Part shown: positions 1-46,513 of the stretch, one piece after another
How the letters are laid out: the number at the start of each line of letters is the position of its first letter
Position numbering within the stretch: position 1 is the first letter of the stretch
Source of the DNA: a virus
IMG/VR virus record: IMGVR_UViG_3300037452_000083
Location: 1-46,513 of that record
DNA length: 46,513 nt
Direction: 5' to 3' (one strand)
Program-made: the position numbers and the translations under genes
The notes under the pieces: model-generated
The model's database searches: none
What the model saw: the letters and a program-made list of their open reading frames with translations, nothing else
What the model was told of the DNA's origin: nothing

Positions 1-127
1 CAGGTGTTGCAGCCCCGGTAGCCCGATCCGGCTGTTTGTTATCTGAACGCAAGGCCCTCGTTAGCGCGAGAACCGCCGAAACTTGCTTCGTCTGGTCCCT
101 GCAGTAGCAGACTCGACCGCCAGATCG
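1..127. repeat. Terminal direct repeat, left copy
   Basis: Bases 1-127 are identical to 46387-46513. A 127-base exact overlap equals a common maximum assembly k-mer, so this is most simply the overlap of a circularly closed contig rather than a biological terminal repeat. It implies either a circular map or circularly permuted virion DNA. The first 21 bases are the 3' end of the glycosyltransferase-like gene that ends at 46407. Confidence 0.95.
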
Positions 128-149
128 TCTTGCAACTTCGGGGTTTCAG

Positions 150-1079
150 ATGGCCGCTCAGACGGAATTCCAAGGCCTTTCAGCTATATTTACGCAGGAG
201 TTCTCGACAAACGTCGAGTTGCTTCTGCAGCAGATGACTTCCAAGATTCGCGGCAAGGTTCGCGAAGGCGGTCATACCGGCAAGGCGGCATCGCCCATCA
301 ACCAGTTCGGCGAGGTCGCGGCCCGCGCGCCCACCGGCCGGTTTGCGCCGCTGCAAATCCAGCAGCCCGACACCATCCGTCCGTGGGTGTTCCCGCAGCC
401 GGTCGAAATCCCGCAACTGATCGATTCGTTCGACACCGAGGAAACCATCGTTTCCGCGCAGGGTCCGTATGCGCAGGCAGCGGCAGCCGCGCTGGGCCGC
501 GCCTATGACGACGCGCTGATCACCGCGTCCACGGCATCGCGCCAACTCGGCACCGATACCGGCACGCTGACGGCCACCAGCTATTCCACCACCAACTTCC
601 AGGTGGCATCCACCTTCGGTTCATCGTCGGCGTCGGGGCTGTCGGTGGCGAAGATGATCGAAGCGCGGCGCATTCTTGAGCATTACCACAACGATCTTGA
701 GATGGACCCGCCGTTCATGGTCATCGGCAGCCAGCAGCACGCCGACCTGCTCAATCAGGTCCAGGTGGTGTCGACCGAGTTCAACGAGACCCCGGTGCTG
801 CAAAACGGCCGCATCCGCCGCTTCCTCGGCTTCGAGCTCGTGGTGTCCGAGCGGCTTTCCACTGCGGCCTCCGTTCGCACCGTGTGGTGCGCGGTCAAGT
901 CGGGGATGTACCTCGGCATCTGGAAGGACATGGTGAACTTCGCCGACTACCGCTACGACCTGTCCGGTCGGCCGCTGCAACTGCTCACGCAGGCCATGTA
1001 CGGCGCGTTGCGGCTGCAGGACGGCAAGGTGGTCTCAATCTTGTGCTCCGACTCAACAGGGTCGGATATCACCCCGTAG
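150..1079 (+). CDS. Major capsid protein
   Basis: This 309-residue protein forms the head shell. The central GPYAQAAAAALGRAYDDALI segment and the C-terminal pattern of a bound-peptide strand followed by a target-type check (FMVIG..QHADLL, then FLGFELVVSERL) are typical of HK97-fold phage capsid proteins of the Phage_capsid_2 type. Position supports the call: portal, Bbp19-like, scaffold and then this gene, reading through the circle junction. The start at 150 is the first ATG after an upstream stretch without a gene; a Shine-Dalgarno sequence is not obvious. It lies near the T7 capsid protein in size. Confidence 0.85.
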   Translation: MAAQTEFQGLSAIFTQEFSTNVELLLQQMTSKIRGKVREGGHTGKAASPINQFGEVAARAPTGRFAPLQIQQPDTIRPWVFPQPVEIPQLIDSFDTEETIVSAQGPYAQAAAAALGRAYDDALITASTASRQLGTDTGTLTATSYSTTNFQVASTFGSSSASGLSVAKMIEARRILEHYHNDLEMDPPFMVIGSQQHADLLNQVQVVSTEFNETPVLQNGRIRRFLGFELVVSERLSTAASVRTVWCAVKSGMYLGIWKDMVNFADYRYDLSGRPLQLLTQAMYGALRLQDGKVVSILCSDSTGSDITP

Positions 1080-1088
1080 GAGCGCCAG

Positions 1089-1727
1089 ATGGCCGTAGAC
1101 GCACTCAAGTCACAGTCGATCACCAACCTCGACTCTACGCCGATTGTCACCAACTCCGCGGGTCAGGGTGCACCGTCGCGGTTTATGGATGTGGACGACG
1201 TGATCGGCATCACCACCAACGGTCTCGCCTCCACCGGCTCGACCTATCGCGTGGTGCGGTTCCCGACCGGTGCCATCCCGAAGAACCTGACCATCTACAC
1301 CGACAGCTATCTGGACAGCCATTCGACCCCGGCTGTGGTGATGGACCTCAACATCGCGTTCTCGGACTCGACCGTGGACGGCACGCAGTCGGCATTGCAG
1401 GGGCTCATCCCGCTCAACTCCAACACCGGCGGCACGACCAATATCACGTCGTATTCCAACCCGAACCTGATCTTCGGCCAGCTCACGCCGACCTCGGCCA
1501 CGGCTGCCTACGGCCCGACTTCGCTGATCTTCAACGGCAGCCGCACCAGCTATTCAGCGCTCAATCTCACGCAGCAGCCGCTGTGGCAGACGTTCGGGTT
1601 CACGGACGGCCGCGGTCTGGCCGCCGATCCGGGTGGCTACTTCGACCTGCTGATCTACATCTCGACCGCTGCCAGTACGGCTCATGCCGCGAACCTTTAC
1701 GCGCGGTTCAGTTACGCCAGAGCTTAA
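1089..1727 (+). CDS. Putative virion structural protein
   Basis: A 212-residue Ser/Thr/Gly-rich protein with no signal peptide, following the capsid gene by 9 bases with a good ribosome site (TAGGAG). The alternating polar composition suggests an all-beta fold. Position directly after the major capsid protein suggests a head decoration or minor capsid role, but I recognise no named family. Related proteins follow the capsid gene in other rhizobial podoviruses as far as I recall. Confidence 0.75.
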   Translation: MAVDALKSQSITNLDSTPIVTNSAGQGAPSRFMDVDDVIGITTNGLASTGSTYRVVRFPTGAIPKNLTIYTDSYLDSHSTPAVVMDLNIAFSDSTVDGTQSALQGLIPLNSNTGGTTNITSYSNPNLIFGQLTPTSATAAYGPTSLIFNGSRTSYSALNLTQQPLWQTFGFTDGRGLAADPGGYFDLLIYISTAASTAHAANLYARFSYARA

Positions 1728-1746
1728 AGGCAACAGGGCCTAAACA

Positions 1747-1998
1747 ATGACGGCTGTTTCCGTTGCCATCAATCGCGGCCAGGCGGGCGTCAAGCTCAGC
1801 GATTTCTCGATCGCTGCGTCGGCGCCAACCGGCTCGGCCGATATCGAGTTGCGGTTTCAGTTGCTGGATGCCAATTCCAAGCCGCTGACCCGCGAGGATA
1901 TCCGGCTGGCGTTGCTGGCATTCGAGCGGGCACTGACGCAGACTGGCTTTCAGTCGCCAGCGGGCACCTACCCGTACTTTCCAGGGTTGGGCATTTAG
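1747..1998 (+). CDS. Small hypothetical virion-region protein
   Basis: This 83-residue protein lies between two structural genes. It contains a predicted beta-rich first half and a short helical segment (LTREDIRLALLAFERALTQ). No known family was recognised. The start ATG follows the previous stop by 19 bases. Confidence 0.65.
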   Translation: MTAVSVAINRGQAGVKLSDFSIAASAPTGSADIELRFQLLDANSKPLTREDIRLALLAFERALTQTGFQSPAGTYPYFPGLGI

Positions 1999-2007
1999 GA
2001 GGCGCCA

Positions 2008-2397
2008 ATGTTGCGTCTCCTGGTTGGCATCCTATTCCTGCTGTGTCTCGGTACTGCGCAGGCGCAGGTTCCGAAGGGCAACTTCGTTAGCGGCTCCGGC
2101 AGTGCGACCGGCACCGGCGCAACGACGATCATTGCTGCACCGTCTACCGGGCTGCGCATTTATGTGACTGCCGTGCAGTGTGGCCGTACCGATGCCGGCA
2201 CTACGGCCATCTATGTGACGCTTAATGATACGTCGTCGACTGTCCTAGTGCTGCCGAATGCCGGCAACGGCGGCGGAAACAACATTTCTTTTCCTGCAAC
2301 CCCTCTCACAATGGCACGCGCGACGGCGCTGACGTTCACGGCCTCGTCTGGCGTCTCGACGGTGTATTGCGATGCTCAGGGCTACGCGGCGAATTAG
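2008..2397 (+). CDS. Secreted small beta-rich protein
   Basis: A 129-residue protein with a classical Sec signal peptide (hydrophobic core at about residues 3-16, cleavage likely after AQA near residue 20) and a Ser/Thr/Gly-rich mature part. The ribosome site GGAGG is 8 bases before the ATG. It is the first of five adjacent genes that encode exported or membrane-anchored products although the region is otherwise virion genes. Its function is unknown; attachment to a surface or the virion exterior is possible. Confidence 0.7.
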   Translation: MLRLLVGILFLLCLGTAQAQVPKGNFVSGSGSATGTGATTIIAAPSTGLRIYVTAVQCGRTDAGTTAIYVTLNDTSSTVLVLPNAGNGGGNNISFPATPLTMARATALTFTASSGVSTVYCDAQGYAAN

Positions 2398-2572
2398 AAT
2401 AGCGGTACTGATTCTCGCGCTCGCTTCCGCCTATGCAGTGACCGCCGTGGCTGACCTGCTCACAACCGATGTCGGGCCGGGATCAATAGGCGGGATTCCG
2501 TTGTCGCCGTGCGGCACCGGCGTTCTCGATCTTTCCGCTGGTTGTCCGCTGGCGCCACTAGGGGTGTTCTAG
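2372..2572 (+). CDS. Small exported or membrane-anchored protein
   Basis: A 66-residue product that overlaps the preceding gene by 26 bases. A basic N-terminus followed by a hydrophobic stretch (about residues 10-25) looks like a signal peptide or anchor. The rest is Gly/Pro-rich with two Cys. No family recognised; start uncertain because of the overlap. Confidence 0.5.
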   Translation: MLRATRRIRIAVLILALASAYAVTAVADLLTTDVGPGSIGGIPLSPCGTGVLDLSAGCPLAPLGVF

Positions 2573-2573
2573 G

Positions 2574-3716
2574 ATGAAAAACTTTTTGCGCGTTTTACGA
2601 AACGCCATTGGCAAGGGACTATATGCAACCTTTGTCGCGCTGGTAACGGTTTCGTTTGTTACCGGAACACTTGCTCTCGCAAACTACGCGGTTACGGTTG
2701 GCTCCGGTACGAATTTCGGCTCGGTTGTCGTATCGAGTGTTCACTACGCGCAACAACTGATTTGCGACCTGACGACGCCAAGCCAATGCGCTGCCGTCAG
2801 TGCGGCGGGCGCGGTCAAGGTTGATAACTCGGGTGTTACGCAGCCTGTGAGCGGAACCGTCACAGCCAACGCCGGCACCAATCTCAATACCTCGGCATTG
2901 TCCACATCTGCCAATCAAGTCACAAGTATATCGACGCTGACCGGATGGACTAGCGCGACCGCTGGCAACTCAACGCAGGCAATCGTCGCGAGCGGTGCCA
3001 CCACGGCCATCCTCGTTCAACTTGATCAGACCTCGACAATCAGCGCCGGTGCGGTCACCTTCGAGGGCACATTCGACGGTACGAATTGGGTTACGGTTCC
3101 GACTGCGCAAGTTCTCAACCCAAACACCTTTGCGCCGCTCACCAATCCCTACACACTGATTGCCTCAACCAATCAGCCATTCCTTATTCTAACGCAGGGC
3201 TACCAGCAGGTCCGTATCCGGCTGAGTACGGCGATCACCGGCAGCGCGACCGTGACGCCTTACGTCGCGATACTGCCGTACAACCCGACCATCGGGGCAT
3301 TGCTCAATCCGCTCGCCGCCGGGAGTGCAATCATCGGCAAGGTTGGCATCGACCAAACGACGCCAGGGACGACAAACGCGGTAGCTTATTCGGCGCTTGC
3401 CGAGACAGCAGCTTCATCCGGCGTCTTAAAGGGCTCAGCAGGGAACCTTTTTACTATTTCTGTAGATGCGGTCACAGCTACTACTGATCTTAAACTGCTA
3501 ATCTTCAATTCGGCGACGCTTCCGGCCGATGGCACCGTGACGCCCTATAAGTGCATTTCATTCAAAGGCGACGGTGTGCAGGCTTCATTCTTTTTGTCTT
3601 GGGGTGGGGGGCCGCCCTTGTCATTTGCGACTGGTATATCGGCTGCCGTGAGCAGCAACACAGCCTGCACGACTAAGGCCAACGTTACGGCTACGATCAG
3701 CGGGCAAGTGCAATGA
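2574..3716 (+). CDS. Putative tail or surface protein with N-terminal membrane signal
   Basis: A 380-residue protein with a basic N-terminus and a hydrophobic segment at about residues 18-36 (signal peptide or anchor). The mature part is a low-charge Thr/Ser/Val/Ala beta-rich chain, with PVSGTVTANAG near residue 90, a pattern seen in phage structural proteins that contain short beta repeats. Start is one base after the previous stop; the end overlaps the next ATG (ATGA). Likely a virion or surface-exposed accessory protein; no specific family could be assigned. Confidence 0.65.
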   Translation: MKNFLRVLRNAIGKGLYATFVALVTVSFVTGTLALANYAVTVGSGTNFGSVVVSSVHYAQQLICDLTTPSQCAAVSAAGAVKVDNSGVTQPVSGTVTANAGTNLNTSALSTSANQVTSISTLTGWTSATAGNSTQAIVASGATTAILVQLDQTSTISAGAVTFEGTFDGTNWVTVPTAQVLNPNTFAPLTNPYTLIASTNQPFLILTQGYQQVRIRLSTAITGSATVTPYVAILPYNPTIGALLNPLAAGSAIIGKVGIDQTTPGTTNAVAYSALAETAASSGVLKGSAGNLFTISVDAVTATTDLKLLIFNSATLPADGTVTPYKCISFKGDGVQASFFLSWGGGPPLSFATGISAAVSSNTACTTKANVTATISGQVQ

Positions 3717-4453
3717 ATAAGATTGCAACCGCTGCCTTTGGTCTTTGCTTTGCGCTGGCGTTATTTGCAGCGGCGCATAGCCAGAATGGCGGCAACCCTA
3801 CTGGCGGTGGGGGCGGCGGAACGATTACTGCGGCCTCAACGCCTACCTCGGGCTGTACCGACACTTCCTTTATTTGGAGTAGCAGCAGCGTTGTTGCGTG
3901 CGGAGGCGAACTTAAAGTTTTCAGCGGCGTTGTTGGCACTGACAGTTCTCACAGTTTTCAAACTCCGACTGGCCGAGGATTTATTGCAAACGCCTCCAAC
4001 GGAAGAATGTCCTTTATTAGTAATTCAAACGGTAACAATTTTTTCGGTATTGGTGCAGTCGGGAACGACGGAGCTTGTCTAGGTTACAACGCCTCAGGCA
4101 TTGGCAGCACGATTGCGTGCGTGCTCTCGTGGAGTGATGGCACAGGTTCGGGCGTCGGTCTTGCGACACATATTAATTATAATGGCGCCTCTCCTGTTGT
4201 TAGTGCCTGCGGCACGGGTTCGCCGGCTATAGACGCCAACGCTACGGATAGTTCGGGCACGGTCACGATAGGGACAGTTGCCACCAGTTGCACAATCACT
4301 TTCGCTGCGCCTTACACAACATTCGTTCATTGCACGATCTCGTCACAGACTACTGTGAGCGGGCTGGCTTATAGCTACACCATATCTGCAATTACGCTGT
4401 CGGCCTCGGTTCTCGGCGGCGACAAGATCGACTATAAGTGCGATGGTGTTTAA
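3713..4453 (+). CDS. Secreted tail-fibre-like protein
   Basis: A 246-residue protein with a clear signal peptide (cleavage likely after AAAHS near residue 23) followed by a Gly-rich linker (GGGGG near residue 32). The mature part is beta-rich and Ser/Gly/Thr-rich, with a C-terminal half resembling the C-terminal domains of fibre proteins (repeated TIGTVATSCTITFAAPY-type strands). It starts in an ATGA overlap with the previous gene. A fibre or decoration role is inferred only from composition and location. Confidence 0.6.
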   Translation: MNKIATAAFGLCFALALFAAAHSQNGGNPTGGGGGGTITAASTPTSGCTDTSFIWSSSSVVACGGELKVFSGVVGTDSSHSFQTPTGRGFIANASNGRMSFISNSNGNNFFGIGAVGNDGACLGYNASGIGSTIACVLSWSDGTGSGVGLATHINYNGASPVVSACGTGSPAIDANATDSSGTVTIGTVATSCTITFAAPYTTFVHCTISSQTTVSGLAYSYTISAITLSASVLGGDKIDYKCDGV

Positions 4454-4455
4454 AA

Positions 4456-5937
4456 ATGTTTAGATTGTTGGTGGCCGCTTTAGTTTTAGTAATCTTAAGC
4501 GCCCCTGGATATGCGGGCGGTCGCGGTGGCCACAGCACAACTTTCGATCCAAACTCCTATGGAGGCGGCTGGAAAAACTTTATCGCCGACTTTGGCGCGA
4601 CCTGTAACGGCGTCGCGTCGGACGATACTGCGCTGGCGAGTTGGGCAGCTTATGGCGTAGGGCTCGGTGCTGCACAGGCCAAGCTTTACATTCCGCCAGG
4701 ATCGAAATGTGTATTTAGTTCCGGCTTTCTTGCTTGCGACAATTCTACAGGAACTAGCGCAAGCGGTATCCAAAACGCAATCGTGTGGGGCTACGGCGCG
4801 ACGGCGACCAATCTGCGCAATGGTTGCTATACGTTCTATGACGATAATCAGCATTCGGCTCGCGTCGCGACCGTCAACAGCGGGGCGACCGCGGTAACGC
4901 TCGTCAATTCCGGCGATGCCTCGAAATTTGCGGTCGGGAACTGGATCGCTATTGCCGGTCTAAGTTTGCAGATTGGCAGTTTCCCGCTCAATTTTCAATT
5001 GATCGAATATAAAAGGATCAATGGGATTGTTGGGTCTGTGGTTTCTTTGAGCACACCGCTCACGTTCACCTATCTCTCGACGTGGCCGGTCATTGCACCC
5101 AACGACACGTCGCAGGACTACGGTGGTCCGGCAACGATCTATCTGATGGTGCCGAGCTTCGACACCAATCTTACGGTGTTTGGCTTAAGCTCGACGACGC
5201 CAGGCAACGAAGTGACGATGAATGGCCGCACCGTCATTGTGTACGATGCCAACTATGTCGGGTGTTCACCATCTGCCGGTTCCTCGATCTGGCTTTTCAA
5301 CGTGAACTGCGCCGGTACGGAAATCGACAAGGATATTGAAAATCTCTATCTCGTTCGCAGCGCCGCTCACAATAATTGGACGATGCAGAGCGCGTCAGTC
5401 ATCAATTTTTGGTGCCAGCAATGCACCGGCAATTTCAGCGGCACCGTGCAAAACACCTATATCAGCGGCGGCAGCGGAAATGTCAGCATAGGCCCGAGTG
5501 GGTACGGCGTCGCCCAAAGCCTGACGGTTAATGGCTCAGTCGTCCCGGCTGCTGTGAACGTCGCATTTGGCCCCGGAGTTCCAACGACAGATTTTTCTTT
5601 CAGTTCTGGCGTTCTCTCCATCGCCAATAATTCCGCGAACATTTACAAAGCCTATGCTTGGGGCATTCCCGGTCACAGCTACTATTTCGGCGATACGGAC
5701 GGGAGTAACAATTCATCGCCTCAGACCCATTTTACAATAAGTGCCGTGACGCAGGATGCAACCAATAGCTACTTTACCCTCAGTTCATGCAGTTGGGGTT
5801 CGTGTGCCGGGTCGTTGCCGACGCCGACTTGTGGGGCCAATCCATCTTGCGCGAATTATATCCCGTATGGGGCGCAGGCTATCACACAAGATCGGTTCAC
5901 TGGTCCGGCGAACCTAACGCAGTTTCAGGCTCCATGA
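4456..5937 (+). CDS. Secreted tailspike-like protein, pectate-lyase-type N-terminus
   Basis: The ATG at 4456 gives 493 residues; an in-frame GTG at 4438 would overlap the previous gene more. Residues 1-20 form a signal peptide (cleavage near GYA). Then comes NFIADFGATCNGVASDDTALASW, rendered here as the DFGA-x-x-NGV-x-DDT-A start motif of right-handed beta-helix pectate-lyase-3 domains. The body is rich in Gly/Asn/Ser and fits a parallel beta helix, as in tailspikes that bind or cut polysaccharide. The presence of a secretion signal on such a protein is odd. No catalytic residues could be assigned. Confidence 0.7.
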   Translation: MFRLLVAALVLVILSAPGYAGGRGGHSTTFDPNSYGGGWKNFIADFGATCNGVASDDTALASWAAYGVGLGAAQAKLYIPPGSKCVFSSGFLACDNSTGTSASGIQNAIVWGYGATATNLRNGCYTFYDDNQHSARVATVNSGATAVTLVNSGDASKFAVGNWIAIAGLSLQIGSFPLNFQLIEYKRINGIVGSVVSLSTPLTFTYLSTWPVIAPNDTSQDYGGPATIYLMVPSFDTNLTVFGLSSTTPGNEVTMNGRTVIVYDANYVGCSPSAGSSIWLFNVNCAGTEIDKDIENLYLVRSAAHNNWTMQSASVINFWCQQCTGNFSGTVQNTYISGGSGNVSIGPSGYGVAQSLTVNGSVVPAAVNVAFGPGVPTTDFSFSSGVLSIANNSANIYKAYAWGIPGHSYYFGDTDGSNNSSPQTHFTISAVTQDATNSYFTLSSCSWGSCAGSLPTPTCGANPSCANYIPYGAQAITQDRFTGPANLTQFQAP

Positions 5938-6078
5938 GGATGTTCGCCCCGATCTTCCTCGCTGGCGTCAATGCGCTGATAGGGCTGCTGTGATCATGCT
6001 CGCCAATATGCGCAGCGCGGCGAATGGGTGGAATTTCTAGCGGTAGCCTACATTGCGTTAATCGTCCCCTACAGGTAG
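5934..6078 (+). pseudogene. Small two-helix membrane protein split by a frameshift
   Basis: An ATG at 5934 (ATGA overlap with the previous stop) opens a 19-residue hydrophobic peptide that ends at TGA 5991-5993. From there a +1 shift gives a continuation without stop to TAG 6076-6078, encoding HARQYAQRGEWVEFLAVAY followed by IALIVPYR. The joined product would be about 47 residues with two hydrophobic helices around a charged loop. The second part has no start codon of its own before 6028. It may be a broken gene, a single-base sequence error, or programmed frameshifting at CTG-TGA. Confidence 0.45.
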
Positions 6079-6090
6079 ATTGGCGCCGCC

Positions 6091-7749
6091 ATGAGTTTTC
6101 AGACAGACACGGACATCGGAAACCGCGCATTACAACATTGCGGTGTGCCGCGCATGGACCCGACGTTGGGTTTCAGCGAGGGCACCGAACGGGCAAACGA
6201 GGTCAGTTTTGCATATGGCAAGCTGAAAGTCGCCGAGCTGCAGCGGGCGATGTGGACGTTCTCGACCCGGCTTGCGCCGCTGCGGGCAATCGATTCCAAT
6301 ACCATGCTGCTGTCGCCCGCGCTGTGGCAATCCGGCACCACGTATTTCAAGGGGTCGCTGGTCGTCGACCAGAACAACACCATCTGGCAATCCCGCATCG
6401 TCAATAATCTCGGCAATCAGCCGGGCCAGCCCGGCGCCATTTTCGCATGGGAGCCGTATTTTGGGCCGCTGACGGTCACGGCCTATGACGGGACCAAAGT
6501 GTATTTTGCCGGTGAGGTTGTCTACACCGCGCCCGGTGACGGCACCTACAACGTCTACGTATCGTTGGTTAGCAACAACGCACTCGATCCGTCGCTGCCA
6601 AACCAATGGGCGGCCAACACTCAGTACATGCAGGGTCAGGTGGTCGAGCAGTTCCCGGCATGGGCAGTCGGGACAACCTATGCCGCGGGCGCAACCGTCA
6701 CCTACACGGACGGCAATACCTATTCATCGGTCACGTCGGGCAATGTCGGCCACATCCCGCCGTCGAGTTCAAGCAATTGGTGGCCGGTGCCGGTGCTGAT
6801 CCTGGCGTCGCTGTTGGTGCCGGCAGCTGGGCAGCCGCCGATCACGCCCGTATCCAGCCCGATCATCGAGTGGAATTTCGGTACGACCTATTCCATCGGC
6901 AGCTTCGCGCTGTTCGCGGGCAATGCCTATGTGTCGATCGCCAATGCCAATGCCGGCAATTATCCTAACGCGGCAGGCTCGACCTCGTGGGCGGTACTGT
7001 CCGGCGGCGTGCAGTACATGAGCCTTATCAATCTCAATACCAACAACAATCCAGCCAACGCGCCGACATTGTGGGCAGTCGGCACCACCTACGCGCTTAA
7101 TGCTCTGGTCGGTGCATCGGACGGCAATATCTACAAGTCGCTGGCAAACGGCAATGTCGGTAACAACCCAACACTGACACCAGCATCGTGGCTCAATACT
7201 GGCGTGCTCAATCCCTGGACCACGGTGTTCATATTAGGTCCGGGCAATCAGCAGTGGTTGCAGATCGGTGGCGCGGCTGCGCCTTCCGGTGTGGCGTTGG
7301 CGCAACTCGACATCGTTTGGCCGGTCGGTAGCGGGCCTTCATCGCAGTTCCAGACCAAGAATGTGTACCGGCTGCCGGCCGGCTTTCTGCGTGTGGCACC
7401 ACAGAATCCCAAGGGGGCAATTAATCCATGGCTTGGCGGCCCGGCCGGCAATGTGCAGAAAGATTGGACTTATAACGGACAGTATTTGGTGACGTGGGAA
7501 TACGGGCCAATCATCTATCGCTTCTGTGCCGATGTTGTAGACGTGACGCAGTTTGACCCAAATTTTTGTGAGGGACTAGCAGCAAAAATTGGTGTTGCTG
7601 TTTGTCCTACACTGACACAATCAAGCGCAAAGATAGCTGATATCCAAAAAGAATATAAACGAGTAATTGCCGAGGCCAGAACTCTCAATGCTATTGAAGC
7701 TGGCGCCGATGATCCGCCGGAAGATGAATATATCTCGGTGCGATGGTAA
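6091..7749 (+). CDS. Tail tubular protein A (T7 gp11-like adaptor) with carbohydrate-binding-like inserts
   Basis: A 552-residue head-to-tail adaptor. The N-terminus (IGNRALQHCGVPRM, then helices to about residue 65) and the C-terminus (about residues 475-540, FDPNFCEGLAAKIGVAVCP then helices with IQKEYKRVIAEARTLNA) match the T7 gp11/tail tubular A pattern. Between them lie about 400 extra residues with four or five repeats of the form W-x3-TTY-x2-G-x2-V-x-Y-x-D-GN-x-Y-x-S with NxGxxP and a closing W, which resemble chitin-binding CBM5/12 modules. T7 gp11 is only about 196 residues, so the adaptor carries a large surface-exposed insertion. It precedes the gp12-like gene by 3 bases. Confidence 0.8.
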   Translation: MSFQTDTDIGNRALQHCGVPRMDPTLGFSEGTERANEVSFAYGKLKVAELQRAMWTFSTRLAPLRAIDSNTMLLSPALWQSGTTYFKGSLVVDQNNTIWQSRIVNNLGNQPGQPGAIFAWEPYFGPLTVTAYDGTKVYFAGEVVYTAPGDGTYNVYVSLVSNNALDPSLPNQWAANTQYMQGQVVEQFPAWAVGTTYAAGATVTYTDGNTYSSVTSGNVGHIPPSSSSNWWPVPVLILASLLVPAAGQPPITPVSSPIIEWNFGTTYSIGSFALFAGNAYVSIANANAGNYPNAAGSTSWAVLSGGVQYMSLINLNTNNNPANAPTLWAVGTTYALNALVGASDGNIYKSLANGNVGNNPTLTPASWLNTGVLNPWTTVFILGPGNQQWLQIGGAAAPSGVALAQLDIVWPVGSGPSSQFQTKNVYRLPAGFLRVAPQNPKGAINPWLGGPAGNVQKDWTYNGQYLVTWEYGPIIYRFCADVVDVTQFDPNFCEGLAAKIGVAVCPTLTQSSAKIADIQKEYKRVIAEARTLNAIEAGADDPPEDEYISVRW

Positions 7750-7752
7750 ATT

Positions 7753-10700
7753 ATGGCCGATGCATCCTACGCGGTCACATCGTTCCTTGGCGGCGAGCTT
7801 AGCCAATTTGCCCAAGGCCGTTTTGAGAAGCCAGACTATAAGATTTCTCTCAACGTCTGCCTCAACTCATTCCCCGTGGAAATCGGCCCGTGGGTGCGCC
7901 GTCCCGGCACGGCATTTGCCGGCGCTACATACGGCGGCAAGCCCGGCCGCGTCATCTCATGGGCATTCGAGCAGATCAGCCCGGTCACGCTGGAGTTCAC
8001 GGATGGCAATGTCTGTTTCCGTTCCGGCACTCGCTGGCTGACCAACAACGACAGTCAGTCGGTATCGTCCATCTCGACCGCAAACCCAGCCGGGGTAACC
8101 GTGACCGGCACGTCGCCGGCAAGCGGCAAGCGGGTGAAGTTTGCCAATCTCGGCGCGAGCTGCCCGCTGTTGCAGAACCGGCAGTTCACCTGGACCAATA
8201 CTGGCGGCACGACCGGCACCATTGCCGACGCGCTGACCGGCGCAACAATCGACGGCTCTACATTGGGTGTGGGTAGTCTTGCCGCGGGCGCAACCGTATC
8301 GAGCATCGAGGATGTAATCACGCCGTATATCGGCGGCTCATGGTCGTCGCTGCGCATGGTACAGGCCGAGACTACGGGCATTTTGTTGCAAGGCGCTGTT
8401 GCCCCGCAGGCGCTGGTGGTGGCCACACCTTTGCCGACCACGACCGATCCGGTGTTTTCGCTCACTACTGCGGTATTTAACGATGGGCCATACCTCGATC
8501 CGTTCACCAACGGCGTGCAAGCGGTACCGGCGTCGACCACCGGTCTGATCCAACTCACGCTGCAGTTTCCGGCATATTCGTCGACCACATCCTACGCGGT
8601 CGGGGATTTTGTCACGTCGTCGGCCATTAACTACGAATCCCTGATCGACCAGAACATCAACAACTCCCCGGCCTCGCACAGCGCGGCATGGGTTGCGGTT
8701 AGCGGTGGTGTGGCCATCAACAATGGGCGGGGATTTCTCGGCACCGATATCGGCCGGCTGGTGAGGCTTTATTCCGAGCCACCGTATTGGAATGCCGCGA
8801 CCAGTTATGCCGCAGCGGCGGTTATCACATACAATCCAACTGGCCTACCAGGCCAGGGAACTTATTGGCAGTCGCTGACCGGCGGCAGCGCCCATGTGCC
8901 CGGCGCCGACGATACAAATTGGGAACTGGTTGCGCCCGGCGCCACGTTGCCGTCGATACCCAATTTCACCAATCCGCTCGCCGCGGCCGGTCCAGCGCAA
9001 TGGACCTGGGGCAAAATTGTCTCGCTGCTCAACTTTATTCCGGGCGGAATATCCGGCGTGGCACAGATCGGCAACATGACCCTCAATGGCGGTCTGTCTG
9101 CTGGATTTGACGGCAATACCAGCAAGGGTGTCGGCGCGTCGCCTACGGCCATCGGGTCGGCCGTCGTGAACATCGGCAACAATCTGCAGTTCAACCTGTT
9201 TGTCGGCCAGGACTACGGCGCCACCAGCGCCAGCAATTACGCGATCGATCACATCACAGTCTGGCCGACAACCGACGATGGCTTCATTGCTTTCGATCCA
9301 AACATCCAGAATGTCAGTGGCACATTGAGTTGTACGTTCACCTTGTATGCGTCGAACATCGCACCCGCAAACGCACTCAGCGGTACAGCTCTTGGAACGA
9401 CAGAGATTCAGGTCACCGGCGTATTTCCCAAAGGGGTCAATTCGGTTCTTGGGTCGGCGCCGGTAACGATAACCTCAACCAACAAGACCACCAGTTACCG
9501 CTATGTATGGGTGGCACTGACCACAAATTTCAATATGAATGCCGGTAATCCGACTAACGCCGGCATGATCATAACGCTCGCACAGTTGCAGGTATTCTCT
9601 GCGACCACAAGTTCGGACGTTAGTGCCGGCTGTAATGTGGAAATCATCGGGCCGCCGCTGCTTTACACCGCACCAATCGCGACATGGCAACTTGGCGCCT
9701 ACAGCAATACGACCGGCTGGCCGACCTGCGGCTGCTATGCCTCGGGCCGTCTATGGCTTGGCGGCGCCATCGCCAACCGGTTCGATGCCAGCGTGTCGAA
9801 CGGCATCAACGGCAGCTCGGTCAATTTCGCACCGACCGATCAATACGGCAATGTGCTGGCATCGAGCGGCATTTCCTATACGCTCAACGAGGACAGCGTT
9901 AATCCGATCTATTGGATGTTGCCGGACCTGCAGGGCATCATTCTCGGCACCCAGCAGAAAGAAATATTGCTGTTCGCGCCGGGCCAGGGCGGTTTTGCCC
10001 CTAACAATATCGACTCGCGCCCGGCAGGACGGCACGGCTGCGCCAACATCGAGCCGCGGCCGACCGAGCATACCTACGTGTTCGTGCAGCGGTATTCGCT
10101 GAAACTTCTGGAATACTTCGCGGATGTGTTCTCGGGAAAGTTCACCGCACCTAACCTTGCCGATAAGGCCCAGCACATCACCCGCAACGGCATTGCCGAG
10201 ATAGCCTACACCTACGCGGCAACCCCGATCATCTGGGGCCGCGACAACACCAACGCGCTGTTCGGCTGCACCTACAAGCGCGACACGCTCATGACCTCGC
10301 AGGGGCCCACCTATTATGCTTGGCACCGGCACGCGCTTGGTTCGGGCCGCGTGGTGGAAAGCATCACTGCCGGACCATCCATGGGCGGCAACCTCGATGC
10401 ACTGACCATGGTGACCAACAACGTGGCCGCGGCGTTGCGTCATGTGGAGATACTGACCGACAGCATGGACGAGTTGACCCCGCTGGGCAATGCGTGGTTT
10501 GTCGACGATGCTGCGGTGCCGAGCTCGACCACCACCACGAACACAGGAGGCGTAGGCTATGGTGGACTTACCATCAACGGACTGTGGCATCTCAACGGGA
10601 GCGCGGTATCTGTTTTTGCGGGTGGACTCGACTGCGGAGACTACGCGGTATCAAGTGGTTCAATCTTCGTCCCTTACGGTGATAGTATTTCGGCGGGTAC

Positions 10701-11148
10701 TGGCGGTGGCCTATTTACGGCTGCGTTCGCTGCTACGGCGCTTTCCGCCAACCAAATCGTAATCGGCTTTACCTATAACAGCGACGGTCAATTGGTCCGG
10801 CCGCAGATGCCGGCCGAGGGCGGCTTCCGCAACGGGCCGGGGCTGGGCAAGCGCCGCCGTTTCCATAAGGTCGCCGCACAACTGGTCGGGCTGGGCATGG
10901 GCAATGCGCGCAACCAGTCCGCACTGCAGATCGGCCGCGACTTCACCCACCTGACACCGGTGATTATCTCGCCGCAGGTCGTGCCAAACCAGCCGCAGAT
11001 GTCGCCGGGACAGACATTCAGTGGCATCTGGAAGGACACGGTTTCAGCGGAAAGCAATTTCGATGGTATGGTGGCCTGGCGCGTGTCGCGGCCATTGCCG
11101 GCCTTTCTTGTGGCAATAGAGCCGATGCTGCATGGGACCGATGAATAA
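7753..11148 (+). CDS. Tail tubular protein B (T7 gp12-like nozzle protein)
   Basis: A 1,131-residue tail nozzle protein. The N-terminus (SFLGGELSQFAQGRFEKPDY, then CLNSFPVEIGPWVRRPGT) is the hallmark of the gp12/tail tubular B family (GG-x-S-x-R, L-N-x-x-x-x-x-G-x-x-RRPGT). Two CBM5/12-like repeats lie at about residues 275-320 and 340-390 (YSSTTSYAVGDFVTS, ATSYAAAAVITY). The C-terminal half has the typical segment with EYFADVFSGKFTAPNLADKA. It is longer than T7 gp12 (794 residues) because of these insertions. Its start is 3 bases after the gp11-like gene, and its stop overlaps the next start. Confidence 0.88.
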   Translation: MADASYAVTSFLGGELSQFAQGRFEKPDYKISLNVCLNSFPVEIGPWVRRPGTAFAGATYGGKPGRVISWAFEQISPVTLEFTDGNVCFRSGTRWLTNNDSQSVSSISTANPAGVTVTGTSPASGKRVKFANLGASCPLLQNRQFTWTNTGGTTGTIADALTGATIDGSTLGVGSLAAGATVSSIEDVITPYIGGSWSSLRMVQAETTGILLQGAVAPQALVVATPLPTTTDPVFSLTTAVFNDGPYLDPFTNGVQAVPASTTGLIQLTLQFPAYSSTTSYAVGDFVTSSAINYESLIDQNINNSPASHSAAWVAVSGGVAINNGRGFLGTDIGRLVRLYSEPPYWNAATSYAAAAVITYNPTGLPGQGTYWQSLTGGSAHVPGADDTNWELVAPGATLPSIPNFTNPLAAAGPAQWTWGKIVSLLNFIPGGISGVAQIGNMTLNGGLSAGFDGNTSKGVGASPTAIGSAVVNIGNNLQFNLFVGQDYGATSASNYAIDHITVWPTTDDGFIAFDPNIQNVSGTLSCTFTLYASNIAPANALSGTALGTTEIQVTGVFPKGVNSVLGSAPVTITSTNKTTSYRYVWVALTTNFNMNAGNPTNAGMIITLAQLQVFSATTSSDVSAGCNVEIIGPPLLYTAPIATWQLGAYSNTTGWPTCGCYASGRLWLGGAIANRFDASVSNGINGSSVNFAPTDQYGNVLASSGISYTLNEDSVNPIYWMLPDLQGIILGTQQKEILLFAPGQGGFAPNNIDSRPAGRHGCANIEPRPTEHTYVFVQRYSLKLLEYFADVFSGKFTAPNLADKAQHITRNGIAEIAYTYAATPIIWGRDNTNALFGCTYKRDTLMTSQGPTYYAWHRHALGSGRVVESITAGPSMGGNLDALTMVTNNVAAALRHVEILTDSMDELTPLGNAWFVDDAAVPSSTTTTNTGGVGYGGLTINGLWHLNGSAVSVFAGGLDCGDYAVSSGSIFVPYGDSISAGTGGGLFTAAFAATALSANQIVIGFTYNSDGQLVRPQMPAEGGFRNGPGLGKRRRFHKVAAQLVGLGMGNARNQSALQIGRDFTHLTPVIISPQVVPNQPQMSPGQTFSGIWKDTVSAESNFDGMVAWRVSRPLPAFLVAIEPMLHGTDE

Positions 11149-11639
11149 TGGCCATTAGCCAGGGCACAATCAGCGGCATCAGCGCGGGGATCGGCGATAT
11201 CTTTGCTGCGGGCGCCGATAGGTCCAAGGCTCAGTTAGACCTTATCGAAGGCCAGGAATACAGCGAAGCTGCGGCCTTGGCCGGCCAGAACGAACAGTTC
11301 ACGCAGATGTCGACGGCCATCAAGGAAGCCCAAGAATCGCGCCAGATCGCCATGGGCGAGGGCGCGACCGAGGCCGGTGTTGCCGGTGCGGGCTTTGCCA
11401 AGTCCGGGTCGGCCTTGGACATCATGCGCTCCAACGCCCAGCAGGGCGCGCTGCAGCAGGCCGTGACCGGACAACAGGGGCTGATTACCGAGGCTGGCTA
11501 CGCAGAGCAACAATCCAGTTACAACCTGATGGCAGGCGCCGCCCGGCAGGCGGCCTCCGCGGAAGAAACCGCGGCTAAGGATTCCGACATTCTAGGCGCG
11601 GTCGATATAGTCGGCAGCGTTGCCATGGCGGCGGTATAA
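11148..11639 (+). CDS. Internal virion protein, gp14-like
   Basis: A 163-residue Ala/Gln/Gly-rich helical protein with a hydrophobic start (GISAGIGDIFAAG) and a hydrophobic end (GAVDIVGSVAMAAV). It lies between the nozzle gene and two large internal-protein genes, the place of T7 gene 14. Composition (many Ala, Gln, Glu; motif SGSALDIMRSNAQQGALQQ) matches phage internal core proteins that form the ejected channel. The start overlaps the previous TAA. Confidence 0.7.
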   Translation: MAISQGTISGISAGIGDIFAAGADRSKAQLDLIEGQEYSEAAALAGQNEQFTQMSTAIKEAQESRQIAMGEGATEAGVAGAGFAKSGSALDIMRSNAQQGALQQAVTGQQGLITEAGYAEQQSSYNLMAGAARQAASAEETAAKDSDILGAVDIVGSVAMAAV

Positions 11640-13315
11640 TGCCCACGATTCCGGAATATAACGCTCCATCACTCGATATTCGTCCGAGTGAAATCGGTGT
11701 GGAATCAACCGCCGCTGCCGGCCGGCGGTTGGGCGTGTACGGTTCGCAGATTGCCGCCGCCAAGGAGCAGGTCGGCCGCGAGACCGAAGGTGCGGTCAAG
11801 AGCGTCGGCGATCAGGCACTGCAGGTTGCCGAGCATATGGAAATCGCGGCCGGCGCCCGCCACGGCGCCAGCCTCATGGCATCGGCCACTCAGGGGCTGA
11901 ACAGCTACATGAGCGGGGCCGATATCCCCGACGACCCAAACGATCCCAATGCCAAGAAGGCCGCGCTCGACCAGCGGCTGAACAACCCCAAGGCCGCACA
12001 GCAATGGATCGACAAGAACCTTGAGCCGTCGCTTGAGAGTTTCCAGGCCGGGTTTCTGACCGAGGGCGGCCAGCAATACGCGCAACGGTTCACGTCCGAG
12101 CTCCGCAGCCACATGACAACGGCTGCCATGGCGGACCAGTCGACCGCCGCCGGCATTGCCATGAAGGATAACCTGCAGAAAACTGCAGATGGCTACGCCA
12201 CGGCGGCGTTCAACAGCCACAACTTGCACGACGTGACTGGCTACATCAACGCATTCGATCATGCGATCGGCGCAATTAGCAGCACCAGTCCGACCATCAA
12301 CGCGGACGGGCAGGCGCGGATCAAGGAATGGGCCGAGCAGGAGAAGGCCAAGATCATCACGTCTGCTGTGCAGGGCCGCATTATCAATGGTGGCTCATAC
12401 GAGGATATCACCAAGGCTTACCCACAATATGTGCAGCCGGGACAGAATGCACAGTTCGAGAAGCAACAGGCGTTCTATGCGAAGTCGGCCGAGGTCGCGC
12501 AGAAGCAGACCATGCTGCTCAACAAGCAGATCGCCGAGCAGAAAACCCAAACGGCAATCAACCAAAGTTTTACCGACAATGTGCACGTCGATCCGCAGAC
12601 CGGCCGCGTGACAATCGATCCGAAGTTTGCGGTGGATATGGGACACTTGCCGATCAACAATCCGGGCGACCCACAAGCTGCAACCCATGCTAAGACGTGG
12701 CTCGACTGGACCGAGGCACAGCAGAAGCCGCCGCCTGTTACGGACAATCAGCCGATAGTCGATAACACTTTGGCGGCAATTTCCGATCCAACAAAGTCGC
12801 TGGACGATGCCAAGATCGCCATTGCCAAGGCCGAGATTGCCAAGGGCATCACCAATCAGACCGCAACTCAGTTGCGACAGCTCGCAACCGACATGCGCAA
12901 TCTCAATGATCCGGTGCTGACCAAGACCATGGAGGCGGCCAAGGCGATCATCTCGCCGAGCATGGGCGCGGCCGGACAGATGAACCCGGCCGGGTATCAG
13001 CAGTTCTATTACGACTTCATCCACAATCAGTATCTGCCGGCCAAGGTTGCAGGCAAGTTGCCACCCGATGCGCTGGATATGAAAAATCCCGACTCGATGA
13101 TTTCCAAGGCCATCAGTGCAGCCCAGCCGGACGTGGCCGCGGTGACACATGCCAATGGTGGTGTCGGCGCGCCGTTGCCGGTCTATACCGCGCCGGCCAA
13201 GCCCGCGGCACCGGCTGCATTGCCGGTCGGGACCGAGCGATCATTCCAGGGAACTACCTATCGTTACAAAGGCGGCAACCAGTTGGATAAAGCCAATTGG
13301 GAGCCGGTTAGCTGA
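11639..13315 (+). CDS. Internal virion protein, gp15-like
   Basis: A 558-residue mainly helical protein, rich in Ala, Gln, Lys and Asp, with N-terminal IPEYNAPSLDIRPSEIGVES followed by long predicted helices. Its place between the gp14-like and 1,327-residue proteins parallels T7 gene 15. Starts and stops are fused to its neighbours (TAATG and TGATG). The C-terminus (from about residue 515) is Pro/Ala-rich and then ends in a short beta motif (GTERSFQGTTYRYKGGNQ) found at the end of many phage structural proteins. Confidence 0.7.
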   Translation: MPTIPEYNAPSLDIRPSEIGVESTAAAGRRLGVYGSQIAAAKEQVGRETEGAVKSVGDQALQVAEHMEIAAGARHGASLMASATQGLNSYMSGADIPDDPNDPNAKKAALDQRLNNPKAAQQWIDKNLEPSLESFQAGFLTEGGQQYAQRFTSELRSHMTTAAMADQSTAAGIAMKDNLQKTADGYATAAFNSHNLHDVTGYINAFDHAIGAISSTSPTINADGQARIKEWAEQEKAKIITSAVQGRIINGGSYEDITKAYPQYVQPGQNAQFEKQQAFYAKSAEVAQKQTMLLNKQIAEQKTQTAINQSFTDNVHVDPQTGRVTIDPKFAVDMGHLPINNPGDPQAATHAKTWLDWTEAQQKPPPVTDNQPIVDNTLAAISDPTKSLDDAKIAIAKAEIAKGITNQTATQLRQLATDMRNLNDPVLTKTMEAAKAIISPSMGAAGQMNPAGYQQFYYDFIHNQYLPAKVAGKLPPDALDMKNPDSMISKAISAAQPDVAAVTHANGGVGAPLPVYTAPAKPAAPAALPVGTERSFQGTTYRYKGGNQLDKANWEPVS

Positions 13316-16300
13316 TGGCCGAAGCTGCACCATGGGGTGCCCCGCAGCAATCGGAAACCCCGCCGTGGGGCTCGCCCGAGCCGCAGGAGGGCCTTCTGGC
13401 CAAGGGCGTTGGCATGCTCGGCACCAGCGAGGGCCGTGGCCAGCTATTACAGGGTGTGACCAAATTCCCGGCCGACCTGCTCAAGGGCACGCTGGATTGG
13501 TTTGAGACGCCCGGCAAAGCCGCCAAGGAAGGATTGACGCCAGCGGAAGAAATCAGCTTCGGCCTCAATACCGCATTGGGAACGGTCGGCAGCAAGACTA
13601 TCCCGCGCGGTCCTGTCGAGGCCATCGCTCCAATCGCCAAGCAATTCGACGACGGCATTATTGCCCCGGCCGCACAACGGCTGGACAGCTACGCCCGCGT
13701 CGGCGACCCCGACGGCGTGCGGCTTGAGCCGCCAACGCCAGAGACAGTGCCGGCGCCGATCCGGCCGATCGAGGGCTCGCCATTTGCCGGCATCCCGCGT
13801 TCGGTGGCGGCCAAGACCGGCATTCCCGAGGTCGATCTGGTGCTCAACTCGCCGGTGACCAAGGCTGTGATCGACAATCCCGTTGTCGACCGTTCGCATG
13901 ACGTACCGTACATGGCTGGCGCGTCCGATCCGATCAATAATCCAACCGTGTTCGTCGACAGGCATGTGCCGAAGGAACAAACCATCGGTGGCATTACGTT
14001 TGATCCGGCCGATCCGTGGGTGGTGCATGAGAATGTCGAACAGCACACCATGGACATTCTGATCAAGGCCGGGATGGACGACGAGACAGCGTACAAGGTT
14101 GCGCATTTCAACTTCGCCGAACCGGCCGAACAGGCATGGTATCGCGCGCACGGCATCGATCAGGTGGCGGCCGAGAAGGAGCAGATGACATGGCTGCCGA
14201 AAATCCAGGGCGAGAACACCGGCGGCGATGTGCCGGCAAGTCTTTATCAGAAGCCATACCCGCACGATCATGTGCCGAACATCGACCACGAGCCGGTCAC
14301 GGAAACCAAACCAACACCGGAAGAAACTGCACGCGGCTACGACATCATCCGCAACGCGCCAGAACTGCAACAGCGCAATTTCCTGATTGGTGGGCCGCCA
14401 AAAATAACTCTAACTAAAACTGATACCGTGGCTGGCGAAGATAATAGATATGAGATTCAGGGTGAGGACGGCAAATATATAGCTACAGCCAGAATCAGCA
14501 TTGATGGCGACACGGCAACTGTTAAAAACATATTTGCTGGAAATGTAAATCCGGCGTTGCTTGAAGGTAAGGAATTACAAGAAACTCTTGCAGAGACCCG
14601 GAATATCTTGGGGCCTCGCATTATTCGTGAGGTTCTTAGGCAGTTTCGTGAACAGCATCCAGAAGTCAAGAATGTCGAGGGATTGCGGGTATCAGGCGCA
14701 CGTCAAGGCGGGGGTTATGATGCTGGCAATGAAATCCCTGTAAGATTGAGCCTACAAGAGGCATTACAGCAGGCACGCGAGTTGGGAGTGATTGGCGATG
14801 ACCGTGCCGCGCCATCGCTCAACGAACTGCCGCCAAAGGAAGCCGGCCGTGCTGCGATGGCTGCCGGCCGACCGCCGGACAAGGTGACGGGCGAGGTCGC
14901 CAAACCCGAGCAAACCGAGTGGCGCAAGCGGTGGGAACGCACGCTCGACAATATGGCGACGCGCGACGACGTGCGTCAGGTCATTGGTGGCATCGTCGAC
15001 GCCAACGATGAATTTGCCGCCGCGCGTATTGGCGACATGCGGCCGGTACAGATCGAGCAGATTGCCAGCGTGACCGGGCTGGACTCGACCAAGATCGACG
15101 TTGCCGGGACCAGCAGCAAGATCAAGAGCGATGTGGAGCTGCGCAATTTCACCGAGGCATTCCGCACCATCAACGACAAGATTGCCGCTGCTGCGGATGA
15201 ACTACGCGCCAAGCGTGGCATCGACGACTCTGCCGAAGGCGCGGCGCTTATGCAGTTGGAGCTGCAGCGGCAGCTGATGTTGGATTCGACGGTGGCGGTG
15301 AAAGGCTATGCGGCGCTGCGCGCCGAGTGGGGCCGCGCCGGCAATACCTTGCGCGACTTTCAGAAGTCCATGCGCGATGCTGCGGGCGTTGAAAAGATCA
15401 AGGGCATCGATGACTTGCGCGAGCGTGCCAAGCTGATTGCCGAGGCGCCCGCTGCCGCTCGCCCGCGTATTTTGGTTCTCAGCCCGTTCAAGCCGATGCC
15501 GTGGTATTACTGGACGGTCCAGAACCTGCTCATCTCAGGTCCGATCACTCACGCTGGATACTCGGCAGTCAACGGCGTTGAGATCATGCTGGATCATGTC
15601 ATCGCGCCATTTGGTCAGCAGATGCTCAACAAGGTACGCGGTGCGCCAGCAGACTTCGGTGCGCCACTTGAAGCCTACAATGCGATTGTTCGTTCCGTTC
15701 CGCACGCATTCCAAAAGGCCGTCCTGGCATTCAAGAGCGGCCAGCGCGTGCCGCTATTGAGCGAATGGGAGCTGGCAAAGCGGCAACTGGAAAACCCGGA
15801 AGCGGAAGGCGCGCAGGTTCCGTACACCAGCACGTCAGGTCCCGAGTGGGGCCTATGGAAGAAAGTGTTTAACGACGAGCAATTGGCAAAAGCGGAACGG
15901 GTGATTGGCGTGTTCGGCCGCTCAGCCAATTTCCAGCACACCTTTTTCAAGTTCATGGGCGAGAGCGCAGCCACAGCCACGGAAGCATACAAGGCGGCGG
16001 CACGTGAAGGTTTATCGCCTTCAATGATCGACAAGGAAGGTAACACACAGTTCTGGTCGCGCTATCAATACCACACGGCAAATCTATCGGACGAGGCATT
16101 AACGAGAGTGATCGACAGTTCCTATGAAGGCACCTTCATGGAAAAGCTCGGTGAGCAAACCCGAGTGTTCTCCGAACTCGCACGCAATACGCCGCTGAAA
16201 TGGGTGTTCATGTTCACCCATATTCCGATGAACATTGCCCGTGCCGGTGTGCGGTATTCATGGATGGCAGCCGCGACATTGCCGGTCGAGGCATCGAGGA

Positions 16301-17298
16301 TTGGCTCGGCGTTGCGTGGCGAGCTCGGCGTCGAAGCGCAGAACCTCGCGTTGGTCAAGGCTTCGATCGGCACTGCAGTCGGGACATATTTTATCAACCT
16401 AGCGCTTAGCGGCCAGAGCACCGGCGATTATCCGACCGATGAGAAGGAACGTAACCGCTGGAAGATCATGGGCATTCAGCCCAATTCCGTTCTGGTTAAC
16501 GGTCAATGGCAGAACCTGGAACGGCTTGGTCCGGTCATGGGGGCCGTGCCGCGGCTGGCCGCCAACTACGCCGCGATCATCAAGCAGTACGAGGGCGACC
16601 AGGACGAGTCGCTGATGAAAGCCGCATTCCTGATGGGGCTTGGAACGGCCAAGGTGATCACTGATGACGTTGGGTTCCAGACCGTGCGCAATCTGGTCAA
16701 TGCCATCGAGAACCCGAAGGAAGCAGCCAAGGAAGCTGCCTACCAGGCGGCTTCCTATCTCGACCCGTTCACCATGGGCGCCCAGCTCGCCAGCGAGCAC
16801 GATCCGTTCATGCGCGAAGCCGACACGGTTCTGCGCGGCATCATGATGCGGACGCCCTATGCCCGCGAGGAATTGATGCCGAAGCGCGACCCGCTTTATG
16901 GCGAGCCTGTGCCAAACCCCGGCTACCATGCTGCACCGTTCCGATCTGCACCGGTCAATACGGATGCGGTCAAATCCGAGCTCGACCGTCTCAAATACTA
17001 TCCCGAGGCACCGCAGCGGACCATCGGCCACGTCAAGCTCAACGATGACCAATATGACCGGTATGAAGCTACTGCCGGGCCACTTGTGAAACAGATGCTG
17101 GCAAAAGACATGCAAACGTCGCTGTATCAGAATGCCTCGGATGCACAGAAAGCCGCGCGGGCTAAAGGTATTATCGAATATGCCCGTGCAAAAGCCAGGA
17201 TGGCATTGCAGATGGATGCCGCACACCTGATCCGGCAGGGCATCGACAACCGGACGCGGCAGATAACCGGCACGGTATCGACAGGAGCCACCCCATGA
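13315..17298 (+). CDS. Large internal virion protein, gp16-like, with an AT-rich inserted domain
   Basis: A 1,327-residue protein, the largest of the genome and matching the place and size of T7 gp16 (1,318 residues). The N-terminal 150 residues are Pro-rich; residues about 190-330 hold a conserved-looking domain (FDPADPWVVHENVEQHTMD, then AHFNFAEPAEQAWYRAHGI) like domains of large polyvalent phage proteins. Residues about 360-480 come from visibly AT-richer DNA (14392-14765). The remaining two thirds are helical with several hydrophobic segments (near residues 735-760 and 1010-1030), fitting a channel-forming ejection protein. I see no lytic transglycosylase motif with confidence. Confidence 0.75.
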   Translation: MAEAAPWGAPQQSETPPWGSPEPQEGLLAKGVGMLGTSEGRGQLLQGVTKFPADLLKGTLDWFETPGKAAKEGLTPAEEISFGLNTALGTVGSKTIPRGPVEAIAPIAKQFDDGIIAPAAQRLDSYARVGDPDGVRLEPPTPETVPAPIRPIEGSPFAGIPRSVAAKTGIPEVDLVLNSPVTKAVIDNPVVDRSHDVPYMAGASDPINNPTVFVDRHVPKEQTIGGITFDPADPWVVHENVEQHTMDILIKAGMDDETAYKVAHFNFAEPAEQAWYRAHGIDQVAAEKEQMTWLPKIQGENTGGDVPASLYQKPYPHDHVPNIDHEPVTETKPTPEETARGYDIIRNAPELQQRNFLIGGPPKITLTKTDTVAGEDNRYEIQGEDGKYIATARISIDGDTATVKNIFAGNVNPALLEGKELQETLAETRNILGPRIIREVLRQFREQHPEVKNVEGLRVSGARQGGGYDAGNEIPVRLSLQEALQQARELGVIGDDRAAPSLNELPPKEAGRAAMAAGRPPDKVTGEVAKPEQTEWRKRWERTLDNMATRDDVRQVIGGIVDANDEFAAARIGDMRPVQIEQIASVTGLDSTKIDVAGTSSKIKSDVELRNFTEAFRTINDKIAAAADELRAKRGIDDSAEGAALMQLELQRQLMLDSTVAVKGYAALRAEWGRAGNTLRDFQKSMRDAAGVEKIKGIDDLRERAKLIAEAPAAARPRILVLSPFKPMPWYYWTVQNLLISGPITHAGYSAVNGVEIMLDHVIAPFGQQMLNKVRGAPADFGAPLEAYNAIVRSVPHAFQKAVLAFKSGQRVPLLSEWELAKRQLENPEAEGAQVPYTSTSGPEWGLWKKVFNDEQLAKAERVIGVFGRSANFQHTFFKFMGESAATATEAYKAAAREGLSPSMIDKEGNTQFWSRYQYHTANLSDEALTRVIDSSYEGTFMEKLGEQTRVFSELARNTPLKWVFMFTHIPMNIARAGVRYSWMAAATLPVEASRIGSALRGELGVEAQNLALVKASIGTAVGTYFINLALSGQSTGDYPTDEKERNRWKIMGIQPNSVLVNGQWQNLERLGPVMGAVPRLAANYAAIIKQYEGDQDESLMKAAFLMGLGTAKVITDDVGFQTVRNLVNAIENPKEAAKEAAYQAASYLDPFTMGAQLASEHDPFMREADTVLRGIMMRTPYAREELMPKRDPLYGEPVPNPGYHAAPFRSAPVNTDAVKSELDRLKYYPEAPQRTIGHVKLNDDQYDRYEATAGPLVKQMLAKDMQTSLYQNASDAQKAARAKGIIEYARAKARMALQMDAAHLIRQGIDNRTRQITGTVSTGATP

Positions 17299-19052
17299 TG
17301 CTATTCTCCACCCGCATGTGGAAACACTTGCTGTCAGCCCCCGCTGCCGCGCTTGGTTTGCTGCTGAGCGCGGCAGTTTGTTGTGGGCAGTCGGCCCCGC
17401 CAAATCTGCCGTCGCAGACTGTCTATGGACGACTTGGCATTGTAGGTCAGCCGCCAGGGCCGGGGCAGGCGATACCGTTTGCAATATTGCTGGCGCAGTT
17501 AAGTGCCGCAACCGGAAGCAATGTAGGATTTATTACGGTTCCGGGTGTCGGACTCATTCCTGTCGCAACTCCTTCCGCCGCTACCCTTTATGCCAGCCCC
17601 ACAGGAAGTGATTTAAATAATTATTGTTTCAATTCGGGGACGCCATGCACATTGAAGGGCGCCTGCATCGCTCGCGTTAAAGTCGCCACTTATTTTGTAA
17701 GCGAAGTCAATATCAGTCTTGCCGATGGCACGTACTCGGCGGTGGATAGCAACAATGCCCTTTGCACCGTCGTCGGTGACAATGGCGGAAACGCAACAAC
17801 CATTACCGCAATTGTAGGAGATTGCGCCACTCCAACCAATGTTATTTTATCAATCCCGGCAAACGATGTTGGATTCTACATCAAGGATTTGGGCATCGCG
17901 AGTATTTCATGCTTGGAAATGACAGGCGGCAACGGTTCAATTGGTATCGAAAATTCAGGACAGGGTGCGGTTTCTGATTACGACAAGGTTACATGGGGCG
18001 CATGGGGAACAGCTGGTATTCATGTGTCCATTGCCGGTGGTGGCTTTGTCAATCTAGGCGCCGACGGCGAGATAGTTGCCGGAAATTTTACCTCAAGTTT
18101 TCATATCGTCACTGTCGGTGCCGCCAGTTATTTTGCCGGCGGCCAGACAAATATTCCAAGCGCCGTCTCCTGGACTGGCGGTAATTGGATTAGCGCGGGA
18201 ACCGCAACAGGCGCTCAAATCAATCTAACAAATTGGTCCGTCACGGGTGCGGGTGTTGCTGGTAGTACCGGCGCACAGGCGACGTTCCAGGGGCCTGGAA
18301 TGCTGACCACCGCAGCAAGCGCCAGCTGCACATCAGTTCTGCCTGGCAGCGGCGGTTGCAGTCTGCTCAATGGGTTTCAAGACAGCGCCAATGACCCTCA
18401 AGGTCAAGCCTATAATCTACAGGCCGCGTCGGTTACCAATGCCAAACTGGCCAATCCCGCCACGACCGTCAACGGCCAGACCTGCACATTGGGGTCGACC
18501 TGCACGATCACGACCGGTAGCGGTGCGTCAATCTATCTGTGCACGATTACGGCGAGCAATTCCGCGGTGATGTCCTATGCTTCACCGAGTGCGGGGACGT
18601 GCACACTCAACAGTACATACACGTCTTATACTTTGGTCTTTCAGAACGTTGTTCCGGCTTCCAACGAAAAAATACTAGAGCTGGAAATTCATTCCGGGGG
18701 ATCGTTCAAGACAAGCGGTTATCTATCGAACTGGCTCGGATACGTCAACGGCAGCGGTGTGAACGGAGCTCCGACGACATATGTGCCGCTCTCATATCCC
18801 ACGGATACGAATGCAGCTTCTCTTGCAAATGCTGCTCCCGGCTATAGCGGCACGGTAACTATCACTACTCCATCCGCCAGCGGCATTAGTTGGGTCAATG
18901 CCCAATTCACATATATTGATGGCAACAGCCAAGTCTTGGGCGGCTTTGGTTCTGGCTTCTGGAATACGGCCGCCGTAGTTGATGGTTTTGAAGTCCTGAT
19001 GGATTCAGGCAATATCACGTCTGGTGCAATTCAAGTTTACGGGAACCAGTGA
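17295..19052 (+). CDS. Secreted beta-rich tail fibre or spike-like protein
   Basis: A 585-residue protein with a long signal peptide (hydrophobic core about residues 14-30, then Cys-Cys-Gly-Gln, possibly a lipobox-like end). From about residue 90 it has a Gly/Asn/Thr-rich beta-helix-like body (YASPTGSDLNNYCFNSGTPC, a start pattern of pectate-lyase-like tail proteins). Starts in ATGA overlap with the large internal protein, with an AGGAG site 8 bases upstream. It directly precedes the endolysin. Probably a receptor-binding or surface-binding protein; assignment rests on fold-like pattern and position. Confidence 0.65.
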   Translation: MMLFSTRMWKHLLSAPAAALGLLLSAAVCCGQSAPPNLPSQTVYGRLGIVGQPPGPGQAIPFAILLAQLSAATGSNVGFITVPGVGLIPVATPSAATLYASPTGSDLNNYCFNSGTPCTLKGACIARVKVATYFVSEVNISLADGTYSAVDSNNALCTVVGDNGGNATTITAIVGDCATPTNVILSIPANDVGFYIKDLGIASISCLEMTGGNGSIGIENSGQGAVSDYDKVTWGAWGTAGIHVSIAGGGFVNLGADGEIVAGNFTSSFHIVTVGAASYFAGGQTNIPSAVSWTGGNWISAGTATGAQINLTNWSVTGAGVAGSTGAQATFQGPGMLTTAASASCTSVLPGSGGCSLLNGFQDSANDPQGQAYNLQAASVTNAKLANPATTVNGQTCTLGSTCTITTGSGASIYLCTITASNSAVMSYASPSAGTCTLNSTYTSYTLVFQNVVPASNEKILELEIHSGGSFKTSGYLSNWLGYVNGSGVNGAPTTYVPLSYPTDTNAASLANAAPGYSGTVTITTPSASGISWVNAQFTYIDGNSQVLGGFGSGFWNTAAVVDGFEVLMDSGNITSGAIQVYGNQ

Positions 19053-19053
19053 C

Positions 19054-19635
19054 ATGCGCTATTCCGACATCTGGCCGCGCTACGCCAAATACTGGGACAC
19101 GATGACCATCAATGCCGGTCGCGTGCAGCAATTCACGGACGAGGCGCAGTTTGCGATCAACAACAAGGTCACCTATCAGGTTCTCGAATCCAAAACGCGC
19201 GTGCCGTGGCAAATGCTGGCCTGCATTCACCGCCGCGAGAGCGATGCAAATTTCAAGACCTATCTCGGCAACGGCCAATCGCTGACGATCAGAACAACCG
19301 AAGTCCCGGTTGGGCGCGGGCCGTTCACCGGCCCGAATGCGTTCGTCGATGGGGCTGTGGACGCGATCAACGTCGAAGGCTGGGGCAGCATCGGCGATTG
19401 GCGACTGGAAAAGCAGCTCTATTACATGCTGCTGTTCAATGGCGTCGGTAGTGAGAATTGGGGCCATCCGTCGTCGTACATCTGGGGCGGCACCAACATT
19501 CAACAGCCCGGCAAATGGATTCGCGATCATGTCTGGTCATCGACCGTCATGGATACACAAGCAGGCTGCGCGCCGCTGTTGCAGATGATCGCAAAGCTCG
19601 ATCCAACCGTGACCTTCACGCGAGAGACGGCATGA
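19054..19635 (+). CDS. Endolysin (lysozyme-like)
   Basis: The 193-residue form from ATG 19054, one base after the preceding stop, is preferred to an in-frame GTG at 19024 inside the upstream gene. MLACIHRRESDANF at residues 54-67 contains the catalytic-Glu context (E62) of a lysozyme/lytic-transglycosylase-like fold, followed by GNGQSLTIRTTEVPVGRGPF and WGSIGDWRLEKQLYYMLLFNG, a signature of lysozyme-family endolysins of rhizobial phages and prophages. It would cut host peptidoglycan. No signal peptide is present, so release needs the holin encoded two genes downstream. Confidence 0.85.
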   Translation: MRYSDIWPRYAKYWDTMTINAGRVQQFTDEAQFAINNKVTYQVLESKTRVPWQMLACIHRRESDANFKTYLGNGQSLTIRTTEVPVGRGPFTGPNAFVDGAVDAINVEGWGSIGDWRLEKQLYYMLLFNGVGSENWGHPSSYIWGGTNIQQPGKWIRDHVWSSTVMDTQAGCAPLLQMIAKLDPTVTFTRETA

Positions 19636-19925
19636 TGACTCCGGCACACTGGTTTTTCTTCGGCGTGGCTTGCATGGTCAATGCACCGGCAGACTGCACT
19701 CGGATCGTGTTTGATCACCCTATGGAGGTTACGGACCTTAGCAAGTTTAAGCCTGTAAATATAACAACTATGATGGCAGAAATTCCGCTCACGCCGCCGC
19801 TTGTTTTCGATAGCTTCGACGATTGCATGGATGCCATCCCAACAGAGTTTGACTTGCACAAACCATTTAAGGTCGAAGGGTCGGAGTGGGTTGAAATCGG
19901 CTGCACACAGAGAGAAACACCATGA
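19632..19925 (+). CDS. Lysis-region protein with short N-terminal hydrophobic segment
   Basis: A 97-residue protein overlapping the endolysin stop (ATGA) and overlapped by the holin start. Residues 5-15 are hydrophobic (AHWFFFGVACM) and the rest has four Cys and an acidic part (FDSFDDCMDAIP). It could be an exported disulfide-bonded lysis accessory. No family recognised. A second ATG lies one codon on. Confidence 0.6.
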   Translation: MMTPAHWFFFGVACMVNAPADCTRIVFDHPMEVTDLSKFKPVNITTMMAEIPLTPPLVFDSFDDCMDAIPTEFDLHKPFKVEGSEWVEIGCTQRETP

Positions 19926-20212
19926 GCGTGCGGGCAATCATTGCGGTCATGCTGACAGGGGCTTTTGTTGGACTACTATTTCTACTTGCGTGGCAAGGCA
20001 AAACTGACAGCGACACATTCAATCTGCTTGTCGGTGCACTGACCGGTGCCGCCCTGGGCCATGTCATCGGCTTCTACTTTGGTACGACCGAAAGCAGCGC
20101 CGTTAAGGACGACACGATCAAGATACAGGCCAAAACTGCGGCTGGGGATACACCGCCGCCAGCAACTCCGCCGGCTCCTGTTCCTCCAACCGTTGCTCCG
20201 CAGGGGCCGTAG
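19922..20212 (+). CDS. Putative holin, two transmembrane segments
   Basis: A 96-residue protein with hydrophobic helices at about residues 4-24 (IIAVMLTGAFVGLLFLLAW) and 33-53 (LLVGALTGAALGHVIGFYF), a charged middle (TTESSAVKDD) and a Pro/Ala-rich tail. Size, topology and place after the endolysin fit a class II holin or a DUF-type membrane protein common in rhizobial phage lysis cassettes. It is the last gene before a hairpin at 20223-20244. Confidence 0.7.
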   Translation: MSVRAIIAVMLTGAFVGLLFLLAWQGKTDSDTFNLLVGALTGAALGHVIGFYFGTTESSAVKDDTIKIQAKTAAGDTPPPATPPAPVPPTVAPQGP

Positions 20213-20222
20213 AAATATCCGG

Positions 20223-20244
20223 GGCGTGATATTTTTGTCACGCC
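20223..20244 (+). terminator. Hairpin after lysis genes, possible terminator
   Basis: A perfect 7-bp inverted repeat (GGCGTGA / TCACGCC) with an 8-base T-rich loop and TTTA after the stem, 10 bases after the holin stop. It has a weak T-tract, so termination may be partial. It separates the lysis genes from the outer-membrane-protein gene. Confidence 0.55.
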
Positions 20245-20296
20245 TTTAGGTTGCCGTCGTGGGTATGGTGTAGCGTCAATTCACAGGAGATACACC

Positions 20297-21106
20297 ATGC
20301 ACAAATTCCTTCTACTCACCGCGGCGCTGACTGCACTGGCAATGCCGGCCATGGCCGCGGATATGGCGGTCAAGGCGCCTCCATTGCCAGAGTTTGGCGG
20401 CGGCACCGGCTGGTACGTCGGCATTGGCTCGACCGCAGCCGTCGCTCAGTCGAACGTCAGCGGCACAAACGTCTTTGCATCGAGCTTGGCAACCGGCGGC
20501 CTTACTGCGGCCGGCGGCACGGTCGATGTGGCGGTCGGCTGGATCAGTCCTAAATTCAAGATCGAGTCTGACGGTTCGTGGCAGAACATCACGGGCACTA
20601 TCGCCACCGCATCCACGCCAACGTCCAGCGCGGCAAGCGCATGGGTTGCCAGCCGATGGTCTGCCTCGCAGGAAATCGGTGTCAATTTCAACCTGTTGCA
20701 AACGCTCACGGCGGTTCTGCCGTCGCTCAGTGGGGTTGCCTTCCCGAGCTTCACGCCGGTCATCCCGAGCAATATCCATGTTCTCAACCCGGCGACGCCG
20801 ATCCAGTTTGTCAGCGTCGGGCTTCGTGAATTCGGCGAACAGGGCGGCTTTGGTGCGGCCAACGGGCAATCCTGGGCGGTCGCCCCAATGTTGAAGACCG
20901 ACTTTCTGTGGCAGGCACTTAACAGTGCCGGCGCCAGTAGCGGCTTGGCCTTCGACGCTTTTGCCTGGGTTGCCTTCCCGGTCAAAGGCTTCACGCTCAA
21001 CAATGCTTTCTCGCCCAGCGGTGCGCCGACGATCGGAGCCGGTGCAAATCTCGGCACGCAATACGGGCTCGGCATGAAAGTGCTTTTCCCGGTCAAGGCG
21101 CTCTAA
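20297..21106 (+). CDS. Outer-membrane-type protein with rhizobial Omp signal sequence
   Basis: A 269-residue protein with a textbook signal peptide (cleavage after AMA, residues about 19-21), mature start ADMAVKAPPLPEF, the N-terminal pattern of rhizobial Omp25-like surface proteins. Then GWYVGIGSTAAVAQ and alternating hydrophobic strands to a C-terminal aromatic-hydrophobic stretch (QYGLGMKVLFPVKAL), fitting a beta barrel. The ribosome site AGGAGA is 9 bases before the ATG. It sits alone between two hairpins inside the lysis region, the arrangement of a moron gene. It could change host surface receptors (superinfection exclusion) or be a virion protein. Confidence 0.75.
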   Translation: MHKFLLLTAALTALAMPAMAADMAVKAPPLPEFGGGTGWYVGIGSTAAVAQSNVSGTNVFASSLATGGLTAAGGTVDVAVGWISPKFKIESDGSWQNITGTIATASTPTSSAASAWVASRWSASQEIGVNFNLLQTLTAVLPSLSGVAFPSFTPVIPSNIHVLNPATPIQFVSVGLREFGEQGGFGAANGQSWAVAPMLKTDFLWQALNSAGASSGLAFDAFAWVAFPVKGFTLNNAFSPSGAPTIGAGANLGTQYGLGMKVLFPVKAL

Positions 21107-21120
21107 GGGTTGAATGAATG

Positions 21121-21153
21121 GTATGGCCGAGCGTCAATGCCGGCCATACTTTT
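21121..21153 (+). terminator. Rho-independent terminator after outer-membrane-protein gene
   Basis: A perfect 9-bp stem (GTATGGCCG 21121-21129, CGGCCATAC 21141-21149), 11-base loop and TTTT tail 15 bases after the Omp-like stop. Together with the hairpin at 20223 it insulates this gene. Confidence 0.85.
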
Positions 21154-21179
21154 GTACCGGTACTTTCGGATGAGGACTG

Positions 21180-21404
21180 ATGCGCGCCGTCATACTTTTG
21201 CTTGCTGCCCAAACATTACTGTGGCCGTGGCAGCAGCACGTTCGGCACCATCATCGGCCGTCGTCTGCTCAGCCGGCCTCCCCGGATTGTGTTCAGATCA
21301 ACGCAGTAAAAAAAACTCTCTCGCCGGATCGGTATGAGCGGGCGCTTCGTTCGGCAACCAAAGAAGAACAAAAAATCATCATCGATTGCGCGGTGCAACC
21401 GTGA
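21180..21404 (+). CDS. Small exported protein, possible outer spanin-like
   Basis: A 74-residue protein with a hydrophobic N-terminus (residues 3-14) and a polar mature part with two Cys and a C-terminal helix (RYERALRSATKEEQKII). It overlaps the following TM/coiled-coil gene (GTGA). The pair of overlapping genes, one exported and one membrane-anchored, after the endolysin and holin resembles spanin pairs, but there is no clear lipobox here. Ribosome site GGATGAGG. Confidence 0.5.
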   Translation: MRAVILLLAAQTLLWPWQQHVRHHHRPSSAQPASPDCVQINAVKKTLSPDRYERALRSATKEEQKIIIDCAVQP

Positions 21405-21691
21405 TCGATATAGGGCCAACGACAAATGGCGACCGGCGACCTTACCGGATAAACGCCGCCACGATTGCGGCTGTGGCATCGGTCCTTGGAATTGTCGTTT
21501 ACCTGGGCGGCTTCATCAGTGGCTATATGCTGATGCGGCAAAACCTGACTGATCTGCAAGTTCACGTCGGTGAAATGCAAACAAGGATTGATGCCGTGTT
21601 GGACCGGCTGACACATGTGGAGGCTGACGCTCACTACACGGCACAAGGCATTGCAGATTTAAAAGCGTTGACGGCCGGGACAAAGCGTTAA
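21401..21691 (+). CDS. Membrane-anchored coiled-coil protein, possible inner spanin
   Basis: The GTG at 21401 overlaps the previous stop (GTGA); an in-frame TTG at 21386 is a worse choice. The 96-residue product has an N-terminal cytoplasmic part, one membrane helix (about residues 20-42, IAAVASVLGIVVYLGGFI) and a periplasmic heptad-like helix (LTDLQVHVGEMQTRIDAVL). This topology matches inner spanins (Rz-like) and holin-associated proteins. Confidence 0.6.
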   Translation: MIDIGPTTNGDRRPYRINAATIAAVASVLGIVVYLGGFISGYMLMRQNLTDLQVHVGEMQTRIDAVLDRLTHVEADAHYTAQGIADLKALTAGTKR

Positions 21692-21697
21692 TGCCCC

Positions 21698-21817
21698 ATG
21701 CCGTCCATCACGTTACCCGCCAACGGCAAATGCCCGCAATGCGGCGGTAAGATCAAGTCCTACTACGACGTAGGCAAGGAATTTGCGGGACCTAGTGCAC
21801 AGCTTAAGACCCCGTAA
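21698..21817 (+). CDS. Small zinc-ribbon-like protein
   Basis: A 39-residue ORF too short for standard callers. It contains CPQCGGKIKS at residues 12-21, a half zinc knuckle that often forms part of phage micro-proteins. It is the last rightward gene before convergent leftward genes. No strong ribosome site is seen. Confidence 0.45.
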   Translation: MPSITLPANGKCPQCGGKIKSYYDVGKEFAGPSAQLKTP

Positions 21818-22004
21818 CCGAAAGAGAAAAAATACTTGACAGAGAGGGTTCACACGGGAATCCCGAATCGCTATATTCCTCTCGCGGTCGTTGCTTGGTG
21901 ATAAGGGCCCCTGGGCACTTCCTAGCGGATAGCCAAGATCGCGGATTACGCCGGCCGCACTTTTCTTCCCCTCAATAGTGATGCTTCTTTCCGTGTGAGG
22001 TGGG
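21818..22004. other. Intergenic region between convergent gene sets
   Basis: 187 bases without a supported gene. It contains promoter-like boxes (see 21849-21877) and GC-rich palindromic stretches (GGGCCCCTGGGC). A leftward reading frame with a TTG start at 22054 (113 codons, running to 21713) crosses it, but it overlaps genes on both sides and has no ribosome site. A short untranslated RNA would fit. Confidence 0.35.
21849..21877 (+). promoter_or_regulatory. Candidate rightward promoter
   Basis: TTCACA at 21849-21854 and TATATT at 21872-21877 are 17 bases apart; a second TTGACA stands at 21836-21841. No rightward gene lies downstream, so a transcript would run into the convergent leftward genes. 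Confidence 0.4.
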
Positions 22005-22307
22005 CTAGCCGGGTTCGCTTCCGGTTCCGTCAAAACGACCAGTGAGACGGTCAAAGTAGTAGTCCCGGCCGTTCACCGACAAGCACGTGAAAAGCTCGCC
22101 GACCGACACCGCAATGTGTCGGTCGGCGAGCTGATCTTTAAATTCCATTTCGCGGATTGCGCCAGGCGCGCTGGCCCGATTGAGGACGCGCCCAAGCCAT
22201 TGCCGAGTGCGCCCAAGCCAAATCTCTATCCAGGTCGCATCACCCCGTGCGGCTCTTACGATCCGCTCAGAGGGGAAACGCAACACCTCACGCTGGACAT
22301 GAGTCAT
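22005..22307 (-). CDS. Hypothetical protein, leftward cluster
   Basis: 100 residues from the ATG at 22307. A longer frame upstream to 22529 overlaps the next gene and is Arg-rich noise. The C-terminus (VGELFTCLSVNGRDYYFDRL) looks like a real globular beta domain, possibly an HNH- or DUF-type module. Last gene of the first leftward cluster. No family recognised. Confidence 0.6.
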   Translation of the reverse strand: MTHVQREVLRFPSERIVRAARGDATWIEIWLGRTRQWLGRVLNRASAPGAIREMEFKDQLADRHIAVSVGELFTCLSVNGRDYYFDRLTGRFDGTGSEPG

Positions 22308-22428
22308 GCGGCTATAACCCCCAACCCCGATGAACGGTTCTGCGCAAAATATGGTTGATTTTGCGTTAAAGCGCCACCTTTTTCTTGGGTTTGCGAAGTC
22401 CAGATACCCCGGGTGTGGGATACTAGCG

Positions 22429-22782
22429 TCAAGAAGCCTGGTCCCTGACGCTCGGCGGCGCAAACTTAACGACAGCCGCGTCCTGTTTGGGCGGATGCGT
22501 CGCGCGCAACGTCTCCTGCGCTTCCGCAAAGATCACCTTCATCTTGGACTCGTACAGATCGACCTTGCGCATGGCCGCGTCGCGTTGCCGCACCAGCTTC
22601 TCAGCATATTTGCGCAGGTGTTCGTTCTCTTGCGAAACCGCCTGGAATGCCGTTTTGAGCGAGTCGTTCTCCGCTTCCAGACTGTCGTTGCGCTCGTAAA
22701 TCTGATCGACCTTGATCGTCAACGCGCTGGCCATTTCGATAGCACCAGCCCGCTCAGTGTCAGGGATTTCCTCGATGCTCAT
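22429..22782 (-). CDS. Coiled-coil protein
   Basis: A 117-residue protein, mostly one long heptad-repeat helix (residues about 25-90, IYERNDSLEAENDSLKTAF then QENEHLRKYAEKLVRQR). A strong ribosome site AGGAG precedes the ATG. Unknown function; such small coiled-coil proteins are common in early phage regions. Confidence 0.75.
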   Translation of the reverse strand: MSIEEIPDTERAGAIEMASALTIKVDQIYERNDSLEAENDSLKTAFQAVSQENEHLRKYAEKLVRQRDAAMRKVDLYESKMKVIFAEAQETLRATHPPKQDAAVVKFAPPSVRDQAS

Positions 22783-22815
22783 TCCCAGCTCCTTCGGTTA
22801 ATCTTGTTTAGTCGG

Positions 22816-22947
22816 CTAGGCTCGGCCGGCCATTTTGCAGTTTCGCGCTCTGCGTCCTGGGGGTCGTGGCCGACGGCAATTGGAACAGTTGTCACAGCCG
22901 ATTGGCTTTTGGTATCGACGCTTGCGGCGTTTTGATTTTGATGTCAT
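22816..22947 (-). CDS. Small basic Cys-rich protein
   Basis: A 43-residue ORF, very basic, with CDNCSNC at residues 18-24 and another Cys near the C-terminus, fitting a nucleic-acid-binding zinc knuckle. It fills the gap between two other leftward genes. The ribosome site is weak. Confidence 0.5.
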   Translation of the reverse strand: MTSKSKRRKRRYQKPIGCDNCSNCRRPRPPGRRARNCKMAGRA

Positions 22948-23016
22948 CCGACTGTTCTCTTGGATGCAGGGAAAATCAGGCGACGTGTGCCCAACTTTTT
23001 CCCGACATCTTGGCCA

Positions 23017-23349
23017 TTAGCATGTGAGAGGCTCTATCCGATCATCCTTGATCGAGAATGGTCCCTTGCGTCCCCATACTTGCAGATAAACTTCGTCTGC
23101 CAGTTCAGGTCGGCGCAAGATAGCCTCTCCGACTCCGTTGATGCCAAAGTAGGTGGCACCCTTTTCTTTCATCATGCCGTTGTTGCCGCCAAAAGTAATT
23201 GAGACTGCTACATGATCAAGAAGTTGGCGTAGCACCTTCCAATTGGTTTGCCGGTGGCCGCAATAAACGATAATGCCTTCCGCAATGAGATCGCAGTCCT
23301 CATCTTCGGCGAGGTCTTTCAGCACTCGTATGGCGGCCTTGGTCAACAT
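23017..23349 (-). CDS. Hypothetical protein, possible winged-helix type
   Basis: 110 residues. N-terminal helix-rich half (AAIRVLKDLAEDEDCDLI, then VLRQLLDHVAVSI) followed by a beta half ending in an acidic-basic tail. The early-region position and helix content would fit a small DNA-binding regulator, but no known motif is clear. Confidence 0.65.
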   Translation of the reverse strand: MLTKAAIRVLKDLAEDEDCDLIAEGIIVYCGHRQTNWKVLRQLLDHVAVSITFGGNNGMMKEKGATYFGINGVGEAILRRPELADEVYLQVWGRKGPFSIKDDRIEPLTC

Positions 23350-23362
23350 CCCGACATATCGC

Positions 23363-23500
23363 TTAACTGTCGTCGCCTTCGTTCATTTCGTCGGCCCATT
23401 CTTCCGCTTCCCAACGATAGCGGATTGGCCCTTCGCGGTAACCATCGGGACCAACAATATAGGACCATCCGGTGGGCTCTGTGATTACCTCGTACATCAT
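23363..23500 (-). CDS. Small acidic hypothetical protein
   Basis: A 45-residue ORF whose ATG overlaps the stop of the upstream gene (ATGA). Sequence is aromatic and acidic (WSYIVGPDGYREGPIRYRW near residues 12-30, then WADEMNEGDD). Compact beta-hairpin fold likely. No family recognised. Confidence 0.65.
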   Translation of the reverse strand: MMYEVITEPTGWSYIVGPDGYREGPIRYRWEAEEWADEMNEGDDS

Positions 23501-23748
23501 TCAGCCTTCCCTGCTTCCTGCTCATCAACCGCCGCCAACATCGCGAGCGCAGCATCTACCATTGCCCGATAGGCCGCCGGCAAACTGCCATTCCTATCGT
23601 CGCGCTCACATAAATTGAGCAGCACTTGTTTCAACGCCGCGATCACCTTCGCGTCGGTTTCGATCTTGGTTTCTGCTTTTTGCGCGCGCTGTACCCACGC
23701 TTCGTACAGGTCGGGGTGAACTGGACTTCGATTTTGTATATGGGCCAT
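23497..23748 (-). CDS. Small helical hypothetical protein
   Basis: 83 residues, mainly helical (HPDLYEAWVQRAQKAETKI, AYRAMVDAALAMLAAVDEQ). It follows the 75-residue gene and is translationally coupled to the next one. Confidence 0.7.
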   Translation of the reverse strand: MAHIQNRSPVHPDLYEAWVQRAQKAETKIETDAKVIAALKQVLLNLCERDDRNGSLPAAYRAMVDAALAMLAAVDEQEAGKAE

Positions 23749-23763
23749 GATTCTGCCTGCTGT

Positions 23764-23991
23764 TCAGGGATTAGACGGAAAGCGCGGCTGCGCTGTTTCG
23801 TCCCAAAACCAGAGGGGCGTAGGCAATCGCCAACTAGACCAGCGCGGCTCCCACATGAGGTCGTAGTTTAGGTCGCGGCGCCAGTCGGGCACAGGTGAGC
23901 CGCCGATAAGCCCAGGGTTACCCAGGGGCCACTCCGTCCGTATAGGTGCGGAGCCGGTTGTACGGCGGCTCGCCGATGCCGACATTGTCAT
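23764..23991 (-). CDS. Trp-rich small hypothetical protein
   Basis: 75 residues with a remarkable Trp/Pro/Arg content in the second half (DWRRDLNYDLMWEPRWSSW). Ribosome site AGAGGAC just upstream. Three bases separate it from the previous gene. Unknown function. Confidence 0.6.
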   Translation of the reverse strand: MTMSASASRRTTGSAPIRTEWPLGNPGLIGGSPVPDWRRDLNYDLMWEPRWSSWRLPTPLWFWDETAQPRFPSNP

Positions 23992-23993
23992 CG

Positions 23994-24143
23994 TTAGTCC
24001 TCTAGCTCAATATCCGTCTCAACAAAACAATCGCATGAGTCACAATACCATCCGCCGAATTTGCCTGGGGCATCATCATCAGGATCGGCGTACACCAATT
24101 TGCATGGGCCACCGCATACGGCACAACTGATCTGGCTGCTCAT
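23994..24143 (-). CDS. Small zinc-ribbon protein
   Basis: 49 residues with CAVCGGPC (7-14) and CDSCDC (34-39), a two-knuckle zinc ribbon, and an acidic tail. This fits a transcription- or nucleic-acid-associated phage micro-protein. Confidence 0.7.
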   Translation of the reverse strand: MSSQISCAVCGGPCKLVYADPDDDAPGKFGGWYCDSCDCFVETDIELED

Positions 24144-24149
24144 GGGGGT

Positions 24150-24458
24150 TTAGTGCCCGTCTGTTTGCATGTACCGGGCAAGCTGATCGAGTTTCTTCTG
24201 CCGCAAGTTGACGCTGACGATAGACGGCGCGATCTTCGCTTCCTGCGCCAGCGCGATCATCGTTTCCAGGTCCGCTATTTCCTCAGACAGGCGGTAGGCG
24301 TTCGTTTTCTTTTGGCCGGGCTGAACCTCGTCGCGGCCGAACCGTAGCAGCTTCGTCGCGCGCTGCTGAACCTCGGCGCATTCCTCGATGAGGATGGTTA
24401 GCAGCTCGCGCTCGTATGGCGTCGGCAACTCACATGGGGTTACATATCGTTCGGCCAT
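24150..24458 (-). CDS. MazG-like nucleotide pyrophosphohydrolase
   Basis: The ATG at 24458 is chosen because GGAGAT stands at the right distance before it; an in-frame ATG 12 bases upstream contains that site. The 102-residue all-helical protein has EECAEVQ (near residue 26) and EEIADLE (near residue 61), the paired acidic motifs (ExxE and ExxD) of MazG/all-alpha NTP pyrophosphatases that bind Mg and hydrolyse nucleotides, for example to clear dUTP or ppGpp-related nucleotides. Such genes are common in phages. Confidence 0.65.
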   Translation of the reverse strand: MAERYVTPCELPTPYERELLTILIEECAEVQQRATKLLRFGRDEVQPGQKKTNAYRLSEEIADLETMIALAQEAKIAPSIVSVNLRQKKLDQLARYMQTDGH

Positions 24459-24482
24459 CGAAATCTCCATGCTGTTGTGATG

Positions 24483-24626
24483 TCAGTGCATAATCGCCAT
24501 CAAGGGTCGCGCCACCCAGCCTACCCCTGCGGCGCCAAGGATCACGCCGAACAGAACGCCAACTGCAAAGCCGGCTACTTCTGGTATTTGCATTGCTGAT
24601 AATAACGCGCGCATTTGGTTCTCCAT
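24483..24626 (-). CDS. Small membrane protein
   Basis: A 47-residue ORF with one long hydrophobic Gly/Val-rich helix (about residues 17-39, VAGFAVGVLFGVILGAAGVG). An in-frame ATG at 24614 with GGAGAACC before it is a likely alternative start. Unknown role. Confidence 0.55.
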   Translation of the reverse strand: MENQMRALLSAMQIPEVAGFAVGVLFGVILGAAGVGWVARPLMAIMH

Positions 24627-24638
24627 ATTGACTACTGA

Positions 24639-24815
24639 TTAACGCCGGAACACGGGAATAGCGCCAGGATCGCCTTTCGCGCAAACAACCCAGCAGGCGT
24701 TCGGTGTTCCTGGATCAATCTCACGCAAGTAGGCAACTGGGTGCATTGGAGTAACGAGTGGCGTATCGTACTCGTATTCCTGCCCTGGATATGAAAACTC
24801 TCTGTTGCTGCTCAT
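24639..24815 (-). CDS. Small hypothetical protein
   Basis: 58 residues with a clear AGGAG ribosome site. Sequence begins MSSNREFSYPGQEYEYDTP and holds two Cys around a beta-rich core. Unknown family. Confidence 0.65.
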   Translation of the reverse strand: MSSNREFSYPGQEYEYDTPLVTPMHPVAYLREIDPGTPNACWVVCAKGDPGAIPVFRR

Positions 24816-24816
24816 G

Positions 24817-25017
24817 TTATTCTCCTGACGACATTGGACGGGTTAGCGCCTGATTGCTGTCGGCCGCCTTCAAGGCGCCGAGCGCGATCTTGTATGCGCG
24901 CGGATTGACGCCTTCGAGCCACCGAATTTTTTCAAGCGCAGTTCGGTATTGTTCCTTCTCCCTCACCAGCGCATTGTACGTGGCGGTCAGTTCTTCATAG
25001 GTGGGTTTTGTCGTCAT
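24817..25017 (-). CDS. Small coiled-coil protein
   Basis: 66 residues with a heptad-like helix (TYEELTATYNALVREKEQY) and a C-terminal segment (AYKIALGALKAADSN). Its ATG overlaps the upstream stop (ATGA), so it is translationally coupled. Confidence 0.7.
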   Translation of the reverse strand: MTTKPTYEELTATYNALVREKEQYRTALEKIRWLEGVNPRAYKIALGALKAADSNQALTRPMSSGE

Positions 25018-25271
25018 GAAGTGGGCTTTTCCTTTTCGTCTGGCTGACCAGCACCTTCGCGATCAAGGAAGCAAACCCCCTCCACGATCTCGATAGCGTC
25101 GTGGACGCGGTTTGCCAGTTCGTCGTCGTAGTCGGCCAACTCCCCATTGGCGAGCAACATGCGAAGCACCCGCACGACTTCGCCGTGGCGATTGAGACAG
25201 GCTAGGCTGTAGAGCGTCGGCCGAGGCTTCGTCTTAGGGGCCTCCGCTGGTCCTTGTGCAACTCCGTCCAT
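25014..25271 (-). CDS. Small hypothetical protein
   Basis: 85 residues with a strong ribosome site (AGGAGAG). Acidic helical central part (NGELADYDDELANRVHDAIE). Encoded directly downstream of the XRE gene on the same strand. No family recognised. Confidence 0.7.
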   Translation of the reverse strand: MDGVAQGPAEAPKTKPRPTLYSLACLNRHGEVVRVLRMLLANGELADYDDELANRVHDAIEIVEGVCFLDREGAGQPDEKEKPTS

Positions 25272-25309
25272 TTTTCTCTCCTATGAAATTAGCGACATAC
25301 GACGCATAA

Positions 25310-25390
25310 GCGGCTACCACCAAATACCCTTCATCAGATGCTTTGGCGTAGTGGCGAGCGCCCGCGCAAAATCCTCAACCGTATTGAGCA
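25310..25390. repeat. 81-bp direct repeat, source copy (3' end of XRE gene)
   Basis: These 81 bases are identical to 33875-33955. Here they cover the final 77 bases of the leftward XRE gene including its stop codon. The encoded helix (VEDFARALATTPKHLMKG) is a normal XRE ending, so this is the probable source copy. Confidence 0.97.
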
Positions 25391-25547
25391 GTAGCCGTTG
25401 ACGGCCCGTCTCGATATTCGACACAGACACTCGCTTGTAGCCCACGCGCTTCGCAAGATCGTCCTGAGACAGACCCAACGTCTCGCGCATCAACCGAATG
25501 CGTGCGCCGAACGATTGGTGACATGCTTCAATTGGTTTGCCCATCAC
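25314..25547 (-). CDS. XRE-family HTH transcriptional regulator
   Basis: 77 residues forming an almost minimal HTH_3 domain: FGARIRLMRETLGLSQDDLA (helices 1-2), RVGYKRVSVSNIETGRQR (turn and recognition helix) and FARALATTPKHLMKG (helix 5). It would bind an operator as a dimer. The start is either of two consecutive ATGs. It overlaps the stop of the upstream 60-residue gene (ATGATG). Its last 77 bases recur inside the sugar methyltransferase gene at 33875-33955. Confidence 0.9.
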   Translation of the reverse strand: MMGKPIEACHQSFGARIRLMRETLGLSQDDLAKRVGYKRVSVSNIETGRQRLLLNTVEDFARALATTPKHLMKGIWW

Positions 25548-25726
25548 GCCACCTTCTCGCTGCTCTTTTCCATCCGCATCCGCTGCACGGTATGGGTGTT
25601 CTCCCGGCTGGCGAGATTACACAGCACGGTCGGCTCGTCGCTTGTGAACCAAACGGACCCGAATGTGCATGTTGCTCTCCTAAAGTCGGCGAGTAATTCC
25701 GTATCATGCTTATCCGGTTTAGACAC
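25544..25726 (-). CDS. Small hypothetical protein upstream of XRE
   Basis: 60 residues from GTG 25726. Mixed alpha/beta content (LLADFRRATCTFGSVWFTSD). It overlaps the XRE start. Another frame with a strong AGGAGA site gives only 17 residues (ATG 25680) and is not preferred. Unknown function. Confidence 0.5.
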   Translation of the reverse strand: MSKPDKHDTELLADFRRATCTFGSVWFTSDEPTVLCNLASRENTHTVQRMRMEKSSEKVA

Positions 25727-25745
25727 ACAGCCCTACATCTTGTGG

Positions 25746-25931
25746 TCATGGCACCGCCGCTGTTTTGCCGTCGCGCCTGTTCCAGTTCACTATGGCTTGA
25801 GCTTGTGAGCCAACCAGCACCATTTGCGCGGTGCATGGTTCGCCGCATTCGACATACCAGTCGCCGTCAAGCTCAAGCAGATTGGGCTTTTCGTTGCCGC
25901 AGAATGGACAAGGCTTGAGCATGAAGCGCAT
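25746..25931 (-). CDS. Lar-like zinc protein (restriction alleviation family)
   Basis: 61 residues from ATG 25931, just after the methyltransferase stop; an in-frame upstream start would overlap that gene. LKPCPFCGNEKPNLL, then VECGEPCTAQM and a closing IVNWNRR are the signature of Lar/restriction-alleviation family proteins (CPFCG ... C...C ... A...WNRR). E. coli Lar of Rac modulates type I restriction-modification. Being directly downstream of a DNA methyltransferase supports an anti-restriction context. Confidence 0.75.
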   Translation of the reverse strand: MRFMLKPCPFCGNEKPNLLELDGDWYVECGEPCTAQMVLVGSQAQAIVNWNRRDGKTAAVP

Positions 25932-25935
25932 TTTC

Positions 25936-26730
25936 TCAGGCTCCAGACCGTGCGGGCTTATCGACAAACATGTCGCCTTGTTTCAGCGCTTCGCTGATCC
26001 GGCGGCAGGCCGTGTCGAAGTATTGGGGTACGATTTCCATGCCGACGAACGGAAAGCCGAGCTGAATAGCGGCAACTCCCGTCGATCCGCTGCCCATGTA
26101 GGGATCGACGATGATCGTCTTGCGCGGCAACTGCATCTGACCGATGCACCATTTCATCAAAACGACCGGCTTTTGCGTCGGATGGACTCGTTGTTGCCCG
26201 GCGGTCACCTCATCGCGGGCCGCAGAGCCGACACAGACGCCGTCCCAAAGCAGCCGATAAATGCGCATAGGGCGGCTTGCGCCGCTCATCCATGCGGCTT
26301 CGCCGTCTCCTTGATCGCGCACCTTGCCGGTCGGGACCTTATCCCAGACCAGCCACGAGCCTGCAGGGAGGCGTTCCGCAAACTTATGTGCGCCCCAGAA
26401 AAGAGAACGCGGAGACACACTCAGCCAAGGATCAGGATCGAACGGTTCGTCGTCTCCGACAATGCCATCTGGCCACGCAATTGCTTGCCCGGCGCTATGC
26501 AGCGCGCCGGTCGCTCGAGCCCTTTGTACGTTCGCGACCGCACGAGAACCACAGCCGGGTGTCACTGCTCGAATGCCGCCAGCGTGAGCGACGTTTGTAT
26601 TTTGCTTCTGCCCATAGGGCGGATCGGTGACGATTGCGCGCTCGCCGTGGACCGCCGGCAAGATCACAGCGTTGTCTCCCAGATATAGGATTACGCCGTC
26701 TGCAATTTCTTCTTTCCGAACCTTCAACAT
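25936..26730 (-). CDS. DNA methyltransferase (N6-adenine or N4-cytosine)
   Basis: 264 residues. Catalytic motif IV DPPY at residues 36-39, motif X HPTQKP at 183-188 and the AdoMet-binding motif DPYMGSGST at 209-217 occur in the order typical of beta-class methyltransferases. It is shorter than CcrM and lacks CcrM's C-terminal region. Orphan: no restriction nuclease nearby. Likely protects phage DNA from host restriction or alters host methylation-dependent gene control, notable because the phage also encodes GcrA-type regulators. Confidence 0.9.
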   Translation of the reverse strand: MLKVRKEEIADGVILYLGDNAVILPAVHGERAIVTDPPYGQKQNTNVAHAGGIRAVTPGCGSRAVANVQRARATGALHSAGQAIAWPDGIVGDDEPFDPDPWLSVSPRSLFWGAHKFAERLPAGSWLVWDKVPTGKVRDQGDGEAAWMSGASRPMRIYRLLWDGVCVGSAARDEVTAGQQRVHPTQKPVVLMKWCIGQMQLPRKTIIVDPYMGSGSTGVAAIQLGFPFVGMEIVPQYFDTACRRISEALKQGDMFVDKPARSGA

Positions 26731-26789
26731 CTAGTAGGTCTCAGCGTTTGTGTGTGACAACCGGATAAGCATGATTCCGTATGAACCGG

Positions 26790-27023
26790 CTATTCCTTGA
26801 TCTCATCAGCCGATGCCTTGCAGAGCGGCGCATAGTTGACGTTTCCCGCGCTGACCGAATGAAGTGTTTCGACCTCGGCAACCTCAAAGTCTGACGTGGT
26901 GTCCATCACGACGCGGTAGCCCACTTCCTCGATGGCTTTTTCGATGGCCTCTTTTGGAGTGTCGGCCTGGACCTCGCCAGTGAAGTAGCCGGCGAACGGA
27001 ATGCAAACCTCATATCTTGACAT
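26790..27023 (-). CDS. Small hypothetical protein
   Basis: 77 residues with a GGGAG ribosome site. Pattern of two beta strands, a helix (TPKEAIEKAIEEVGY) and further strands resembles small ferredoxin-like phage early proteins (YEVCIPFAGYFTGEVQA). No function known. Confidence 0.75.
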   Translation of the reverse strand: MSRYEVCIPFAGYFTGEVQADTPKEAIEKAIEEVGYRVVMDTTSDFEVAEVETLHSVSAGNVNYAPLCKASADEIKE

Positions 27024-27054
27024 TTAAATCTCCCGACTATCTTGTTGTTTGTGC

Positions 27055-27267
27055 CTATTCCTCGACGGGGTTCTTTTGGATGGCCCAATCGAACGTGCCC
27101 TTGCCGCGCGGCGTCAAATCCCACTTGCCAACTATCGCGGGCGTGTCCTTCGGGACGCGGAACGTCAGCGTCACGTAATCCTCGCCGTTGTATGCGGGTC
27201 CGAAGTCGGCGCGTTCCGCCACGGCGGGGATCACGGTATCGATGCGCGATGCTATTGCTTTGTCCAT
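27055..27267 (-). CDS. Small beta-rich hypothetical protein
   Basis: 70 residues starting MDKAIASRIDTVIPAVAER. A possible short OB-like beta protein (EDYVTLTFRVPKDTPAIVG). Preceded by AGGGAA. Downstream of the SSB-like gene and therefore possibly a DNA-metabolism accessory. Confidence 0.65.
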   Translation of the reverse strand: MDKAIASRIDTVIPAVAERADFGPAYNGEDYVTLTFRVPKDTPAIVGKWDLTPRGKGTFDWAIQKNPVEE

Positions 27268-27303
27268 GACGGTTCCCTGCTAACCTGTCGTCTGTCGGAC
27301 GCT

Positions 27304-27352
27304 GCCGGCTCCCACCGGGACTAACTGGAAGGGCTAATGCGCAGGAGCCGGC
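27304..27352 (-). promoter_or_regulatory. 9-bp inverted repeat in the leader between SSB-like and downstream gene
   Basis: GCCGGCTCC 27304-27312 and GGAGCCGGC 27344-27352 form a perfect 9-bp stem with a 31-base loop, in the 112-base gap between two leftward genes. No T-run follows on either strand, so it is not a standard terminator. It could be an mRNA structure or protein site. Confidence 0.5.
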
Positions 27353-27379
27353 CCGGTCGAACCGCATGTCACCACGCGG

Positions 27380-27766
27380 TCAGAATGGAATATCGTCGTC
27401 AAGCAGCGCAGGATTTTCACTGTGCTGTACAGGCTGTTGCGGTTGCCGCTGTACCGGCGGCAGCACAGGATCGGCCATGAGCCGAATGGCGTCGACACGC
27501 TTGCCCTGGAAATCAACCTTGGTGGGATAGAGCGTAATTTTCTGTCCATGCCAATGATCGGTCTCATCGCCGAACGCATCTTCCAGCACGGCGCTATTGG
27601 TCTTGTTGAGCACCACACCGCGGTCCTTGCCCTGAAAAAACAGCACCGGCTTGTGATCGTCGCCAACGTCGCGCATTTCGACGCGATCGATGACGACCTT
27701 GACTTGCCGGCCTTGCAGATCGGCGGCCTTGAGATAATCAGACGGGAATGCGGCAGAGATTTTCAT
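27380..27766 (-). CDS. SSB-like protein with acidic DDDIPF tail
   Basis: 128 residues. The N-terminal part is a beta-rich OB-fold-like domain (LKAADLQGRQVKVVIDRVEM, VLFFQGKDRGVVLNK, TLYPTKVDFQGKRVDAIRL), followed by a Pro/Gln-rich linker (about 100-115) and the C-terminal sequence LLDDDIPF, the SSB tail that recruits replication and repair proteins. I infer single-stranded DNA binding. GGAGCAAC precedes the ATG. Together with RusA it forms the visible DNA-metabolism set. Confidence 0.75.
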   Translation of the reverse strand: MKISAAFPSDYLKAADLQGRQVKVVIDRVEMRDVGDDHKPVLFFQGKDRGVVLNKTNSAVLEDAFGDETDHWHGQKITLYPTKVDFQGKRVDAIRLMADPVLPPVQRQPQQPVQHSENPALLDDDIPF

Positions 27767-28025
27767 TTTGTTGCTCCGGTTGTGTGAGTTTCTGATATTG
27801 CGCGTCCATTTGATCCGCCAGCGCCCGCAATGTCCGGCTATCGGCCGCGAGTTGCAGCATCGGGGTGGTTTCTAAACTGAAACCGAATTGATTTAACTCC
27901 GCCAGCCGGCACAGCCAAAACTTGGCATCGGCCTCAAACGAGTTGACCTGCGTGTGCAACGCTGCGCACCTGTGATGCACAGGAAAATCGGTTGTCCACT
28001 GCACGTAATCCGCCGGATCGGTCAT
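27738..28025 (-). CDS. Helical protein overlapping the SSB-like gene
   Basis: 95 residues from ATG 28025 (AGGTGG upstream). A longer start at 28109 would overlap the upstream gene. Residues about 45-90 are helical and rich in Leu (LAADSRTLRALADQMDAQY). It overlaps the SSB-like gene by 29 bases. No family recognised. Confidence 0.6.
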   Translation of the reverse strand: MTDPADYVQWTTDFPVHHRCAALHTQVNSFEADAKFWLCRLAELNQFGFSLETTPMLQLAADSRTLRALADQMDAQYQKLTQPEQQNENLCRIPV

Positions 28026-28065
28026 TCGTGCCACCTGTCTGGGCGCAAGACCTTGTAGGGGTCCT

Positions 28066-28239
28066 TCATCCAAATATACCATTCTCAGCCTCATCCGCAT
28101 ACCACTCACGGTCGGTCAGTGGCGTCAACGGCCAATGCGTGGCCACGATGCTGATTGCGTGCAGCCGGGCTGCTTGGAGGTCCAAGCCTTCGTCAATGAG
28201 CCGTGCGATAGTGGCGGTCATGAATTCTTCCCGGCTCAT
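28066..28239 (-). CDS. Small helical protein
   Basis: 57 residues from ATG 28239 with GAAGAG upstream. Helical (EEFMTATIARLIDEGLDLQA) and acidic at the end (WYADEAENGIFG). Its start overlaps the stop of the 32-residue membrane peptide (ATGA). Confidence 0.65.
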   Translation of the reverse strand: MSREEFMTATIARLIDEGLDLQAARLHAISIVATHWPLTPLTDREWYADEAENGIFG

Positions 28240-28334
28240 GGCAATCTCTTCTGCTGCTGCCGAATGCACATCGCCGCATACACGACCAGCGCAATCGCGA
28301 TGACGGCCAAGAGTGGCTGCAGCGGTTCGGTCAT
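28236..28334 (-). CDS. 32-residue single-span membrane peptide
   Basis: A short ORF with one hydrophobic helix (PLLAVIAIALVVYAAMCI) and a basic tail. Its ATG overlaps the stop of the multi-HTH gene and its stop overlaps the next ATG, so three genes are translationally chained. This chain is the best evidence that it is real. Confidence 0.55.
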   Translation of the reverse strand: MTEPLQPLLAVIAIALVVYAAMCIRQQQKRLP

Positions 28335-29365
28335 GGCAAGAGCTGTCCTTTGCTGCGCAATCGATTGATCTTGCCCAAGATAGCATTACGGGTGAATGGC
28401 GGCCCAAGAATATCGGAGCATTGCTGTGCGGTGCTGCCATTGAACCACATGGTTTTCAGCCGCGCGACCACTTCATCGGTCCAGATGCTTTCAGGATCGA
28501 CCCAAACCTTTTTCGGCCTTGGCTCTGCTGGGGGACTTGAAACAGCCGCCGCAAAATCTGTCGTGACCGTGCCATTCAGCCGCTGCTTGGAATGCTCTAT
28601 CAGATCGGGCATATAGCAGCTGACAAAGTCAGGCAAAATACGTCCCAGCCCTTCATTCATCACCTGTTTATCTATGGCGCGCCAACTCATGCCCGCAGCG
28701 CGCAATTCGCGAGCTCGGTCTATGCGTGGTTGTCTATCGCGCCAGCGGCCATGTTTGATTTCCACCCCAGCCTGCTTGCAAGCAAACTGAATACAGAAGG
28801 CCCCCGATGGGAGCACGCCGGGATATTTTTTCTCTAGCTGGCGACGGGCCTCGTTGATTGAAAATCCTTGCCGCACCAACTCAACGCCTTCGACCAATAT
28901 ACCAGCGCGCTCATTGCGGATTGCGGCTTTTATCTCCGCAGCATGAGATTGCGCCGCCTCTCGTTGAAGGCGACGCTGTTCTTTGACTAAAGCCGTAGTG
29001 CCGGTAGGCCGCAAAATCTGTTCGACGCGCTGCTGCGACACACCGTACTTATCGGCCAGCGTGCACATATTTTCTTCGCCACGCTCGTAGGCGGCAACCA
29101 TCGCGATATTGCGCTCGGCGGTTTCTTGAGTTCGCGGTCCAAAGTGCTGCGGCGGTCGCGGTACACCGGCGGTCAATTGACGAATTGTTAATTTGCTGAG
29201 CTTGTACTTTTCAGCAAGGGCGGCCGTTGACATGCCGGCCATTCGATCGGCGCGAATTTGCTCGTTGCGGGCGAGGGTCCATGGCCGCGAGCCTGCCGGT
29301 GGCCCGGACCGTTTCTGTGGCTGCGAAGCTGGCGTCGATCCGAAAATCTTGGACAGAATGCTCAT
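28331..29365 (-). CDS. Multi-HTH regulator with C-terminal GcrA-type domain
   Basis: 344 residues from ATG 29365; the in-frame GTG 15 bases upstream lies in the promoter. At least three HTH-like repeats are visible: near residues 35-65 (MSTAALAEKYKLSKLTIRQL), 90-125 (MCTLADKYGVSQQRVEQIL) and 210-235. The end (about residues 297-340: WTDEVVARLKTMWFNGSTA, then TRNAILGKINRLRSKG) is the GcrA N-terminal DNA-binding pattern. The order is reversed compared with GcrA, where this domain comes first. It heads the first leftward transcription unit, so it is probably an early regulator. Confidence 0.7.
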   Translation of the reverse strand: MSILSKIFGSTPASQPQKRSGPPAGSRPWTLARNEQIRADRMAGMSTAALAEKYKLSKLTIRQLTAGVPRPPQHFGPRTQETAERNIAMVAAYERGEENMCTLADKYGVSQQRVEQILRPTGTTALVKEQRRLQREAAQSHAAEIKAAIRNERAGILVEGVELVRQGFSINEARRQLEKKYPGVLPSGAFCIQFACKQAGVEIKHGRWRDRQPRIDRARELRAAGMSWRAIDKQVMNEGLGRILPDFVSCYMPDLIEHSKQRLNGTVTTDFAAAVSSPPAEPRPKKVWVDPESIWTDEVVARLKTMWFNGSTAQQCSDILGPPFTRNAILGKINRLRSKGQLLP

Positions 29366-29371
29366 ACGCCC

Positions 29372-29399
29372 ATAATGCACATGCCAGCCGCATTGTCAA
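29372..29399 (-). promoter_or_regulatory. Leftward promoter of the multi-HTH gene, probably leaderless
   Basis: On the minus strand a perfect TTGACA (29394-29399) and CATTAT (29372-29377) stand 16 bases apart (17 to ATTATG). The expected start of transcription falls at or next to the ATG at 29365, so the mRNA would have almost no leader. No Shine-Dalgarno sequence is present. Confidence 0.75.
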
Positions 29400-29408
29400 C
29401 GATGCTAC

Positions 29409-29436
29409 TTGCATTTATTTTTGATGTGTGCATATT
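29409..29436 (+). promoter_or_regulatory. Rightward promoter of the XRE-GcrA unit, probably leaderless
   Basis: TTGCAT 29409-29414 and CATATT 29431-29436 are 16 bases apart; transcription would begin close to ATG 29443. ATGCACAT (29375-29382) and ATGTGTGCAT (29424-29433) are nearly inverted copies, one on each -10 region, and may be operators. Confidence 0.55.
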
Positions 29437-29442
29437 CGCGAC

Positions 29443-29649
29443 ATGGTGACCAAAACACAGGTCAGGCTGACGCGAAAACGCTTAGGCGAAAGCCAAGCCG
29501 ACTTCGCCAAGCATTTCAAAGTCAACCAAAGCACCATCCACCGCTGGGAAACTGGCAAGCTGCCGATCGAAGGCATCATCGAGATTGGCGTCGAGGCAGT
29601 GCTGGCGCGGCTGGCTTATATCTTCGTCGAGCAGCAGGCCGCCGAATGA
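29443..29649 (+). CDS. XRE-family HTH regulator
   Basis: 68 residues from the first ATG (29443); an in-frame GTG at 29428 lies in the promoter. VRLTRKRLGESQADFAKHFK and VNQSTIHRWETGKLPIEG give a full HTH_3 domain (residues about 7-45). It is divergent from the multi-HTH gene and may control both promoters, like a Cro/CI switch. Confidence 0.85.
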   Translation: MVTKTQVRLTRKRLGESQADFAKHFKVNQSTIHRWETGKLPIEGIIEIGVEAVLARLAYIFVEQQAAE

Positions 29650-30125
29650 GCAACCAATATCCCGACTCCTGGACCGCCAGCCGCATCGAACAGCTCAAGA
29701 CCTACGCGGCCTCGGGCCTGCCCATGCGCGACATTGCTCGCAAGCTTGGCATCACCCGCAACGCCGTGCTGGGCAAACTGCATCGGCTTGGGCTGCCCCT
29801 GGGCCGGCAACCCAACCCTGACGGCACAGCCCATAAGCGTCGGCCGGTCCCACGTGTTGCCAAAATACAACTCTTTGACGGCTGGCGGAAGCCGCGGCAG
29901 AGCCACAGGGAAGCCCCTGGGCCGTCATTGGTGCCGGGACTGTGCGATCTGCCGCCCGAGACCGCAGCCGCGCCGGTGACGATCGTGGGGCTATTGCCGC
30001 ACCATTGCCGCTGGCTCTTGGGCGAGCCAGGGGTGGATATGCTGTATTGCGGTGCAGCAAAACTAGAGCCGTATTCGTACTGCGCCCGGCATTGCGCTGT
30101 TGCATTTAAGCCACGGGGCGGGTGA
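29646..30125 (+). CDS. gcrA: GcrA-family cell-cycle regulator
   Basis: 159 residues, start in ATGA overlap with the XRE gene. The N-terminal HTH (W9, then LPMRDIARKLGITRNAVLGK at 25-44) and the C-terminal Cys/His set (HHCRW C121, YCGA C135, SYCARH C146/H149) are the two halves of GcrA. In Caulobacter and rhizobia GcrA joins sigma70 RNA polymerase at promoters with CcrM-methylated GAnTC sites. The linker is basic. A phage GcrA could redirect host transcription or tie phage expression to the host cell cycle. Confidence 0.88.
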   Translation: MSNQYPDSWTASRIEQLKTYAASGLPMRDIARKLGITRNAVLGKLHRLGLPLGRQPNPDGTAHKRRPVPRVAKIQLFDGWRKPRQSHREAPGPSLVPGLCDLPPETAAAPVTIVGLLPHHCRWLLGEPGVDMLYCGAAKLEPYSYCARHCAVAFKPRGG

Positions 30126-30163
30126 TGACAGATATATGCCCGTTTTGGAGGTAGAAAAGCACC

Positions 30164-30376
30164 ATGCGCGAACCGGATGAAGACGAACGCCGCGATGCAA
30201 TCGACGAGAGACGCGCTAGGCGTCGTGGCCGGACGGTGTATCGCACCTATGACGACTGGAAACTGGCCAGCTCGGAGGACGATGCACCGCAACCGCCATA
30301 TGGCGAATGGTGCCGCAATCCCGCTGCTTGTGCCAGCAAAGGCTATTGCCCGCTTGATCCAACTTGTGGAGATTAA
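30164..30376 (+). CDS. Small charged hypothetical protein
   Basis: 70 residues, GGAGG site upstream. Very charged N-terminal half (EPDEDERRDAIDERRARRRG) and a Cys-containing C-terminal half (four Cys). No family recognised. In the rightward unit with GcrA. Confidence 0.7.
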   Translation: MREPDEDERRDAIDERRARRRGRTVYRTYDDWKLASSEDDAPQPPYGEWCRNPAACASKGYCPLDPTCGD

Positions 30377-30379
30377 GCC

Positions 30380-30613
30380 GTGAAACTTGACAACAAGGGC
30401 CGATGCTGCGGGCGCAAGCCAATCGTCTATAAGCGCAACCCGCACTTATTCTGCTGCCGCTGTGATCGCGCTTTCGATCTTGACGGCAATCAGATTGAGA
30501 ATTGGGCATGGCAGCGCGTCCCTTCTGGACCGCTCAAATATTTTGAGCGCCGGCCGAAGATCAAGCGCACGGTCTTATCATTCCCTGGCGACCCAGATTT
30601 GGAACTGAAATAG
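30380..30613 (+). CDS. Zinc-ribbon-like hypothetical protein
   Basis: 77 residues from GTG 30380 (GGAG upstream). GRCCGRKP (8-14) and LFCCRCDRAFDLDG form a Cys-rich zinc-ribbon pattern. Next to RusA, so possibly nucleic-acid-related. Confidence 0.65.
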   Translation: MKLDNKGRCCGRKPIVYKRNPHLFCCRCDRAFDLDGNQIENWAWQRVPSGPLKYFERRPKIKRTVLSFPGDPDLELK

Positions 30614-30617
30614 TAAA

Positions 30618-31037
30618 ATGACCATTGCCGCGCCCAGCTTTACCGATCCGCCGTTTGCCGTCCCGGCCGATGTCGTTCTCGATATACCGTTGCCGCCGTC
30701 CGTCAACCGCACCCGCAAGGTCGACTGGATCGGCCACCGCAAATACATCCAATGGAAGCGCGATGCCGGAATGCACCTGGTCGCCAATGGCCAATACCGC
30801 AACGCGCCGCGGCGGCTGCAACAGTACGAGCTGACGATCACATTGGACGAGCAGCAATGCCGGCTCGACCCCGACAATCCAGTGAAGGCGGCGATCGATC
30901 TGCTGCGGTCGCTTGAGATCATCACCGACGACACGCCAAAATACGCGCGGCGGATTGTGATCGAGTGGGGAAAAGCTGTGGATGGCTGCCGATTGACTGT
31001 GAGGCCGCTAACTTCTGCAATGTCGGGAAAAGCATGA
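30618..31037 (+). CDS. rusA: RusA-family Holliday junction resolvase
   Basis: 139 residues. Family motifs: LPPSVNRTRK at 25-34, the catalytic DPDNPVKAAIDLL at 84-96 (D84, D86, and D94) and ITDD at 102-105. RusA cuts four-way DNA junctions during phage replication or recombination. Length and motif spacing are normal for the family (E. coli RusA 120 residues). Confidence 0.9.
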   Translation: MTIAAPSFTDPPFAVPADVVLDIPLPPSVNRTRKVDWIGHRKYIQWKRDAGMHLVANGQYRNAPRRLQQYELTITLDEQQCRLDPDNPVKAAIDLLRSLEIITDDTPKYARRIVIEWGKAVDGCRLTVRPLTSAMSGKA

Positions 31038-31111
31038 GCAAGAGTCAAGCAGAAGGCGCGTTACGAGCAATCGTTGCTGCGGTTCGCAGATGGCTAAGGA
31101 TAAGACCGTGA
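31034..31111 (+). CDS. 25-residue basic peptide
   Basis: ATG overlaps the RusA stop (ATGA); 25 residues, amphipathic and basic at the end (AIVAAVRRWLRIRP). Weak case, supported only by the overlap with rusA. Confidence 0.35.
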   Translation: MSKSQAEGALRAIVAAVRRWLRIRP

Positions 31112-31284
31112 TACGCGCAATCCTATTCGTCGCCCTTTTGCTGATCGCGACATCCGCCCAAGCCAAGGACAAGCCTCGGCCGTTTTGGCCGTGCTCTCAG
31201 TGCAAGGGTGGTTGGATAGACGCCATGACAGGCATGTGTCCGTATCGACCGTCCTGCAAGCGAGGATCACATGGGCATCAATGA
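31090..31284 (+). CDS. Small secreted Cys-rich protein
   Basis: 64 residues (an in-frame GTG at 31108 is an alternative start). A clean signal peptide (VIRAILFVALLLIATSAQA) is followed by about 40 residues with four Cys (CSQC, CPYRPSC) that could bind metal or form disulfides in the periplasm. Confidence 0.6.
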   Translation: MAKDKTVIRAILFVALLLIATSAQAKDKPRPFWPCSQCKGGWIDAMTGMCPYRPSCKRGSHGHQ

Positions 31285-31492
31285 TTTTCCAATGACACCA
31301 CCGAAGCGCCCACTCGAAGTGACTGGCGTCTGGCTTGATGCGCACTCTGGTCGCATCCGAGTGCGAGTCGAGTTCGGTGGCCGATGGCACACTGTCATCG
31401 ATGAGACCAACGATGAAGGCCATATCAGCCACATCGTTGAGCCGAGCGGAATTCTCAAAGCACCGCTATCCGAAGAACTTGGCTGCGGTTAA
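31271..31492 (+). CDS. Small hypothetical protein
   Basis: 73 residues, GAGG site before the ATG. Beta-rich (LEVTGVWLDAHSGRIRVRVE). No family known to me. Confidence 0.7.
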   Translation: MGINDFPMTPPKRPLEVTGVWLDAHSGRIRVRVEFGGRWHTVIDETNDEGHISHIVEPSGILKAPLSEELGCG

Positions 31493-31504
31493 CTGAGGTT
31501 TAGC

Positions 31505-31930
31505 ATGACCGGCCACGCCCTTCCCCACAATTGGCAACCCTCGATCGAGGACCGATATTACGGGCGGGTGCGGCTAGGGCTGTCGACTACAGCAATAGAG
31601 AACATGGCAGAGGATTTGCGGTTATGGGCTTTTGCCAATGCAAACCGGCAGATAGCCCGCAAATCGAACTGGTCGGCGTGTTTTCGTTCCTGGATGCGTA
31701 GGGAAGCAGCAAAACGAGGACTCAATGGCACAGGAAATTCAAACCCAACAATGGCGGCCTTCGACCGAATTATCGATAGCTGCGCAGGCGGAAGCGAGCC
31801 AAACGGCGCTGGCGCTGCGGGTGATGCCGCAACGGGCGGCCGAGCTGGGCAAGCTCCTGGTCGGGCAGTGGCCGCACGCGAACCCCCCGAATCCTGGGGC
31901 CTATTCTCTCTCAATCGCAAAGACCCTTGA
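31505..31930 (+). CDS. Phage replication-region protein, C-terminal-module type
   Basis: 141 residues with a GAGG site. Residues about 35-72 (LRLWAFANANRQIARKSNWS, then SWMRREAAKRG) match the conserved C-terminal module of many phage replication initiators and YdaU-like proteins (W-x-F-R-x-W-x-RRE). The N-terminal initiator domains are absent, and the Gly/Ala-rich second half overlaps the next gene by 206 bases in another frame. It may be a truncated initiator or a stand-alone helicase-loader adaptor. Confidence 0.6.
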   Translation: MTGHALPHNWQPSIEDRYYGRVRLGLSTTAIENMAEDLRLWAFANANRQIARKSNWSACFRSWMRREAAKRGLNGTGNSNPTMAAFDRIIDSCAGGSEPNGAGAAGDAATGGRAGQAPGRAVAAREPPESWGLFSLNRKDP

Positions 31931-32189
31931 GAAATACCCGCTCGGTGTGGTCGAAGAACTGGTCGACCCGCAATGCGGACTGGCCTCGATCCGCGAATTT
32001 CCCCCCACGGTCATGAGCATCACGGAATGGTGCGACCGGCGGGTGAGGCGGCACATTGGCGCGATCAAGCATGGCGAGCTCCACGCCGTGGCTGTGCGCG
32101 AGGAACGGCTGTTCACCGATGCCCATCGCAAGACCATGCTGGGCCGGCTCAAGGATTTGTGGCAATCGCTCAAATTGGCCCCGCAATGA
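31725..32189 (+). CDS. Putative replication-region protein
   Basis: 154 residues, GAGGAC site upstream and inside the previous gene. Helical protein (AAELGKLLVGQWPHANPPNP, PPTVMSITEWCDRRVRRHIG). Proteins like this occur next to replication modules in alphaproteobacterial phages. The frame is clearly protein-like throughout, so both overlapping genes may be used. Confidence 0.7.
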   Translation: MAQEIQTQQWRPSTELSIAAQAEASQTALALRVMPQRAAELGKLLVGQWPHANPPNPGAYSLSIAKTLEKYPLGVVEELVDPQCGLASIREFPPTVMSITEWCDRRVRRHIGAIKHGELHAVAVREERLFTDAHRKTMLGRLKDLWQSLKLAPQ

Positions 32190-32371
32190 CCTACGCTACG
32201 CGCCGCGACTGCAAAGGCCCGGAGACAATCCAATCGCGCTACGAGGCGGCGTGCTTCAAATACCTGCGGTACGTGTTTGCCGGCGAGGAACCGTGGCGGG
32301 TGCGGGCGGCGGCTCGGGACGTGTATAAATATTCGCCGTGGCATGTGCTCAAATCGGAGACGGTGCATTGA
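32186..32371 (+). CDS. Small hypothetical protein
   Basis: 61 residues, ATGA overlap with the previous gene. Basic/aromatic (YEAACFKYLRYVFAGEEPW), and ends in TTGA overlap with the cupin gene. Unknown family. Confidence 0.7.
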   Translation: MTYATRRDCKGPETIQSRYEAACFKYLRYVFAGEEPWRVRAAARDVYKYSPWHVLKSETVH

Positions 32372-32886
32372 CGATCGAGCTCAAACGCCAATCCCCGGAA
32401 GTCTATTTTGCGGTCAATCCCATCACCGCGATCGGGCCGGCGGAAATCGAATTCCTCAAGAACGCGGCGTACCGCTCGCTGCGGCAGCGTTGCCGCATTT
32501 GCCTGCATCTGAGCGAGGATGCACTGCTGCACGAGACGGTGCTGGTCTACACCAAATCGACCTACAACCGGCCGAACCGGCATCCGATGGCCGAGAGCTT
32601 TCACATCCTTGAAGGCAAAGCCGATGTCCTGTTTTTCAACGAGAATGGCACGCCAGACAAGTTCCTGCGCATGGGGGACGCGGTGTCGGGACATCCCTTC
32701 ATCTGCCAGTTTCCAGTGATGGTCTATCACACCATAGTCGTGCGGTCGAAATGGCTGGTGATCCACGAGACCTGCCGTGGGCCGTTCGTACGGGGCGAGA
32801 CCACACTGTATGCGCCGTGGGCACCGGATGAGACGGACCATGATGTGCCGGACTTCCTGGCTAAACTCGAAACCTACTGCAAATGA
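32368..32886 (+). CDS. WbuC-type cupin-fold metalloprotein
   Basis: 172 residues from TTG 32368 (TTGA overlap with the previous stop); an in-frame GTG at 32338 overlaps more. The core RQRCRICLHLSEDALLHETV, then YNRPNRHPMAESFHILEGKA and VLFFNENG is the WbuC cupin pattern, with HxxxE-type metal ligands at about H72 and E76. WbuC proteins sit in bacterial O-antigen and capsule clusters. Here it begins a three-gene cassette with an SDR and a sugar C-methyltransferase, which supports a nucleotide-sugar role. Confidence 0.8.
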   Translation: MTIELKRQSPEVYFAVNPITAIGPAEIEFLKNAAYRSLRQRCRICLHLSEDALLHETVLVYTKSTYNRPNRHPMAESFHILEGKADVLFFNENGTPDKFLRMGDAVSGHPFICQFPVMVYHTIVVRSKWLVIHETCRGPFVRGETTLYAPWAPDETDHDVPDFLAKLETYCK

Positions 32887-33533
32887 CCCGCAGCCTCATC
32901 ATCGGCGCCACCGGCGGCATCGGGCGCGTGGTCTGCGCCACACTGGCGGCTCGCGGCGACAGCATTGTGCCCATGGGCCGCGAGCGCACCGGGCAGGATT
33001 ACCCGGAAACCGTCAGTTACATCGTGTTCCTGCAGCGCAATCGCGAATCCGAGAACGCATGGATGCACGAGTTCAACATCAGCCTGGACCTGACCAAACG
33101 CATTGTGGAGCTGATGGCGCCGCGCTTCGTGGGCGCAGACAAGGCCATCGTGATCGTATCGTCGGTCAACGCACAACTAATCAACAATCGGCTGCCGATC
33201 GGCTATCACATGGCCAAGGCCGCGCTGAAATCCATGTGCCGGTATTGGGCGGTTGAGCTCGGGCCGAAGGGCATCCGGGTCAACTGTGCGGCGCCGGGCA
33301 CTGTCCATAAAGGTGGCCCGGAGTGGCCCAACAAGGCGTTTCATGAGCGGATCACGCCGCTACGACGCATGGGGACTGCCAACGAGGTCGCCAGCGCGAT
33401 CGCGTTCCTGGCCTCGCCGGCTGCGTCATTCGTGACGGGGCAGGTATTGACCGTGGACGGCGGCGTGAGCCTACAGTGGCAGGAGAGCCTCACCAATGAG
33501 TTATTACAAGCGCACCACATGCCGCCTGTGTGA
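32883..33533 (+). CDS. Short-chain dehydrogenase/reductase
   Basis: 216 residues with the Rossmann motif GATGGIG (8-14), catalytic Ser 93/94 and the YHMAK pair (Y108, K112). The C-terminus (TGQVLTVDGGVSLQ) is the classical SDR ending. Likely uses NAD(P)H to reduce a keto sugar, as inferred from its neighbours. Starts in ATGA overlap with the cupin, and overlaps the methyltransferase by 38 bases. Confidence 0.88.
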   Translation: MTRSLIIGATGGIGRVVCATLAARGDSIVPMGRERTGQDYPETVSYIVFLQRNRESENAWMHEFNISLDLTKRIVELMAPRFVGADKAIVIVSSVNAQLINNRLPIGYHMAKAALKSMCRYWAVELGPKGIRVNCAAPGTVHKGGPEWPNKAFHERITPLRRMGTANEVASAIAFLASPAASFVTGQVLTVDGGVSLQWQESLTNELLQAHHMPPV

Positions 33534-34839
33534 TTCCACTCACCTGACGCTGGCGCTGCACTACCCGCCGCAGCCGCTGGCGGACAATTACCAGCGCGAT
33601 CCTGCTCAATGGCAGGTCGATCACGGGATATGGCAGGTTTACCCGCTCGACCTGTATCTGTGCGACGACTGCGGCTGCGCGCAATTGCTGGACGTGGTGT
33701 CCGCGGACGAGATTTATCCGCATTACACCTACGAGACCGGTTCTAGTTCGGCATTGGTGGAGCATTTTCGGCAGTATGCGGCCGATGTTGTCGAGCGGGC
33801 AAAACTGCGGCCGTATCAATTCGCAGTCGATATCGGCTCAAACGACGGCACATTCGGGCTGTTCTTGAACAAGGGCGGCTACCACCAAATACCCTTCATC
33901 AGATGCTTTGGCGTAGTGGCGAGCGCCCGCGCAAAATCCTCAACCGTATTGAGCAATGGTCGGCCGGTATTGGGAGTTGATCCAGCTCCGCTGAACACTC
34001 GTGGACTGCCCACCATCAAACAATTTTTCAACGCAGAAACCGCCGGCTTAATCCAAGCAACTTATGAGCGCCCCGGTCTCATCACGGCCAACAACGTCTA
34101 TGCCAACATCGACGATCTACGCAGCTTCACCGAGGCGGTGCGCAATTTACTGACACCGGATGGTGTGTTCGTGTTCGAGACATTCTACCTGGCCGATCTG
34201 ATCGACCACATGGTATTCGATTTCATCTACCACGAGCACCTGACCGCGTTCGCGTTGTCGCCGCTGATCGGCTTTTTCCAGCGGCTGGGGATGCAGGTAT
34301 TTGATGTGCAGCGCGTGGCCACCAAGGGCGGCAGCATCCGCGTCTATGTGCAGCACGATTCGGGTAAGCGGCCGGTGAGCTCGGATGTGCCGGCATTGGT
34401 GGAGTGGGAGTATTTACGGGGGCTACACAAGATAGAGACGTTCAAACAATTTCAGGAGAGATTTGAACACGCCAATTATAGAACTGAGGAATTGCTGCGG
34501 GTTCTAAAAAATAAAGACAAAACCATCTGCGGGTACGGAGCGTCGCCAACATCAACCACGCTGATCTATACCAGCGGCATCGGCAAACATTTGGACTACC
34601 TGATCGACGATTGGTTGGGCAAGCAAGGCACGTTCAGTCCGGGGCTGCATTTGGCGGTCAAATCACCGGCCGAGCTCGATGCGGATTATTGCATCATCCT
34701 GGCCTGGCGCTATGCCGACCAGATCATGGCCCGCAATCCGCAATACCGCGGGACGTGGGTTGTGCCGTTGCCGGAATTGAGGGTGATCAACGCTGCAACA
34801 GCACGATCGCCAATATCAGCAGCACAACCACGACAATAA
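33496..34839 (+). CDS. TylCIII-type nucleotide-sugar C-methyltransferase carrying an 81-bp inserted repeat
   Basis: 447 residues with AGGAGAG before the ATG. Domains: N-terminal zinc module (C9, C12, C56, C59; CRLC...CDDCG), AdoMet-binding class I domain (VDIGSNDG 111-118, then GVDPA about 160-164), and C-terminal Methyltransf_14-type domain (GYGASPTSTTLIYTSGIG, then VDY-like DYLIDD, and a VVPLPEL end). These enzymes add a methyl group to C-3 of NDP-keto-sugars. Residues about 128-154 come from an 81-bp copy of XRE-gene DNA inserted between motif I and the acidic loop; activity is therefore uncertain. Confidence 0.88.
   Translation: MSYYKRTTCRLCDSTHLTLALHYPPQPLADNYQRDPAQWQVDHGIWQVYPLDLYLCDDCGCAQLLDVVSADEIYPHYTYETGSSSALVEHFRQYAADVVERAKLRPYQFAVDIGSNDGTFGLFLNKGGYHQIPFIRCFGVVASARAKSSTVLSNGRPVLGVDPAPLNTRGLPTIKQFFNAETAGLIQATYERPGLITANNVYANIDDLRSFTEAVRNLLTPDGVFVFETFYLADLIDHMVFDFIYHEHLTAFALSPLIGFFQRLGMQVFDVQRVATKGGSIRVYVQHDSGKRPVSSDVPALVEWEYLRGLHKIETFKQFQERFEHANYRTEELLRVLKNKDKTICGYGASPTSTTLIYTSGIGKHLDYLIDDWLGKQGTFSPGLHLAVKSPAELDADYCIILAWRYADQIMARNPQYRGTWVVPLPELRVINAATARSPISAAQPRQ
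33875..33955. repeat. 81-bp direct repeat, recipient copy inside the C-methyltransferase
   Basis: Identical to 25310-25390. The flanks differ at once on both sides (33874 G against A; 33956 A against G). It keeps the methyltransferase frame open because 81 is 27 codons and no stop occurs in the antisense reading. Confidence 0.97.
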
Positions 34840-34918
34840 CCGCGCCATTATCAGCAACCTCGGCAAATGCTGGGCGTTTCCATCCTGTCAGGCGGGATAG
34901 GCGCAACCTGACTTTCAC
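34787..34918 (-). CDS. Small membrane protein
   Basis: 43 residues from GTG 34918, two bases after the stop of the next gene upstream. The C-terminal half is one strong hydrophobic helix (AVIVVVVLLILAIVLL). Overlaps the 3' end of the convergent methyltransferase gene by 53 bases. Confidence 0.5.
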   Translation of the reverse strand: MKVRLRLSRLTGWKRPAFAEVADNGAVIVVVVLLILAIVLLQR

Positions 34919-34920
34919 GA

Positions 34921-35136
34921 TTAGAGCCGCGGAAAGTGCAGGTTGCCGCCGCCTCCGGCCAGCAGCGTCAATGCGCCGATCAGGCACAGGATCATGACGA
35001 TTGCCCAGATGGCTTTCTCGACCGTGGCCGGGATCGGACAGAACAGCTTAACCACGTATAGCGCGAGCCAGACCACGCCAAGCAATACGATGACGCCGAT
35101 CAGCAGCCATAGGATAGCGATTGCGAGCTCGATCAT
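34921..35136 (-). CDS. Small membrane protein, two hydrophobic helices
   Basis: 71 residues with helices at about residues 2-27 (LAIAILWLLIGVIVLLGVVW) and 42-62 (AIWAIVMILCLIGALTLLAG). Possible membrane accessory such as antiholin or superinfection-immunity protein; no family evidence. Confidence 0.65.
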   Translation of the reverse strand: MIELAIAILWLLIGVIVLLGVVWLALYVVKLFCPIPATVEKAIWAIVMILCLIGALTLLAGGGGNLHFPRL

Positions 35137-35153
35137 GGCTTATCCAGTGCTCG

Positions 35154-35225
35154 CTACAAGCGAATCCAGTGGCGTGAGATTGCCAGACTGTTGCGCGGCG
35201 ACCACCCAGCAGGGAGCTTGTTCAT
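35154..35225 (-). CDS. 23-residue leader-type peptide
   Basis: ATG 35225 lies at the predicted start of transcription of a strong promoter, so its mRNA would be leaderless. 23 residues (KLPAGWSPRNSLAISRHW). Could be a leader peptide for the membrane-protein genes downstream. Confidence 0.35.
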   Translation of the reverse strand: MNKLPAGWSPRNSLAISRHWIRL

Positions 35226-35232
35226 GCCCCCG

Positions 35233-35262
35233 AATATAATGAACCCTATGCTTGACTGTCAA
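35233..35262 (-). promoter_or_regulatory. Strong leftward promoter
   Basis: Minus strand TTGACA (35257-35262) and TATATT (35233-35238), 18 bases apart (17 to TTATAT). Transcription should begin at about 35226, right at the ATG of the 23-residue peptide, upstream of the two membrane-protein genes. Confidence 0.75.
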
Positions 35263-35459
35263 GCGCAATCTTCAGTTTGATGGTCGTGATCAACGCCGGC
35301 GGGGTTATGCCGCGATCTTGCCGCCCCCACCTTGCTCAGGGCGTACTGAAACACGTCCTCGTAGGTCTTCAGTTCCGGCCGGGGAGGCTTTTCTGCGAGA
35401 CTTGCGCCGTCCGAACCGAACACGTTGAGCTCGGCGCCGGTCAGTTTATTGTGGGTCAT
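35259..35459 (-). CDS. Small hypothetical protein
   Basis: 66 residues with TTGGAG ribosome site. Hydrophilic, begins MTHNKLTGAELNVFG, then ELKTYEDVFQYALSKVG. Its last codons overlap the -35 box of the promoter at 35257-35262. Confidence 0.7.
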   Translation of the reverse strand: MTHNKLTGAELNVFGSDGASLAEKPPRPELKTYEDVFQYALSKVGAARSRHNPAGVDHDHQTEDCA

Positions 35460-35506
35460 TTTGGCAACTCCAATTGCAGCCGCAATGCGGGGCTGGTTGG
35501 TAACGT

Positions 35507-35535
35507 ATCATATCATCGGGTTTAAAGTTCCACAA
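35507..35535 (-). promoter_or_regulatory. Leftward promoter of the 66-residue gene
   Basis: Minus strand TTGTGG (35530-35535) and TATGAT (35507-35512) with 17-base spacing, directly after the hairpin at 35542-35569. Confidence 0.5.
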
Positions 35536-35541
35536 CGGAGC

Positions 35542-35569
35542 GAGGGCGGGAGTTGGCGCCCCCGCCCTC
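35542..35569 (-). terminator. GC-rich hairpin between leftward units
   Basis: A perfect 9-bp stem (GAGGGCGGG / CCCGCCCTC) with a 10-base loop between the upstream leftward genes and a promoter. It has no T-run, so if it terminates it would need help, but its place fits a boundary. Confidence 0.5.
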
Positions 35570-35623
35570 TAGCCGCTGTGCAGGCCAAGCCGGAAGGCTA
35601 GGGCCGGCCACATCACGGCGGAT

Positions 35624-35809
35624 TCAGCATCCACATTGCGGGAATTGGCAACTGCCGCCGGGTATCTCTTTGGCTGCGCAGTCTCGCCAATGCGGTTTGG
35701 GCCGTTTCATATGAGCCTCAAGCGGACATGAGTGCTCGCAGGCTTTGCCCCCGAGCTCGGTCCTGATCTGGCAGTCGGGAAACATGCACGAACCTTCTCG
35801 CGTAATCAT
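35624..35809 (-). CDS. Cys-rich small protein
   Basis: 61 residues with 8 Cys in pairs (CMFPDC, CEHSC, CQFPQCGC) suggesting metal binding. ATGA overlap with the upstream gene. Last gene of the second leftward cluster. Confidence 0.65.
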   Translation of the reverse strand: MITREGSCMFPDCQIRTELGGKACEHSCPLEAHMKRPKPHWRDCAAKEIPGGSCQFPQCGC

Positions 35810-35940
35810 TCGTCATCCTCCGTATCAAAATCGTAGGCGCCTGGTTTGCAGGATTCCCAGCCGCCGTCATGGTGGTCGCCATAGCAATTGGTGCACCACG
35901 CTCGATGGCCTGAGCATTTCGGGCATTCGTGCAGATTCAT
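35806..35940 (-). CDS. Zinc-binding small protein
   Basis: 44 residues from ATG 35940; alternative start 35991 would add 17 residues. CPKCSGHRAWCTNC and later C/H residues form a double zinc knuckle; acidic tail. No family recognised. Confidence 0.6.
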   Translation of the reverse strand: MNLHECPKCSGHRAWCTNCYGDHHDGGWESCKPGAYDFDTEDDE

Positions 35941-36016
35941 CCCGTTGCCGTGACCCCATGCTGGAATGTCAGCATCGCCGCGCAGGCTCATCGCCCGCGA
36001 AGGTAGACGGGCCACG

Positions 36017-36205
36017 TCACGGCGGATTGGATGTCAGTGCGGCACAGAGCACAACGGCCGCATAGTCGCGCCATTTACGTTTTACGCTATTTGGCAGCTG
36101 TGGCCACGGCTTCAGCTTTTTGCCGCCTTGGAGCCGCTGTCGTAAAGCTTCCGCACCAGCGTCAATCTGAGCGTCGGACGGAATAATCTGGCCGGGATCA
36201 GTCAT
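36017..36205 (-). CDS. Small hypothetical protein
   Basis: 62 residues from ATG 36205; helical with PWPQLPNSVKRKWRDYAAVV, a pattern seen in phage early proteins (W-x-x-L-x-x-x-x-x-x-W-R-x-x-A). Overlaps the next gene by 8 bases. Confidence 0.65.
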   Translation of the reverse strand: MTDPGQIIPSDAQIDAGAEALRQRLQGGKKLKPWPQLPNSVKRKWRDYAAVVLCAALTSNPP

Positions 36206-36395
36206 TTTGCGGCTCCATGAACATCTCGACAAGATCAAGCTGCAAGTGGTCATCCGAGAACAACCCCACATCCGCGGGCAACTGCGGCTTAACGGGCTTG
36301 AGCCCGGCTTGCCATTTGCGTTCGGCGACGGTCTTTTCGTCGCCGGCGCGAGGGTTGAGCTTTTGCGAGAAAAGCAGTTCAAAGTGGGTGCTCAT
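36198..36395 (-). CDS. Small hypothetical protein
   Basis: 65 residues from ATG 36395. Acidic C-terminus (LFSDDHLQLDLVEMFMEP). Overlaps the preceding gene's stop (ATGA). Unknown family. Confidence 0.65.
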   Translation of the reverse strand: MSTHFELLFSQKLNPRAGDEKTVAERKWQAGLKPVKPQLPADVGLFSDDHLQLDLVEMFMEPQND

Positions 36396-36586
36396 GGCTG
36401 TTCCTGGCGGCACGACAAACAGAGCCAGCCGTGACTTTCGACACATTTCAGCGGGGCCAGTTTTCCGCATTTCCAGCAAAGTGGTCGAGGATCAAGACAG
36501 AAGGCGCGTCGCTTGAAGCTATCCCTAAAGCTCTGCGGCGTGTACGGCTTCGGATTGTCGAATGAGCCGAGTTTAGAACGGGACAT
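36392..36586 (-). CDS. Zinc-ribbon small protein
   Basis: 64 residues from ATG 36586, overlapping the upstream gene. CWKCGKLAPLKCVESHG and CLSC give a zinc ribbon at the C-terminus; N-terminus KPYTPQSFRDSFKRRAF. Possible nucleic-acid-binding accessory. Confidence 0.65.
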   Translation of the reverse strand: MSRSKLGSFDNPKPYTPQSFRDSFKRRAFCLDPRPLCWKCGKLAPLKCVESHGWLCLSCRQEQP

Positions 36587-36827
36587 AATCACCCTCCATA
36601 TCCAGATTGCCACGCTTGAGCGCATTGGTGGATTCGGCAAACCATGCCCGGAAGTCGGCGAAAACCAGCCGCACTTGCTCATGCAGCAATTCGCCGGCAT
36701 CCATTTCGGCATCCCCCTTCGCGGCTTCGCCGCTACGGCGGACAAGTCGCACCGCGTAGTTTGTGCCGCCGCTTACGGGCATTCGCGCCCGCCTAGCGTT
36801 GAGATAGTCGATTGAGTGGATGGGCAT
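36573..36827 (-). CDS. Small hypothetical protein
   Basis: 84 residues (IDYLNARRARMPVSGGTNYA, then helical AGELLHEQVRLVFADFRAWF). No family recognised. Sits one base after the next gene's stop. Confidence 0.65.
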   Translation of the reverse strand: MPIHSIDYLNARRARMPVSGGTNYAVRLVRRSGEAAKGDAEMDAGELLHEQVRLVFADFRAWFAESTNALKRGNLDMEGDYVPF

Positions 36828-36828
36828 G

Positions 36829-37038
36829 TCACGACTCGCCGCTTTGAATTGCGTACCGGCAGCCGTTGTCGATTGTCAGCAGCTTATCGCCGGGCTGCAT
36901 TGGCGGCTTACCGATATGGATTGAGCCTTCGCCGAGCTTGCAAACTACTGCGGCATAGCCGTCGTCGCCTTCATAGTCGCGATAGTATTGAGCGGCCTTA
37001 ACTCGGCTCACAAAGTAGCTGGTTCCGATGATCGTCAT
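36829..37038 (-). CDS. Small beta-rich protein
   Basis: 69 residues, begins MTIIGTSYFVSRVKAAQYYR, ends with IDNGCRYAIQ. Likely a compact beta-barrel-type fold. Start overlaps the upstream stop (ATGA). Confidence 0.65.
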   Translation of the reverse strand: MTIIGTSYFVSRVKAAQYYRDYEGDDGYAAVVCKLGEGSIHIGKPPMQPGDKLLTIDNGCRYAIQSGES

Positions 37039-37136
37039 GACTTGGTTTCCTTCGCTGTTAGTTTACCCGCCGAAGCATCTTGCGTAGGCGGGAGCCGAGC
37101 GCCATGCGCGGCTGTGGGGATGGGCATGGCGATCAC
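37035..37136 (-). CDS. Short basic/Pro-rich peptide
   Basis: 33 residues from GTG 37136 in GTGA overlap with the upstream gene. Contains the first of the two covarying stem-loops (37066-37092). Probability moderate because the sequence carries no recognisable fold. Confidence 0.45.
   Translation of the reverse strand: MIAMPIPTAAHGARLPPTQDASAGKLTAKETKS
37066..37092. repeat. Stem-loop repeat, copy 1
   Basis: CCCGCC (37066-37071), 15-base loop GAAGCATCTTGCGTA, GGCGGG (37087-37092). An inner GCA/TGC pair with a 3-base loop lies inside. See copy 2 at 37350. Confidence 0.85.
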
Positions 37137-37303
37137 CGCACCGGGCAAGAGTTGGTGAGGTCGCACATGTGGCCGAACGGATAGCCGTGCGCCTTTTCCC
37201 AAGCGTTGACCATCGGCACACCGAACAGGAGCGCCCACACGTTTAGGCCAAGTAGTGAGGCCAGCAGCGCCGACATGATCGTAATTCTGAGGGCGTAAGT
37301 CAT
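37133..37303 (-). CDS. Small exported or membrane protein
   Basis: 56 residues with one N-terminal hydrophobic segment (ITIMSALLASLLGLNVWALL) and a short polar end with two Cys (HMCDLTNSC). Signal-anchor or exported. Overlaps neighbours. Confidence 0.65.
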   Translation of the reverse strand: MTYALRITIMSALLASLLGLNVWALLFGVPMVNAWEKAHGYPFGHMCDLTNSCPVR

Positions 37304-37395
37304 CTGACGTTCCTTCGCATTAACCGGCTTGGGCCATCCAAACCGCTTGTCAGCCGTAGCATCTTGCGTAGGCTGATGGCTGTATTATGCATAGC
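37300..37395 (-). CDS. Short basic peptide, doubtful
   Basis: 31 residues from ATG 37395, overlapping the next gene (ATGA). A longer start at 37509 (69 residues) would overlap the zinc-ribbon gene by 80 bases. Contains the second stem-loop copy. Confidence 0.35.
   Translation of the reverse strand, partial: AMHNTAISLRKMLRLTSGLDGPSRLMRRNVR
37350..37376. repeat. Stem-loop repeat, copy 2
   Basis: TCAGCC (37350-37355), loop GTAGCATCTTGCGTA, GGCTGA (37371-37376). 14 of 15 loop bases match copy 1, while two stem pairs changed on both arms (C-G to T-A and C-G to A-T). Confidence 0.85.
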
Positions 37396-37429
37396 GCATT
37401 GGATATGGCTAATCACATTTGCGTGATAG

Positions 37430-37666
37430 TCATAATGTCCAGAGTTTAGAACAACTTGTGCAGCGGAATTTCCTGCCGGGTCGACTGAATATTTGCCCGT
37501 AATGGCCACAGGTGCAGGTCAGCCAAACCCAACCGCGTAAATTATCGCGTGGCTGCCTTAACTCATTGATATATTTGCTGTTATCAATCTCACTCTGTTG
37601 CGATGCATGAGATTGGTGGCGGCTGCGATCCTTGGCCCAATTCAGTGCCATTGCGCAGATTATCAT
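37430..37666 (-). CDS. Zinc-ribbon small protein
   Basis: 78 residues from ATG 37666 (ATG 37651 is an alternative; an upstream in-frame start at 37759 would read through the terminator hairpin). C-terminal CTCGHYGQIFSRPGRKF then CTSCSKLW forms a zinc ribbon. First gene of the second leftward cluster, just downstream of a promoter-terminator unit. Confidence 0.6.
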   Translation of the reverse strand: MIICAMALNWAKDRSRHQSHASQQSEIDNSKYINELRQPRDNLRGWVWLTCTCGHYGQIFSRPGRKFRCTSCSKLWTL

Positions 37667-37676
37667 GCTGCGATAC

Positions 37677-37715
37677 AAAAAGAAGCCCGGTTCGGCGGTG
37701 AGCTCGAACCGGGCT
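37677..37715 (-). terminator. Strong intrinsic terminator or attenuator
   Basis: A perfect 11-bp stem (AGCCCGGTTCG 37684-37694, CGAACCGGGCT 37705-37715), 10-base loop, then TCTTTTTG on the minus strand (37676-37683). It lies about 40 bases after a leftward promoter and directly before the first gene of that unit. Confidence 0.85.
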
Positions 37716-37718
37716 AAA

Positions 37719-37746
37719 CTGCACTGTGCTTCGACGGCTGGTGCAG
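37719..37746 (-). ncRNA. Putative short leader RNA between promoter and terminator
   Basis: From the promoter at 37759-37787 (start near 37752) to the terminator the transcript would be about 75 bases. It contains a first hairpin (CTGCAC 37719-37724 / GTGCAG 37741-37746, 6-bp stem) and then the terminator hairpin. This could be an attenuator, antiterminator RNA or small RNA. Confidence 0.4.
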
Positions 37747-37758
37747 CGACAAGGGCCA

Positions 37759-37787
37759 AACATACAAGCCCTAGTCAGTCAAATCAA
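37759..37787 (-). promoter_or_regulatory. Leftward promoter of the second small-gene cluster
   Basis: Minus strand TTGATT (37782-37787) and TATGTT (37759-37764) with 17-base spacing. Confidence 0.55.
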
Positions 37788-38153
37788 GCCGTCAGCCCGG
37801 CCAAGTGCCGATCGAGCCGCACACAGCATCGCTCACCAGCGGGCATTGGCGCGTCCAATGGGTGGAGACGGCGGGAACTTACCGTGACAGAGCACGGCCT
37901 TCCGACCGCAGCAAATGCCGTGACGGGCTATGCTGGCATCTGTGGGCATTAATGGCGCTGTAGAGTGCGATGGCAGCTAATAGCTGTGGTCAGGGGATTG
38001 ACCCTCCATATCGGGTATCCACAGGTATACCGTCTATCGTCACGCCAGTACCGCACGGCCCAAGCGTAGCGAGTATGGGCCAGGCTTGCGGAAGCGGAGC
38101 TATGGCTGATTAGCTCATTCCGCCCACACATCGCATAACGAGCGTGGGGAACG

Positions 38154-38194
38154 CCTGACACGTCAGGTTAAACCTTACATAGCACATGCTATGT
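38154..38194. promoter_or_regulatory. Two adjacent dyad operators
   Basis: CCTGAC-AC-GTCAGG (38154-38167) and ACATAGCA-CA-TGCTATGT (38177-38194) are perfect inverted repeats with 2-base centres, 9 bases apart. TTGACA follows at 38197-38202. They look like binding sites for a homodimeric regulator such as the phage XRE proteins. Confidence 0.6.
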
Positions 38195-38323
38195 CATTGA
38201 CATTGCTGCACAATCGACCGAATGTTCCATAATGGTAGTTATGCGAACGCCACAGCTAAGCCGTTGATATTGCTACACCTGGCGCGGGTTGGCTGCCGGG
38301 CTGGTCATGGGCAAGCATGCTTA

Positions 38324-38351
38324 GGGGCCGGCATGGGGGTGGGGGAGGGGG
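38324..38351 (+). other. G-quadruplex motif
   Basis: Four runs GGGG, GGGGG, GGGGG, GGGGG at 38324, 38335, 38341 and 38347, separated by 7, 1 and 1 bases, a canonical quadruplex pattern on the plus strand. Confidence 0.75.
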
Positions 38352-38414
38352 ACTTTGCGGCGCGCTCGAAACTCGATCTGCCCGCTCTGACACGCGCCGG
38401 TTTTTGCCAATTCC

Positions 38415-38434
38415 ATGTTGCATTTCAGCAACAT
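38415..38434. promoter_or_regulatory. Dyad next to the TGTAC array
   Basis: ATGTTGC (38415-38421) and GCAACAT (38428-38434) form a perfect 7-bp inverted repeat with a 6-base centre, 7 bases before the array. Confidence 0.55.
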
Positions 38435-38441
38435 ACGCGAT

Positions 38442-38487
38442 TGTACAATAATGTACCTTAATGTACATTGGGGTACAGCACTGTACA
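38442..38487 (+). repeat. Five TGTAC hexamers in exact 10-bp phase, upstream of terS
   Basis: TGTACA at 38442, TGTACC at 38452, TGTACA at 38462, GGTACA at 38472 and TGTACA at 38482: five hexamers each 10 bases apart, so all lie on one face of the helix. The array ends 53 bases before the terS start. Its design recalls the P1 pac site, with repeated hexamers bound by the terminase small subunit, and iteron arrays. Confidence 0.8.
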
Positions 38488-38540
38488 CTGTTGCATAAAT
38501 GTCACTTGAAACATAACTTTTGTATGCTAATTGTGGCTAA

Positions 38541-39068
38541 ATGGCCTCCAAGCAGGTTCTTGATGAACTCTACGCTGGCGACCCGGAGGACTACGGGCCG
38601 GCCATGCAGGCTTTAGAGCCTCAACGGCAGGCGTTTGTGAACGCGCTACTGGACCAGCGGGGCAGGCCCGATCTTGGACAGGCGGCCATTGCTGCGGGTT
38701 ACAGTGACCATCCAGGGACCTGCCGCGTCACCGGTTACCATTTGGCGCGCAATCCAAGGATTATTGCTGCACTGCAAGAGGAAAGTCGGCGGCGGTTCAC
38801 GATCGCTGGCTGGATGGGGGTGATCAATCTGATCAAGATCGCCGAGGATGACACTCACAAGATGCATTACAAGGCTTCGGTCGAACTCGCCGACCGCTTC
38901 GGCTATGCGGCCGTGACCGAACACACGGTGAAGGTCCAGCACACCGACCTCACCGGCCAGGCGATCCTTGAGCGAATCCGGGCACTGGCGGTGAAGCACA
39001 AGATTCCCGAGGCCACGCTGCTGGGCGGCAATACCATCGAGGCTACGGCCACGGAGTTGAAGGAATGA
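38541..39068 (+). CDS. terS: Terminase small subunit
   Basis: 175 residues. Residues 25-75 give the N-terminal HTH of Terminase_2-type small subunits (LEPQRQAFVNALLDQRGR, DLGQAAIAAGYSDHPGT, HLARNPRIIAAL). It recognises the packaging site and hands DNA to TerL. The ATG has no Shine-Dalgarno sequence, so it may be leaderless. The phased TGTAC array stands right upstream. An intervening 97-residue gene separates it from terL. Confidence 0.85.
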   Translation: MASKQVLDELYAGDPEDYGPAMQALEPQRQAFVNALLDQRGRPDLGQAAIAAGYSDHPGTCRVTGYHLARNPRIIAALQEESRRRFTIAGWMGVINLIKIAEDDTHKMHYKASVELADRFGYAAVTEHTVKVQHTDLTGQAILERIRALAVKHKIPEATLLGGNTIEATATELKE

Positions 39069-39358
39069 ACCGACATTCAATGGACCTCAATGATCCATCT
39101 ATGTTTCGCGCGGGCGGTCTGCTGCTGCCCGGCCCCGACCGGGTGCATATCCAGGTGGGCAAGAACCCGGACGGCTGCTGGTACATCGACCTGCGCGGCC
39201 CTACTGGCCCAACCGGCAACATCCGCTCGGTGATGACCCCGCTGCAGATGTTCAATCTGTGCACGCAGACGCTGAGCCACATGGGGTATGCGGTGGAGTT
39301 CAAGCCGCCGGGCAAGGATAGCTACGATGTGATGGTCGAGGAAGCTAACCGGGCGTAG
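39065..39358 (+). CDS. Small hypothetical protein between terminase genes
   Basis: 97 residues, AAGGA site, ATGA overlap with terS and one-base overlap with terL's GTG. Beta-rich N-half (GPDRVHIQVGKNPDGCWYI) and helical C-half (PLQMFNLCTQTLSHMGY). Unknown family; conserved position suggests a packaging accessory. Confidence 0.75.
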   Translation: MNRHSMDLNDPSMFRAGGLLLPGPDRVHIQVGKNPDGCWYIDLRGPTGPTGNIRSVMTPLQMFNLCTQTLSHMGYAVEFKPPGKDSYDVMVEEANRA

Positions 39359-40830
39359 TGGTAAAAATGGCACAGCCGAGCCTCGCCGAACTGAAAGAAA
39401 CCCTCGCAGTTCTTGAGGCGATCGACTACCGCAAGACTTATCAACAGTTTTTTTACTTCGAGCCGTATGAGAAGCAGAAGCAGTTCTTTGCGCTGGGCGC
39501 CACGAAACGGGAAAGACTGCTGACCGCCGGCAACCAGCAGGGCAAGACCCACGCGGGCGGCTACGAGACCACGCTGCACCTGACCGGTCTTTACCCCGAT
39601 TGGTGGCGCGGTCGCCGGTTTGTCCACGCCACCAAGGGCTGGATTTGCGGGGAGACCTCCACCGCGGTTCGGGACACCCAGCAAAAGAAGCTGTGCGGCG
39701 AGGCCGGTGTGGACGAGCTGTTCGGCACGGGGCTGATCCCGAAAGACAAGTTTGTCGACAAGCCCTCTTTGGCGAGAGGTGTGACAGATGCCTACGATAC
39801 TATTCAAGTCAGGCACGTCTCGGGTGGTATTTCTATCGGGCGATTTAAGTCATACGAGCAGGGACGAACAAAATTTCAAGGTGAAACCCTCGATTGGGTT
39901 TGGGACGACGAGGAATGCCCAATCGACATCTACTCCGAGCAGCTCGCGCGCATCACCGCTACCAAGGGGATCATCTACACCACCTTTACATCGATGCTGG
40001 GCGAGACCGCGTTGACGGATCGGTTTCACCGCGATCAGTCGGCCGACCGCGGCATGGTGCAGATGGGGCTGATCGACGCCAAGCACATCCCGGAGGCCGA
40101 ACATGCCACGATCATTGCTGGTTATCTGCCTCACGAGCGCGTGGCTCGTGTGTATGGCGGCATCATGCGGGGCGAGGGACTGGTTTTTACTACCCCGGAA
40201 GAAACCCTCAAGGAAGAACCGATTGTCTCCATCCCGCCATTTTGGGTTAAAATCTGGGGAATAGACTTTGGCATCGGCCACCCATTCGCGGCGGCATTAC
40301 TGCTGTGGGACAGAGACGAGGATGTGATCCATGTCCACACAACTATCCGAATGGCTGATGCACTGTCGATCGTGCATGCGGATTCTATCAAAAGAATTGG
40401 GGCTGATGTTCCAGTGGCTTGGCCACGAGACGGAACGGAGCGTGACAGCCACTCAGGTGAGCCGCTGGCATCAATCTACAAAAAGCACGGTCTCCACATG
40501 CTGCCCGAGCACGCCACCTGGCCGGAAGGCGGATTGAGCACCTATGCGGGCGTCAAGGAGATGGACGAGCGCATGAAAACCGGCCGCTTCAAGGTGGCCA
40601 ATCATCTCAATGAGTTCTTCGAGGAATACCGCAACTATCACTACAAGGACGGCAAGATCGTCAAGGTGCGCGACGATATACTGTCCAGCGTGAGAATTGG
40701 CCTGATGATGAAACGATTCGCCCGCTCGGTGCCGCTGGGCGGCTTCCGAGCCAAACGTAACGACCCGCGGATGCGGTTTGCCCGCGGCTCACCACTGCAT
40801 CCCGATGGGGATGGCAATATCTTCGGATGA
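39358..40830 (+). CDS. terL: Terminase large subunit
   Basis: 490 residues from GTG 39358 (ATG 39367 is an alternative). ATPase Walker A GNQQGKTH at 58-65, Walker B LDWVWDDE at 178-185, coupling motif TTFTSMLGET about 208-217, and nuclease start WGIDFGIGHP with D303. It pumps and cuts concatemeric DNA during head filling. Size is normal for Terminase_6/T7-like-virus large subunits of alphaproteobacterial podoviruses. Confidence 0.93.
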   Translation: MVKMAQPSLAELKETLAVLEAIDYRKTYQQFFYFEPYEKQKQFFALGATKRERLLTAGNQQGKTHAGGYETTLHLTGLYPDWWRGRRFVHATKGWICGETSTAVRDTQQKKLCGEAGVDELFGTGLIPKDKFVDKPSLARGVTDAYDTIQVRHVSGGISIGRFKSYEQGRTKFQGETLDWVWDDEECPIDIYSEQLARITATKGIIYTTFTSMLGETALTDRFHRDQSADRGMVQMGLIDAKHIPEAEHATIIAGYLPHERVARVYGGIMRGEGLVFTTPEETLKEEPIVSIPPFWVKIWGIDFGIGHPFAAALLLWDRDEDVIHVHTTIRMADALSIVHADSIKRIGADVPVAWPRDGTERDSHSGEPLASIYKKHGLHMLPEHATWPEGGLSTYAGVKEMDERMKTGRFKVANHLNEFFEEYRNYHYKDGKIVKVRDDILSSVRIGLMMKRFARSVPLGGFRAKRNDPRMRFARGSPLHPDGDGNIFG

Positions 40831-40867
40831 ATGGTATTTGTGCTTTAACCGCAGGGAGCCACTACCC

Positions 40868-41227
40868 ATGGTGACTAAGACCCCCAAAGAGATCGACGAG
40901 ATGCGCCGGCTAATCGCGCAAGGGCTGTTGCCGCCTGACGCCGTCGAGCAACATATCGAGCACGAATATCAGCAGACGTTCGGGCAGAACTACAAGACCG
41001 ATGCGGACGGTAATCCGATCGAGCAGGGCCGCGGCAGTAAGGCCCAGCCCACCCGCGGCAGTATCGACGCTTATATCAAGAACCAGACCGAGCGGCGGGG
41101 TACCCTTGGTCCTGAAAAAGGTTTTCAGGAGACCGTTGACCGCATGGAAGCCGAGCTCGCGGCGTTCAACGCCAACAAGCCGGCACCGGCAAAGCGCAAG
41201 CCGGGACGGCCCGCAAGGGCAGCGTAA
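40868..41227 (+). CDS. Small basic head-region protein
   Basis: 119 residues from ATG 40868; a GGGAG site is 13 bases upstream. Helical start (TKTPKEIDEMRRLIAQGLLP) and basic Pro/Ala-rich end (KRKPGRPARAA), which resembles AT-hook-like DNA-contacting tails. No family name. Confidence 0.7.
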   Translation: MVTKTPKEIDEMRRLIAQGLLPPDAVEQHIEHEYQQTFGQNYKTDADGNPIEQGRGSKAQPTRGSIDAYIKNQTERRGTLGPEKGFQETVDRMEAELAAFNANKPAPAKRKPGRPARAA

Positions 41228-41425
41228 ATGCCCACATCGCTCACCACTCCCGGCGCGTCGAATCTCATGACCGGCACCGACCTGTCGGCCGCGGTCGCTG
41301 GCGAGACCGATGAACAACGTCGTCGGAGACTCATGGCGCAGGCCCAGAACCGGCTATTGCCGAACACCTCAAGCACCCCCGGTGCGTCCTCACTCGGCCT
41401 CACACTGACCGGCTATGGTGGATAA
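41228..41425 (+). CDS. Small hypothetical head-region protein
   Basis: 65 residues. Contains a PGASNLMTGTDL / PGASSLGLTL near-repeat at both ends and a basic helix between (DEQRRRRLMAQAQNRLLP). Proteins of this type stand before the portal in several podoviruses. Confidence 0.65.
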   Translation: MPTSLTTPGASNLMTGTDLSAAVAGETDEQRRRRLMAQAQNRLLPNTSSTPGASSLGLTLTGYGG

Positions 41426-41615
41426 TTGGCTGCAAACAAAATGGCGAGATTGGCGGCGCGGTTATACCGCAGCCGATCGAGTGAAGGCTATTGAGATTAT
41501 TGCAACGATCGATCCAGAGCCCGGTGCCTATCGTTTTGTAACGCTGCCGCAGCTTAAGGCAATGGCCGATATGATCTTGCCGGAAGGCTATCGCGGTGCG
41601 GCCAATGCCGAATAG
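41415..41615 (+). CDS. Small helical protein before portal
   Basis: 66 residues, Trp/Arg-rich start (NWLQTKWRDWRRGYTAADRV) and helical end (LPQLKAMADMILPEG). Overlaps the next gene by 11 bases. Unknown family. Confidence 0.65.
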   Translation: MVDNWLQTKWRDWRRGYTAADRVKAIEIIATIDPEPGAYRFVTLPQLKAMADMILPEGYRGAANAE

Positions 41616-43329
41616 CAGCCAAGGCTACGTTCCGTCCGATGAGGAAGTCCAACTCTATCGCGACGACTATCGGCTGTTCACCGAGCTGCAATTGTACCGG
41701 AATGTCTTTGCCGCGCAGTGGGAAGAGGCCGCCCGGCTGATCCTGCCCACGTCGCTCAATACGTTCTATTACGGGGCATACAATTTTCCCGGCATGAAGA
41801 AAACCGCCGAGCAGGTCGACGCCTCGGGCGCGCTTGCTCTGTCGCAGTTCGTGGCCATCGTGGACAGTTTGGTTACGCCAAAGAACCAGATTTGGCACGG
41901 CTTGAAAGCCGATCCCACTATCATGAAAAACCGCGACGTGCGCGAGTATTTCGACGATGTGCGGGATATCCTGTTCGACTACCGCTACCGCCCGATCGGC
42001 AACTTTCACGGCCAGAACACCAACAACTGGCAGTCGCTTGGCGCGTTCGGCAATGCCACGATGTTCGTCGACAAGCTGGATTCACGCTGGCACCACGGCT
42101 CGAAAGGGCTGCGCTACAAGGGCGTGCCCCTGGGGGAGACCTTCTACGGCGAGAACCATCAGGGCATCGTCACCATCATGATCCGCTGGTTCCGCCGCAC
42201 CGCGCAGCAGGCCGCGGAGGCGTTCGGCTTCGAGCGGCTGCCGGGCACGCTGCGCACTGCGTTGGACAAGCAGTCGCAGACGCCGTTCGATTTTCTGCAT
42301 GTGGTGCGCCCGCGCGAGGACTATGACCCCAAGCGGCTGGATGTGAAGGGAATGCCATTTGCCAGCCGGTACTGGTGCGTGGCGGGCGAGGCCATGATGG
42401 CCCCGGAGGGCGGCTTCCGGGTGTTTCCTTATGCGGTATCCCGTTATGACCAAACGCCGGGCGAATGCTATGGCCGCGGGCCGGCGCAACTGGTGCTGCC
42501 CGGTCTCAAGACGCTCAACGCCATGAAGCGCACGTTCTTGAAGGTGGGCCATCGCATTGCCGATCCGGTCTATCTGATCGGCGACGACGGGTTGATGAGC
42601 CTCGACCAGCGGCCGGGTGCGATCAATCCGGGCGGCATGTCGGCTGACGGCAAGCCGTTGGTCGGCAAGCTGGTGGAAGGAAATATCCAGGTCACCTTGG
42701 AGATGATGCAGGAGGAACGCTCCATCATCGACAACACGTTCTTCACGCCGCTGTTCAAGACGCTCACCGACCACCCCGACATGACCGCAACGCAAGTCAT
42801 TGAGCTGATGAACGAGCGCGGCATGTTGATCGCGCCCACGCTCGGCCGCCAGCACAGCGAATATGTCGGCGGCCTGGTCGAGCGCGAGATTGATTTGCTC
42901 TCGGAAATGGGCGTGCTGCCGCCCATGCCGCCCGCACTCAAGGAAGCTCGCGGCGAATATCAGATCACCGACACGTCGCCGTTGTCGATGGCGGCCAAAG
43001 CCAATCAGCTGGCGGGCTTCAACAGGTGGGTGTCGCAGTTGCACGAATGGGCATCGGTGACGGGGGATATGTCGATCCTCGATCCGGTGAACTTCGACAC
43101 CGCAACCCCGGATGCCGGGCGTATCCAGAACGTGCAGGAGAAGTGGATCAGCACGCCGCAGCAGATACAGGCCAAGGCCAAGAACCGTGCGCGTGCCGAG
43201 CAACAGAAAGCAGCGGCCGAAGCCGCACCCGGTCAGGCGCAACTCTTGACCGCGCAGGCGAAGATTCAGAAGCTCAATCCCGGCGCGCAAAGTGCCGGCC
43301 AGCCGCAGCCACAACCGCAAGGGGTGTGA
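41605..43329 (+). CDS. Portal protein (head-tail connector)
   Basis: 574 residues from ATG 41605; in-frame GTG at 41596 overlaps the upstream gene. N-terminal AAQWEEAARLILPTSLNTFY then ALSQFVAIVDSLVTPKNQIW and GNATMFVDK are signatures of the Head-tail_con family (T7 gp8-like). C-terminus has Gln/Ala-rich helix. It forms the 12-subunit vertex ring through which DNA enters and leaves. Confidence 0.92.
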   Translation: MPNSSQGYVPSDEEVQLYRDDYRLFTELQLYRNVFAAQWEEAARLILPTSLNTFYYGAYNFPGMKKTAEQVDASGALALSQFVAIVDSLVTPKNQIWHGLKADPTIMKNRDVREYFDDVRDILFDYRYRPIGNFHGQNTNNWQSLGAFGNATMFVDKLDSRWHHGSKGLRYKGVPLGETFYGENHQGIVTIMIRWFRRTAQQAAEAFGFERLPGTLRTALDKQSQTPFDFLHVVRPREDYDPKRLDVKGMPFASRYWCVAGEAMMAPEGGFRVFPYAVSRYDQTPGECYGRGPAQLVLPGLKTLNAMKRTFLKVGHRIADPVYLIGDDGLMSLDQRPGAINPGGMSADGKPLVGKLVEGNIQVTLEMMQEERSIIDNTFFTPLFKTLTDHPDMTATQVIELMNERGMLIAPTLGRQHSEYVGGLVEREIDLLSEMGVLPPMPPALKEARGEYQITDTSPLSMAAKANQLAGFNRWVSQLHEWASVTGDMSILDPVNFDTATPDAGRIQNVQEKWISTPQQIQAKAKNRARAEQQKAAAEAAPGQAQLLTAQAKIQKLNPGAQSAGQPQPQPQGV

Positions 43330-43769
43330 TGCAATTTGCCAGGATGGACAAGCACCAGCTTGCCGCCACATGGCAGGTGCGTTGCCTGAAAGCGGCCGAC
43401 CACAAGTTTGCATCGGTGATGCTGACCGTGTTCTATTTCGTCTACATGGAGCAGGCGCAATATCTGATGTGGCAGGCTTACGGCCGCGCAAGTGACTTGC
43501 GGTTCCCGTTCCACACTGGCGGCGCCACGGTCGTCAACTCGGGCCAGGTGGTATGCGACCTCAACATCGGCCGCGTTGGTGAGCGGTTCAAGGTGCGGCG
43601 CAACGTCAAGGTATTTGACACCGAGGGCGAGCTGATAAGAGAGTTCCGCAACCTTGCCGACAAGCTCAAGCTCACCGACACCGAACGCACCGACATGACC
43701 GACACCATAAGGAAATGGGTGGTGGCCGATCATCGCATCAATTATCTGGGCCAGCGGGTTGCGTCGTGA
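43329..43769 (+). CDS. Head-region hypothetical protein
   Basis: 146 residues from ATG 43329 (TGATG overlap with portal). Mixed alpha/beta (FASVMLTVFYFVYMEQAQYL, then VVCDLNIGRVGERFKVRRN). Between portal and Bbp19-like gene; probably a head-assembly accessory. Confidence 0.65.
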   Translation: MQFARMDKHQLAATWQVRCLKAADHKFASVMLTVFYFVYMEQAQYLMWQAYGRASDLRFPFHTGGATVVNSGQVVCDLNIGRVGERFKVRRNVKVFDTEGELIREFRNLADKLKLTDTERTDMTDTIRKWVVADHRINYLGQRVAS

Positions 43770-43801
43770 CTTGTCCGGCGTAGTCCAGAGGACGTAGACG
43801 G

Positions 43802-44089
43802 ATGCCGAGCGCCCACGAGGAAATGAACGAGAAGCGATATCTCAAGCAGGGATACCAGGAGATATTCGGCATCCCCGGCACCGCCAGCCACGCCGCATTG
43901 CAGGACTTTGCCAACTACTGCCACACCTTCGATATGACCGCCCGCAACCACGACGAGGCATTGATCGCGCTCGGGCTGCGCCGGGCGTTTTTTCACATCT
44001 GGCAGTATTTGAAACTTGAGCCGGATGAACTGACCCAGATATACCGTAGTCACGCCAATGGCCTCAATCGCAATCAAGGAGATGGGTAA
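43802..44089 (+). CDS. Bbp19-like phage protein
   Basis: 95 residues, GAGGAC upstream. YLKQGYQEIFGIPGTASHA and FANYCHTFDMTARNHDEAL match small Bbp19-type proteins that lie between portal and scaffold in Bordetella phage BPP-1 relatives. Function unknown. Confidence 0.7.
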   Translation: MPSAHEEMNEKRYLKQGYQEIFGIPGTASHAALQDFANYCHTFDMTARNHDEALIALGLRRAFFHIWQYLKLEPDELTQIYRSHANGLNRNQGDG

Positions 44090-45039
44090 TGCTGTGGCAA
44101 AAAAATCATGGGAAGTTCTATTCGCCCGAAGGGAGCGCGTCAGGCGGCGAAGGCGGGGCTGGCGCAGCCGCCGCGCAAGGTGGGGCCGCTGGCGCAGCCG
44201 CTGGTTCCGCCGCGGCAGCAGCGACCTGGTTTACGGGCCTAGACCCTGAGGCGTTGGGCGTCGCCAACAACAAGGGCTGGAAGCTCGACGATCCGAAGGT
44301 TGCATTCGAGACCGCGGCCAAGGCGTACAAGTCGTTCGAGACCTTGCGCGGCATTCCTGCCGATGAACTGGTGCGGGTGCCCAAGGCCAATGCGGCTGCC
44401 GACGACATCAAGGCGTTCCGGCAGCGGCTGGGCGTGCCCAAGGAGGCCAAGGAATATGACCTGTCCGGCCTCAAGTTTGCCGGCGCCGAGCTCGAGCCGG
44501 GCTTTGCCACGGCGCTGCGCAACGGCCTGTTGGAAGCCGGTGTGACCAAGGACAATGCCGCGGCGGCCATCAAGCCGGTGCTCAAGTGGCTGGAAGATTC
44601 CGATGCCGAGGAAAATGCGGTCCTGACCGGTAAGGTCACCAAGGAGAAGGAGGACCTGGACCGCTCGTGGGGTTCCAACAAGGACAAGAACGAGTTTATC
44701 GCCAAATCCTACCTCTCCAAACTTGCCACTGCCGCGGGCGTGTCGGCGGACGAGGCTTTGGCCGCATGGAACGCGCTGTCCAAGGTTGGCGGCATTGGCG
44801 CGGCTTCGGCCATGAAGATGCTGCTCGCGGGCGGTATTGCCACCGGCGAGGATCGCTACGTGGGACCCGGCGGCGGGCAGGAGAACATGCCGCTGTCGCG
44901 CGAGGGTGCGCTGGCCCGCATCGACGCGCTCAAGAAGGATACCGACTGGCAAGCGCGGTATCTCAAGGGCGGCGTCAAGGAGACCCAGGAACTGCACGGG
45001 TTGCACGTCATCGCCTATGCGCCTAGCCGGGCGGCGTAG
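44089..45039 (+). CDS. Scaffolding protein
   Basis: 316 residues, GGAGATGG upstream. Ala/Gly-rich low-complexity start (residues 12-45), then KKGW-type segment (VANNKGWKLDDPKVAFETAA), GVPKEAKEYDLSGLKF and a highly charged helical rest, features of podovirus capsid assembly scaffolds. Position upstream of the capsid gene fits. It is lost from the mature head. Confidence 0.85.
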   Translation: MLWQKNHGKFYSPEGSASGGEGGAGAAAAQGGAAGAAAGSAAAAATWFTGLDPEALGVANNKGWKLDDPKVAFETAAKAYKSFETLRGIPADELVRVPKANAAADDIKAFRQRLGVPKEAKEYDLSGLKFAGAELEPGFATALRNGLLEAGVTKDNAAAAIKPVLKWLEDSDAEENAVLTGKVTKEKEDLDRSWGSNKDKNEFIAKSYLSKLATAAGVSADEALAAWNALSKVGGIGAASAMKMLLAGGIATGEDRYVGPGGGQENMPLSREGALARIDALKKDTDWQARYLKGGVKETQELHGLHVIAYAPSRAA

Positions 45040-45041
45040 CG

Positions 45042-45215
45042 ATGCCCCCGGTCAGCGAGAAGCAGCGGCGGTTGTTTCGTTGGGCTGCCGCTCATCCCGG
45101 CGCGGCCAAGGAACGTGGCATCAAGCCTTCGGTTGCCAAGGAGTTCAACGCTGCCGACAAGGGCGGCCATCTTCCGCTGCGCAAGGCAGGCAGGCATGTC
45201 CGAAAAAAGGGATGA
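45042..45215 (+). CDS. Small basic structural-region protein
   Basis: 57 residues, not a standard-length ORF. VSEKQRRLFRWAAAHPGAAK followed by PSVAKEFNAAD is the pattern of a very common phage micro-protein found near head genes (MPxVSEKQRxxF). Overlaps the next gene by 20 bases. Confidence 0.7.
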   Translation: MPPVSEKQRRLFRWAAAHPGAAKERGIKPSVAKEFNAADKGGHLPLRKAGRHVRKKG

Positions 45216-46407
45216 CGTAGCCGCGCTCGGCAACCGCGCCGTGGTGCAGATGCTTGAGGAAGTCCTGGCCGAAGCCCGCAAGGGCAAGATGAACCATTGC
45301 GCGGTGATCATGTCGATCATGGGCCAGGACCCCGGCTTTGGCGTTGCCGGCGAAGTCTGCATGGGCGACGTGTGCAAGCGCGGCATTGTCGAGTTGATCA
45401 AGTCGATCGACGGCCGCGCCAGCAACGGCATCATGCCGCCGCGCGACGAGACATTGGGCGACGATTATGTCTGCTACAACATGGTGGTCAGCCCGGTTGC
45501 GTTCGATTTTCTGTTCTGGCTGGTCGACGCGGAAATGCGCCGCATTGCATCGGGTGCGCCGGCCCCGCTCAAGGTAGCGTTCTGGAAAGGCCAGGATGGC
45601 ATCGGCCGGCTCAACGAACCGATCATGCGGCAGTTCTACGACAACGTGATGCGGCCGTTATTGCCCATGATCGGCGCGGTCGAGGTCGATCATCGCAAGT
45701 TCATGGGCCGCTGCAAGAACCTCTATGTGCCGCGGGATATCGTGAACTACTGTAACGAGGGGCAGTCTGTTCCGAAACTGAAAGCGCCGCCCGGCTCCAA
45801 GCTGGAAGTGGCGTTCTGGCTGCACAAGCGCGGCATCGTCAATCCTGTCACCATCACATTGCGCGAGGCCCAGCATTGGGATCACCGCAACAGCAATATC
45901 GAGGCGTGGCTGCGATTTGCCGCCGACCTGAAACGCAAGGGCGAGCAGGTTGTGTTCGTGCGCGATACTCGCCGTGCCATGGAGAAACTGAAAAGCGAAA
46001 CAACCTATCCCGAGGCCGCGATCGACCTGCGCATTCGCACCGGATTGTACGAAATGGCCAAGGCCAATCTGTTCGTGGCCAATGGCCCGGCCGCGCTGGC
46101 GCTGTTCACCGAGCGTCCGATGTTCTCGCTCACGCCATTGGAAGATGAAGGTCACACGTATTTTCCGAACACGCCATCGTTCTGGACCCAGCACATGGGC
46201 ATCACCCCGCCCGCGCAGTTCCCGTGGCTCAAGCCGGATCAGTTCCTGGTTTATGAGCACGACACCTACGAGAATATCTGCGCGGCATGGGAGCGAATGA
46301 CCGACATCTTGACCAAATCTGAAATCTATGAAACTAATCACGCTGTTGACCTGAGTGTTGCCGAGCCCCGCAAGGATACGTTCGGTCAGGTGTTGCAGCC
46401 CCGGTAG
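45196..46407 (+). CDS. Glycosyltransferase-like protein of the surface-polysaccharide type
   Basis: 403 residues from ATG 45196. VVSPVAFDFLFWLVDAEMRR (near residue 97) and later VTITLREAQHWDHRNSNIEAW, then RTGLYEMAKANLFVANGPAAL resemble a GT-B-like protein that I recall from capsule and LPS clusters (pattern: TFDF-x-x-FL-x-x-AE-x-x-R ... ITLRE-x-x-x-x-x-RNSN-x-x-AW ... NGP). It lies between the scaffold and the major capsid gene, where T7-like phages have no such gene. It may glycosylate the capsid or host surface. The C-terminal end crosses the terminal repeat. Confidence 0.55.
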   Translation: MSEKRDDVAALGNRAVVQMLEEVLAEARKGKMNHCAVIMSIMGQDPGFGVAGEVCMGDVCKRGIVELIKSIDGRASNGIMPPRDETLGDDYVCYNMVVSPVAFDFLFWLVDAEMRRIASGAPAPLKVAFWKGQDGIGRLNEPIMRQFYDNVMRPLLPMIGAVEVDHRKFMGRCKNLYVPRDIVNYCNEGQSVPKLKAPPGSKLEVAFWLHKRGIVNPVTITLREAQHWDHRNSNIEAWLRFAADLKRKGEQVVFVRDTRRAMEKLKSETTYPEAAIDLRIRTGLYEMAKANLFVANGPAALALFTERPMFSLTPLEDEGHTYFPNTPSFWTQHMGITPPAQFPWLKPDQFLVYEHDTYENICAAWERMTDILTKSEIYETNHAVDLSVAEPRKDTFGQVLQPR

Positions 46408-46513
46408 CCCGATCCGGCTGTTTGTTATCTGAACGCAAGGCCCTCGTTAGCGCGAGAACCGCCGAAACTTGCTTCGTCTGGTCCCTGCAGTAGCAGACTC
46501 GACCGCCAGATCG
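46387..46513. repeat. Terminal direct repeat, right copy
   Basis: Same 127 bases as 1-127. See left copy. Confidence 0.95.

Follow-up and report, generated by a model that had tools for sequence, protein, structure and literature searches.

A short CTTG-headed palindrome in a phage genome, probably a dispersed and mobile REP-like unit

T4-type PeSLs are cassettes that join an early promoter to a stem-loop. Both these cassettes (Arbiol 2010 and Comeau 2014, cited in PMC4177764 and PMC5931544) and the ESAS of cluster K phages (PMC3203893) are repeated stem-loops or inverted repeats near the starts of small phage genes, as is the case here. In ESAS, inverted repeats of 17 bp directly precede a 13-bp SAS (GGGATAGGAGCCC) and a start codon, and according to the authors the arms of these repeats do not support RNA pairing (PMC3203893). 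Among bacterial repeats, REPs and the ends of IS200/IS605 are processed by HUH enzymes, and the stem of group 2 REPs contains an irregular zone, as does that of the unit described below (PMC8266576, PMC6006769). Palindromic repeats tagged GTAG or CGTC, including those of Bradyrhizobium, belong to the same size class as our unit, and long self-complementary loops are reported for Bradyrhizobium GTAG-14 (PMC3733652). Br-REP1 and Br-REP2 of Bradyrhizobium japonicum are likewise intergenic palindromes of that genus, with sequences (CCGGAATCTCGAGATTCCGG and others) unrelated to our unit (PMC5082802).

The stretch of DNA that we analysed (the window), a viral record of 46.5 kb, encodes a terminase of the podovirus type at 39358-40830; close relatives, the contigs L003 and L004 among them, were obtained via terminase searches. 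Its plus strand carries two 27-nt stem-loops, copy 1 at 37066-37092 (CCCGCC GAAGCATCTTGCGTA GGCGGG) and copy 2 at 37350-37376 (TCAGCC GTAGCATCTTGCGTA GGCTGA). We could reproduce their preliminary description in its essentials: the 6-bp stems pair perfectly, the loops agree in 14 of 15 bases, and two stem pairs differ between the copies, each compensated on both arms. Dinucleotide-preserving shuffles of the window never yielded such a hairpin pair (0/150), and no other pair with an equally long common loop and compensated stems was present in ∼1.05 Mb of terminase relatives. The supposed 15-nt loop in fact folds further, with a 3x3 internal loop that encloses an inner stem of 3 bp (GCA/TGC) capped by a triloop. 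Another 4 nt on the 5' side of the hairpin belong to the unit, because relatives lack exactly 31 nt; each insert is the 27-nt hairpin plus CTTG or TTTA, on the same side in both. The full units are therefore copy 1 at 37062..37092 (31 nt, plus strand, TTTA-CCCGCC-GAA-GCA-tct-TGC-GTA-GGCGGG), whose head is degenerate, and copy 2 at 37346..37376 (31 nt, plus strand, CTTG-TCAGCC-GTA-GCA-tct-TGC-GTA-GGCTGA). They were first placed within overlapping small genes, but they occupy gaps between small leftward genes (37038 to 36829 and 37303 to 37133), upstream of two of these short genes. A promoter-like site on the minus strand, near consensus in L003 and L004, has its −10 ∼8 nt before the start of copy 2; when the promoter pattern itself was used to look for relatives, these two were real and all other matches were chance. 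A terminator reading of the hairpins was ruled out, as no T-run follows them. Rfam families gave no match to the hairpins at gathering score, the one match being at chance level (E 8.9).

A covariance model of the two hairpins, heads left out, was run on the window without filters. This check, proposed at the outset with the stem left free, led to two further copies. The next matches in the window were weak, at 43774-43802 (E 0.14) and 36712-36742 (E 0.2), yet both loci bear the CTTG/CAAG motif, which lies outside the model. Copy 3 (43770..43802, plus strand, 33 nt, CTTG-TCCGGC-GTA-GTCC-aga-GGAC-GTA-GACGGA) sits between two rightward late genes, after the TGA stop at 43767-43769 and before the next ATG at ∼43801. 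An unbiased scan of 18-60-nt indels between the relatives recovered its insert independently. Copy 4 (36712..36746, minus strand, 35 nt, CTTG-TCCGCC-GTA-GCGGC-gaa-GCCGC-GAA-GGGGGA) lies within a small leftward open reading frame at 36573-36827, where it encodes LVRRSGEAAKGD, and it contains an exact CTTGTCNGNCGTAG match. The window thus holds four copies, in both orientations. Because copies 1-3 are intergenic, the argument that different reading frames exclude protein conservation is superfluous.

Comparison with the relatives shows that, at orthologous sites, closely related phages have either the entire unit or none of it, and that no target duplication accompanies it. At the copy 1 site, L004 lacks exactly 31 nt between flanks that are 96-97% identical. 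At the copy 2 site, L003 has an exact 31-nt empty site (between CAGCCA and CGGTC, minus strand), and L004 is empty at the same place. At the copy 3 site, L004 has a 33-nt gap (between GTCGTAA and TGCCG), and L003 has a compact TGATG stop/start overlap. None of the three clean sites shows a target duplication beyond one-base ambiguities. Conversely, and in line with the expectation that relatives would hold further copies, L004 bears one of its own at another site, 2609-2641, in a 33-nt insert absent from the window and L003. Because copy 4 aligns with its homologous L004 gene with no net indel, that alignment lends no support to copy 4 as a simple insertion. Insertion of only a 21-nt core into targets that were already palindromic would mimic covariation; this was considered too and is not supported, as the outer stem bases are likewise missing from the relatives.

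The unit belongs to a wider family. Its members measure 31-35 nt. The CTTG head is followed by a 6-bp stem with the consensus TCCGCC/GGCGGA, and a symmetric internal loop (G[T/A]A / G[T/A]A) separates this stem from an inner one of 3-5 bp that ends in a tip of 3-4 nt; the commonest form is CTTG-TCCGCC-GTA-GCYTTRGC-GAA-GGCGGA. The family pattern required the CTTG head, which in part predetermines how conserved the head looks in the wider set. The raw count of pattern matches in IMG/VR is no evidence (56 loci versus 64 for a scrambled-head control pattern), and only the stem test separates the family from the control: both stems form in 26 of 48 distinct IMG/VR matches versus 0 of 59 scrambled-head controls. 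A second covariance model, built from 27 members and no window sequence, finds copy 2 (38.4 bits, E 9.9e-10), copy 3 (38.3 bits, E 1e-9), copy 4 (32.5 bits, E 6.3e-8), the copy 1 hairpin at 37067-37091 (20.7 bits, E 2.7e-4), and the L004 copy. It had been claimed that the stem changes between copies 1 and 2 are in themselves covariation and a sign of conserved pairing. On two copies alone this is weak, as 131 of 500 shuffles equalled the compensation, but the conclusion stands on other grounds. Across the family, 19 both-side cells were counted versus 5.2 expected, a value reached by 0 of 500 shuffles, and this family-wide covariation supports conserved base pairing.

Several other searches and loci belong beside this family. 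The exact 21-mer core had no match in IMG/VR, and its one match in a genome contig, in an Undibacterium oxidoreductase gene, is expected by chance. A loop-only pattern gave nine IMG/VR matches judged to be coding or chance, one of them a near-hairpin in an open reading frame of contig L016. Literature searches on the family's sequence words brought up only unrelated papers, e.g., primer lists, among the matches listed. In contig L005, positions 3552-3614 (minus strand) match CTTGTCCGCCG ... GGCGGA around a 46-nt interior (E 0.0076 with the second model), perhaps an element whose loop has received an insertion. Three element variants (L127 53-88, L132 2161-2196, and L144 5956-5985) lie within similar flanks (ttactggctgaggcggacccgcacgg), two with TCCGCC/GGCGGA stems and one with TCCGAC/GTCGGA; this looks like a compensated change or a replacement at a seemingly orthologous site. 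Two further copies (L142 198-227 and L158 4115-4144) share one AT-rich contig (IMGVR_UViG_3300031566_013099), where both are flanked by AATATT runs and have no Bradyrhizobium-like context.

Where else does the unit occur? Matches were found in 9 of 398 Pseudomonadota genomes, eight of them multi-copy, and the control pattern had none. Seven of the eight multi-copy genomes belong to a single family, and of 149 genomes from that family 17 have matches. Within the genus of one carrier (G314), 55 of 60 genomes hold 1-22 strict copies, again with no control matches; this copy number is low for a REP. We take this genus to be Bradyrhizobium because Br-REP1 is present 4-82 times in 9 of 10 carrier genomes tested, although Br-REP1 is reported from Rhodopseudomonas too. 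Most host copies are nested: 39 of 50 lie within the loops of four other palindromic repeats, versus 106 of 60122 control junctions. By their flanks, 19 are bordered by CATTGCGAG/GCAATCCA, 9 by GGTGGGC/GCCCACC, 7 by CTCTCCCCGC/GCGGGGAGAG, and 4 by CCCGGATG/CATCCGGG, under a strict classification (a permissive one had up to 16% false positives), and the flanking repeats appear to be CGTC-, GTAG-14-, and GTAG-3-like. The joined host flanks fold in 38 of 50 cases versus 644 of 1100, a weakly informative comparison. None of 40 viral copies is nested in those four repeats, and the phage copies are free-standing. Bradyrhizobium is a putative host of this phage.

How does the unit compare with the repeats described before? 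Like REPs, it is a short imperfect palindrome (27-31-nt hairpins, or 31-35 nt with the head) with a conserved tetranucleotide at its foot, it is dispersed with no target duplication seen, and its structure is kept while the stems vary. Unlike REPs, whose foot is classically GTAG or GTGG, it has CTTG (copies 2, 3, and 4 and the L004 copy) or TTTA (copy 1). It further differs in its symmetric internal loop, in its few copies per genome, in being mostly nested in other repeats while forming clean insertions in the phage, and in showing no association with a TnpA-REP/RAYT (Y1) gene. It sits in the loops of repeats resembling the GTAG and CGTC families and also stands alone, but its CTTG end tetranucleotide and its stems set it apart from both families. 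The CGTC repeats likewise are reported to have no transposase partner, and the published long-loop variants may partly overlap with our unit (PMC3733652).

Taken together, the stem-loops are in all likelihood copies of a short, dispersed, mobile, and non-autonomous CTTG-headed REP-like palindrome that the phage carries. Three readings had been offered, a phage RNA element, an operator-like cruciform, and a small transposed hairpin; the last fits best, because the units are discrete, have exact empty sites, recur in both orientations, appear elsewhere in L004, and have bacterial kin. The unit resembles REPs and IS200/IS605 ends in being inserted whole and without target duplication, in having a tetranucleotide at its foot, and in its conserved single-strand fold, and we infer from this that the element would move as a folded single strand. 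The host could provide, in trans, an enzyme of the HUH type or a similar one for single strands to do the cutting and joining, with the head at the hairpin foot acting as a guide or cleavage motif. The phage may have taken its copies from the DNA of its host, either while infecting it or in the prophage state. The stems would stay paired if folding is needed for recognition, perhaps aided by quasi-palindrome template switching; the compensation may come from either or both. Any effect on phage mRNA, with copy 2 at a leader start and copy 1 before a ribosome-binding site, would be a by-product. The enzyme is a matter of analogy, because no Y1/RAYT transposase is linked to the element: PF01797 had no match in the phage, and of 8 carrier genomes 5 had none and two others had only sub-cutoff matches. 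Some points count against a mobile palindrome, namely that copy 1 lacks the CTTG head, that no net indel marks copy 4 in the comparison with L004, that strict copies are few per genome, and that the contigs compared are metagenomic.

An RNA leader element of the phage was favored first. Such an element would make the mRNA more stable, keep the ribosome-binding site insulated, or serve as the binding site of a phage regulator, and it would be shuffled in regulatory cassettes like the T4 PeSLs. It is tempting to read copies 1 and 2 in this way, as both precede small leftward genes and copy 2 starts near the +1 of the promoter-like site conserved in L003 and L004. We demoted this hypothesis when copy 3 appeared, between rightward late genes, and we now consider it improbable: copy 4 is inside a coding frame, the same unit occurs in Bradyrhizobium chromosomes within other palindromes, and L004 keeps the promoter, the neighboring hairpin, and the ribosome-binding site without the unit at both places. 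Only copy 2 adjoins a promoter-like site, which differs from the PeSLs, and neither PeSLs nor ESAS are known as host repeats. No SAS-like sequence was found in the leaders of the window. A secondary role of copies 1 and 2 in leader RNA is possible alongside mobility.

The neighboring hairpin, in the same leaders, speaks for the leader reading. It has an 8-bp stem with an invariant AUGGC pentaloop and is kept in place on the minus strand of the window (37325-37345 and 37093-37113), L003 (8037-8057), and L004 (2643-2663 and 2365-2385); unless another hairpin comes between, it ends 7-8 nt before a GCGAAGGA ribosome-binding site. It covaries strongly, with 6 of 8 pairs changing on both sides among four distinct sequences, in a set that was gathered by loop and hence is partly selected; it is possibly a true phage leader RNA motif. 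Other hairpins were seen in these phages. In more distant terminase relatives, short leftward genes are preceded by leader hairpins that are duplicated but peculiar to those phages (L066 2592-2618 and 3332-3358, L073 7813-7841 and 8122-8150, and L081 2279-2303 and 3079-3103), and those of L066 and L073 have in common an AG/YGG internal loop, a GNRA-like tip, and a covaried inner stem. Hairpins of three phages conserve an (A/G)GTTGGCGCC loop on unrelated stems (window 35542-35569, L003 7648-7677, and L074 ∼5836-5855 and ∼6583-6602). A terminator-like hairpin of 11 bp (AGCCCGGWTCG) with the loop gcggtgagct and a minus-strand T-run is conserved in the window (37684-37715), L004 (2982-3013), and L005 (8301-8332).

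Could the element instead be ancestral, and deleted in L003 and L004 by palindrome excision? Replication is known to delete palindromes readily and precisely. However, several exact deletions would be needed, without obvious flanking direct repeats, and the compact stop/start overlap of the relatives at the copy 3 site (TAATG, TGATG) is the likelier ancestral state. L004 also has its own copy where the window and L003 are empty. We regard this scenario as somewhat less probable even than the leader element. About as doubtful, or slightly more so, is that the compensation arose without selection, by template switching that copies one arm of a quasi-palindrome onto the other, which would make covariation uninformative on RNA or DNA function. 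Correction of quasi-palindromes is an established source of mutation to which the copies are ideally suited, and it is compatible with a mobile palindrome; however, it leaves the common inner sequence, the head, the dispersal, and the empty sites unexplained. An operator or other protein-binding DNA site duplicated by the phage is the least credible reading: the unit is palindromic and two copies are near leftward genes, but its stem sequence varies with pairing kept, unlike double-strand operators, and copies lie far from promoters and in host repeats.

Returning to the mobile palindrome, we propose, tentatively and with rather more doubt than conviction, that CTTG-headed palindromes are a distinct, undescribed class. 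In Bradyrhizobium, its members would favor the tips of other hairpins as insertion sites; they would move without a RAYT partner and would travel between hosts in phages, and the free-standing copies with empty orthologous sites would record recent transposition.

The spread of REP-type palindromes is poorly understood, as many families lack a transposase and sites are seldom available in a clean state both before and after insertion. In the present case, closely related phages supply exact empty and filled sites for one 31-33-nt unit, and the host genus adds dozens of nested copies. Target choice, the missing target duplication, and the responsible enzyme thereby become directly testable. The case also carries a caution for others who study phage intergenic DNA, where compensated stem changes need not imply a regulatory RNA. 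Phages are plausible carriers of such repeats between bacteria.

Follow-up and report, generated by a model that had tools for sequence, protein, structure and literature searches.

The window, by which we mean the whole stretch of 46,513 nucleotides analysed (IMG/VR record IMGVR_UViG_3300037452_000083), contains a terminase operon preceded by a noncoding region with several distinct elements (Table 1). At the left is a conserved noncoding module, which includes a dyad and a G-run element, and this is followed by a second dyad, an array of five hexamers, and a predicted weak promoter. The operon itself contains terS, a small gene of no family match, and terL.

Table 1. Features of the terS upstream region and packaging operon (positions in the window).
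Feature	Coordinates	Strand	Basis
Conserved noncoding module, left of the array gap	38160..38410	.	DNA identity to relatives
Dyad TTCCATAA-N6-TTATGCGAA	38222..38247	.	Best-conserved 26-bp stretch within the module, present in all near relatives
G-run element GGGGGTGGGGGAGGGGG, the window's form of A[AT]AGACCGGGG...	38334..38351	+	Family comparison
Dyad TGTTGCATTTCAGCAACA, left border of the array gap	38415..38432	.	Direct sequence; putative function
Five phased palindromic hexamers, 10-bp period	38442..38487	.	Direct sequence, shuffle test, core-versus-spacer test
Predicted weak terS promoter TTGCAT-N17-TAACTT	38491..38519	+	Comparison of relatives
terS, small terminase subunit, N-terminal HTH, PaP3/NV1-like	38541..39068	+	PHROG 51/641, AlphaFold2 model, profile match
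Conserved 97-aa protein between terS and terL, no family match	39065..39358	+	80–83% identical in L005, G001, G002
terL, large terminase subunit, Sf6/P22/PaP3-type	39358..40830	+	Family match

The two ends of the record share an exact 127-bp repeat (positions 1–127 and 46387–46513), and because this overlap matches the assembly k-mer size we regard the record as a closed circle of 46,386 bp and not as a linear fragment; several complete relatives are likewise circular, with end overlaps of 120–127 bp. The contig ends of relatives, which seemed to cluster upstream of terS, were considered as physical ends and rejected, as among the near-complete contigs checked the majority are circles whose overlaps have the size of a k-mer. 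The phage is a podovirus belonging to a family of apparently alphaproteobacterial podoviruses; the host assignment is suggested by the GcrA-like, Mor/C-like and XRE proteins that it encodes together with a strong depletion of GANTC in the genome (65 sites versus about 172 expected). For GTAC the deficit is slight (78 sites versus 97 expected), and a GTAC-recognising phage methyltransferase, considered by analogy with P1, was dismissed on these counts. A DNA methyltransferase gene (25936–26730) and a gene for a Mor/C-like plus GcrA-like protein (28331–29380) are on the minus strand, and a second GcrA-like protein is encoded on the plus strand (29409–30125); with the GANTC depletion, the methyltransferase and GcrA-like genes possibly constitute a phage copy of the CcrM/GcrA circuit. 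Further to the right, an ORF of unknown family, a short-chain dehydrogenase and a C-methyltransferase form a cluster (32338–34839) that is probably involved in sugar modification. In the next 3.6 kb or so, few convincing coding sequences are present. Scans of the window revealed no Rfam family and no tRNA.

The AlphaFold2 model of TerS is a helical HTH structure (pLDDT 87), and the profile of its family matches the TerS proteins of PaP3 (6w7t, E=1e-16) and NV1 (7joq, 3e-13). Foldseek with the same model gave a weak result (best E 0.8, with the SF6 DNA-binding domain and NV1 TerS ranked second and third), so the homology claim rests on the profile search. The 97-residue protein encoded between terS and terL is retained even where the terminase differs, as in G001.

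The conserved module shares 87–89% DNA identity with G003 and G001 and 71–76% with G002 and G004, and it is ∼87% identical in G001 (L137) although the TerL proteins are only 41% identical. Its 26-bp dyad is inverted in G006, the genome of L008. At its end the module has the inverted repeat CGGCGCG...CGCGCCGG and then TTTTT, which together resemble a terminator; the repeat is absent from the terminator scan list, its loop being longer than the scan permits. L006, L005 and G001 have dyads similar to TGTTGCATTTCAGCAACA in the corresponding position. Between the module and terS is a hypervariable gap of ∼130 bp in which the array sits. Whereas the window has five TGTACA units here, L006 has homologous flanks, exactly one ATTGTACAAT at the homologous place, and a different TerS HTH; the gap of L005 is much shorter and lacks TGTACA, and those of L004 and G001 are of unrelated sequence. 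To the right of the array, the block TGTTGCATAAAT...CATAAC is common to the window and L006 only. The retention of the module in G001 beside a divergent TerL places a mosaic junction exactly at this gap.

The hexamers TGTACA, TGTACC, TGTACA, GGTACA and TGTACA start at 38442, 38452, 38462, 38472 and 38482, exactly as in an initial annotation of this DNA, and the last ends 53 bp before the terS ATG. That annotation described five TGTAC hexamers, which holds for four, the fourth being GGTACA. To it we add their palindromic nature: TGTACA is self-complementary, such that every unit of the array is both a palindromic site and a direct repeat, and in the first and third units the palindrome is perfect over 10 bp (ATTGTACAAT and AATGTACATT). 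The 10-bp period, noted previously as placing each hexamer on the same face of the DNA, withstands a statistical comparison. When the noncoding stretch 37401–38540 was searched for five 6-mers at fixed periods of 7–24, the best array scored 28/30, at period 10, and none of 1000 dinucleotide-preserving shuffles reached that score (maximum 26, typically 22). A genome-wide scan for phased TGTAC x3 returned a single site, which is this array. Minority letters occupy 2 of 30 hexamer positions versus 9 of 20 spacer positions (Fisher P=0.0036, in a small sample of five units). The array thus has palindromic repeats in helical phase with the core kept over the spacers, as in activator or operator arrays.

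Repeats of this kind can also arise neutrally: slippage would have multiplied one ancestral ATTGTACAAT, the state seen in L006, and the copies would now be decaying. The single copy in L006 and the hypervariability of the gap agree with such an origin, and most 10-bp TGTAC arrays in genomes are slippage repeats: among 145 TGTAC x4 arrays in bacterial genomes, the majority have conserved spacers and are simple tandem repeats. The spacer conservation of the array described here, counted by hand, is 0.60, among the lowest of the 145; its divergence sits in the spacers and not in the hexamers (P=0.004, small sample), and the exact period of 10 and the self-complementary units have the look of binding sites. 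Because conservation is restricted to the hexamers, the array is not a plain slippage repeat. The low spacer conservation makes neutral duplication less credible, though only to a degree given five units, and we would call it improbable. TGTAC x3 scans of viral sequences and x4 scans of genomes were also tried as a means of defining a family, and were abandoned because the matches were mostly due to chance or slippage; phage and plasmid records searched by BLAST with the array region gave nothing useful.

An HMM for terS identified 73 loci including the window, and the TGTACA array is present in none of the other 72 terS loci; conservation of the array with TerS, which the initial annotation set as a check, was not seen. 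The array is a real, lineage-specific array of phased sites, and its identification as a helically phased, putatively protein-binding array is well supported by the statistics. To place it among other arrays, 684 kb of terS loci were scanned for four copies of one 6-mer at a fixed period. At period 10 there are four such arrays, all of them ≤460 bp upstream of a terS: those of the window, L183 (TGTAAA), L207 (TGTTTC) and L174 (CAGAGC, lying within a 20-bp tandem repeat); the other periods from 7 to 14, with multiples of three excluded, gave 0–2 matches each. One-turn arrays are therefore rare but tend toward this intergenic region, with differing words. The arrays of L207 (TGTTTCA x4, 5010–5046) and L183 (TGTAAA x4, 507–545) are both upstream of terS, and that of L207 adjoins a leftward gene cluster, as an operator would. 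Dispersed motifs, CGCAACAATCTTGCG and ATCACG-N4-CGTGAT, are found upstream of terS in L169, L164, L199, L202, L358, L183 and L366, which have different TerS proteins. Elsewhere, an actinomycete MAG (L267, 5946–5996) contains TGTACA x5 at 10-bp spacing with divergent spacers, directly before a gene that we take, by eye and not by family search, to encode a Phd/YefM-type antitoxin.

Direct repeats one turn apart, in a noncoding region and beside a conserved module, could also be iterons or part of an origin, bound by a replication initiator, and this was a possibility raised in the initial annotation. However, no initiator was recognised among the proteins scanned, the region lies directly before the packaging operon, the five sites cover merely 46 bp, and the relatives keep the conserved module and not the array; we consider such a role very improbable.

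The sequence TGTTGCAW-N17/18-TAAC is common to the window, L004, L006 and G001 just upstream of terS, and from this comparison we infer a promoter with TTGCAT at 38491, TAACTT at 38514 and a start near 38526. Sigma70-like promoters (z>1) are found directly before terS in 42% of the family versus 20% of control regions. A PWM scan of the window favoured ATGTCA-N18-TATGCT over TTGCAT-N17-TAACTT; with the former as promoter the sites move by one turn yet stay phased. If TTGCAT-N17-TAACTT is the promoter, the site centres would be at −41.5, −51.5, −61.5, −71.5 and −81.5, the standard register of activators that touch RNA polymerase. Weakness would be expected of a promoter that relies on an activator.

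Our tentative preference is that the array is a lineage-specific, cooperative regulator platform for terS or late transcription, and it is more probably a gene-control element than a packaging start signal. Each TGTACA palindrome would be one regulator site, and the 10-bp period would set adjacent protomers on one helix face in mutual contact, with the last protomer abutting the −35 box of the weak terS promoter. The likeliest effect, the sign of which we infer, would fall on the packaging operon late in infection, as activation or switched repression, and the binder may be a phage or host protein of the HTH or RHH class. Regulator binding is supported by the retention of the hexamers while the spacers diverge, by the palindromic units, and by their exact abutment to the putative −35 box. 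L006 supports it as well: although its TerS HTH is of another type (33% to that of the window), it retains ATTGTACAAT and, downstream, the promoter block TGTTGCATAAATRNCACTNGANNACATAAC of the window, which occurs nowhere else. Further support comes from the enrichment of sigma70-like promoters before terS in the family, from the established use of TGTACA as an operator core (YefM/Axe, PMC7730913), from the one-face spacing of the RelB hexads (PMC2812701), from the array before the antitoxin-like gene of L267, and from the presence of candidate regulators in the phage. Against it, the promoter was picked by comparison and not by score, and there is a single array in a single genome. The candidate regulators encoded by the phage are the XRE, Mor/C-like and GcrA-like proteins, none of them tied to TGTACA; the XRE and Mor-like genes were not found in the partial record of L006 and therefore do not follow the site there. 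The window ORFs scanned gave no RHH or Phd domain, and there is no other TGTACA regulon in the phage.

A packaging role for the array, as a pac or cosB-like element on whose phased hexamers the TerS HTH ring would dock, with TerL cutting nearby, is possible, but we do not favour it and think it somewhat unlikely. The array is directly before terS and unique in the genome, the four period-10 arrays of the terS loci share this general position, and the circular assemblies are consistent with headful packaging. L006 lacks both the array and the HTH type of the window's TerS, while the promoter block, the module and the C-terminal half of TerS are common to both. Among 55 dereplicated loci, in which 6-mer sharing was compared with protein identity, the 130 bp before terS covary with the HTH half of TerS (Mantel rho 0.21, 0/500 permutations) and not with the C-terminal half (rho 0.02); further upstream than −130, covariation with the HTH disappears. 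However, the two halves of terS correlate about equally well (0.19 vs 0.21), and because they do so, physical linkage can explain the HTH correlation. Moreover, L004, L005 and L006 have a common HTH type (66–84%) and no common spacer motif, L006 keeps one TGTACA although its HTH is of another type, and the nearest HTH relatives, L203 (54%) and L148 (49%), beyond which no closer TerS was found, lack a TGTAC array. As to precedents, the pac of SPP1 has direct repeats across the terS promoter that SF6 has not conserved, and the DNA-binding domain of SF6 TerS is indifferent to pac repeats (PMC4737164), while the homologous TerS of PaP3 binds one 20-bp cos and not an array (PMC7672466). The pac function suggested in the initial annotation thus loses ground through the absence of the array from all 72 other loci, the site in L006 with another HTH, the lack of a common spacer sequence in L004, L005 and L006, and the single cos of PaP3; what is well supported in that annotation is a phased candidate binding array, and not the specific pac or iteron function. 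A more elaborate version strikes us as unlikely: the array would be a modular TerS landing site, a phased palindromic pac that moves jointly with the DNA-binding domain of TerS and leaves the promoter, the upstream module and the TerS core in place, so that this podovirus family would exchange packaging specificity as a cassette.

A better candidate than the array for a common packaging or terminator signal is the G-run element A[AT]AGACCGGGG(T)GGGG..., because it is common to phages with different TerS proteins. It usually lies 120–230 bp before terS (e.g. L169, L161, L154, L148) and is often followed by a C-run able to pair with it. Of 62 upstream regions, 35 contain the first seven bases of the element on the plus strand and none on the minus strand; of 62 control stretches, 2–3 contain them. 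It is a candidate packaging site, terminator or G-quadruplex. A likeness of the PaP3 cos to a conserved ACGCGG element was also considered and rejected, since cos scores only 13–14/20 anywhere in the window.

If TerS binds the array, a small terminase of the PaP3 type would have a clear, repeated recognition site, which is rare, and recognition modules would be seen to swap with the TerS HTH. If a regulator binds it, the array would point to regulation of the packaging operon in alphaproteobacterial phages, whose late-gene control is, to our knowledge, little known. The A[AT]AGACCGGGG element may be a more general packaging or terminator signal.

Comparison with known systems reveals partial likenesses. 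The P1 pac also has several six-base palindromic repeats (TGATCA/G) tied to the small terminase gene, as the array is 53 bp before terS. The P1 hexamers, however, are inside pacA, are Dam GATC sites, and form two groups across 161 bp with IHF (PMC10028697), whereas the window has one strict 10-bp array that is GTAC-centred, contains neither GATC nor GANTC, is upstream of terS, and is absent from relatives. In SPP1/SF6 the pac direct repeats span the terS promoter and gene start and are not fully conserved between close relatives, which recalls both the position of the array and its poor conservation, but there the boxes form three sets and the cut has been mapped, and the SF6 TerS DNA-binding domain has no preference for the boxes (PMC4737164). 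PaP3 has a homologous TerS and a related TerL, and differs in that its cos, at position 1 of its genome and 1.96 kb upstream of its terS, is a single asymmetric 20-bp site with no repeat array (PMC7672466).

In sequence the array resembles the operators of YefM-YoeB and Axe-Txe, which have an identical TGTACA palindromic core and multiple sites at the promoter (PMC7730913). Taken with the TGTACA array before the antitoxin-like gene of L267, this raises the idea that a host Phd/YefM-type antitoxin binds the array and couples terS expression to the host toxin–antitoxin state. We think this highly unlikely, as the YefM cores are paired at 12-bp spacing and overlap their own toxin–antitoxin promoter before the antitoxin gene (PMC7730913), whereas here there are five cores at 10-bp spacing, the downstream gene is terS, and neither a Phd/YefM-type gene nor any other toxin–antitoxin gene was recognised in the phage. 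In geometry it resembles relO, where the RelB hexads [A/T]TGT[A/C]A follow one another every 10 bp or so along one face of the DNA (PMC2812701); these differ in being four hexads arranged as two palindromic half-sites and autoregulatory, no RHH gene having been found in the phage ORFs scanned. The array belongs to a known general kind of phased site array, in a form confined to one lineage.
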